Origin: Planctomycetaceae bacterium
GTDB taxonomy: Bacteria > Planctomycetota > Planctomycetia > Pirellulales > UBA1268
Assembly: GCA_011523305.1 (NCBI GenBank)
Contig: WTHB01000185.1
Location: forward strand, 1-40,782
Direction of reading: 5' to 3'
DNA length: 40,782 nucleotides
Shown: piece by piece, positions 1-40,782 of the stretch
How the letters are laid out: each line of letters starts with the position of its first letter
How positions within the stretch are numbered: position 1 is the first letter of the stretch
Program-made: the position numbers and the translations under genes
The notes under the pieces: model-generated
Database searches by the model: none
What the model was told of the DNA's origin: nothing
Seen by the model: the letters and a program-made list of their open reading frames with translations, nothing else

Positions 1-2
1 CC

Positions 3-677
3 CCCGAAGACCCAGAATACGTTGCCAACGTTCTGGAAGCCGGCAACTGGAAAAGTGGGCTCGGGTATGCCCTCTTTATGCTCGCCTTTCCGATCCTCGT
101 CTTCCTGCGGTTTCTGCTTGCCCCGCTGTCATTCCTCTCTCCACGACTGCGGCAGTTTGTGCTGGAGCGGGGCAGATCGCTCACCCTCAACCTGCGGTAC
201 CGGCGGCAGATCACCGACTTTGACCGGCGGGTGATCACGGTGATGGAACTCCTCTGCTGCCTCCGGGCGGCAGCGATTCCGCTGGCAGTCTTCGCCGGAG
301 CAGCACCGCTCAGCCGCATCCCACTGCTCTACGCCCTCGGCCTGACCACGCTTGTCATGAACCAGATGCGACAACTTGCCGTCCATCACTTTGAGGGTGA
401 CGGCAGCCGCAGCAACGTCGAGGCCCACATCCTTGATTCCTGCAACTATTCGGGCAACGACCCCCTGACGCTGCTGTTTTTCCCCTTTTCCATCCGCTAC
501 CACGCCCTGCACCATCTGTTTCCGTCGCTGCCGTACCATAATCTGGCGGCTGCCCACGCCTACCTGATCGAACACCTCCCGGAAGATTCTCCCTACCGCG
601 GCCTCGATCAGCCCGGCTGGTGGCCCGTCGCAAAACGCACAGTGTTCGGTGGAATAAGGACGGCACAGGCCGCCTAG
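3..677 (+). CDS. Fatty acid desaturase, C-terminal part (5' end outside window)
   Basis: The reading frame is open from the first bases of the window and stops at TAG 675-677, so only about 224 C-terminal residues are visible. A hydrophobic segment lies early (around [18 protein letters not shown]). The histidine box [13 protein letters not shown] near the C-terminus matches the third box (HxxHH) of membrane di-iron desaturases (COG3239). In that family these histidines bind the two irons that insert a double bond into an acyl chain at the membrane. The first histidine boxes lie upstream and cannot be checked. An internal ATG at 78 is not the start, because the frame continues upstream of it. 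A closely related membrane hydroxylase or ketolase remains possible. The gene ends 17 bp before ychF on the same strand. Confidence 0.8.
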
Positions 678-694
678 AAAAAAATAGAAAAACG

Positions 695-1786
695 ATGGAA
701 GCAGGAATTGTCGGGCTGCCGAATGTCGGCAAGAGCACCCTCTTCAACGCGCTGACGATGTCAGCAGCAGCCCAGAGCGCCAACTACCCGTTCTGTACGA
801 TCGAGCCCAACGAGGGCATGGTGAGCGTCCCCGATGGGCGGCTGAACCGGATCACTGCGTTGATTCCCCCGCAGAAAGTTATTCCTGCGGCCCTCAAACT
901 GGTCGACATTGCCGGTATCGTGAAGGGAGCCAGCGAAGGCCAGGGCTTGGGCAACAAGTTCCTGGCCCACATCCGAGAGGTCGATGCCATTCTGCAGGTG
1001 GTCCGATGCTTTGATGACCCTGACGTCATCCACGTTGCCGGAACAGTCGATCCCGTCGCTGACATGGAGACGATCGAACTGGAACTGCTGCTGGCCGACC
1101 TCCAGCACCTGGAGAATCTGCTGCCGAAGGCTGAACGCAACGCCCGCAGCCAGGACAAAGAGGCCAAGGCCAAGGTCGAGGTCCTGAAGAAGTGCCGGGC
1201 TCATCTCGCTGCCAACCAGCCGGTTCGGACACTTGCGCTGACTCCTGCGGAGCAGAAGTCGATCAAGGAACTCGGCCTGCTCTCCGCCAAGCCGATCCTC
1301 TACGTGGCAAATGTTGATGAGGGTGACCTTGCTGGCACTGGCCCGCTGGTTGAGCAGGTTCGTGCCGCAGCGGGTGCTGCTGGGGCCGATGTTGTGGTCG
1401 TCTGTGCGAAGCTCGAGGCTGAATTGGCTGAACTTGACGAGGCCGACCGGGCCGAGATGCTTGCCGACGTCGGCCTGACCGAACCGGCGCTCGCGGTGCT
1501 GGCTCGAGCCACCTACAAGACCCTGGGTCTTCAGAGTTTCTTTACAGCGGGTGAGAAGGAAGTGCGGGCTTGGACCGTACCAGTCGGGGCAACCGCCCCG
1601 CAGGCTGCCGGCGTGATCCACACCGACTTTGAAAAGGGATTCATTCGCGCCGAGATCTATTCACTTGATGACCTCGAAGCCCTGACGAGCGAAAAAGAAA
1701 TTCGCGCCGCCGGCAAACTCCGTGTCGAAGGCAAGGAGTATCTGATGCAGGACGGTGACATCTGCCACTTCCTGTTCAACCGCTAG
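695..1786 (+). CDS. ychF: YchF/OLA1-type ribosome-associated GTPase/ATPase
   Basis: This is the conserved Obg-family protein YchF, which binds ribosomes and hydrolyses ATP as well as or better than GTP. The P-loop GLPNVGKST lies at residues 7-15 and a DIAG switch II motif follows. The usual NKxD base-specificity motif is replaced by NVDE, the change that gives YchF its ATP preference. The C-terminus ([12 protein letters not shown] and a final FLFNR) is the TGS-like domain. At 363 residues the length fits the family exactly when ATG 695 is used; an upstream in-frame start at 620 would run into the desaturase gene and add residues the family lacks. The stop codon lies in a CTAG shared with the convergent efflux pump gene. 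Confidence 0.97.
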
Positions 1787-4700
1787 GAATCAGCAAAGGC
1801 AGCCTCTTGTGCCTGGGCGACGTCAGCAGCCGCTGCGGGGCCTCCCGGCTGGCCGCTGGCAGCAGCTGGGGCTTCCCAGCCTTCGTCGTCAGCGAGATCT
1901 TGCTGGGATGAGGCCCCCACGAACGAATACATCACCGGCACCAGGACCAGCACGATCAGCGTCGTCGCTGCCAACCCGAAGACCAGGGACGTTGCCATGG
2001 GCACGAGGAATTGCGCCTGAAAACTGGTTTCAGTCATCAGCGGCAAGAGGCCACCGATCGTCGTGACGCTGGTGAGGAAGACCGGCCGGAACCGCAACTC
2101 CCCAGCCTCCCGCAGGGCATCAAACAGGGGCATCCCCGCCCGGACTCGATGATTGATGAAGTCAATCAACACAATCGAGTCATTGACCACCACACCAGCC
2201 AGGGCCACTAAACCGAACATGCTGAAGATCGTCAGCGGCATGCCCATCACCGCATGGCCAAACACCGCCCCGGCACAGCCGAACGGAATGATGGCGATGA
2301 TCAATAGTGGCTGAAAGTACGATTTGAACTCCATCGTCAGCAGCACGAACATCGCAAAGAGCGCCACGATGAAACCAACACCAAGGCTCTGCAGGCTCTC
2401 CCGAGTTTGTTCTTGCTCACCCTCCCAGCGAACTTTCACCCGCGGATACTCAGCCAGCAGGTCGGGCATCAACCGCTTGGCCATATCCCCAGTGATCTGC
2501 CCACTGGTCAGCGTGCTCTTCGCCACGTCAATGTCGGCCACCACGGTAATAGACCGTCGCTGACTAACCCGATTGATCTCCGAGTAGCCCCGATTGATCT
2601 CTATTTCAGCCAACTCATCGAGCGGCCGCTTCACTCCATCCGGACTGGTGACCTGAATATCATCGAGTGTGGCCACACTGCGGCGTTCCTCCTGCGGGTA
2701 CCGCACCATCAGCTTGACCTCGTGCCGCCCCCGCTGAAGCCGCATCACCTCTTCACCGTAATAACTGGCCCGTACCGTGCCGGCCAGATCAGCCAGCGAC
2801 ACCCCCATAGCCTCAGCCTCTGGCTTGACGCGGATCTGGTACTCCCATTTCCCAGGGCTAGAGTCATCGTCAATATCAATGACGCCGGGGTATTGAGCCA
2901 GCCACGCCTTGCACCGTTCGACGGCTACTTCGAGTTGACGAATCGATTCGGGGTCGTTGCGGGCGAGCAGTTTGAACTCTACCGCCTTGCCACCGGGCCC
3001 AATGTTTTCTGTGCCAAAGACAAGGCTTTCTACGCCAGGAAATTCCCCCGACAGTTGCCGCCAGTCACTGATGAACTGCTCACTGGTGACCGACCGGCTT
3101 TCGCCATCAACAAGTTCTATCGCCACCGCCCCGACATGACTGCCACTCACGCGGGCATCAGGGCCAACCTCTCCCTGGGCCGCAACCTGGCCCACCGAGC
3201 GATGCACCAGTCGGACAATAGGTGCCCCGGCTGCCGACAACTGGTCACTCGTGGCGAAGGCAGCCTCTTCAATTCGACGGGTCGCCGCCTCCGTCACTGC
3301 GACTGGAGTGCCGTCAGGAAAGGTGACCTTGGCAAGCAACCGATTGGCATCGATTTTTGGAAAGAGCGAGAAGGGCGTAACACCGCTGCGGACAGTGGCA
3401 ACAGCCAGCATGAGCACACTGACTGCAACCGCCATCGCGCTGAGGCGATTGGCAAGGGCCACGTCGAGCAGCGGTCGGTAACAGACCCGAATGAACCAGG
3501 AGAGACCGCGGTCACAGGCCCGCTGAAGCCAGGCCAGCACCGGCAGGAAGAGCTTCAACGGATAAAGCAGCCAGCCCAACAGCGTGAAGATCGGCCCTTT
3601 TTCGTGGGACAGATGACCAGGCAGCACCAACAGTGACTCAAACAGCGACATCAACAGCGCCGTGATGAAGGCGAAGGGCATCACCGCGATGAACTTCCCC
3701 ATCACTCCCGAGACAAAGCAGAGCGGCAGGAACGTGATCACGGTTGTCATCACGCTTGAAATCACACTGGGGGTGACCTCCACAGCACCATCGATGGCTG
3801 CCGTGATCGGCTTCTTGCCGAGTCGGCGGTGACGTTCAATGTTGTCACTGACAACAATCGCATCGTCGACAACTATCCCAATCGCCATCAGAAAGGCAAA
3901 CATCGAGAGCATGTTGAGCGTCTGATCGGTGACGAGCATCAGGCCGCCCGTCCCCAACATGCAGAAAGGAATTCCGAGGGCCACCCAGAAGGCAATCTTG
4001 AGGTCGAGGAACAGCGACAGAATCACAAAGACGATCAGCAGCCCCTGGGTGCCGGCACTGATCAGCATCTCAAGGCGGTCACGAACATCGACCGACTGAT
4101 CTGCCCAGGTAATCAACTCATACCCCGGGGGGAGTGTGGCGGTGGCAATGTAATCTTTCACCGCCGCCGTCATGGCCAGTAGATCCTCGCCGGAACTGCG
4201 ATCAATCGAAACGACCATGCTTTGCCGGCCGTTGATGCGGTTGGTCGCCGCGACATCGGCAAAATCATCGCGAACGGTGCCGAGGTCACCGACGGTCAGC
4301 ACCAGCCCGTCGGGCAGGGTCACCAGCGGCAGGGTTGCAATCTCCGCGCCGACGTAGCGCTTGTTCTTGCCCCGCAGCAGAATTTCACCGCTTCCACCAC
4401 GGATCGTGCCACCTGGCAGTTCCAAGTTCTCGCGGCGAACAATATCGGCCACAGCTCGCAACGAAAGGCCGTATTTGCGTAGCGTGCGCTCCGAGATCTC
4501 AATGTCAATCTCATAGTCACGGACGCCCTGCAGATTGGCTGCTGACACCGCCGGCAGGGCGAGCAGGTCATCGCGAATCACCTCCGCCACATCGCGGAGT
4601 TCAGCCTCCGACACCTCACCGGGCGTCCGGGGGGCCAGTACGCCCACCTTGATCGCCGGATTCCGTAGCGTGACCTGTTCAACCTTGGGGTCTTCGGCAA

Positions 4701-5067
4701 GTTCCGGCAGGCTCGGAATTCGCTCAACCTCAGAGCGGATTTCACTGAGCACCTTCTGCACATTCTTAATATTTGCATTGAGTTCGAAGACACAGAAGCC
4801 CGAACCCTCCTGAGCGACACTGGTCAGTTTTTTGATCCCCGTGACACTCCGGCAGGCCTCTTCGATCTTCTGGCAGATGCCTTCCTCAACCTCTTCTGGC
4901 GTCGCCCCCGGATAGGGGACCGAGACGAGAATGATCTCGAGCTCAAACTCGGGAAAGACCTCCCGGCGCATTGTGGCAAAACTCATTGCCCCGACGATGA
5001 GAATCGCCGCTACCAGCGTGTTCATCGCCGGCATGTTCCGCACGGTCCAAGAGATGATGCTGCGCAT
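1783..5067 (-). CDS. RND efflux pump inner-membrane permease (AcrB/HAE1 family)
   Basis: This is a 1094-residue proton-driven RND transporter, normal in length for the AcrB/MdtB type. It has an N-terminal membrane segment (about 17-30), a porter domain beginning with the family pattern [11 protein letters not shown], a central block of membrane helices containing VVDDAIVV at about residue 400 (the paired aspartates of the proton relay), a second porter domain, and a second helix block with [13 protein letters not shown]. The C-terminus ends in a cytoplasmic Ala/Gly/Pro-rich tail. ATG 5067 lies 9 bp after the stop of the membrane fusion gene, so the two are co-transcribed. The substrate cannot be deduced. 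The family exports drugs, dyes, detergents or lipids through an outer-membrane channel, and no TolC-like gene is in the window. Confidence 0.95.
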
Positions 5068-5076
5068 GCCGAGACG

Positions 5077-6498
5077 TCACTCAATCGTCGGAGAGGGAGG
5101 AGTAACCGGTGTTACCGACTCTGGCGTCTGTGCCGTTTTCACGGCTGTCCTGTCAGCGGCGGCCTCCGCCACCGCCATGCCCCCGCGGACGTTCGACAGC
5201 TGGCTGACCACAACCCGATCAGTTGGCCGCAGCCCATCACTGGTTGACTCAAAGACAGCCCGTCCCGCTGCCACCTGCACCAGCGGCGGACGCAGGATGG
5301 TGACCGCATCATTTCGGACCACCCATACATCACCGTTGGGCCGCAGCGCCTCGCACGGCGTTGACACCAACGGCTGGTCGGTTTCGACCTGCACCCGCAC
5401 ATCCACAAACATGCCGCGAAGCAGCGACAGCGGCGCCCCGGCCGGCAGTTCCGGCAACGCAGCCCCGTATCGATCAAGGGCCTCAACGGCAGCGGGGTCG
5501 GCTACCAACACCCGACACGGCAGCGTCCGGGTGCGTTCATCGATACCCTTGCCCTCCTGCCGCTTGAACACCCCTCGCCAGCGATACTGACGCTCGCCAA
5601 TCTGGTAGACAACGGTGGCGGGAGTCTCGGGAAAGTCATAGACCGACCCGGCCGGTTGTCGTCGGCTGTCACTCCAGATTCGGGCGACCTCATCCATCTG
5701 CAGGCTGACCCGAACCTCTGCCGCACTGGTATCTTCAATGGAAACCAGGGGAGTGCCCTTCGACACAAACGAATCCTGCTCGACCATGTCGGACACCACC
5801 ATGCCGCTGAACGGAGCGACAATTTTCGTGCGGGCAAGATCGAGTTGGGCCCGCTCCAGCATGGTAGCCGTCAGGGTCTGGGCTTCTGTCAGCCTGATCC
5901 GCCGCTTGGCCAACACCCGTGTCTGCCCCTGCAGCGAGTTGAGAGTACTGTCGGCAGAAAGTTCATCGCGGAGGGCCCGCTCGTAGTCTGCCTCGGTCAC
6001 CACCCGACTCGACTTCAGCCCATCGAGCCGTTCCACTTCTCGATGAGCGAGTTCAACCTGCCGCTTGGCCAAGGCCACTGACCGGGCGTTTTGCTTGATC
6101 TCTTCATCGATCTCTTCGATCGAGAGCACCGCCTGCTTGCGTTCCTGCTCGAGCCGACGGACTTCCAGTTCATAGTCACGCGGGTCAACCTGCAAAAGGA
6201 GCGTATCCTCCGTAACAAACTGACCGCCCCGGCAGGCAGCCGACTTCTGAACAACCCGTCCGCCCACCTCGGCTGACAGGGTCACCTCCCGCAGCGGCAC
6301 CACAACCCCATCGAAGTCGATTTCGATGACGCCCGCCTCACGGACCACCGGCATGGTTCGGACCATGGCAGCCGCTGCGGCATCCGCCGCACGCCGGGGA
6401 GGCGGCGGCTGGCTACCCATGGCCATGAAGGCAGCAACCCCACCACCCAAGATGAGCAGGGGCATAATCCAACCGAGAAGACTTCGCAGCGTATTCAT
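5077..6498 (-). CDS. RND efflux membrane fusion protein (HlyD/AcrA family adaptor)
   Basis: This is the periplasmic adaptor that links the RND permease to an outer-membrane channel. The 473-residue product has one N-terminal membrane anchor (about residues 8-25). A barrel-sandwich half-motif follows, then a long charged helical hairpin with many Glu, Arg and Gln residues (about 100-210). The returning lipoyl half-motif is IVAPFSGMVVSDMVEQ, followed by beta-barrel and membrane-proximal domains. I chose ATG 6498 because it begins directly before the anchor helix and lies 25 bp after the regulator's stop. A longer frame from 6579 would overlap the regulator. An AGGA sits about 14 nt upstream, a weak ribosome site, so translation may be coupled to the regulator. 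Confidence 0.93.
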   Translation of the reverse strand: MNTLRSLLGWIMPLLILGGGVAAFMAMGSQPPPPRRAADAAAAAMVRTMPVVREAGVIEIDFDGVVVPLREVTLSAEVGGRVVQKSAACRGGQFVTEDTLLLQVDPRDYELEVRRLEQERKQAVLSIEEIDEEIKQNARSVALAKRQVELAHREVERLDGLKSSRVVTEADYERALRDELSADSTLNSLQGQTRVLAKRRIRLTEAQTLTATMLERAQLDLARTKIVAPFSGMVVSDMVEQDSFVSKGTPLVSIEDTSAAEVRVSLQMDEVARIWSDSRRQPAGSVYDFPETPATVVYQIGERQYRWRGVFKRQEGKGIDERTRTLPCRVLVADPAAVEALDRYGAALPELPAGAPLSLLRGMFVDVRVQVETDQPLVSTPCEALRPNGDVWVVRNDAVTILRPPLVQVAAGRAVFESTSDGLRPTDRVVVSQLSNVRGGMAVAEAAADRTAVKTAQTPESVTPVTPPSPTIE

Positions 6499-6523
6499 AA
6501 AGACATCGACGTCCTGAGACGAT

Positions 6524-7240
6524 TCATGACCGCCCGGTGGGTGCCATCCGGCGGGCAGAGGAACGGGGTTTGTGTTCACGCGGCGGCTGGCCCCGGCCCA
6601 GCGCCATCAGACAGAATGAACTGATGTGGTCGGCCAACTGCTCTGGCGTGTGAAGCCTGGCAACTTCAGAAGCAGGGATGAGCATGCTCACCACATCACC
6701 GGCAGCTCGATAAAGAAAGCACTGCCCGACCACACTCAGGCCAATGCGACGAAGCTCGGCCTGGGTTCGCTCGCCCCCTGTAAGCTCATCGAGAATGGAG
6801 ACGAGCACGGCAAAGTGGGGCCGAATGTAATCCTCCACCAGGTCCCGACAGGCGTCGGTCGGGTGGAGAATCTCCCGAAGCATCAGCCGAACCTGCCAGG
6901 GGGGCTGGTCGAAGCCGAGCATGCGCTCAAGCATGTTGGCAACAAAGTCGCGAAGTTTCTGTTCAGGTAATGTCCCAGGCGGCCACTCTGGCCGCGGCAC
7001 CTGCCGCACCCGCTCTTGGTGGGCGTGTTTGACGCTCTCGTTATAGAGCCTGCGTTTGTCGCCAAAGTAGTAATTCACCGCGGCCAGATTCACGCCGGCA
7101 GCGGTGCAGATGTCACGGATGGTGGCTGCTTCGTACCCCTTCTCCGCAAACTCTTGGCCAGCGGCCGACAGAATCCGCGTCCGCGGCTCATCAGCGTCGC
7201 GGGTATCGGCGGCCGGAGGAGGAGTGGGTGAGGAAACCAT
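6524..7240 (-). CDS. TetR/AcrR-family transcriptional regulator of the efflux operon
   Basis: This 238-residue protein has an N-terminal TetR helix-turn-helix. TRILSAAGQEFAEKGYEAAT leads into the recognition region at about residues 38-60, ending VNYYFGDKRRLY. The C-terminal ligand-binding half contains the pattern MLREILHPTDACRDLVEDY, which resembles the CecR (YbiH) group with its DUF1956 domain. As the first gene of the regulator, adaptor and pump operon, it probably represses that operon and is released by a pump substrate. A candidate inverted repeat lies 13 bp upstream of its ATG. The Pro/Arg-rich C-terminal tail (about residues 215-238) looks disordered. The family assignment is firm; the CecR subgroup and the ligand are inference. 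Confidence 0.92.
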   Translation of the reverse strand: MVSSPTPPPAADTRDADEPRTRILSAAGQEFAEKGYEAATIRDICTAAGVNLAAVNYYFGDKRRLYNESVKHAHQERVRQVPRPEWPPGTLPEQKLRDFVANMLERMLGFDQPPWQVRLMLREILHPTDACRDLVEDYIRPHFAVLVSILDELTGGERTQAELRRIGLSVVGQCFLYRAAGDVVSMLIPASEVARLHTPEQLADHISSFCLMALGRGQPPREHKPRSSARRMAPTGRS

Positions 7241-7252
7241 CTGGAAAACCTG

Positions 7253-7270
7253 CTTAAACGGCTGTTTGAA
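7253..7270. promoter_or_regulatory. Candidate TetR operator, imperfect inverted repeat
   Basis: The sequence CTTAAAC-GGCT-GTTTGAA places two 7-nt arms around a 4-nt spacer, matching at 5 of 7 positions, 13 bp upstream of the TetR gene start. TetR-family operators are typically palindromes of this size close to the regulator's promoter. The site is AT-rich in a GC-rich background, which adds some weight. No clear -35/-10 pair could be placed with confidence. Confidence 0.4.
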
Positions 7271-7357
7271 TCAAGTGTATGCAGGGAATACTCAGAAGGG
7301 GAGGGCAAAGCCAAAGACACCTGCTACACTGCGGTTTTTCCATGGAGGGATCTGCTC

Positions 7358-7444
7358 ATGCTGGCCTTTGCTCGCGGGTTTTTCTTCTTCCCGGCAGTTG
7401 TCCGCGGCCTCTGGGCTGTCAGCCGTACGGGCACTGACGACTGA
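7358..7444 (+). CDS. Possible 28-residue small open reading frame
   Basis: ATG 7358 is preceded by GGAGGG with an 8-nt spacer, a strong ribosome site, and the frame stops at TGA 7442-7444. The peptide has a hydrophobic centre (FFFFPAVVRGLWAV) flanked by an Arg and by a polar tail, and could be a membrane micropeptide. There is no homology, promoter or conserved neighbour to support it, so it may be chance. Confidence 0.2.
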   Translation: MLAFARGFFFFPAVVRGLWAVSRTGTDD

Positions 7445-7580
7445 CGCAACGACGGGGTTGCCTGCACCGGACTCTGCCGGACCTAGCAGCCGCGAGATCA
7501 CGAGTCGCCTCCACAGCCCTCTCGCAAACCCGCGGCTCGCGACCTGATTTTTCCAGACCGCATGCAGGGTATCTCTGCCA

Positions 7581-8876
7581 TCACGGGGTCAACAGTTCTT
7601 CGGCCACGAGCCGGCCGGCGCGGAGGGCCCCGTTGATGGAGCTGGTGGTAAGGTGGTCCCCGCAAAGAAACAGGCCCGGTGCGATGCGTCCTGAACGGAG
7701 CCGGGTCCGACGAACGGTCGGGGTCTCAACCGGCAAGGCCCGCGAGACACTCACTGAGGCAAGCTGCCGCCACTGCTTGACTTCACTCCCGAGCCACCCA
7801 GCCGCCTGTCGCTGAATGGCTGCGGAGAGGTCAGCTGCAGGCCCCTGCCAGTCACCCCGAACCGACGCATAGACGAGCGACTGCCCGGCCGGCGCGTAGC
7901 CGCTGGCCACCGCTGATGGCACCGTGAGGTTATCGATGGGCCCGGCAGCGGCCGGTTCAGCCGAGACGATCAGTGTTCGTCCGCAGGCAGGCTGCCTGTC
8001 GGCAGCAAAGGCGACAAGCGTCGTTGCCTTGAAGGCAGGCGGTTGCCAGGTGTCTTGCAGACCAGCCGGTAGCAACGCGGCCGCCGCGGTAGCGTCAGTG
8101 GCAAGCACGATTGTTGCGGCTGCCAGCTGCCGTCCGTCGCTGAGCGTCACGACGCCTCCGCCTGCATCAGTCTGCTCAAGCCGCGTCACTGGCACGCCGA
8201 GTTCCACCACCCCAGCAGGCAGCGAGGCCGCCAGTTGCGTAGGGATTGACGCCATGCCCCCGGCCGGCAAACAGGCCCGGCCTTGTGAGAACATCGCAAA
8301 GGTGAATCCAAACACTGTTTCAGCCGTGGCGAGTTCCCGCTCAAGAAAGACGCCACCAAAAAACGGTTCAAAGAACAGTCGAATGAAGTCGGCCGAGAAC
8401 CCCCTGGCCTCGAGGGCTGCCCGGGTCGTGCGCTCCTCGGCCGGAGCAGCGGCTGCGGGATCGAGCCGGCCCTGCCGCACACGGCGGATCATTTCGCTTC
8501 GCAGCCGGGCCGTCCGGAGGCCGTCAGCGATGCCTACGGCACCAGTGAGCACCGAACGAATTGCTGCCACCGGTCGCCGCCACGGATCGCTAACTGGCCG
8601 CAGCCGACCGCCACTGGCAATGAGCGCACCGGGCTCAAAGCAGCCCAGTTGCAGCCCACCATGATCGAGAAACCGCCGACCCTCGGGATAGGCATCAAGA
8701 TAGACCTGGAAGCCCCGGTCGATGCGGAAGCCGTCGACCGTGTCCGTTGCCACTCGGCCGCCTGGCTCAGCAGCCGCTTCAAGGATCTGCACTCGGCGGC
8801 CTGCCGCCGTCAGCGTCCGACCACAGGCCAGCCCGGCCAGTCCCGCGCCGATGATGATGCAGTCAACCTTCTCCAC
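7581..8876 (-). CDS. FAD-dependent oxidoreductase, amine oxidase/phytoene desaturase-like
   Basis: The 431-residue protein opens with the dinucleotide-binding motif GAGLAGLACGRTL (residues 10-22) and continues with EPGGRVATD, the GG doublet of the amine oxidase/protoporphyrinogen oxidase superfamily. Its C-terminus has LFLCGDHLTTSSINGA, the second FAD-contacting motif. The start is GTG 8876, with AGGGAGA about 6 nt upstream; no in-frame ATG precedes the FAD motif. It lies 45 bp downstream of the aldehyde dehydrogenase and is probably in the same transcript. Family members oxidise amines, carotenoids or porphyrinogens, and the substrate here cannot be told. No signal peptide or membrane segment is evident. 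Confidence 0.85.
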   Translation of the reverse strand: MEKVDCIIIGAGLAGLACGRTLTAAGRRVQILEAAAEPGGRVATDTVDGFRIDRGFQVYLDAYPEGRRFLDHGGLQLGCFEPGALIASGGRLRPVSDPWRRPVAAIRSVLTGAVGIADGLRTARLRSEMIRRVRQGRLDPAAAAPAEERTTRAALEARGFSADFIRLFFEPFFGGVFLERELATAETVFGFTFAMFSQGRACLPAGGMASIPTQLAASLPAGVVELGVPVTRLEQTDAGGGVVTLSDGRQLAAATIVLATDATAAAALLPAGLQDTWQPPAFKATTLVAFAADRQPACGRTLIVSAEPAAAGPIDNLTVPSAVASGYAPAGQSLVYASVRGDWQGPAADLSAAIQRQAAGWLGSEVKQWRQLASVSVSRALPVETPTVRRTRLRSGRIAPGLFLCGDHLTTSSINGALRAGRLVAEELLTP

Positions 8877-8921
8877 AACGTCTCCCTGCAGGCCCTGACT
8901 TGACCACCGTCGACCGCCCTC

Positions 8922-10412
8922 TTACAGCGGCCGGACAATCGACTGGCTCCGCCAGTAGTCAAACAACGTCTCGATCGAGTTGACCCCACCGCCAACGCCA
9001 CTCTTGTTGACGCCGCCGTATGGAACTCCCTTGGGGAACAGGTTATGGGCATTGATCCAACTGTTGCCGGCCACCATCGACTCGGCGACCCGGGCGGCCC
9101 GGGCCAGATCGGTGGTCCAGACACTGTTGGCCAGGCCGTAGTCGGTATCGTTGGCCAGCGCCACCGCCTCATCTTCCTGCTCAAAGGTGGTCAGGTATGC
9201 GACCGGGCCGAAGATTTCCTCCCGGGCGGCAATGTTGTCGAGGGAACCCGCCAGCAGGCAGGGCTTCACATAGTAGCCGTCGTGGCCGGCAACCTCCGCA
9301 ATGCCACCGGGCACCACCGCGTCGGCCCCTTCCGCAACACCCTTTTCGACGTAGCCGAGCACCCGCTCACGCTGCTTGGCATTGACCAGCGGCCCCATCG
9401 TGGTGGCGTCATCAAGCTGATAACCCACACTGACCTGCTCAAGGGCCTGCCGGCAGGCCGTGACAAAATCGTTGTAGATCGACTTGTGAATCATCCAGCG
9501 GGTGGCATCGCAGCAGATCTGGCCGGTGTGGAAGGTGATTGCCCCGACGAGCAGGCGGGCCGTCGCCTCAACATCGACATCCTCAAAGACGACCGCCGCC
9601 CCCTTGCCACCAAGTTCCAGCTTGACGGGCACCAGATTCCGGCCGCAGGACTCGCCAACCAGGCGACCAACTTCCGGCGATCCTGTGAAGGACATCCGCT
9701 TGATCCCCGTACTGGCCGAAAGCGCCGCGCCAGCAACCCTGCCAAGGCCCGGCACCACGTTCACCACCCCCTCAGGCATCCCACTTTCACGAGCTAACTG
9801 AGCGACAAAAATCGAGGACAGAGGCGTGTCCTCAGCCGGCTTGACCACCACCGTGTTGCCGGCGGCAAGCGCCGGGGCAATGCCCCAGCCCATCAGCAGG
9901 AGAGGGAAGTTCCAGGGAAAGATAAATCCACAGGCCCCCCATGGATTCCGCAGCGTCCAGGCTTCATGGCCCGCAACGGCCAACTGGCTCCGCCGCTGGA
10001 CATGCTGGGCCATGTCGGCGAAGAACCGCAGCGACTCGATGAAGTTGTCCACATCGCCACGTGCCGCGGCGGGCAGTTTGCCGGCATCAACCGCCTCAAT
10101 TTGGGTGACTATGTCCTTCCGGCTCTCGACCAGGTCGGCAAACCGGTGGAGCCTCACGGCCCGGTCATTTGGCGCAAGCGTCGCCCAGCCCGACTTCCGA
10201 AAGGCCTCGTTGGCAACTGCGACCGCCCGATCGACATCGGCTGCCGAATAGGCATGGACCTCAGCAAGCACCTCACCACTGCCGGGATCGAGTGTTTGAA
10301 ACGTTTCACCACTCGTTCCAGCCCAGTCCTCACCACCGACGACGCCGGCAATGACACCACCGGTGAGATAGCGTTCGACCTCGGGGAGAAGCAATGTGCG
10401 TGCTGTGGCCAT
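8922..10412 (-). CDS. NAD(P)-dependent aldehyde dehydrogenase
   Basis: This 496-residue enzyme oxidises an aldehyde to a carboxylic acid. Expected residues are visible: Asn168 in PWNFPLLL (oxyanion hole), Lys191 in VVVKPAEDTP (cofactor), Glu266 in LELGGKG (general base) and the nucleophile Cys300 in GQICCDATR. Overall it resembles the betaine-aldehyde/aminobutyraldehyde branch, but substrate cannot be assigned from motifs. I chose ATG 10412 because GGAGA lies 9 nt upstream; an in-frame extension to 10514 adds residues that look non-coding. It sits between two FAD oxidoreductase genes on the same strand. Pairing with an amine oxidase-like flavoprotein would make sense if that enzyme releases an aldehyde, which is a guess. 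Confidence 0.93.
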   Translation of the reverse strand: MATARTLLLPEVERYLTGGVIAGVVGGEDWAGTSGETFQTLDPGSGEVLAEVHAYSAADVDRAVAVANEAFRKSGWATLAPNDRAVRLHRFADLVESRKDIVTQIEAVDAGKLPAAARGDVDNFIESLRFFADMAQHVQRRSQLAVAGHEAWTLRNPWGACGFIFPWNFPLLLMGWGIAPALAAGNTVVVKPAEDTPLSSIFVAQLARESGMPEGVVNVVPGLGRVAGAALSASTGIKRMSFTGSPEVGRLVGESCGRNLVPVKLELGGKGAAVVFEDVDVEATARLLVGAITFHTGQICCDATRWMIHKSIYNDFVTACRQALEQVSVGYQLDDATTMGPLVNAKQRERVLGYVEKGVAEGADAVVPGGIAEVAGHDGYYVKPCLLAGSLDNIAAREEIFGPVAYLTTFEQEDEAVALANDTDYGLANSVWTTDLARAARVAESMVAGNSWINAHNLFPKGVPYGGVNKSGVGGGVNSIETLFDYWRSQSIVRPL

Positions 10413-10579
10413 GGGACATGTCTCCAAACGGGGAAAGCGTTCGCAGGGGGGTAGCTTCGGATCGACGCCGGGGCGATGAAGCCCATTCGGTCGAAGCTCT
10501 GCCCGACGCCTCAAGCATAGCCGCGCAACAACGCTGGTGTCGTCAGGCAGCCTGAGACGACAGCACGGCCGAAGCCCTT

Positions 10580-11641
10580 CTAGCCCGGCAATCGCTCAAG
10601 CCAGCGGGCAACAGCCAGACCGCTCGATGCAGCCGCCTCGACCAATCCCCCACCAAAACTGTCGCCGCAGCAGACAATCGGCGGCTGCTGGCTGAGAGCG
10701 ACCAGGGGAGCCTTCAGGGGATTCTCCGGAAAGGCAAACTTCCACCGCTGCAGCGACGAGGCGACCACCACCGCCGCCGGATCCCCGTCAATCCAGGGCC
10801 GAGCCAGGTCGATCAACTGCCCGGTCACCTCTTCCGGATCATCATCAAAATGGTCACGGCTGAAATCGCCCCGAGCCTGAATCGTCAGGCTTGGCACCGA
10901 CGAGATACCTTTTTGCTGATTATCCGTCAGCCAGGCTACCGGCCCGCTGTTCACCGCCAGCCCACCTGGAGCCGGCAGCAGACTGGGTCGCTTAAGCACC
11001 AGCATCAACGAGAAGCAGGGCTCGTAGCGGATGGCAGCGAGTGTCTCCCAGGTGGCCTCATCAACCAGCGGCGGCGTGAGTCCACCCGCTGTGAACAGGT
11101 CGAGGGCCTGCGGAACCGGCGCGGTGACGATCGCGGCCGCCGCCACGACATGCTGCCCCTGCTCGTCGGTCAACCGCACCCGTCCTGCATCAATCGAAAT
11201 AGCCTCCACCCGGGTCTGCGTGCGGACAGGCGTGGGCAACGCCGCAACGAGATACTTGGGCAGACTGGTCATGCCTCGCGTGCCCCGCCACCGGGCATGC
11301 CCCGCCTCATCAAGCGGAGCCGTGACGGGACCTGCTGCCGTCGCCGCAGTCGGAAACAGCTGGCACCAGGAATCAACAACCCCTGCCGTCTCCGCCGCAG
11401 TCACCAGATTGCCGAAAGCCCGGCCCGTCACCGAAAACTGCTGTGCACCATGATCACAGACCGCCTCACCAACGCGGCGGGTCGCCATTCGCCCACCGAC
11501 ACCGCGAGACTTTTCCAACACCACGACCCGTCGCCCGGTGGCGGCCAGGGTTGTGGCAGCTGTCAGACCAGCGATACCAGCTCCAACCACGGCAACATCG
11601 TATTCAGCATCAGCTGCAGCGGCGTTCTCAGGCAGAGACAT
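10580..11641 (-). CDS. Renalase-like NAD(P)/FAD-dependent oxidoreductase
   Basis: The roughly 353-residue protein begins with an FAD-binding motif VVGAGIAGLTAATTL, followed by EKSRGVGGRMATRR and DHGAQQFSV, the pattern of the renalase-like COG3380 family. The C-terminal motif is CCGDSFGGGLVEAAASSG. Bacterial renalase-type enzymes have been shown to oxidise off-isomer dihydronicotinamides; whether this one does is unknown. I use ATG 11641, which overlaps the preceding gene's stop by 14 nt. A TTG at 11662 is in frame but less likely. The overlap implies translational coupling with the upstream small membrane protein. Confidence 0.85.
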   Translation of the reverse strand: MSLPENAAAADAEYDVAVVGAGIAGLTAATTLAATGRRVVVLEKSRGVGGRMATRRVGEAVCDHGAQQFSVTGRAFGNLVTAAETAGVVDSWCQLFPTAATAAGPVTAPLDEAGHARWRGTRGMTSLPKYLVAALPTPVRTQTRVEAISIDAGRVRLTDEQGQHVVAAAAIVTAPVPQALDLFTAGGLTPPLVDEATWETLAAIRYEPCFSLMLVLKRPSLLPAPGGLAVNSGPVAWLTDNQQKGISSVPSLTIQARGDFSRDHFDDDPEEVTGQLIDLARPWIDGDPAAVVVASSLQRWKFAFPENPLKAPLVALSQQPPIVCCGDSFGGGLVEAAASSGLAVARWLERLPG

Positions 11642-12137
11642 CGTCCCGCTCGTTCCAGGCAACCACCAGAATGGCCGTGAAGGGAATCCACCAGATCAGG
11701 TCATTCGTGATGATATTCCAACCAAAGGCAAGCGGAAGCTTGCCCGACCAGAGTGCCTCAGCAAAGCCGATCGGTCCCAAGATTTTGCCCAGCAGGCCGA
11801 CCAGCGTAATCGGCCAGTGCCGCAACGGGTTGGTGGCTGCCAGTAGGTAGCCGATCCCATAGACCCCCACGATCATTCCGATGCACTGCCAGAACTCGAG
11901 ATACCGCGGCAGTTCCATGCCGACCAGCTCAAAACTGAACCGAGGCGCCAAAATGGCAACGCCACCCCAGACCAGGTTGTAGATGCCAGCTGCGATCAGG
12001 GTCCACCGCATCCAGGGCCGGACTGCTCCAGCGACCTGCGGCCGCTGCCGGGACATTGCCTGCGAAACCGCCGTCCCCGTCAGGCGGGAAGCCGGGGAGG
12101 AGACAGGGGAAGTGGTGGTGGGAGCGGCACTACTCAT
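11628..12137 (-). CDS. Small multi-pass membrane protein of unknown function
   Basis: About 169 residues. A polar Ser/Thr-rich N-terminus of roughly 40 residues is followed by about four hydrophobic segments: WTLIAAGIYNLVWGGVAIL, the stretch around CIGMIVGVYGIGYLLAA, ITLVGLLGKILGPIGFA, and LIWWIPFTAILVVAW at the end. I do not recognise the family. ATG 12137 overlaps the deacetylase stop by 4 nt (ATGA), a classic coupled arrangement, and a GTG at 12146 is the only alternative. Its own stop overlaps the renalase-like start. The tight packing of three genes suggests joint production, but gives no direct function. Confidence 0.8.
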   Translation of the reverse strand: MSSAAPTTTSPVSSPASRLTGTAVSQAMSRQRPQVAGAVRPWMRWTLIAAGIYNLVWGGVAILAPRFSFELVGMELPRYLEFWQCIGMIVGVYGIGYLLAATNPLRHWPITLVGLLGKILGPIGFAEALWSGKLPLAFGWNIITNDLIWWIPFTAILVVAWNERDDVSA

Positions 12138-12868
12138 ACTTCCCACAGTAGGCGCGTCAGTTCGGTTGTGCAGGGGACCCGACTGCTAGCGAGCAGTTCC
12201 CCGGCATCACAGCCCCCCATCAGCCCAACTGTTCGGGCCAGGGCCTCAACCCGCGGGTAGACATGGGCCTTTTCCGGCGGAAATTGCGAGGCATAGCAGC
12301 GAATGGCCTCCAGTTTCCGGTCGAGAAAACCGTGAATATTGACCACCAGCGGCCAGTGGCCCGACGGCAGATCGGCCACTCCGGCAAACAGAAAATACGT
12401 GAGCAGGTGGGGCACCGTATGGACCGGCAGGCCCGCGAACGTGTCGTCCCACTTCGTGAGCCTCGAATAGAAAACCGCCGCCTCGGTGATGGCCACCGCC
12501 TGGGCATGGTCTGGCGAGGCAAGCGGCGTTTTGTCCCCCAACCCCAACACCAACCGCGGCCTAAACCGGCGAAAGACCTTGGCCAAGGCCACCCGAACCT
12601 CGAAGCCATCCAACAGTCGGCGATTGGGAAACCCCAGTTGTTCGCGATGGGCTACACCCAGCACCGCCGCAGCAGCAGTGGCCTCAGCCAGACGTTGCTC
12701 GGGGCCACTCGACCGGGGCGTCGGCTCGCCATCAGTGATGTCGACGATGCCGACCCGCAGGCCCTGCTCGACCAAGCGGGCCAGCGTCCCACCACACCCA
12801 ATCTCCACATCGTCAGGATGGGCGCCCACGGCGATCACATCGAGTGGCTCGGGAAGTTGTTCGGTCAT
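12134..12868 (-). CDS. PIG-L/LmbE-family deacetylase, BshB1-like
   Basis: The 244-residue protein has the zinc-site motif AHPDDVEIGCGGT at residues 16-28 and a second ligand region SPDHAQA. Together with DITDGEPTP these are hallmarks of PIG-L N-deacetylases. The pattern is closest to BshB1, which removes the acetyl group from GlcNAc-malate in bacillithiol synthesis, but related enzymes act on other GlcNAc conjugates. No bshA or bshC gene is in the window to settle it. ATG 12868 is clear. The stop overlaps the next gene's ATG. Confidence 0.85.
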   Translation of the reverse strand: MTEQLPEPLDVIAVGAHPDDVEIGCGGTLARLVEQGLRVGIVDITDGEPTPRSSGPEQRLAEATAAAAVLGVAHREQLGFPNRRLLDGFEVRVALAKVFRRFRPRLVLGLGDKTPLASPDHAQAVAITEAAVFYSRLTKWDDTFAGLPVHTVPHLLTYFLFAGVADLPSGHWPLVVNIHGFLDRKLEAIRCYASQFPPEKAHVYPRVEALARTVGLMGGCDAGELLASSRVPCTTELTRLLWEV

Positions 12869-12994
12869 GGCCGTAGCCTTTCACGGCAAGGTGGTCTGCC
12901 CTTGGCTGGCAGAGACAGGGCACACTGCCGGCCATGCTGATTCGCGTGCGTTGGTTGACTCACTCGCTGTCCAGCGGAAACCTGTTCCAGCTGG

Positions 12995-14239
12995 TCAGCC
13001 TGCCTTCGTCGCCGCAATCAAAAAGTTCGGATTGATCGCCTCGAAGCGAATGCGATCCATCTGCTCAATGCCCCGGGCGATGTTCACCATCCAGTAAGCG
13101 GCATCTTCCGAGCGGGCCCGCAGCAGGGCATGGACCGCCGCAAGGTTCTCAATGCTATTGCAGTTGGTCACCAGCCGGCCACCCGAAGCGAGGCGCTCCC
13201 AGGCCTGTTCAACCAGGCTCGCTACGGCCCGTCCACTCCCACCGACATAAACGGCAGTCGGGACGGGCAACTCCGCCCAGGCCTCTGGCGCCCGTCCGAG
13301 GATGGCCCGCAGGTTGGCCACACCAAAGCGGGCCGCGTTTTCTTCAATCAGGCGGTGGTCGTCGGGGTCCATCTCGATGGCGTAGACACTGCCACGAGAG
13401 GCCAACCGGGCCGCCTCCACCGCCACCGACCCGCTTCCGGCACCGACGTCCCAGACGATGCTTTCCGGGCTCAGTGACAACTCGGCCAGGGCGAGGCTGC
13501 GAACCTCAGCCGGCGTCAGCAGGCCGCGCTTCGGGCGGGACTGCAAGAAGAGTTCGTCGCGGTTCCCGAACAGCCTGCGGCCGGCCTCGTCGGGCGGTTC
13601 GGTGGTCCCACTGGGCCGCACCAGAATCATGACATTCAGCGAACCGAATGAATCGGCAGCAATCTCAGCGAGACTGCCCTGCGTTACACGTTCATCCGGC
13701 GAACCGAGGTTTTCACAGACATAAGCCTGAAACCCGTGCAGCCCCTGCTCCAGCATCGCGCTGGCAACCGCATTCGGCGGCCACCGCTCACTGGTAAACA
13801 ACCCCGCGGTATCGACTGTGCGAATCTTGTCGACCACCCGTTCAATCGTGGACAGGCCCGACAGGTTCGCCAGGTAGGCATCCTCCCAGCTTTCCTTCAC
13901 CCGCGCGAAGGCAAGCTGCATGCTGCTGACGTGAGGCACGACCTCGAACCGATCCTTGCCCAGACGGTCACAGACGAACCGGGCCGTTCCATAAAAGAGC
14001 GGGTCACCCGACGCCAACACGACCAGCCGACGTTCGCCGACCTGCTCAATGCGTTCAACGAGTTCATCGAGGCTGGCGACGGTTTCCAGCCGCTCCTGCA
14101 GGGCCGCCGGCACCAGCGACCGACACGAGTCCGGCCCCACCAACAGGTCTGCCGCTTCAACAATCCGCACGGCATGCGAGGTCATTCCCTCTACGCCGTC
14201 GTCGCCAATACCGACGATGAAGACTTTTTCTGTCGCCAC
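12995..14239 (-). CDS. cobL: Fused precorrin C5/C15 methyltransferase and decarboxylase (CobL, CbiE-CbiT)
   Basis: A 414-residue fusion for corrin-ring synthesis. The N-terminal half (about 1-210) is a CbiE-type tetrapyrrole methylase: VFIVGIGDDGVEG at 6-18, then ASGDPLFYGTARF and VSSMQLAFARV. The C-terminal half (about 235-410) is CbiT: the SAM site WDVGAGSGSVAVEAA, then YVGGSGRAV. Together they methylate C5 and C15 and decarboxylate the C12 acetate side chain of the precorrin-6/7 intermediate. GTG 14239 is supported by AGGAGG just upstream. The HGR-type loop expected after the AFAR segment in CbiE reads NLSGLS here. No other cobalamin gene and no cobalamin riboswitch was seen nearby. Confidence 0.93.
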   Translation of the reverse strand: MATEKVFIVGIGDDGVEGMTSHAVRIVEAADLLVGPDSCRSLVPAALQERLETVASLDELVERIEQVGERRLVVLASGDPLFYGTARFVCDRLGKDRFEVVPHVSSMQLAFARVKESWEDAYLANLSGLSTIERVVDKIRTVDTAGLFTSERWPPNAVASAMLEQGLHGFQAYVCENLGSPDERVTQGSLAEIAADSFGSLNVMILVRPSGTTEPPDEAGRRLFGNRDELFLQSRPKRGLLTPAEVRSLALAELSLSPESIVWDVGAGSGSVAVEAARLASRGSVYAIEMDPDDHRLIEENAARFGVANLRAILGRAPEAWAELPVPTAVYVGGSGRAVASLVEQAWERLASGGRLVTNCNSIENLAAVHALLRARSEDAAYWMVNIARGIEQMDRIRFEAINPNFLIAATKAG

Positions 14240-14243
14240 CGAT

Positions 14244-14249
14244 CCTCCT
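14244..14249 (-). promoter_or_regulatory. Shine-Dalgarno site deciding the GTG start of the CbiE-CbiT gene
   Basis: A perfect AGGAGG lies on the minus strand 4 nt before GTG 14239, within the 33-bp gap after the Fe-S carrier gene. It is the strongest reason to accept a GTG start. Confidence 0.8.
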
Positions 14250-14272
14250 CGTCACGAGCCGCAGAGGCGGGC

Positions 14273-14605
14273 TCAGGCCTGAAAGGAACTGCCGCAGCCG
14301 CAGCTCTTGGTGGCATTAGGGTTGTTGAACGTGAAGCCCCGCTTGTCGATTCCCTCATGGAAGTCGAGCGTGGTCCCGTCGAGGAACAGATCGCTCTTCT
14401 TGTCGACCACAACAGCCACCCCGTGCTGCTCCGACTTGGTGTCGGCCTGCGGATCGTACTGCGTGTCGAAGCCGAGCGAATACTGAAAGCCGCTGCAGCC
14501 GCCGCCGGCGACCCCGACCCGCAGGACAGTGCCGTCTTCGAGTTTTTGATCGGCGATGATCTTCTTGACCTCGCTGGCTGCCTTTTCCGTAAGCGTGACC
14601 GACAT
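14273..14605 (-). CDS. A-type iron-sulfur carrier protein (IscA/ErpA/HesB family)
   Basis: The 110-residue protein carries the three conserved cysteines of A-type carriers: Cys37 in GGGCSGFQY, and Cys102 and Cys104 in SCGCGSSF at the C-terminus. These bind a transient Fe-S cluster handed on to target enzymes. ATG 14605 has AGGAGG 8 nt upstream (14614-14619), so I discard a longer frame from 14641. It lies 130 bp downstream of a cysteine desulfurase gene on the same strand, which supplies sulfur for cluster building. No iscU, sufB or ferredoxin gene is present, so the pair is not a complete ISC or SUF operon. Confidence 0.95.
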
Positions 14606-14694
14606 CGATGAAACCTCCTGACAAACCGGGACCGCCCGCACGGCCTTGACAAAGAAGTCAGCACGACGGGCCTATACCACCTCTAGTTTAGCCC

Positions 14695-14725
14695 GCGGCC
14701 CCGCCAGGGCAAAGCCCGAGGCCGC
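14695..14725 (-). terminator. Hairpin after the cysteine desulfurase gene, possible terminator
   Basis: Outer arms GCGGCC (14695-14700) and GGCCGC (14720-14725) pair perfectly, enclosing an inner GGGC-AAA-GCCC stem (14707-14717). It begins 10 nt after the desulfurase stop on the minus strand. No T-run follows, so it could instead be a processing or stability element between the two Fe-S genes. Confidence 0.4.
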
Positions 14726-14735
14726 CAGGAACCGC

Positions 14736-15917
14736 TTAACAGCCCGTGAGCCGCTCGACTGCGGCAGCCATGCAGTCCGCAGCCTGCTCAATCTCTGCAG
14801 CAGTTGAAAAGCGGGAGAGCCCCAGTCGGATGCTGCAGCGAGCCTCTTCATCAGTCAGGCCAAGGGCCAGCAGGACATGGCTGGGCCGGGGATGTTCGCT
14901 TGAGCAGGCACTCCCGGCACTGGCAGCCACACCGTGCCGCGACAGTTCCGCCAGCAGCGTGCCACCATCAAGTTGAGGCAGTTGGATGTTCAGATTGTTG
15001 GGAAGCCGCAGGTCGGATTGGAGGGCGGGGCCATTGAGTCGCAGGCCAGGCACCGCGTCTGCAAGCCGTTGCCAGAGGCGGTCCCGCAAGGCAGCAACGG
15101 CAGCCGGAACAGCCGGTAGGCCAGCGACCGCACGTTCACAGGCCTTCCCCATACCGACAATGCCCGGCACGTTGAGTGTGCCGCTCCGCAGCCCCCGCTC
15201 CTGCCCACCTCCAAAAACCTGGGGGTCAAGCCGCACGAGCCGCTCGCGGCGGCGGACGTAGAGCGCCCCCACACCTTTGGGACCGTGGCACTTGTGCCCG
15301 GAGAAACTTGCCAGGTCCGCACCAATCGCATCGACATCGACTGGACCATTGCCAATGGCCTGAGCGCAGTCGACATGCAACAGTGCCCCGCAGTCATGCA
15401 CGATCGCCGCGACATCGGCGAGCGGTTGCAGCACACCAATCTCGTTGTTGGCCAGCATCACGGAAACGAGCACCGTCTGCTCATCAATCGCTGCGGCCAG
15501 CTGCTCGCAATCGATGAGCCCCGGGCAGTCAGCAGCCTGCGATGCAACCGGCAACCGCGTGACCGGCCAGCCCTGCCGCTCAAGGTGTGCGGCCGTATCG
15601 AGCACGGCAGCATGTTCGGTCGCAACCACCACAATGCGACCACCGGGCCGCCGGCTCGCGGCACCAACCAGAGCCAGGTTGATGCTCTCCGTTGCCCCAC
15701 TGGTGAAGACCACCTCACGGGGTGTCGCAGCAATCGCGGTGGCCACCTGCTGCCGGGCCGTCTCCACCGCCTCGCGTGCCTCCAGCCCCAACGCATGGGT
15801 GCCGCTGCCTGCGTTGCCGTAGTGATCGGTCAGCCAGGGCAGCATCACCTGCAGCACCTGCGGATCAAGCCGCGTGGTGGCATGATTGTCGAGATAGATG
15901 AAGGGCTTGGCAGGCAT
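14736..15917 (-). CDS. Cysteine desulfurase (NifS/IscS family)
   Basis: This 393-residue PLP enzyme takes sulfur from cysteine and holds it as a persulfide for Fe-S clusters and thiolated tRNA. Visible features are YLDNHATTRLDP at the N-terminus, TSGATESINLAL, the PLP contacts His102, Asp183 and Gln186 (HVDCAQ), the Schiff-base Lys209 in FSGHKCHGPKG, and the persulfide-forming Cys338 in AGSACSSEH. The loop length and arrangement fit group I (IscS/NifS) rather than SufS. ATG 15917 is unambiguous. It precedes the A-type carrier gene on the same strand. The exact biological branch (general Fe-S or tRNA thiolation) cannot be told. Confidence 0.95.
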   Translation of the reverse strand: MPAKPFIYLDNHATTRLDPQVLQVMLPWLTDHYGNAGSGTHALGLEAREAVETARQQVATAIAATPREVVFTSGATESINLALVGAASRRPGGRIVVVATEHAAVLDTAAHLERQGWPVTRLPVASQAADCPGLIDCEQLAAAIDEQTVLVSVMLANNEIGVLQPLADVAAIVHDCGALLHVDCAQAIGNGPVDVDAIGADLASFSGHKCHGPKGVGALYVRRRERLVRLDPQVFGGGQERGLRSGTLNVPGIVGMGKACERAVAGLPAVPAAVAALRDRLWQRLADAVPGLRLNGPALQSDLRLPNNLNIQLPQLDGGTLLAELSRHGVAASAGSACSSEHPRPSHVLLALGLTDEEARCSIRLGLSRFSTAAEIEQAADCMAAAVERLTGC

Positions 15918-15982
15918 AACGCTCGCTTGCGATGGAGATGACCGCAGCTGCGGCTGGCTCGGTCAACGGCTGCCGCCGACTG

Positions 15983-16612
15983 CTACCCAAGGGTTCCGGC
16001 CGCCACGGCATCGAGGGCAATCTGCGACCAGGTTTCAAAGCGTTCCCGGTCGGCCAGCAGGGCTTCGAGCGACTCAAACCCGCATTCGATCAGTTCGGCC
16101 TCCCGCGACTGCACCTCGGGATGCTCCAGTTCGAAGACGTGCACGATGCCAAGATGCACGCTGCCGACCGCTGTCGCGTCGTCATTGATCAGGCCGACAC
16201 ACCGGCTGCTGAACCCACCTCCGATCGCCACTTCTTCGGCAAGCTCCCGCTGCATCCCCGCCTCATACGAGGCATCATCACCATGCTCGCCGTCCGTGCT
16301 GGCGATGTGCCCGCCGATGCCGACCGACCGCTTGGCCCGCAAGCGGGCTTCACTCTGACCGCCGCCCCGGGTGTAGGCGAAATATTGGGGCCTGCCGTCA
16401 GTCTCCCGCCAGGAGAGGACGCAATACGGAATCAACTGTTTGAACGAGGGGTCGTCTTCCGCCTCCGCACGGGGCTTCCACAGCGTCTGAGTCGGATCGA
16501 GCAGAATCGGCAGGTAGCGTTCCACCTCACTGGAAAATCCCTGAAACATCCCCACCTGCTCCAGCAGTTTCCGCGGTACGACGAGGACGTCTTCTTGTGG
16601 AATCGTAGACAC
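15983..16612 (-). CDS. NUDIX-like phosphoesterase (COG4112-type)
   Basis: About 209 residues. A NUDIX-like stretch at residues 98-130 runs from VGIGGHIAS to QRELAEEVAI. It keeps the REx2EE core, which binds catalytic metal in NUDIX hydrolases, but has Ala where the box usually has Gly after EE, and the upstream Glu is not at its normal spacing. This fits the predicted phosphoesterase group COG4112. GTG 16612 is chosen because AGGAG lies 7 nt upstream. ATGs at 16630 and 16681 are in frame but lack a ribosome site and add Cys/Arg-rich residues. The substrate is unknown, probably a nucleotide or other diphosphate derivative. Confidence 0.75.
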   Translation of the reverse strand: MSTIPQEDVLVVPRKLLEQVGMFQGFSSEVERYLPILLDPTQTLWKPRAEAEDDPSFKQLIPYCVLSWRETDGRPQYFAYTRGGGQSEARLRAKRSVGIGGHIASTDGEHGDDASYEAGMQRELAEEVAIGGGFSSRCVGLINDDATAVGSVHLGIVHVFELEHPEVQSREAELIECGFESLEALLADRERFETWSQIALDAVAAGTLG

Positions 16613-16619
16613 GGCTTGG

Positions 16620-16624
16620 CTCCT
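16620..16624 (-). promoter_or_regulatory. Shine-Dalgarno site deciding the GTG start of the NUDIX-like gene
   Basis: AGGAG on the minus strand with a 7-nt spacer to GTG 16612. It would be inside the coding region if either upstream ATG were used, and neither of those has a comparable site. Confidence 0.6.
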
Positions 16625-16751
16625 AAGCATGAGGCAGAAAACGCAGCGACGGCACAACCTCGCTCCGCCGACCGCCAGCATGATACCCGGAGATCCGTCA
16701 CCAGCGTGAGGGGAACTCCGCGAGGGCGGCCGGAAACCGGCATCGCTGCGG

Positions 16752-17819
16752 TCACAGAATCAGCATCGCATCGCCATAACTGAGCAGCCGGTAGCGGGCC
16801 GCGATCGCCTCGGCGTAGGCCCGGCGGATCAGGTCATGGCCGACAAGACTGCTAACCAGCACCATCAGGGTCGTTCGCGGCATGTGAAAGTTGGTCAGCA
16901 GACAGTCCACCGCATGGAAGGCAAACCCCGGTCGGATGTAGAGACTGGTCGGACCGGTGTACGGCTCAACCGAGCCACCGAGGGCTGCCGTCTCGAGCGA
17001 ACGCACCGCTGTTGTGCCAACTGCCAGCACGCGGCCTCCCCGACGGCGGGTCTCGCGGATCGCCGTTGCGGTCTCTGCCGGGACCGAGCACCACTCAGAG
17101 TGCATCGGATGGTCGGCAATCTGCGGTGTGCCAATTGGCCGAAAGGTGTCGAGACCGACGTGCAGCGTGACCTCGGCCCGTCCCACCCCCCGGTCGCTCA
17201 GGTGACGGAGCACATCCGGCGTGAAGTGCAGTCCCGCTGTCGGTGCAGCAGCCGACCCCGGCTGGCGAGCAAAGACCGTCTGGTACCGCTCAACATCGGC
17301 ACCACGGGCCTCACCGCCCCGGATGTAGCCCGGCAGCGGCACTCTACCGATCCGTGCCAGCACCGTCGGCGTGCTCTCATCTGTCCCAGGATTGACCAGC
17401 CAGGTGCCGCCCTCCCCTCGGCCAGCAAGCGTGAGTTCGCCAGCGTCGTTTCCGGCACCATCAACCAGCACGATCCGCTCGCCGACTTGGGGCCGCCCCC
17501 GGGTCTTTGCCAGAATCGACCAGTGGCGATGGCCACACGTATCGACATCAGCAAGGTAAAGCCCCTCCCAGCGGCCGCCCGTCTCGGCCCGCCGCCCCAC
17601 CAGCCGGGCTGGCACCACCTGCGTGTCATTGACCACCACGAGGTCGCCCGGGCTAAGCAACTCCGGCAGGTCGCGGATGCAGGCATGTCGCACCGCCCCG
17701 GCCGCCCGGTCGACAATCAACAGCCGGGCAGCTGCCCGGTCTACCAGCGGCTCCTGGGCGATTAACTGCGGGGGCAGATCGTAGTCGTAGTAGTCGACGG
17801 TATCGGCAGCGGTCTCCAT
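16752..17819 (-). CDS. queA: tRNA preQ1(34) S-adenosylmethionine ribosyltransferase-isomerase
   Basis: QueA transfers and isomerises the ribosyl group of SAM onto preQ1 at tRNA position 34, forming epoxyqueuosine. The 355-residue product has the family landmarks YDLPPQLIAQEP at the N-terminus, NDTQVVPARL, SAAAPTAGLHFT, LHVGLDTFRP, MHSEW and LLTNFHMPRTTL. ATG 17819 gives the usual family length. A longer frame continues upstream to 18554, but that part is antisense to rsmH and is rejected. queA is divergent from rsmH across 123 bp. No other queuosine gene is in the window. Confidence 0.97.
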   Translation of the reverse strand: METAADTVDYYDYDLPPQLIAQEPLVDRAAARLLIVDRAAGAVRHACIRDLPELLSPGDLVVVNDTQVVPARLVGRRAETGGRWEGLYLADVDTCGHRHWSILAKTRGRPQVGERIVLVDGAGNDAGELTLAGRGEGGTWLVNPGTDESTPTVLARIGRVPLPGYIRGGEARGADVERYQTVFARQPGSAAAPTAGLHFTPDVLRHLSDRGVGRAEVTLHVGLDTFRPIGTPQIADHPMHSEWCSVPAETATAIRETRRRGGRVLAVGTTAVRSLETAALGGSVEPYTGPTSLYIRPGFAFHAVDCLLTNFHMPRTTLMVLVSSLVGHDLIRRAYAEAIAARYRLLSYGDAMLIL

Positions 17820-17837
17820 GAACGCAAGCCTACCGCG

Positions 17838-17878
17838 CCGCCGTCCTGCCCCCGCATGGCGACGGCGGGGTGTAGAAT
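17838..17878 (+). promoter_or_regulatory. Hairpin plus possible -10 element upstream of rsmH
   Basis: In the queA/rsmH divergent gap, CCGCCGTC (17838-17845) and GACGGCGG (17861-17868) are perfectly complementary 8-nt arms. They are followed after 2 nt by TG and TAGAAT (17873-17878), a reasonable extended -10 box, 64 nt before the rsmH ATG. No -35 box is visible. The hairpin could be an operator or chance in GC-rich DNA. Confidence 0.3.
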
Positions 17879-17942
17879 CTGCTGGCGGGAACCGCTCCTT
17901 GCCACAGCCCCGCCCAGTCCACCCCCGAACGATACGCCCCGC

Positions 17943-18833
17943 ATGACTGCATTCCCGTCCGCCAGTAAGCATGTCAGCGTGATGCCGCGGGAGTCGCTCT
18001 CGTTCCTTGCCCTTGAGCCAGGCATGACGGTTGTCGATGGCACCCTCGGCGGCGGTGGCCACACCCGCCTGCTGGCTGAGGCTATCGGCCCAACCGGCCG
18101 GGTGATCGCCATCGATCGTGACCCCGCGGCAATCGAGCGGGCCGCGAGCGAATTGGCTGGCCTGCCAATCCGGTTCGCCCAGGCCAACTTTCGGGATCTC
18201 CCGGAAGTGCTCGATGCGGTCGAACTCGACGCCGTCGATGCCGTGCTGCTCGATGTGGGCCTGTCGAGTGACCAACTCGCCGACCGCAGCCGAGGATTTT
18301 CCTACGAGTCCGATGGGCCGCTCGACCTGCGGTTCGATCCGACCGAAGGCGAGCCCGCGTGGCGTCTGGTCAACCGGCTGCGTCCCGAGACCCTCGCCGA
18401 TCTGATCTATGAGTTCGGAGAAGAGCGGTACAGCCGCCGCATTGCTCGGAAGATTGCCAAGGTTCGGGAACGGCAGCCGATCGAATCGGCTCGGGACTTT
18501 GCCAAGCTGGTCACTTCCGCAATCCCCCGCCAGTCGCCGCCCTCCCGCATTCATCCTGCAACCCGCACCTTTCAGGCCCTCCGCATCGCCGTCAATGAAG
18601 AATTGAAGTCACTGCGGATCGCGTTGGAACGGATCCCGGACTGCCTCCGTTCCGGCGGCCGCCTCGTGGTGATCTCGTTTCACTCACTCGAAGACCGGCT
18701 TGTGAAAACGGCATTTCGCAGCCCGCAGACCTGGAACCGCCTGACCCGCTCGCCGCTTGAACCGCAGGCTGATGAAGTGGCCGCCAACCCCCGGTCGCGG
18801 TCTGCCCGGCTCCGGGCTGCCGCGAGAATCTGA
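17943..18833 (+). CDS. rsmH: 16S rRNA (cytosine1402-N4)-methyltransferase
   Basis: RsmH (MraW) methylates N4 of C1402 in 16S rRNA. The 296-residue protein shows HVSVMPRESL, the SAM motif VDGTLGGGGHT, IDRDPAAIERA, LLDVGLSSDQL, HPATRTFQALRIAVNEEL and VISFHSLEDRLVK, all family landmarks. ATG 17943 puts the conserved HVSVM at the usual distance from the N-terminus. No clear Shine-Dalgarno is seen. In most bacteria rsmH starts the dcw cell-wall/division cluster, followed by ftsL and ftsI. Here it is followed by a LysM membrane protein and then a peptidase, in line with the reduced division clusters of planctomycetes. Confidence 0.97.
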   Translation: MTAFPSASKHVSVMPRESLSFLALEPGMTVVDGTLGGGGHTRLLAEAIGPTGRVIAIDRDPAAIERAASELAGLPIRFAQANFRDLPEVLDAVELDAVDAVLLDVGLSSDQLADRSRGFSYESDGPLDLRFDPTEGEPAWRLVNRLRPETLADLIYEFGEERYSRRIARKIAKVRERQPIESARDFAKLVTSAIPRQSPPSRIHPATRTFQALRIAVNEELKSLRIALERIPDCLRSGGRLVVISFHSLEDRLVKTAFRSPQTWNRLTRSPLEPQADEVAANPRSRSARLRAAARI

Positions 18834-18981
18834 GCAAACCGGGAGAACCAGCCACAATCTTTTTTGCCCACGCCGATCTGGCGACGACGACTCGGTTTCA
18901 GCAGAATCCCCCCGGTCTTCCCACGGGATGACCGCCGCCCCCGGACAGGTCGGGGCGACGACCGGTTCGGGTGGAGAACAG

Positions 18982-19797
18982 ATGGGACGAGAATCGCGAT
19001 TCCTGCTGGCACTGCTCGGCCTGCTGGCCGGTGTATTCGTCGCAGCGCTCTCGTTAAAACTGTTTGTACCCCGTCCACCACAAGGCACTGGCCCCGATAT
19101 CCACGCACCATCGCCGGCCAGTATTGCGGAACTCGTTCCACCGCCAGACCTCACCCCCAGCCCCGTTGCAGCGGCGCCCTGGGATAGGCCACCCGATGAC
19201 GCCACCCCAGCGCCCAGCCGGTTCTCCGCGCCGGTCACGCCCACGGTGCCCCCTCCCGACACCGCATCGGCAGACAGCCCACTGACGGCGATTGAACCGG
19301 CCGACGTGCCGACCTTCACCGCCATCTCACCACCGCCCGCACCGCCCCTGCCGGTAACAGCCCCACCCCCCAGCCTGTCGCCATCAGGTGATGCCACCAC
19401 CGGGGAAAACGTGGTGGTGCCAGTTGCCGCTGTCACAGCCGCAGCAATCGCCACGCCCGCGGTCACCACTGCGGCACCACAGAACCAGCAGCCTGCAGCT
19501 CTTTCGCCGTCTTCTCCTCCGCTCAGCAACGCCCCTGCCTTTTCACCGCCGCCTGCCTTTCCCCCACCACCGACACCAGCAACGGTGATGCCGGGGCAGC
19601 CCTACACGGTGGCAGCAGGAGACTCCTGGTGGGGAATCGCTGAGCAGGCCTACGGTGACGGCCGGCTCTACCGCAGTCTGTTCGCCTGGAACCGCGCCCT
19701 CGACCCCCGCGTCTCACTGGCAGAGGGGACGACGCTGGAAATTCCTGCCCGCGATCGACTGCACCTTGCCTGGCCCCAGTTAACGCCGGCCAACTGA
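18982..19797 (+). CDS. Single-pass membrane protein with Pro-rich spacer and C-terminal LysM domain
   Basis: The 271-residue product has an N-terminal membrane anchor (about residues 7-28, LLALLGLLAGVFVAALSL). About 170 residues rich in Pro, Ala, Ser and Thr follow, then a LysM domain from about residue 203 (YTVAAGDSWWGIAEQAYG, ending LEIPARDRL). LysM domains bind glycans with N-acetylglucosamine, so it probably spans the periplasm to touch peptidoglycan. ATG 18982 has GGAG 5 nt upstream; in-frame starts at 18928 and 18757 are weaker. It occupies the position of ftsL after rsmH and shares its topology (short inside, one helix, long outside), but has no sequence likeness to FtsL that I can see. 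Confidence 0.8.
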   Translation: MGRESRFLLALLGLLAGVFVAALSLKLFVPRPPQGTGPDIHAPSPASIAELVPPPDLTPSPVAAAPWDRPPDDATPAPSRFSAPVTPTVPPPDTASADSPLTAIEPADVPTFTAISPPPAPPLPVTAPPPSLSPSGDATTGENVVVPVAAVTAAAIATPAVTTAAPQNQQPAALSPSSPPLSNAPAFSPPPAFPPPPTPATVMPGQPYTVAAGDSWWGIAEQAYGDGRLYRSLFAWNRALDPRVSLAEGTTLEIPARDRLHLAWPQLTPAN

Positions 19798-19814
19798 ACC
19801 GCCCCGCCTCCCAC

Positions 19815-19832
19815 CCAGAGAAACCGCTCTGG
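19815..19832 (+). terminator. Hairpin after the LysM gene, possible weak terminator
   Basis: CCAGAG and CTCTGG form a perfect 6-bp stem with loop AAACCG, starting 17 nt after the LysM stop and followed by TTCC. The T-run is too short for a strong intrinsic terminator. Confidence 0.3.
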
Positions 19833-19914
19833 TTCCGGGTTCGCAGCACCGCTACCGTCCGCCCCTCATCGCTGTCGGCGGCATCGTCGACGCCGCCCTC
19901 GGAGAGTCTGACGC

Positions 19915-20895
19915 ATGCAGTTCGGTCGCACCGCCCTTCGGCTCCTTGTTCCAGCCCTCCTAACACTCTGCACCATCCTGCCTCTGGGGTCCCTCCAGGC
20001 AGCCGGGTACCGGACGGCCAACTTCATCATTGAAGCTCCGACCGAGCAGCTCGCCCGCCGGATCGGTGACGCCGCGGAGCAATACCGCCACGATCTGGCG
20101 ATTGAATGGGTCGGACAGCCACTCCCCCGCTGGAGTCGACCATGCCCAATCACAGCGCAGGTCGCTCCCGCCCTCGGTGCCGGTGGCGCGACCAGCTTCG
20201 TCTTTGATCGTGGCGAGGTCTTCAACTGGACCATGACCATCCAAGGCAGCGAAGAGCGGGTGCTCGACTCCGTGCTTCCCCACGAGATCACCCACACCAT
20301 CTTCGCCAGTCACTTTCGCCAGCCGCTGCCCCGGTGGGCCGATGAAGGTGCCTGCACCACGGTCGAGCACCCAGTCGAACGCGCCCGCCAACACCGGATG
20401 CTAATTGAGTTCCTTCGCACCGGTCGCGGCATCGCCTTCCCGGAAATGTTCGCCATGCGGGAATATCCGGCCGATGTTCTGCCGCTCTACTCGCAGGGCT
20501 ACTCCCTCGCTCGCTACCTGATCGAACGCGGCGGCCGCCGCCGCTACGTCGCCTTCGTTGGCGACGGCTTGGCCACCGACAACTGGGCTGCCGCACTCGG
20601 CCAGCACTACGGCATCAACGACCTTGGACGGCTGCAGACCATCTGGCTTGACTGGGTGAAGCATGGCTGTCCTGCTCCGCCAGCAGCAATCGCCGCCGCC
20701 CTGCCCAGCCCTCAGGCCTGGTCACCCACTGCACGGGGACAGAGCCCCGACCCCACCGCGAGCCAGCATCAGCCACGCCCACAACGATTGGCCACAACCG
20801 CCGGCCGGCAATCGATCTATGCGATGCAGGCCCAACGGACTCAGCGACAACTGCCCGAGACCTCCACGGCAGACCCCTTCATCATCCGCCGGTAA
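19915..20895 (+). CDS. Exported peptidase-MA-like zinc metalloprotease (gluzincin type)
   Basis: The 326-residue protein starts with a signal peptide (basic MQFGRTALRL, hydrophobic core, ending near SLQAAG at about residue 29). It has the zinc motif HEITH at residues 123-127 and a likely third ligand Glu144 in WADEGAC, the HExxH-x(16)-E spacing of peptidase-MA-like gluzincins. YSQGYSLARYLIERGG follows, also typical. The last 80 residues are a Pro/Gln/Ala-rich tail. GGAGAG lies 8 nt before ATG 19915, and a 6-bp GGCGGC/GCCGCC hairpin lies at 19877-19897 just before it. The 3' end overlaps the convergent cdsA gene by 14 bp. The substrate is unknown; several such planctomycete proteins are annotated only as hypothetical. 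Confidence 0.8.
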   Translation: MQFGRTALRLLVPALLTLCTILPLGSLQAAGYRTANFIIEAPTEQLARRIGDAAEQYRHDLAIEWVGQPLPRWSRPCPITAQVAPALGAGGATSFVFDRGEVFNWTMTIQGSEERVLDSVLPHEITHTIFASHFRQPLPRWADEGACTTVEHPVERARQHRMLIEFLRTGRGIAFPEMFAMREYPADVLPLYSQGYSLARYLIERGGRRRYVAFVGDGLATDNWAAALGQHYGINDLGRLQTIWLDWVKHGCPAPPAAIAAALPSPQAWSPTARGQSPDPTASQHQPRPQRLATTAGRQSIYAMQAQRTQRQLPETSTADPFIIRR

Positions 20896-21838
20896 CCAGC
20901 ACCGTCATGTGATAGAAGACGGGGGCGGCGAAACAGATCGAGTCGATTCGATCGAGCACGCCACCATGTCCGACGACGAGCGTGCCATAGTCTTTCACGC
21001 CGCGGTCGCGTTTGATGGCCGACATCGTCATGCCGCCGGCAAACCCCATGACTGCCACCACCAGGCCAGCAAGGGCAGCCTGCCAGGGCTCAAAAGGAGG
21101 AGCCGCCCACCAGAGCACCGAGGCCAACAACGCCGTGCTGGTGGCACTGCCCAGCAGGCCTTCCCAGGTGCGATTGGAACTGACCGCCGCCGCCACCAAC
21201 CGCTGCCCCAGCATCCGGCTCCAGACATACTGCATGCAATCTGCAAACTGGACCAAGAGAATTAAAAAGAAGAGCAGACGAAAATTGGCGTCCCGGCCCC
21301 CATTCACGCCAACGGCAACCGGCAGGGCCAGCAGTGCCGGCGCAAACGAGAGGCAGTAGACACAAACCACAAGCCCTGCCTGAATCTTGGCCGTCCGTTC
21401 CAGAAACCGCTTGTAGTCACCCGCCACGGCCGCCCGGGCCAGCACAAACAGCGTGGCGTACACCGGCAGGAAGACACTGTAGATGTCGTAGCGATTGAGC
21501 CCCACCAACACATAGTGAAGCGGCGTGAACAGAAAGAACACCCAGAACAACGCCCGGTGGTCCCCCTTACGGGTTGGCGTCAGTGTGATGAACTCTCGCA
21601 GCGCCCAGAATGAGACCAACCCAAAGAGCGTGACCGTGGCAGTCGATCCCAGCCAGAACGCAGCGGCCAACACGGTGCACAGCACCCACCAGCCACGAAT
21701 TCGCAGATTGAACGTCCGCACGGCGGCCGCGTCGATGCCCCGATCAGGATGACGCTTGAGAAACTGGCCGACACCAGTGACCACCGAAAGGAGCAGCAGG
21801 ACCCCGGCAACCAGGGCGATGGTACGAAGATCGTTCAC
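20882..21838 (-). CDS. cdsA: Phosphatidate cytidylyltransferase (CDP-diacylglycerol synthase)
   Basis: CdsA makes CDP-diacylglycerol from CTP and phosphatidic acid, the branch point for membrane phospholipids. The 318-residue protein is very hydrophobic, with about eight membrane segments. Near its C-terminus it has the CdsA signature SAIKRDRGVKD, then GHGGVLDRID, which carries the acidic residues that bind metal and CTP. The start is GTG 21838 with only a weak upstream GGA, so a few residues of uncertainty remain. It follows plsC by 45 bp, so the two enzymes of consecutive steps are co-transcribed. Its 3' end overlaps the convergent peptidase gene by 14 bp. Confidence 0.93.
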   Translation of the reverse strand: MNDLRTIALVAGVLLLLSVVTGVGQFLKRHPDRGIDAAAVRTFNLRIRGWWVLCTVLAAAFWLGSTATVTLFGLVSFWALREFITLTPTRKGDHRALFWVFFLFTPLHYVLVGLNRYDIYSVFLPVYATLFVLARAAVAGDYKRFLERTAKIQAGLVVCVYCLSFAPALLALPVAVGVNGGRDANFRLLFFLILLVQFADCMQYVWSRMLGQRLVAAAVSSNRTWEGLLGSATSTALLASVLWWAAPPFEPWQAALAGLVVAVMGFAGGMTMSAIKRDRGVKDYGTLVVGHGGVLDRIDSICFAAPVFYHMTVLVTGG

Positions 21839-21883
21839 GACTCGTTTGTTCCGGAGGGTGACCCGCAGTGCGGCCCCACCAGC

Positions 21884-22552
21884 CTACTCCTTGAGCGACA
21901 GGACCGCCCGCCGGGCCCGGGTGAGAAAATCAAACTTGGCTTCATCGCGTTCCAGCCACAACGGGGGGCCGAAACTGATACAGGACAGCAACGGTACCGG
22001 CAGGAACTCTCCGCGGGGCAGCACCCGATTGAGATTGTCGATGTGCACGGGCACCAACTCAATGTCGGGCCGCTTCTTCGCCAGGTAGAACAGCCCACTC
22101 TTGAACTCACCGATCTCGCCGGTGACGCTGCGGCTGCCCTCTGGAAACACAATCAGCGAACGACTCGTGCCGGCCTCGCGAAGCATCAAGTCAACCGGAC
22201 TCTGGTGCACTTTGATATCGGTGCGGTCAATAAGGATGGCATTGAAGACCTCTTGAGCCAGCCACCGCCGGACCGCTCCCCGGGACCAGTAGTCTTTGGC
22301 TGCCACCGGCCTGGTCAGTTCCCGCACCGACCGCGGCAATGATGCCCAGATCAAGAGCGCATCGAGATGACTGGTGTGGTTGGCAAAATAGACCCGCTGA
22401 CAGGTGTCAGGCTGGCTGGCAATCCACCGAACACTGGCCCCTGCCAGCAACCGAGCCAGCCCGGCCAGACCGAGGCCGGTGAGCCGACAGAGCGGCGACC
22501 GACTGACCGACTGGTCTCGTTGGGGTGCAGGCATGTCAGCAGGGGCAAGCAT
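21884..22552 (-). CDS. plsC: 1-acyl-sn-glycerol-3-phosphate acyltransferase (PlsC family)
   Basis: The 222-residue protein has the acyltransferase motifs NHTSHLD (residues 58-64, catalytic His and Asp) and FPEGSRS (136-142, phosphate binding), and a VPVHI segment further on. It transfers an acyl chain to lysophosphatidic acid to give phosphatidic acid, the substrate of the next gene, cdsA. Its hydrophobic N-terminal stretch fits membrane association. ATG 22552 is used; a TTG 9 nt upstream and an ATG at 22534 are possible. The upstream MBL gene ends 35 bp before it. Confidence 0.92.
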   Translation of the reverse strand: MLAPADMPAPQRDQSVSRSPLCRLTGLGLAGLARLLAGASVRWIASQPDTCQRVYFANHTSHLDALLIWASLPRSVRELTRPVAAKDYWSRGAVRRWLAQEVFNAILIDRTDIKVHQSPVDLMLREAGTSRSLIVFPEGSRSVTGEIGEFKSGLFYLAKKRPDIELVPVHIDNLNRVLPRGEFLPVPLLSCISFGPPLWLERDEAKFDFLTRARRAVLSLKE

Positions 22553-22587
22553 CGTGGGCAACAGACAGAGGAAACGCAGCAGGCCGA

Positions 22588-23262
22588 TCAGGCCAACGGC
22601 ACGAACGGATTGTGACGCTTCTCGTGACCAATGGTGGTCGGCTCACCATGGCCGGGTAGCACTACCGCCGTGTCGGGAAGAGCGTACAGGTGCGTGACAA
22701 TTCCCTCGGCCAACGCGGCAAAATCGCCATCGGGGAAGTCGGTGCGGCCAACCCCCTCATAAAACAATACATCGCCGGCAAACACCAGCATCGGCTCAGC
22801 CGCAAACCAGAAGACGACATGGCCCCGCGAATGGCCGGGGATCTCGGCAACATCGGCTTTAAACCTCCCCACCACAAGAGGCTCCCCCCCTCGCAGCAGG
22901 GCGTCTGCTGGCGGGCTCGTCACCGACACGCCGTATCCCGCCGAAAGATTGGCGACCGGGTCGGTCAGTTTGTCGGCATCGCCGTGACCGATCAGGACAG
23001 GCAGTTCAGGCCATCGCTCCCGCATTGGGGAGACGCCGGCAATATGGTCGGAATGGCCATGGGTCAGCACGATTGCCGCCGGTTCCAGCCCCAGTGCTTC
23101 GATGGCGGCTATCACCGCATCGGGCTCAAAGCCCGGATCGATCACCAGACAGGCCGCCTCACCCACCCGCCGCAGCAGGTACGTGTTCTCAAAAAAAGGA
23201 CGGGAAACAACCCGAAAGACCTCAAACGGTCCAGTTGACACCAGCGGCGTGAGCGTGGCCAT
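22588..23262 (-). CDS. Metallo-beta-lactamase-fold hydrolase (glyoxalase II-like)
   Basis: The 224-residue protein has the metal-binding motif THGHSDH (67-73), His144 in PGHSRGH, Asp164 in FAGDVLF, and a final HGEPTTIGHE. These ligands match the two-metal site of glyoxalase II-type hydrolases, which cleave thioesters such as hydroxyacylglutathione, although many relatives have other substrates. GRTDFPDGD, a common feature of this group, is also present. ATG 23262 places ENTYLL at its usual place near the N-terminus, but there is no good ribosome site. A GTG at 23406 is in frame, but the extension is low-complexity. It heads a probable operon with plsC and cdsA, with no obvious metabolic link. 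Confidence 0.88.
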   Translation of the reverse strand: MATLTPLVSTGPFEVFRVVSRPFFENTYLLRRVGEAACLVIDPGFEPDAVIAAIEALGLEPAAIVLTHGHSDHIAGVSPMRERWPELPVLIGHGDADKLTDPVANLSAGYGVSVTSPPADALLRGGEPLVVGRFKADVAEIPGHSRGHVVFWFAAEPMLVFAGDVLFYEGVGRTDFPDGDFAALAEGIVTHLYALPDTAVVLPGHGEPTTIGHEKRHNPFVPLA

Positions 23263-23311
23263 GCGGGCAGCAGTCGTCAAAAAGGGCGGTGGAGCGGGCG
23301 ATGAAACAGCA

Positions 23312-23333
23312 CCCCGTCCAGCGGTGGACGGGG
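23312..23333. other. Perfect 9-bp GC-rich inverted repeat
   Basis: CCCCGTCCA (23312-23320) and TGGACGGGG (23325-23333) enclose a GCGG loop. It lies 50 bp upstream of the MBL gene start and would fold in that gene's leader RNA or serve as a protein-binding palindrome. No T-run follows on either strand, so it is unlikely to be an intrinsic terminator. Confidence 0.45.
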
Positions 23334-23636
23334 CCCCATGAATCGCTACTTTACCCGGAAACGGCTGCCATGAGCCGAGATTTTTGGCGTAGCCCGGCAG
23401 GAACACGATCGCTACCGTTTCTCAGCCTGGTCTCCACCCGGCGTGCAGCGGGTCGGAGGTCTGGCCGTGACGAATGGCCCGGTCATTCGCATTATGCGGG
23501 TGAGGCGGTTCCCCGTGTGAAAGACAACGTGACACGAGCTCGCAGAGCGATAACCCCATAGATGGATCGACCACCCTCGACATCACGATCGCGGTTCCGC
23601 GACGGGGTGGTGTCATCAAGCAATGAAAGCGTTACT

Positions 23637-23641
23637 GGAGG
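23637..23641 (+). promoter_or_regulatory. Shine-Dalgarno site deciding the start of the DUF1571 gene
   Basis: GGAGG with an 8-nt spacer to ATG 23650. It favours this ATG over the in-frame ATG at 23623, which has no ribosome site. Confidence 0.65.
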
Positions 23642-23649
23642 ATGCTGGC

Positions 23650-24585
23650 ATGAGCGGATCAGGGAAGAGTCTTACGGCACGGCTGCCGCACCGCACCGCA
23701 GGTCCGTTCCAACGGCGGCGAACCTGGCTCGTCTGGGCCCTGCTTCCCTGCCTCGCCACCCCACTGCTCCGGGCCGATGACTCGGCTGCCACACCTCCCG
23801 GCCTGATGCCCAACGGCGGAACGGCTCAGGGCAACGTCAATGCCGCCGAGGCTGTCGCCAACACCACCCCCGGCCAGCACCCGTTGGAACCCGCCCTCGC
23901 CATGGCAGCGAAGGGGCTGGCCAGCATTCAAGCCAACATTCGCGACTACTCCTGCACCGTCGTCAAACGTGAACGCATCGGTGGAGAACTGAAGCCCCAT
24001 GAGTACATGTTCGCAAAGGTTCGCCATGAACCGTTCAGCGTCTACCTCTACTTTCTCGCCCCTGACGACGTGAAGGGCCAAGAGGTGATCTACGTAAACG
24101 GCCGCAACGAGGGCAACATGCTTGCCCATGCTGGCAGTGGCGTGCGGGCGATGGTCGGCACCGTCGCTCTCGACCCCCAGAGTATGCTGGCCATGCAGGG
24201 TAACCGCTATCCAATCACCGAACTGGGTGTGGAAAATCTCGCCAAGCGACTTGTTGAGGTGGCCGAACACGACAAGCAGTTTGGTGAATGTGACGTCAAC
24301 TTCCTGCCCCAGGCGAAGGTCAATGGCCGGCTCTGCACGTGCGTGCAGGTGACCCACCCCGTGCCCCGCCGGAACTTCCGCTTCCATCTGGCGCGGGTCT
24401 ACATCGATGACGAACTCCTGATTCCGATTCGGTACGAAGCCTACGACTGGCCGACAGAACAGGGTGGCCAGCCCTCGCTCATGGAGGAGTACACCTACAT
24501 GAACGTGAAGATCAACAATGGCTTCACCGACGCTGACTTTGATCCGGCCAACACCGCGTACAAGTTCAACGTCACTAAGAAGTAG
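23650..24585 (+). CDS. DUF1571-domain exported protein
   Basis: The 311-residue protein has a long basic N-region and a hydrophobic signal segment (TWLVWALLPCLATPLL, about residues 25-40), so it is probably exported. The mature part contains IRDYSCTVVKRERIGGEL, VYLYFLAPDDVKGQEV, YVNGRNEGNML, then RVYIDDELLIPIRYEAYDWP and EEYTYMNVKIN. This is the DUF1571 pattern, an abundant planctomycete family of unknown function whose fold resembles the LolA/LolB lipoprotein carriers. Which ligand it carries, if any, is unknown. It stands alone between a divergent lipid operon and the convergent giant-protein operon, with hairpins after its stop. Confidence 0.85.
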   Translation: MSGSGKSLTARLPHRTAGPFQRRRTWLVWALLPCLATPLLRADDSAATPPGLMPNGGTAQGNVNAAEAVANTTPGQHPLEPALAMAAKGLASIQANIRDYSCTVVKRERIGGELKPHEYMFAKVRHEPFSVYLYFLAPDDVKGQEVIYVNGRNEGNMLAHAGSGVRAMVGTVALDPQSMLAMQGNRYPITELGVENLAKRLVEVAEHDKQFGECDVNFLPQAKVNGRLCTCVQVTHPVPRRNFRFHLARVYIDDELLIPIRYEAYDWPTEQGGQPSLMEEYTYMNVKINNGFTDADFDPANTAYKFNVTKK

Positions 24586-24614
24586 CCGCCGATTCGGCCT
24601 TTGCCCGTGGCAGA

Positions 24615-24711
24615 CTGTAGCGCACGTCTACCACTACAGGATGCGACAAGTGGCTCCCCAGAAACACCTCGGCTTGGGCGGGAGTTGCCCACGCGGGCTG
24701 TTTTCGCCCGC
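24615..24711. terminator. Two hairpins between convergent genes, possible bidirectional terminator
   Basis: In the 166-bp convergent gap, CTGTAG (24615-24620) pairs with CTACAG (24634-24639), and GCGGGC (24693-24698) pairs with GCCCGC (24706-24711) around loop TGTTTTC. A further GGGC/GCCC stem (24676-24690) abuts the second. Their position between two converging stops is right for termination, but neither has a clear T-run. Confidence 0.45.
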
Positions 24712-24751
24712 ATACGCAGGCAAGGGCTACGAGGGCATTTTCCACGCACAG

Positions 24752-27700
24752 CTAGCGGGCAGGATGGTGCGTAATGGTGCTTGACGTTGGACTGCCGGCT
24801 GCAGTTCGGGTCACCGACGAGTCACGGCCCGAGACCGCCTGCCGCTCGCTGACCGTCTCAAGGTCGTGAACCGCACCTGCTGATTGAGTTCGCACGCGGG
24901 CGAGCAGCCAGCGGCGCCCCAGCACCCAGCCCGAGACGAGCACGAGTCCGCCACCGGGCCAGACCGGCACCCGGGTACCGAGCCAGGCGATCCCCACCAC
25001 TGCCGCCAGCACCGGCCACCACCGCGCCGCAGCGGCCAGACACCTGGCCGGCCTTCGGGTGAGCAGCCACCAGCCGGCCATACCGATCAACAGCAGCACA
25101 AGGGTGACACCAACGCTCGCCAGCCCTGCCGGTGGGGAACTGGCAAACCGGACAGTCAGGGTCTGGTCGACCTCCGTCCCCGCCAGGATGACCCGTTGCC
25201 AGCGAGGGTCACCACGCGGGCCAACCCGCGGCCGCGACTGTTCAGGAAGCGTCATGCCGGCCTCCCCCCAGCTGGCCCAGGCCTCCAGGGGCGACTGTTC
25301 AAGCTGGACAGCCCGGTGTTCACGAAACCGACGCAGCCGGGCGAGCGACTCGCTGGAAGCATCGGGGGCCAGCTGGCCGATTACTTCCGCAAGCGCTGCC
25401 TCTGCTTCGGCACGGACCGCCGTTGCCTCGGCGGCCGACAGCGTTTGGCCGCCCCCACCCACCAGCAGTCGCTGCTCGCTGGAGGAGTCGATCGAGACTA
25501 GGCGGCGCGCCACCGGCAGATCGAGCAACGCAGGCAGCCCGAAGGCAACCGGCTCACCCCGCAGCACCTCATCACCGAGTTCCCCGACAAAAACCACTAA
25601 CAATTCATGTGGCCAGGGGCCAGACCGCAGCGGAATGGTCCAGACATCAGCGGGACCGTCGCGGCCCGGCACCACTGGCTGCACCTGTCGTCCATCAAGC
25701 AGCACCTCGAACAATCGAAACCCATCGGGAAGCCGCAGCCGGAGTTCCGCTGCCCTGGTGATCAGGTCGTAGCGTCCCACTCCCGAGATTCGCCCCCGCT
25801 CGTCAATCACCACCTCAAGATCGACCAGTTCAGCTCCGTTCTGTGTCAACCGCGGTGGGGCAGCAGCGGAGCGGTCGGACGACTGCTCAACAAGCGGCAC
25901 CGCCTGCTCCACCGGCCTGAATCGATATCGCTGGGGAATCACGCCTGCCGGGAGTTCAAGCCGCCAGCCGCCACCGGCAACGAGCTCTCGCCGCAGCGGG
26001 TACGTGGCTTCGGTGAGGGTATCGCTCGAACTGTCTCCACGGACCGCTGGCCCCGCAGCGGCCAGGAGCTCCGGCTGGCCACGGCCCTGAGAATCTTCCC
26101 ACAAAATGGTCATGGGCAGAGGGGCTGCAGTGGTCGACTGGATCAGAGGCAACCGACCGGCATTCGGAAGCGGCTGGTTCCGTCGCGCCTCAACCCGCAG
26201 AAGATAGTGGCCGGCGGCAGGCTGCTGCAGCACCAGCACCTGCGAGCCATCCTCCGCAGCCCGCTGATGGAGATCAACGGTGCCCTCAACGTCCCCAAAG
26301 CGATCCCGCCGGAACACCTGGCAGGATTCGATTTCAAAGCCTTGTGGAACGGCGATGCGGTCGTCCATCCAGACCGTCTCACGGACATCAAGATCTGCCT
26401 CATAGACAAGCGTGGTGGCCCGTTGACCGGCTGCCACCACCAGTTGCTGCCGTCCCCGAATCGCACGTGGCTGGCGGGTCACGGTCAGCCGAACTGGCTG
26501 CCGATGCAGGCTCCACGACCGTCCGCCCACTGCTGCCACGGTCTCTCGGCTGGTCTCTCTGGTGCCAACCATTGACGGCTCCACCAAGGTCTCGACGACG
26601 TCAGTCGACCACCGCAAGGTGGTCTCACCGTCAACCCGCTCTTCGATCTGCGGGGGGGCAACCGTTCCAGGAAAGGCAACGGCAAGACGGTAGTTCCCGC
26701 TGGCTTCAAGCACCGTCTCCCGGTGATCAACCTGCACGCCCCGCAGCCAGACATCGGGTAATGCGACATCTCCAACAACAGCGTTGAGTGGCATGGTGAA
26801 AGGAATCTCCAGCCGCACCGGCCCTGGCACGGGACTTCGTCGATCGACCCGGAAGACTCCCGGCGCAACCTGACTGAGTTCATAGTCAGTCGGCAGGCCC
26901 ACTGGCTGATCAGCGTGGGCGTTTTCCAGCGGCACAAGCCGAGGGTCCGCCTGCAGCCAGAGCGTCGGCAGGATCGCCTTGCCGGGATCGAGTGAAAACC
27001 GTGCCGTCAGCCGACAGTCATCCTCACGCCAGGCAATCTGATTGAGACTGCTGGCCTCGCGAACCACCGACATCAGGGTGGTCTGCGGATCAACCGTTCG
27101 CACCAGCCTGACCCGCTCGGCCGTCGCGAGACGATAGCGGAGCCCACCAGATGCCTCAACCTGGGGGTCCTCCGCAGGCCGAAACTGACCGTCTCGATCA
27201 GCCTGTTCACACCACACGCGACGAGTCTCCTGCAACCCGGCGGCCACGGCCCCACCGCCGCGGTACAGCAGCGTGGTGGCGGGTGAGATGGGCAGCCGTA
27301 GTTCAGTCACCTCAAGATCGCCCCACCGTGTTCGCGCCGGCTCCACCGGAACGGCAACCAGGTGCCGGCCTGCCGCTGGCAGGGAAACCGTCAGCCGGCG
27401 GCGGTCAGCCGACACCGCTGCCCGCACAACGCCACCATCCATACGAATCGGTCGATCGGCGTAGCGGCTCTCGGTCGGTGCCTGATCAAGCGGCAGCACC
27501 GTGGCGGCATCGGATTCGACCAGCAGATTGATCCACCAGCGTTCGTCACCCGCGTTGTTGCCCCTCGGCTCCGGGGGCATGACCTCAACCCGACAATCAA
27601 GGATGCGGACCCCCGAACGCACAGAACCTGTCTCGGTGGTTGCCAGCACCCGGAACAACGACTCCGGAACGAGGGCCGTCGTCTCTCCCTCAACGGGTGT

Positions 27701-30700
27701 CAGGAAAACCCGCACGGGCTGCTCCGCTGCCAACGCCGGCCCAGCGGCAAAGGCACAAAGCACAACCAGCCCTGCCTGCAACTGGCCCGCACGACGGATC
27801 GCCCCCAGCCGAACCATCGTCACACCAAGCCCACCCCAGAGGACCGCCCGGGCGAGCATGTCTGCCGGCTCGGGTACCCAAAGGGCCGCCACCGCCGCAG
27901 CGATCAAGGTTGTCAGCAGCAGCCAAGTGCGTGTCCATGGAATCAACGCCGCCACGGCCGCCGTCATCACTGCCACCAGCACCACCACGCTCGCAAGCAG
28001 GGTCGAATCAATCAGCAGGAACGATGCCTGACGGTAGCGGCCGGCCACCGGCACAAACTGCCTGCTCGTCAACGCACGATCAATTCCGCTCTCGACTGCT
28101 CCCGGTGACGCCCCCCGCTCAGCGGCACCCAGGAGCCGGGCTATCCAGTCCACCGGAGGCCGGTTCCGTTCCCGAAAACCACGCGGCGCGGCGACCATGC
28201 GAACCGCTGCCGGCAGCAGCATCTGCCACTGTCTGGTCAACGTCGGGGTATCGAGCGTGGGAATATCAGTCGTCAACCGCCAGAGGCCAACCGACGGCCG
28301 CGCCATGCTGACCGAACGCACGACCAGCCGCACCCGGCGCTGTCCGTCTGGAAGATAGACCGGCAACTCACTTGCCTCGCCAGCAGGCAACGGCAATCGC
28401 TCTCCATTCACCGTGACACCAAGCAGCCGGTGGCTGGCCGGCACGGTCAGGAGCACGCTCGCCCGGCCATCGTTCTCAAGGGCATAAGAGGTCTCGTATT
28501 CGGCCGTCGCCGATGCAGCACACCGGACGGTCGTGGTCTCGTGCCAGATCCAGCAGCGGGGTACCGGTCGCTCTGCTGCCGGCAGCGGTTCCAGTTCGGC
28601 CGCTGGGCCGGCTCCAGCCAGGGCCGCTGCCTTGTCGTAGGCGAACTCGGCAAGCGTCTCGAGGGGGCCCTCTCCCGGAAGATTCGCCGGCAGTTCCCGG
28701 AGCCGGGCATTGCGAATGTGCGGCCGATCCTGGCCCACCGACTGAATCACAAGCCGCCCGGTGGTCTCCTCGGCTGCCTCCACCCAGGCCAATGGCACAG
28801 GCAGAACCCCCGTAAATGGCCGGGAGGCGGTCGCCCGGATCGTGGTGGTGCCGGTGACCGGAGGTGTCAGCTCGATCAGCCACGCCCCGGCGGCTTGCCG
28901 AGCCGCCGGGGCTGCAGCCTTCCGGGGGGGCGGCGCCACAGCCTCCTGTCGTCGCGCAAAGACGGTTGTCTCCCCCGCGGTCAGCAGCGACCAATCAAGG
29001 TCACCGACCGCTTCAGAAAAATGGACGGTGAGGGCATCGAGTTCCCCCTGTTGTGGCTGGCAGGTGAAACTGAAGGTCTCGCTGACTTGCTCGCCCCGAA
29101 TCGTCAACCGGGTTTGAGCCTCCACCTTGAGCGGTGGCCGCCGACGCAGAAAGACAAATTCACATGGCGGTGCCAAGCGGCCGGCCGGCACCCGTTGCCG
29201 CCACGCCCCTGCCTCAGCCAAGAGGGTCAGCCGAGGATCAAACGGCGGCGGCGTCTCGGCGGCAGCATCGGCCACCAGCGTTGTCTCCGGACTTGTCCGC
29301 AAGTCGATCCAAACCTGGCCGGATGCCTCTCCCTCCAGTTGCACCATGTCGGCCGCCACCGCCTGGAATCGCCCGCCGGCGGGAACACCACGCCGGTGCC
29401 CACTAATGCGAAGCCGAAGGTCCCGGGCCGGTGTCACTGCCACCGGCAGATCAAGGATGAGGCGGTCTCCGCTGCTGCCCCGCACGACCTTCCATTCGTA
29501 TCGGGTTCCGATCAGGTCGGCGGCTTCGTCACGCACACGATCTGCCTCCAATCGCTCATCGACCTCCGCATCATCGGCAGGCGGGAGCAGATCACCAGGG
29601 AGAAGTGGCTCAACGGCATCGATCAACCACTCCGGCCCAATCCGAGCCTCTAGGCGGTGCACGCTGCCGCGTCGGATGCGGATGTCACAGGCTGCCCTGC
29701 CGATGAGTGCCGCCGTGGTGACATCAACGGTGGTCACACGGGCAATATCGAACTCCGGCTGGCGGGCTGCGACCGCCACCGTCACCCCACCCCCAGCCTG
29801 CTGCTGCTCGAAGGCGAAGCCGCCGGTGGAGTCATCAGCCGGCGAGACAGTCCGCAAAGCTGACGCCTGCCCGGGCCAGTGAACGGCGGCAGTCGGTGGA
29901 ACCGCCAGCCAGCGAGTGGAATCAACCTCGGCAAGTTGCATCTCCGAGTCAACCTGCACCCGCATTCCCCCACCTGCCCACCACCTGCCAGGCAGCCCAA
30001 TGCCAGGGAGGTGAACGGTCCGCTTGAGGAGTCCCGTTCCCGCGATGACGCCACGGACCCTCAGCGGCCAGTCTGTCCCGACGGCCGCCACTGGCAGTTT
30101 GATCGAGACCTTCCCGGAGGCTCCGGGCACCAGTTCAACCGGCAGCGTCCCCGCGGCCCCTGGCGGCTGCACATGGCCGCCCGACAGGGTGAGTTCGGCA
30201 GCACATCGCAGCGGAATGGTCCTCCCGTTCCAGACGGTCTCGGGGAGCAAAACGGTTTCGATCTGGGAGGCGCGGCGACCGATGCCTACGTTCGACCACA
30301 TCGTGAGGCGATCCCGCGGAGGTGCGGCGACCTCCAGTGCGAGGGCTGCCCGCGGCCCAACGGTGAACTGCCAAAGCCGACGGCCCTCCCGTCGTTCCTC
30401 GGTGACAGGCTGCAATTCGGCAGGCTCGCTGCCGGCAAGCCGCGGCTCCAAGCCGGCCGGTAGGTCGAGCACGAGTGTGGTGGCCAAGGCTGGCACCAGC
30501 GGCAACTGGAACGCGTATTCAGGCTGCCCGCCCGCCAGCGGTGCCGCCTGGACAAGCGGCTGCGTGGCCCGCAGCGGTTGTGCATCAACCAGAGCAGTTA
30601 TCCGACCAGCCCCCGGCACCGACAGTTCCAGACTCCCATCGGGAAGCCCACAGAGGTCGACCTCAAGGGCCTCACCGGCATCGTCCGGCCTGCTCTGCTC

Positions 30701-31195
30701 AGGATTTTTCCTGGCGGCCTGCCAGCGGCAGTCCCGCAACGGCATCTCACCCAGGGGCAGCGAACTGCCCGCAAGGGCTGCGGATACCTCGAAGCTGATC
30801 TGGCCACGCAACCAGCCTGCCTCATCAAGCCGGGCTTCATACCGAAGCCGCTCGGCAGCCGGGCGTGGCAGACTGCCGGCCTGCCGCCCGCTCCTTAACG
30901 ACAACTGCCGCACCGCCTCTTCGAACTCATCCAAGGCCATGGGGATGTACCGCCCCCCATCTCCCGAGACATCGGCCACCCGGCCCGGCGGCACATGCAC
31001 CCGCACAAACGGCAAGGGAGCTGCAGGGGCATTGAGTGAGGCGACCGCCTCACCAACAGACGGGGTCTCAACCACCGGTGGCGTCAGCGGCTCGTCCTCA
31101 CCTGGAGCCGCCTGACTCGCCGAGATCAGCAGCACGAGCAGACCGAGCCCCAGGAACAGCCTCTGGCTCAACGGAAGACCGGCATGCAACCCCAT
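24752..31195 (-). CDS. Giant exported membrane protein, 2147 residues, tandem two-module architecture, unknown function
   Basis: I do not recognise a functional family. A signal peptide (about 1-29, LGLGLLVLLISASQAA) leads into roughly 1000 residues with a beta-strand-like alternating pattern, then about four membrane segments (about 1058-1155). The last of these ends in GPALAAEQP, which looks like a signal-peptidase site. A second beta-rich region of about 860 residues follows and ends in two or three membrane segments (about 2023-2095) and a short polar tail. Each half has a strand-rich segment beginning NGERLPLP or DGRQVQPV just before its membrane block. ATG 31195 has GGGAG 8 nt upstream. 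It lies 11 bp after the stop of a 1227-residue protein of similar design. No enzymatic motif was found; a scaffold or secretion-related envelope role is only a guess. Confidence 0.85.
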   Translation of the reverse strand: MGLHAGLPLSQRLFLGLGLLVLLISASQAAPGEDEPLTPPVVETPSVGEAVASLNAPAAPLPFVRVHVPPGRVADVSGDGGRYIPMALDEFEEAVRQLSLRSGRQAGSLPRPAAERLRYEARLDEAGWLRGQISFEVSAALAGSSLPLGEMPLRDCRWQAARKNPEQSRPDDAGEALEVDLCGLPDGSLELSVPGAGRITALVDAQPLRATQPLVQAAPLAGGQPEYAFQLPLVPALATTLVLDLPAGLEPRLAGSEPAELQPVTEERREGRRLWQFTVGPRAALALEVAAPPRDRLTMWSNVGIGRRASQIETVLLPETVWNGRTIPLRCAAELTLSGGHVQPPGAAGTLPVELVPGASGKVSIKLPVAAVGTDWPLRVRGVIAGTGLLKRTVHLPGIGLPGRWWAGGGMRVQVDSEMQLAEVDSTRWLAVPPTAAVHWPGQASALRTVSPADDSTGGFAFEQQQAGGGVTVAVAARQPEFDIARVTTVDVTTAALIGRAACDIRIRRGSVHRLEARIGPEWLIDAVEPLLPGDLLPPADDAEVDERLEADRVRDEAADLIGTRYEWKVVRGSSGDRLILDLPVAVTPARDLRLRISGHRRGVPAGGRFQAVAADMVQLEGEASGQVWIDLRTSPETTLVADAAAETPPPFDPRLTLLAEAGAWRQRVPAGRLAPPCEFVFLRRRPPLKVEAQTRLTIRGEQVSETFSFTCQPQQGELDALTVHFSEAVGDLDWSLLTAGETTVFARRQEAVAPPPRKAAAPAARQAAGAWLIELTPPVTGTTTIRATASRPFTGVLPVPLAWVEAAEETTGRLVIQSVGQDRPHIRNARLRELPANLPGEGPLETLAEFAYDKAAALAGAGPAAELEPLPAAERPVPRCWIWHETTTVRCAASATAEYETSYALENDGRASVLLTVPASHRLLGVTVNGERLPLPAGEASELPVYLPDGQRRVRLVVRSVSMARPSVGLWRLTTDIPTLDTPTLTRQWQMLLPAAVRMVAAPRGFRERNRPPVDWIARLLGAAERGASPGAVESGIDRALTSRQFVPVAGRYRQASFLLIDSTLLASVVVLVAVMTAAVAALIPWTRTWLLLTTLIAAAVAALWVPEPADMLARAVLWGGLGVTMVRLGAIRRAGQLQAGLVVLCAFAAGPALAAEQPVRVFLTPVEGETTALVPESLFRVLATTETGSVRSGVRILDCRVEVMPPEPRGNNAGDERWWINLLVESDAATVLPLDQAPTESRYADRPIRMDGGVVRAAVSADRRRLTVSLPAAGRHLVAVPVEPARTRWGDLEVTELRLPISPATTLLYRGGGAVAAGLQETRRVWCEQADRDGQFRPAEDPQVEASGGLRYRLATAERVRLVRTVDPQTTLMSVVREASSLNQIAWREDDCRLTARFSLDPGKAILPTLWLQADPRLVPLENAHADQPVGLPTDYELSQVAPGVFRVDRRSPVPGPVRLEIPFTMPLNAVVGDVALPDVWLRGVQVDHRETVLEASGNYRLAVAFPGTVAPPQIEERVDGETTLRWSTDVVETLVEPSMVGTRETSRETVAAVGGRSWSLHRQPVRLTVTRQPRAIRGRQQLVVAAGQRATTLVYEADLDVRETVWMDDRIAVPQGFEIESCQVFRRDRFGDVEGTVDLHQRAAEDGSQVLVLQQPAAGHYLLRVEARRNQPLPNAGRLPLIQSTTAAPLPMTILWEDSQGRGQPELLAAAGPAVRGDSSSDTLTEATYPLRRELVAGGGWRLELPAGVIPQRYRFRPVEQAVPLVEQSSDRSAAAPPRLTQNGAELVDLEVVIDERGRISGVGRYDLITRAAELRLRLPDGFRLFEVLLDGRQVQPVVPGRDGPADVWTIPLRSGPWPHELLVVFVGELGDEVLRGEPVAFGLPALLDLPVARRLVSIDSSSEQRLLVGGGGQTLSAAEATAVRAEAEAALAEVIGQLAPDASSESLARLRRFREHRAVQLEQSPLEAWASWGEAGMTLPEQSRPRVGPRGDPRWQRVILAGTEVDQTLTVRFASSPPAGLASVGVTLVLLLIGMAGWWLLTRRPARCLAAAARWWPVLAAVVGIAWLGTRVPVWPGGGLVLVSGWVLGRRWLLARVRTQSAGAVHDLETVSERQAVSGRDSSVTRTAAGSPTSSTITHHPAR

Positions 31196-31206
31196 TGGTC
31201 TTCTCC

Positions 31207-34200
31207 CTACGAGGTGACGGCAGACTGGGTGACGTCACCTGATTCATTGACCTTGGCAGAAGGCACATTGATCACCAACGACCCATCGCCCCCGGCCCGG
31301 GTCACCGAATCAGGGCGATGATCAAACCAAGACACTGGTTCGCCCGCACGCACAAAGCGGCCATCCACAAGGGTCCGCCACCTGGTGACCGCCGCTGCAA
31401 GGGCAGCCAACAGCAGCCCTGGGAGGGACGCCTGCGTCACCAGCACCGTCGTCAGTGGAACGATCGCCATGCCAATCAGGAAGCCGCCGGCCAACGCAAT
31501 GAACAGCCACCGCCCCAGTGACCAACGCATCGAGAGCAGCAGACCTCCCACCAGGGGCAGGCCGCTGGCAGTGAATACCAGCAGCCACCACGGCACGAAC
31601 CAGACCCGCACTGCAGCCGGTCCGCCAACGTCCCAAAAGACCAACCGTTGTTCTGCCGCTCGGTCAGGACTCGCCAGACCGTCTCCTGTCAGGTGCGTCT
31701 CCTCACTGACCGCTGCGGCGACCCAGTCAGCAAGATCTGTCGCCGAGAGACGGGGTACCGGCTGGAACCCGTAGCGTGTCCATCCCCAGGCCTGCTGGCT
31801 GGTCCAGCCGCGGGGACCAGCAAGCATCGCCAGCTCAGCCGGTGGCACGATCTCCCACGCAATCTGCCGATAGATCGTTCCTGCCGGCAGCGCTGGCCGC
31901 TGGAACATCACGCCGTCTGGCAGGGGAAGCACGCCGGCCAGGGTCGGCCGAAGACGGGGCTGCCGAACCTCGACTTCAACCAGGTGCGTCCCCCCCTGCA
32001 GCAGTTCCACATCGAACCGACCACTCGCATCGTTGACCTCCTGCCAAACTCCTCCATCAACCCGAACTCGTCCTGCCGGCCGACTGCTTCCCTCAGGCAA
32101 GGCTGGAGCGGTCGAGTTCGCGATCGGCACGAGCAACGTCAGCCGTTCGGAAGAACTGGTGACCGCATACGCCCAGCGATCTATCCGCACCCCACTGCGA
32201 ACCGTTGTGCGAACCCAGGCTGCTTCAACCACAGCCGCCCGTTCCACATCTTCCTCCCGCCGTGAAAGTGCCACGTCGATGAAAGTGCGGGGCTCACTGG
32301 CGTTCCAGGTGCGACCCAAGCCGATCGCCTGAAGATTTCCTTCCCGGCCCCAGCGGTCATCCCGGACATCGATCGCAAAGCCTCCCGTCTCGGCAAGCGT
32401 CACCGTCTCTCGACCAACGGCGGATCCCTCCGGAATCAGTAACGGGACCGAGAGGGCAACGGTGGTCTCCTCGGGAATCTCAGGCAACACCTGGCGATAC
32501 CGCACCATCAGTTCCCCAATCCCAAGCAGGGGCTCGGAAAGAACCGCCCGCACGGTTTTCAGGGCCCCAGTTTGCGTCTCCCGTGGCTGGGCCACTGGAT
32601 CGCCGTCGCTGAAATCTGCCGCCGCCGGCAAGCGCTCTGCTGCGGCATCGGCTGCCGTGAACACCTCTGGGGTAAGCAACTCACCGGCCTGGCGAATCTC
32701 CAGGCTGCCGGAATCGAGCACGGTCGCTGGCACCTGCCACTCCACAAACTCCAGCGGTACGTAGGCCACATCGAGCCGGATCACTTGATTCACCGATAGT
32801 CCGGTCGCCGACACATCAACCTGCGCGGCAACGCTGGCATCAACCTGGCGGCTGAGAAACCGGCGGGTTGCGGCAAAGATGGCCTCGCTCGCCTCGACCC
32901 GATAGGCCATCCGCAGCAGATCCCCACCGGCCCAATCAAGTGATGTCGCTACCTGCCGACTCATCCCTTCAATCAGTTCGTTGTCAGGAACCAGTTCAAT
33001 ATCGGCATCGGAAGTGATCACGACATTGCCAGGACCGACCAGATCAGCCTGCGGCACCGGCGTGGTCCAGTGAATGGTGTCGTGCGATCGATCGACCACC
33101 TGACTGCACCGCAGTTCCACAACAACATCGCCAACGAGTGGCTGGAGAAAAGGGACGACGATCTCACCGTCCTCCACCGAAACAGCAGCCGCATCAACGA
33201 CGCCAGCAGGCCCAACTTCCTCAACCTCCCATCCGGGAAGACTGAGGGCCACCCGCTCAGCCGGCACGCCGCGAATGGCCGCCCGCAGCCGGACATCGAG
33301 TTCCAGCCGATGGGCGGACACGTGATAGCGATACTCCGGCTCAATCACCGTGCGGCTGCTGCGGGACCGCACCCGAAGCGGCAAGGACGCGGGCTGGGCA
33401 TCGTAGGCAAAAGCGGCCACGAATCCGGGCCGTTGGCTTGCCGCCGGTGCATCGACCCGCCGATTGCCAGCGCGGGGCTCCCAGTCGACCTGCCAGTTGC
33501 TATCGGTAAATACGCTGGTGCGGCCCCACTGCCGCCACGCCGGCACACCGCTCACCGCAAACCCACCAGCGTCAAAGGGAGTGCCGCCCGAGGCGTTGAT
33601 CACCCGCTCGCACGACAGTTCGATCTCGGCAACCCCGTCCCGAACATCGTCAAGCCGAACGATCACCTGCCGTGCATCCGGCGAGCCGCGTTGCTGAACC
33701 AAGCTGCCCTGCCGACCAACCGCCTGCAACGTCACCCGGGGTGGCAGTGAGATGGTCACTTGCCGCAGACCATCGGGAATCGAAGCCAACCGCAACACAG
33801 TGTCAATCCGGGCAATCCGTCCGTCGATCCGCACCTCCGTGTCAGCACTGACCTCCGGAGCCTGCTCAGCCGTAGCAACTGCCATTGTGCGGTCAGCCAG
33901 TTTGACCCGAGTTGGCCCCACCAAGCCCGCGACCGTCACCTCGGTCCCTGATTCTCCGTCACCCGTTCGTGGTTTGACCACGGGAACCAGTGCCCGTGGG
34001 TCAAGGCTGACGTCTGGCTGCCTCCGACTGCTCAGGATGGTCAGTTCAGAACTGGCTGCCGCCGGTAGTGTCAGCATGAAAAGGTCACGGTGTTCTGCCA
34101 GATCAACCGGAATCTGTCCCTGCAGCACCAGCGTGTGCCGCCCCCACTCAGCCTCGGTGTCCGATGATGTGACGGTGTCTCCGGCAGCCTCACGACCGTT

Positions 34201-34890
34201 GAGCCAGGCGAGAAAACCGCCCTCCCCTGGCTGCCGTGGCCCCGCGAAAGCACCGTCTGCCACCACCGCCGTCTCGTCGCCCTGACTGCCCTGAGCGGTG
34301 GGGGACTGATCGATGGTCAGAATCACCTGGCCCGTTCCGGTTGTTTCAGGAGCCGCGGCAATGACCAACTCAGGGAGCTTCAGCGGCAGCATCACCCACC
34401 CCGGCCGAGTCTGCCGTAGGACGGCCTCGACCCGCACCGCTGCAGTCCCTCGATTGGCAGCGGCAGCCTCTGGCATGGTGACTTCGACCCGCAGCTGCTC
34501 GAGGACTGCCCCCGGCAACTCCGGCAGACCGGGTAGCCCCTCCCGAAGCCGGATCAGATCGACAAAATCGCGGTAACGAAAGCCGGGAACAGGCACGAGT
34601 CCACCGGCGTCGTCCTGCAGGTAATAGAGTTCCGGCTCGACTTCGCGAATCGGCGGCACTGCCTCGCGGTCCTTCGGCTCGAGCGCCGGCGTTATTCCAG
34701 ACCAAAACACCGCCAAAGCGGCAGCGAGCAGAGCCCACTGCCACGAGCGGAGAGCAGCCCTCCGTGACGCGATCCTGAGGCTGTTCGAAACGGTGGTTTC
34801 CACGACCTGGGTGCCGATGAGAGAGAGCGAGAGTTTTCGGGTTGCGCAAACCCGGAGACTCTTTGAACCTACCCCGCTTCCAACCGGCAT
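31207..34890 (-). CDS. Large exported membrane protein, about 1227 residues, unknown function
   Basis: I do not recognise a functional family. A signal or anchor segment (WQWALLAAALAVFWSG, about residues 50-65 from ATG 34890) is followed by about 1000 residues with beta-sheet-like patterning. About three membrane segments end it (about 1093-1170, WFVPWWLLVFTASGLPLVGG onward), with a polar tail. The segment before the membrane block (VDGGVWQEV ... YRQIAWEIVPP ... AGPRGW) resembles the equivalent segments in both halves of the downstream giant protein. The start is uncertain: ATG 34890 clears the upstream gene, while GTG 34803 would give a more normal signal peptide. A frame open to 35100 is rejected because it overlaps the phosphatase gene. 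Confidence 0.8.
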   Translation of the reverse strand: MPVGSGVGSKSLRVCATRKLSLSLIGTQVVETTVSNSLRIASRRAALRSWQWALLAAALAVFWSGITPALEPKDREAVPPIREVEPELYYLQDDAGGLVPVPGFRYRDFVDLIRLREGLPGLPELPGAVLEQLRVEVTMPEAAAANRGTAAVRVEAVLRQTRPGWVMLPLKLPELVIAAAPETTGTGQVILTIDQSPTAQGSQGDETAVVADGAFAGPRQPGEGGFLAWLNGREAAGDTVTSSDTEAEWGRHTLVLQGQIPVDLAEHRDLFMLTLPAAASSELTILSSRRQPDVSLDPRALVPVVKPRTGDGESGTEVTVAGLVGPTRVKLADRTMAVATAEQAPEVSADTEVRIDGRIARIDTVLRLASIPDGLRQVTISLPPRVTLQAVGRQGSLVQQRGSPDARQVIVRLDDVRDGVAEIELSCERVINASGGTPFDAGGFAVSGVPAWRQWGRTSVFTDSNWQVDWEPRAGNRRVDAPAASQRPGFVAAFAYDAQPASLPLRVRSRSSRTVIEPEYRYHVSAHRLELDVRLRAAIRGVPAERVALSLPGWEVEEVGPAGVVDAAAVSVEDGEIVVPFLQPLVGDVVVELRCSQVVDRSHDTIHWTTPVPQADLVGPGNVVITSDADIELVPDNELIEGMSRQVATSLDWAGGDLLRMAYRVEASEAIFAATRRFLSRQVDASVAAQVDVSATGLSVNQVIRLDVAYVPLEFVEWQVPATVLDSGSLEIRQAGELLTPEVFTAADAAAERLPAAADFSDGDPVAQPRETQTGALKTVRAVLSEPLLGIGELMVRYRQVLPEIPEETTVALSVPLLIPEGSAVGRETVTLAETGGFAIDVRDDRWGREGNLQAIGLGRTWNASEPRTFIDVALSRREEDVERAAVVEAAWVRTTVRSGVRIDRWAYAVTSSSERLTLLVPIANSTAPALPEGSSRPAGRVRVDGGVWQEVNDASGRFDVELLQGGTHLVEVEVRQPRLRPTLAGVLPLPDGVMFQRPALPAGTIYRQIAWEIVPPAELAMLAGPRGWTSQQAWGWTRYGFQPVPRLSATDLADWVAAAVSEETHLTGDGLASPDRAAEQRLVFWDVGGPAAVRVWFVPWWLLVFTASGLPLVGGLLLSMRWSLGRWLFIALAGGFLIGMAIVPLTTVLVTQASLPGLLLAALAAAVTRWRTLVDGRFVRAGEPVSWFDHRPDSVTRAGGDGSLVINVPSAKVNESGDVTQSAVTS

Positions 34891-34970
34891 GCCCAGCAAA
34901 TCCGCTGGAACCCGGCCGGAACCCCACTTCCAGCGACCGGACGATCGGTACGAACCGCACCGGCCACCGC

Positions 34971-35834
34971 TCACCGGCCGGCGAGCAGGCGTCCGAGCCC
35001 TTCTGCCACCACCTGGTTGGCACCGGCCACGAAGGCCGGCCGCTCCAGCGACACCGTTGCTAGCGGCGGGGTGCCAGCCGGATCGTCTGCGTGGCGACAC
35101 GGCAGGATGACCGCTCCGGCCTCGGCAGCCACCAGTAAGCCAGCGGCGACATCCCAGCAGGCGATCCGCCGCACCCAGAATCCATCGAGGCGGCCAGCAG
35201 CCAGATAGGCCAAGTTGATCGCCGTCGACCCAGTTCGCCGGACCGAGTGCACCTCGGGAATGATGGCGAGGAAATCAGCCACCGCGAGTGCCCCAGCATC
35301 AACATGTGGCGGGAAACTGACCGCCACCAACGCATCGGCGAGGCTTTCCGGAGAGGCAACCGAAAGCGGCACGCCGTTGAGCCGAGCGCCTCCTCCCTGA
35401 ATCGCCGTAAAGCATTCATCGGCAACCGGGTCGTAGATCGCACCGGCCAGCACGCTGTTCCCGCTGGCCAACCCCACCGAGACACAATAGGCCGGAAAAC
35501 CGTGAACGTAGTTGCTGGTGCCATCCAGCGGATCGACCATCCACCGTAAAGCTGGTCCTGGCTCTTCCGACTCACCCTCTTCACCGATGAACCCGTGCGT
35601 CGGAAAGCGGCCCAGCAGAATCTCCCGAATGGTCTGCTGCGCTGCAAAGTCAGCCTCAGTAACGAGATCCTTCGGCCCTTTCTTCGAAATGGCAAACCGA
35701 CCCTGCCAGTCCCGGAGCACTTCCCCACCGGCTCGGGCTGCCGTCTCTGCCAACTGCCCGTAGGCCTGCAGGTCCGCCGCTGGAGGACGGGGAGACGCGG
35801 TAGCTTCCGCTGGAACAGTCTGCGAGTCTCTCAT
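34971..35834 (-). CDS. Inositol monophosphatase-family phosphatase
   Basis: The 287-residue protein shows the full metal site of the family: DLVTEAD (56-62), GEEGE with Glu85/86, DPLDGTSNY (101-109) and WDVAAG with Asp228. It hydrolyses a small sugar-type phosphate such as inositol monophosphate, though relatives act on histidinol phosphate or PAP. ATG 35834 has AGGAGG 12 nt upstream, a long spacer. The first 20 residues are Pro/Ala-rich and look disordered. It precedes the two giant-protein genes on the same strand (about 80 bp gap to ATG 34890) and could share their transcript; a functional tie is not evident. Confidence 0.93.
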   Translation of the reverse strand: MRDSQTVPAEATASPRPPAADLQAYGQLAETAARAGGEVLRDWQGRFAISKKGPKDLVTEADFAAQQTIREILLGRFPTHGFIGEEGESEEPGPALRWMVDPLDGTSNYVHGFPAYCVSVGLASGNSVLAGAIYDPVADECFTAIQGGGARLNGVPLSVASPESLADALVAVSFPPHVDAGALAVADFLAIIPEVHSVRRTGSTAINLAYLAAGRLDGFWVRRIACWDVAAGLLVAAEAGAVILPCRHADDPAGTPPLATVSLERPAFVAGANQVVAEGLGRLLAGR

Positions 35835-35971
35835 GATGCTGCTGAGCCTCCTCGGAAATACAGGGATGGGTACCGCGAGATTGTGTCACAACCCTTCGCG
35901 GCGGCTCTCTGTATGCTAGTCGATGAGTCGCTCGCAGACCGCCGTCGTTCGCCGCCACTTTAAGAACCACC

Positions 35972-36820
35972 ATGCCTGACGATTCTGGCACCGCTTCCTG
36001 TGCACCGAAGCCCACGCCCCTGGCCTGGCGGCCCGCGCCGCCCCATGAGACCCCGGAAAAGCTGACGTGGCAGTGCGGGAGCGGTGCAACGGCCGGACGG
36101 CTGGATCTCCGGCAGCCCTACCACGGCATTGCATTTGACACCGGCAGGAGCGATCTGCTCAGGCTGCTCGGGGTTCGGTTGTCACCCTCTCAAGCAGCGG
36201 CCTCCTCACCCGTTGACGGCTGGGTTCGCGCGGCAGATGCCTTCGGCGTCTACGAGCCGCACGACAGCCGCCGCCTGCGAGTCACTGCGCAGTGGCGACT
36301 TGAGACACCAGCCGCGGCCGTGCGGGCAGAAATCTGCGACACCATCGCAATCGAGCTGGTGCTCTCAGCCCAGACGTCCCGAGGCACCAGTGCCGGCACA
36401 CTGGCCGTCGAATGTCAGTTCGCCAGCACTGAACTGCTGGTCGGCTGGTGGCAGGACTCGCAGTTGCGCTGGGCCGAAGGAGACTCTCTGGAGTCCCTGC
36501 GGACCACCTGGAATCGTCTGCCGCCGACGGCCGTCTGTTGCCTGCTCTGCCGCGGGGTGGTGGCTGACCAGAGCCTGGCAGTCTGCCTCCGGCGGGATGA
36601 GGTCCGGCACGTTCTTGCCGCCGCCCTGCCCCCCCCATTGGTTGCTCCCGGGCAGCCGCGTTCCTATTGCCTGACCAGTTGGTGTTTTCCGACGCTCATT
36701 GAAAAGGGGGTGCTGCACCGCAGTCGCCTCCGGGCCACCCTCGGCACCAGCACTGCTGACCGGGAATGGGCGTCCGAAACCGCTGCCGCCTTCGCGGCAG
36801 AGCCACCGCTTTTGCAGTAG
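35972..36820 (+). CDS. Protein of unknown function, 282 residues
   Basis: I do not recognise this protein. It has no signal peptide, membrane segment or nucleotide-binding motif. Base composition and codon use match the neighbours. A Pro-rich N-terminus (about 1-30) is followed by an apparently beta-rich, mixed sequence with several Trp and Cys residues (CCLLC near residue 190). WVRAADAFGVYEP and IELVLSAQTSR look like the conserved core. ATG 35972 lacks a Shine-Dalgarno site and begins 137 bp from the divergent phosphatase. It lies 158 bp upstream of the SbcD/YhaO-like gene on the same strand and may belong with that pair, but position is the only evidence. Confidence 0.65.
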   Translation: MPDDSGTASCAPKPTPLAWRPAPPHETPEKLTWQCGSGATAGRLDLRQPYHGIAFDTGRSDLLRLLGVRLSPSQAAASSPVDGWVRAADAFGVYEPHDSRRLRVTAQWRLETPAAAVRAEICDTIAIELVLSAQTSRGTSAGTLAVECQFASTELLVGWWQDSQLRWAEGDSLESLRTTWNRLPPTAVCCLLCRGVVADQSLAVCLRRDEVRHVLAAALPPPLVAPGQPRSYCLTSWCFPTLIEKGVLHRSRLRATLGTSTADREWASETAAAFAAEPPLLQ

Positions 36821-36823
36821 CGG
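36783..36823 (+). terminator. Paired hairpins at the end of the unknown gene
   Basis: CTGCCGC (36783-36789) pairs perfectly with GCGGCAG (36794-36800) around a CTTC loop. CCGCT (36806-36810) pairs with AGCGG (36819-36823) across the stop codon. Both overlap the end of the coding region, and no T-run follows, so termination is uncertain. Confidence 0.25.
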
Positions 36824-36978
36824 AAATCGGCGTTGAGCCGGTAGATTCCCACAAGCGGCTTCCTGGCAAGTCAGGCAAGCAGGCGAACTTCTAACGGCCG
36901 GGCCACCGCCAGCCCATCGCCTTGCCGGGCTGACGGGCCAGTCTCTGCCGTTGCTGGATCACTCCGGGAGAGGATGCG

Positions 36979-38184
36979 ATGTACGACCTCGTGTTTGCCG
37001 CCAACCCGGCACTCGATAGTGCCCTCGCCGAACCAGAGGGTCTGCCCCCGGCGTTGGCCCAGCGGCTGCGACAGGCACCGCTCACCGCCCTCACGCAGGC
37101 GTACCAGATGGCCCGCGAGCACCATGCCCGCGGGCTGGTGCTCTGCGGCCAGATCCTCGCCCCGCTGCGAGCAAGTCCCGCACAGGTCGTCGCGGTACGA
37201 CGATTGATCCTTGAGGCCGCTGCCACTGGTTGTGAAACGGTCTGGGTGACCACCGATGCTACCGCCCCGCGTGAACTCCTCCGGATTCTCGGGGAACCCG
37301 AGGGGCTTGGATTCGCAACCCCGCTGACGCCATGGACGGCCACCATTCGAGCGGCAACGGTTGAACTCTGGGCAGTTGCTGCCGCCGATGACACGGAGCG
37401 AGCCACGGCGTCTGCGGCAGCCACCGCACTCCACCGCCGCATTCTGGTCGGCGGAGACTCAGGCCTTGAGCCGCACGCCGCCGCCCAACGGGTGCTTCCA
37501 GCGTCAGTTTTAAACTGGCCCAACACGCTGGCCGTCTGGGCAACTGCCACGAATACGACACTCCCGGCTGGCGTTCTGCGGCTGCCCACGCTGCAGCCCC
37601 GATCCCGCCAGGCGGTCGGTGCCGGTGCCTATGGGCTCACGCTCTATCAACCGAGTGAAGCTGCAGACAACACCGGCAAGACGGCTCGGCAGAGCGACGG
37701 CTGGCACCGCCTCCCTACGGAGCAGGTCTGCTGGCGGAGCCTCCAGGTTGAGTCGGCCGACGGTGACGCCGCCGCAGTCGCGGAGCAACTTTGGGAGGTG
37801 CTGTCGCCGCCAGCCGCAACTGCTGCTCACCCTGCCCCGGCGACACCGCCTGAGCCACTGACGCTGGTCGACTGCCAGATTGCCTGCGGAACCAGCATTG
37901 AACGCCGCATTGAAATCGGTGCCAGTGCTGCCGAGGCCACCCGGCTCCTTCGAGAACGCTGTGCTGCCGCTGCCCCCACTATCTGGTGTGAGCGAATTGC
38001 GGCTTCGGCCGACGAATCGCTCGCAGCCTTGGGGCACAGCCGCTCGGGTGGACAGCCCGGCACGAGCAACTCATTCACCTCCGCCCTGGCCGACATCGTC
38101 ACCGAAAAGGAGGTCGGCGGCGGCAGCGATTCCTGCGATCGGGAGGCCGCCTGGCTGGCTCTTGAACTGCTGGAGGCCGACTGA
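36979..38184 (+). CDS. Degenerate SbcD/YhaO-like (Mre11-type) metallophosphoesterase, active site lost
   Basis: The 401-residue protein sits directly before an SbcC/YhaN-like ATPase gene, where such loci carry the SbcD/YhaO nuclease. The backbone of that fold is readable. AANPALDSAL (7-16) aligns with the AADLHLDSPL motif, LVLCGQIL (53-60) with the VLLAGDIL-type strand, VWVTTDAT (88-95) with the xxVxGNHD strand, and VWATATN (186-192) with the WALGHxH strand. LQPRSRQAVGAGAYGLTL (205-222) matches the region after it. In each case the metal ligands are gone: D and H of DxH, D of GD, NHD of GNHD, and both H of GHxH. I infer a catalytically dead partner. AGAGG precedes ATG 36979 by 6 nt. The C-terminal half (250-401) is Ala-rich and variable. 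Confidence 0.75.
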   Translation: MYDLVFAANPALDSALAEPEGLPPALAQRLRQAPLTALTQAYQMAREHHARGLVLCGQILAPLRASPAQVVAVRRLILEAAATGCETVWVTTDATAPRELLRILGEPEGLGFATPLTPWTATIRAATVELWAVAAADDTERATASAAATALHRRILVGGDSGLEPHAAAQRVLPASVLNWPNTLAVWATATNTTLPAGVLRLPTLQPRSRQAVGAGAYGLTLYQPSEAADNTGKTARQSDGWHRLPTEQVCWRSLQVESADGDAAAVAEQLWEVLSPPAATAAHPAPATPPEPLTLVDCQIACGTSIERRIEIGASAAEATRLLRERCAAAAPTIWCERIAASADESLAALGHSRSGGQPGTSNSFTSALADIVTEKEVGGGSDSCDREAAWLALELLEAD

Positions 38185-38195
38185 ACGGCTGCCGG

Positions 38196-38213
38196 TCGCT
38201 GAGGACTCAGCGA
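38196..38213 (+). other. Perfect 7-bp hairpin between the phosphoesterase-like and ATPase genes
   Basis: TCGCTGA and TCAGCGA pair around a GGAC loop, 12 nt after the first gene's stop and 43 nt before the next ATG. It could separate the translation or stability of the two messages. No T-run follows. Confidence 0.4.
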
Positions 38214-38256
38214 TCAGTCCCCTTCCACCTGCATCCCCTGTGTCTGGAGAGCGTCG

Positions 38257-40782
38257 ATGCATATCGAACGGCTGGAAATCGAAACGTTTGGCGGCCTTGA
38301 AGGCGTGACCATCGACGGCCTCGGCTGCGGTGTTCAGGTCATGCATGGCACCAACGAAATCGGCAAGACGTCACTGCTCGAATTCGTCAGGGCCATCTTC
38401 TTCGGCTTTGAAGGGCTTTTTCGACGGGGGGTCCTCGATCCGCAACGGCCCTGCAGCGGCCGTCTGTTCGTCTCCCTCGGCCGCGGTGCCCGCAGCAATC
38501 GGGAAGTTCAACGGTTCATGATCGAACGTCGGCACGAGGGCCCTGGCCTCGCCAGCCTGACGCAGGCCAGTTATGAGGATGGCATCGTCGGCCTCGGTGG
38601 TGATGAGGGCGACGTGGTCACGATTGAGCGGCTCGATGACACCGAACATGCCGCCCAGCGGGTGTACCTCCAAGATCTCGTCGGTGACATCGACGAGAGC
38701 ACGTTCACCAACGTGATGGCCTTTGGTCTCGACGAACTGCACGAACTCCGCACCCTCGAGCCGGAAGGCTGCGGGAGCCGCCTCTATGAACTGGCCAACG
38801 GTCTCGACCGGTCACGGGTAGCCAGCACGCTGCAGCACATTGAAGAGGCGATTAGGCGGCAGCAGGGAGACGGGCAGGACGCGTCGCCGCGTGACACGCT
38901 CCTTCGACAACGCCAGGAACTCCTCACCGAAATCGAGGCTGATCAGACAGCGGTCACGGTGGGCGATTTGTTCATCGAGCAAGCACGACTGGAACGTGAA
39001 GCCGACAGCCTCACCGAGGCGGTCACGCGTGCCCGCCGGGCCGAAACGCTGGCCCGGGACGCCTTGCCGCTCGGCGAGTTGTTCACCGCGTGGCGAACCA
39101 CGGCTGCCGAACTGGAGTCGCTGAAGAAGGTGGCCCTCGTCCACCCCGACTACGACGGCTGGCGGCAGGATCGCAAACGACGAAAACGGGCAGCGCGGCT
39201 GGCGGACAAGCGGCGGCATGACCGGCGGCGGTTGGCCCGTCAACTGGCGGCGTTGCCCGCTGAGACGGTGATCTGGGAGAAACGGGCGGCGATCACCAGC
39301 CTTTGCGATGAACGCCCCCATCTGGAGCGGCTGGTCGCCGACACCAGCCGTGCCGAAGCCCACGCCCGGCTGGCAGCCCGCCGCTTTGGTGAACAGGTTG
39401 GCCTCTGCGGGCTGTCCAAGCTGATGCCGCTCGAGCAGGCTGACACAGAAAGCGATGGCATTGGCGTGCTCCTTCCCGAGGGGCTGTCGCTCTCCTTTGG
39501 CCCCCTCCGGAACCGAGCCCGTGGATGCAAGGCAGCGGCCCGGGCGGTCACGAAGGCCCGCAAGCGGGTTGCCCAGGCCAAGGCACGGCTCGAGCAGGCG
39601 AAATCCCGAGTCGAAGGTGCCGAGAACGCCCTCGGCGGCCTCACGCTCACAGCCGCCATTGAGGCTGCCAACGAACAGGCCACTGCCCTCCACAAGCGGA
39701 TCACGCTCGGCGACCGCCTCGATGAACTCAAACAGACGACCGGGCGGCTCGAGCAGGAGATGGCCCAGCAGTTGACGGCCCAGGTGCTGCCCTTGGGCTG
39801 GCTGGTCGGCCTCGGTGCCGTCTTCGTGGTGGGAGCCGGCATGCTCCTTTCAGGCTTACTGCTGCCAACCGTCGTCACCGGGCCGCTGGCATACGTCATC
39901 GCTGCGCTTGGCCTGGCTGGCACCGGCATTGCCTCGGTGATGACGTGGACACTTGACCGCTCCTCCGGCATGCGTCTCGACGAGACCCGCCGGCAGCACG
40001 CCCTCGCTCAGCAGCAGCAGGCCGAGACAAGTGCCCAGTGCGAGGCGCTGGAAAAAACCATTGATCAGGCTGGCAGGAGACTCGCCAGTGGTGCCACCGA
40101 AACGTCTTCGGCTCGCCACACAATGGCAGCCGAGCAGGCTGGCGGCGTCCTCCATCGCCAGGCCTCGTTGGCTGATGCCGAGGTCGTCCGGCTTGAGCAG
40201 TTGGCCGGTCGTGAAGGCTCCCTTGAGGTCTACAGCAATCGACTCGCGGCAGCCCGAAGCGAACTGAAGCGAGCAGGGGAACGAAAGAAGAAGGCGATCA
40301 GTCGCTGGCGGAAGTCGCTGGAGAGCCGCGGCCTGCCTGCCACGCTCAGCCCTGCTGAGGTCTGGCGGATCGGAACCCATCGTCACGAACTGCTCACGCT
40401 CGACGATGATCGTCGCCGGCTGTCCGATGAAGCCCGTCACAAACGCGAGGAACTCACCGCCGCCGCGCGGCGAATTGACGCCGTGCTGGTGGAATGCGAC
40501 CTCGTGCCGGAAGGCTCGCCGCTGGACCATCTGCAACTGCTTGAGGACCTGCTCGATGCTCAGCGAAGGGGGCATGAACAGCGCCTGGCTCTGACCCGCA
40601 AACTGGAACGGTCCCGGCTGCGTCATCGCCAAGGATTGCGACAACTCAAGGCCTGCGACCGGAGCCTGCAGGGCTGGCTCGACCGCTGGGAGGCAGCCGA
40701 CGAAGACACCTTCCTCGCCTGCGTCGACCGGCGGCCTTATTTCCAGAACCTGCAACAGGAAACCGAACTCGCCGAACGGGCC
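38257..40782 (+). CDS. SbcC/YhaN-like (Rad50-type) AAA ATPase with internal membrane hairpin (3' end outside window)
   Basis: The frame runs open to the window end, 842 residues so far. The N-terminus has IERLEIETFGGLEGV and the Walker A motif GTNEIGKTS (31-39), the pattern of SMC/SbcC-type ATPases, and AFGLDELHELR (about 165) is typical of the YhaN group. Long helical, Arg/Glu/Ala/Gln-rich coiled-coil regions follow (about 190-510 and 570-842). A hydrophobic hairpin interrupts them at about 512-567 (WLVGLGAVFVVGAGMLLSGL, then VIAALGLAGTGIASV). The Walker B and signature motifs must lie beyond the window. GGAGAG lies 5 nt before ATG 38257. It probably works with the preceding phosphoesterase-like protein as a DNA- or membrane-linked SbcCD-type complex. 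Confidence 0.88.
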   Translation, partial: MHIERLEIETFGGLEGVTIDGLGCGVQVMHGTNEIGKTSLLEFVRAIFFGFEGLFRRGVLDPQRPCSGRLFVSLGRGARSNREVQRFMIERRHEGPGLASLTQASYEDGIVGLGGDEGDVVTIERLDDTEHAAQRVYLQDLVGDIDESTFTNVMAFGLDELHELRTLEPEGCGSRLYELANGLDRSRVASTLQHIEEAIRRQQGDGQDASPRDTLLRQRQELLTEIEADQTAVTVGDLFIEQARLEREADSLTEAVTRARRAETLARDALPLGELFTAWRTTAAELESLKKVALVHPDYDGWRQDRKRRKRAARLADKRRHDRRRLARQLAALPAETVIWEKRAAITSLCDERPHLERLVADTSRAEAHARLAARRFGEQVGLCGLSKLMPLEQADTESDGIGVLLPEGLSLSFGPLRNRARGCKAAARAVTKARKRVAQAKARLEQAKSRVEGAENALGGLTLTAAIEAANEQATALHKRITLGDRLDELKQTTGRLEQEMAQQLTAQVLPLGWLVGLGAVFVVGAGMLLSGLLLPTVVTGPLAYVIAALGLAGTGIASVMTWTLDRSSGMRLDETRRQHALAQQQQAETSAQCEALEKTIDQAGRRLASGATETSSARHTMAAEQAGGVLHRQASLADAEVVRLEQLAGREGSLEVYSNRLAAARSELKRAGERKKKAISRWRKSLESRGLPATLSPAEVWRIGTHRHELLTLDDDRRRLSDEARHKREELTAAARRIDAVLVECDLVPEGSPLDHLQLLEDLLDAQRRGHEQRLALTRKLERSRLRHRQGLRQLKACDRSLQGWLDRWEAADEDTFLACVDRRPYFQNLQQETELAERA

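Follow-up and report, generated by a model that had tools for sequence, protein, structure and literature searches.

A gene pair at the end of the window (the whole of contig C68, 40,782 nt, from a 3.5 Mb draft genome) encodes a 401-aa protein with the predicted fold of the Mre11/SbcD nucleases and none of their nine active-site residues, followed by a Rad50-like ATPase. The loss of the site is an old, order-wide trait of one paralogue, confined neither to this genome nor to its genus. The reading favoured here, with somewhat better than even confidence, is that the pair is a membrane-anchored, ATP-driven clamp or tether of the Mre11-Rad50 kind (YhaO-YhaN type), in which the former nuclease subunit serves as a non-catalytic scaffold. 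The features of the locus are collected in Table 1.

Table 1. Features of the gene pair and its upstream neighbour. Coordinates are window positions; residues in brackets are the P. furiosus Mre11 equivalents.
Feature	Coordinates	Strand	Basis
282-aa protein, upstream neighbour	35972..36820	+	Upstream tblastn match, 20 loci of the family; without Pfam family
Mre11/SbcD-fold protein without active site, pseudo-nuclease subunit, 401 aa	36979..38184	+	AlphaFold model, PDB fold matches, 0/9 residues, purifying selection
Former motif I, DxH: N9 (D8), P10, A11 (H10)	37003..37011	+	Alignment to intact homologues
Former motif II, GD: G57, Q58 (D49)	37147..37152	+	Alignment to intact homologues
Former motif III, GNHD: T92, D93 (N84), A94 (H85, the catalytic His), T95 (D86)	37252..37263	+	Alignment
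Former motif IV, His: V157 (H173)	37447..37449	+	Alignment
Former motif V, GHxH: A188, T189 (H206), A190, T191 (H208)	37540..37551	+	Alignment
C-terminal helices, aa 363-400, conserved, putative ATPase-binding part	38065..38178	+	Model, invariant residues, VIA alignment
Rad50/YhaN-like ATPase, 842 aa, truncated by contig end	38257..40782	+	Pfam AAA_27 above cut-off
Walker A of ATPase, GTNEIGKT, aa 31-38	38347..38370	+	Pattern invariant among relatives
Predicted membrane hairpin mid-coiled coil, hydrophobic aa 522-540 and 544-562	39820..39942	+	Hydropathy (window and relatives), relative's model

Fold of the 401-aa protein

The 401-aa protein matched no Pfam, NCBIfam or PADLOC family above the cut-offs, PF00149 and TIGR00619 included, and a profile of 30 family orthologues reached SbcD chains among the PDB sequences only at E 0.11-0.18. 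Among its relatives in the order, some reached the PF00149 cut-off and none that of TIGR00619. An AlphaFold2 model built from the alignment of the 30 orthologues (pLDDT 85.3, pTM 0.83) retrieved Mre11/SbcD structures in 50/50 of the matches listed by Foldseek against the PDB, and VIA-align gave Z 14.4-16.7 (about 16) against Mre11/SbcD over approximately 256-319 residues, with the capping domain covered. A chance likeness was rejected because other calcineurin-like phosphoesterases scored clearly lower (Z <=12.8). Structure prediction, Foldseek and VIA-align therefore agree with the original prediction of an Mre11/SbcD/YhaO phosphoesterase, and the Mre11-type fold with its capping domain is confirmed at the level of the model; where that prediction had also allowed for a search returning no calcineurin-like phosphoesterase, Mre11/SbcD was what the search returned. 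The modelled chain ends in helices 363-379 and 385-400, which carry invariant residues, and the VIA alignment with the SbcD of the SbcCD head complex extends to residue 401, suggesting that the two subunits bind each other.

Loss of the active site

The active site was defined by nine residues, numbered as in P. furiosus Mre11 (D8, H10, D49, N84, H85, D86, H173, H206 and H208; motifs DxH, GD, GNHD, H and GHxH), and residue states were read from the alignment to intact homologues. By this measure the window protein retains 0/9. The replacement of the metal-binding residues that had been read from the sequence thus stands, but its register was one residue off in two motifs (GNHD lies at 92-95 rather than 91-94, and GHxH at 188-191 rather than 189-192) and the H173 motif had been overlooked. 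Compared with E. coli SbcD and P. furiosus Mre11, the protein shares the phosphoesterase fold, the capping domain and a gene adjoining that of a Rad50-like ATPase, but differs in its active-site residues and in falling under every Pfam and NCBIfam threshold; by its defining site it is outside the Mre11 nuclease family, though by structure it belongs with Mre11-Rad50. The loss of catalytic residues is established here by alignment, and the structural kinship by the predicted models.

Scanning the contigs with the 401-aa protein as query gave no match, and the named relatives were obtained with the ATPase alignment as query; one of them, L185, was left out of the residue counts. Among the 19 copies from the window's family, H10, H85, H173 and H206 were present in none and an Asp at position 8 in 15. 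In 43 copies from other Pirellulales, including the cultured Rhodopirellula sallentina, R. rubra, R. europaea, R. baltica, Stieleria tagensis, Neorhodopirellula pilleata and Adhaeretor mobilis, H85 and H206 were absent throughout (with Gly at position 206 in 42), N84 and H173 were mostly gone (kept in 2 and 15, respectively), and D8 (40), H10 (36), D49 (37), D86 (40) and H208 (34) were largely kept. The site was intact in no copy of either set, so the close orthologues with an intact set that the original prediction had named as a refutation were not found.

In the P. furiosus Mre11 structure, one metal is bound by D8, H10, D49 and H208, and the second by D49, N84, H173 and H206. With this ligand assignment, the contrast between the 43 order copies and the family points to a stepwise loss, in which the catalytic His and one of the metal sites went first, and the window's family later shed most of what held the other metal. 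Substitution of this His alone (H85S) in P. furiosus Mre11 has been described as inactivating, for both exo- and endonuclease activity (PMC8824468).

Retention, spread and intact paralogues

The gene for the 401-aa protein was found in 64/72 genomes of its family, with internal stops in no match, and dN/dS between close pairs was 0.10-0.24, indicating purifying selection; the part after residue 250 was usually under tighter constraint than the former nuclease domain. A profile for the order matched 144/149 Pirellulales genomes, many of them twice, a count that pools copies without the site (hereafter dead) and intact copies, with most best scores exceeding by far the scores of the intact copies that were read. 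By alignment, four copies from a different family within the class (L138, L140, L147 and L152) are dead as well, and the loss is therefore probably older than the order and class-wide.

A phylum-wide search revealed a second YhaO/SbcD-like lineage, in which all nine residues were present in 15/15 copies read. These intact genes often share a genome with a dead copy, and they too have a Rad50-like ATPase nearby. The window's own genome carries an intact SbcD-like gene (L151, 9/9 residues) on contig C83, with homologues in 28/34 well-completed family genomes, although the similarity of these varied greatly and the site was read in part of them; the complete genome G488 contains three YhaO-YhaN-like pairs (L138, L139 and L140), one with an intact site and two dead. 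In the nuclease tree a single branch separates dead from intact copies (support 98/89, the branch being found in 98% of bootstrap trees), consistent with a single loss of the site provided that the root lies on the intact side, as is likely. The ATPase tree was less clean, with two changes needed and long branches involved.

The Rad50-like ATPase

A partner ATPase gene was present in 37/37 loci scanned, and full-length relatives of the window ATPase span approximately 1100-1200 aa. The claim that the Walker A motif of the downstream ATPase is intact was upheld, and among the window's relatives the dead-pair ATPases conserve Walker A, the LSRGTRE signature, Walker B and the H-loop; the signature and Walker B of the window ATPase itself fall past the contig end, and their intactness was read from the full-length relatives. 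Among the ATPases of L066-L102 and L133-L152, Walker B reads DD rather than DE whether the pair is intact or dead, with Asp at the place of the usual catalytic Glu in most of this ATPase group, and because intact pairs share it, this is a family trait. With the site lost across the order and these motifs retained, the sequences support the original view of an ATPase kept without nuclease activity.

By sequence, the ATPase profile reached Rad50 (E 3e-4), and in a structure search the heads and arms of a relative's model matched SMC, Rad50 and MukB chains. The dead-pair ATPases resemble Rad50, SbcC and YhaN in having a long coiled coil that interrupts an ABC-type head, together with Walker A, signature, Walker B and H-loop. 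They differ in what lies at the middle of this coil: the zinc hook of Rad50 sits mid-coiled coil, and a search of the dead-pair ATPases for its CxxC motif found none, a predicted membrane hairpin standing in its place. Two hydrophobic segments (Kyte-Doolittle means of approximately 1.9-2.4) occur midway along nearly all dead-pair ATPases of the family and order, with a few above the hydropathy threshold for one segment only, and the model of relative L087 (pLDDT 77.5, pTM 0.39) places helices 513-535 and 543-604 between the coiled-coil halves at low local confidence. From the hydropathy and this low-confidence part of the model, the ATPase seems to be membrane-anchored through the hairpin. Of the roles guessed at originally, membrane attachment gains support from the hairpin, and DNA tethering or sensing is a role that we still only infer.

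The intact YhaO-YhaN-like pairs of the class (L133-L137, L139 and L150) share gene order and, by homology, the two folds with the dead pairs, but keep 9/9 residues and have ATPases without the hairpin, which is also absent from L146, L148 and L151. Hairpin and site loss are not strictly linked, since L138, though dead, has no hairpin, whereas L141-L145, which are deeper pairs with an intact site, do have one. The presence of a hairpin in these deeper pairs and its absence from the intact pairs of the class suggest that the hairpin may be ancestral and was then lost from the class's intact lineage.

Genomic neighbourhood

A gene for a 282-aa protein, preserved across the family, lies directly upstream in the same orientation at each of the 20 family loci matched; it was sought near pairs of other families and not found there, and its product is possibly a third, family-specific component of the pair. 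Further upstream, on the reverse strand, an inositol monophosphatase-like gene and a gene for a 1297-aa protein without a Pfam family (31207-35834) run divergently from the pair, an arrangement conserved within the family, and beyond these, also on the reverse strand, is a 2147-aa open frame (24752-31195) without any Pfam match.

Discussion

The pair probably holds DNA rather than cutting it, as the cutting site has been lost and the Rad50-like motor is intact and seemingly membrane-anchored, although the tethering itself is something that we infer. In such a machine, an ATPase dimer would be anchored in the membrane by the hairpin and would use ATP to open and close its heads around DNA; the two heads would be kept together by the Mre11-like dimer, which would also shape the path of the DNA. 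Such a machine would clamp or tether DNA at the membrane, or sense DNA ends there, and the intact paralogues or other nucleases would do the cutting. For human MRN, a clamp-like sensing state has been described in which the nuclease is auto-inhibited (PMC12446458), which makes a clamp that does not cut plausible as an end state. Evolutionarily, there are two old paralogous lineages, one with a full metal site and, in this class, no membrane segment in the ATPase, and one dead and, in nearly all of its ATPases, with the hairpin; the dead lineage has been left without the catalytic His and the ligands of the second metal, and the window's family then shed most of the remaining ligands.

Several other explanations were weighed. 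The nuclease loss and the membrane hairpin would suit any membrane-side substrate, and the pair might accordingly be an SMC-like membrane ATPase acting on a protein, a lipid or an envelope structure, in which the Mre11-like subunit would serve as dimer clamp; we regard this as unlikely, though less so than the other alternatives, since the heads and arms resemble those of the DNA-acting SMC, Rad50 and MukB proteins and the paralogous pairs retain the nuclease site. Rather less probable still is that the chemistry has been changed and not lost, another phosphodiesterase or phosphatase activity being supported by a metal site that is new or reduced (perhaps to a single metal, in the other Pirellulales). 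The persistence of D8, H10, D49 and H208 in the majority of the 43 copies from other Pirellulales would allow for this, but those residues are mostly gone from the window's family and wholly from the window protein, and the invariant columns of the family contain no new fully conserved Asp/His set.

Lamassu is a Rad50-like defence system, and the ATPase has weak PADLOC matches to LmuB, LeoBC and PtuA, so a part in anti-phage or plasmid defence was also considered. It appears improbable: the best of these matches reach only E ~1e-8 and mostly cover the general ATPase N-terminus, and the near-universal presence of the pair in the order and its conserved neighbourhood in the family are unlike mobile defence systems. 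A strain-specific decaying gene, to which the missing active-site residues might point, was rejected and is scarcely credible given the uninterrupted frames in 64/72 family genomes, the low dN/dS (0.10-0.24) and the order-wide relatives.

Returning to the membrane-anchored clamp, a broader proposal can be advanced tentatively, with slightly less than even confidence: Pirellulales, and probably the class, may run two Mre11-Rad50-like machines, one catalytic, and the other a core, membrane-anchored one that was stripped of its nuclease stepwise (the second metal and catalytic His, then the first metal) to become a dedicated membrane tether or organiser of DNA. No description of this pair was found in the literature, among open-licence papers. 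Non-cutting roles of Mre11-Rad50 have usually been studied through engineered dead mutants, and here a natural lineage, near-universal in an order, has lost the nuclease residues while selection maintains its fold and ATPase, and many of these genomes also carry catalytic paralogues. Genes of the dead lineage should not be annotated as exonucleases. Cultured species, Rhodopirellula baltica among them, make it possible to test directly what Mre11 does structurally and whether DNA may be attached to the membrane in Planctomycetes.
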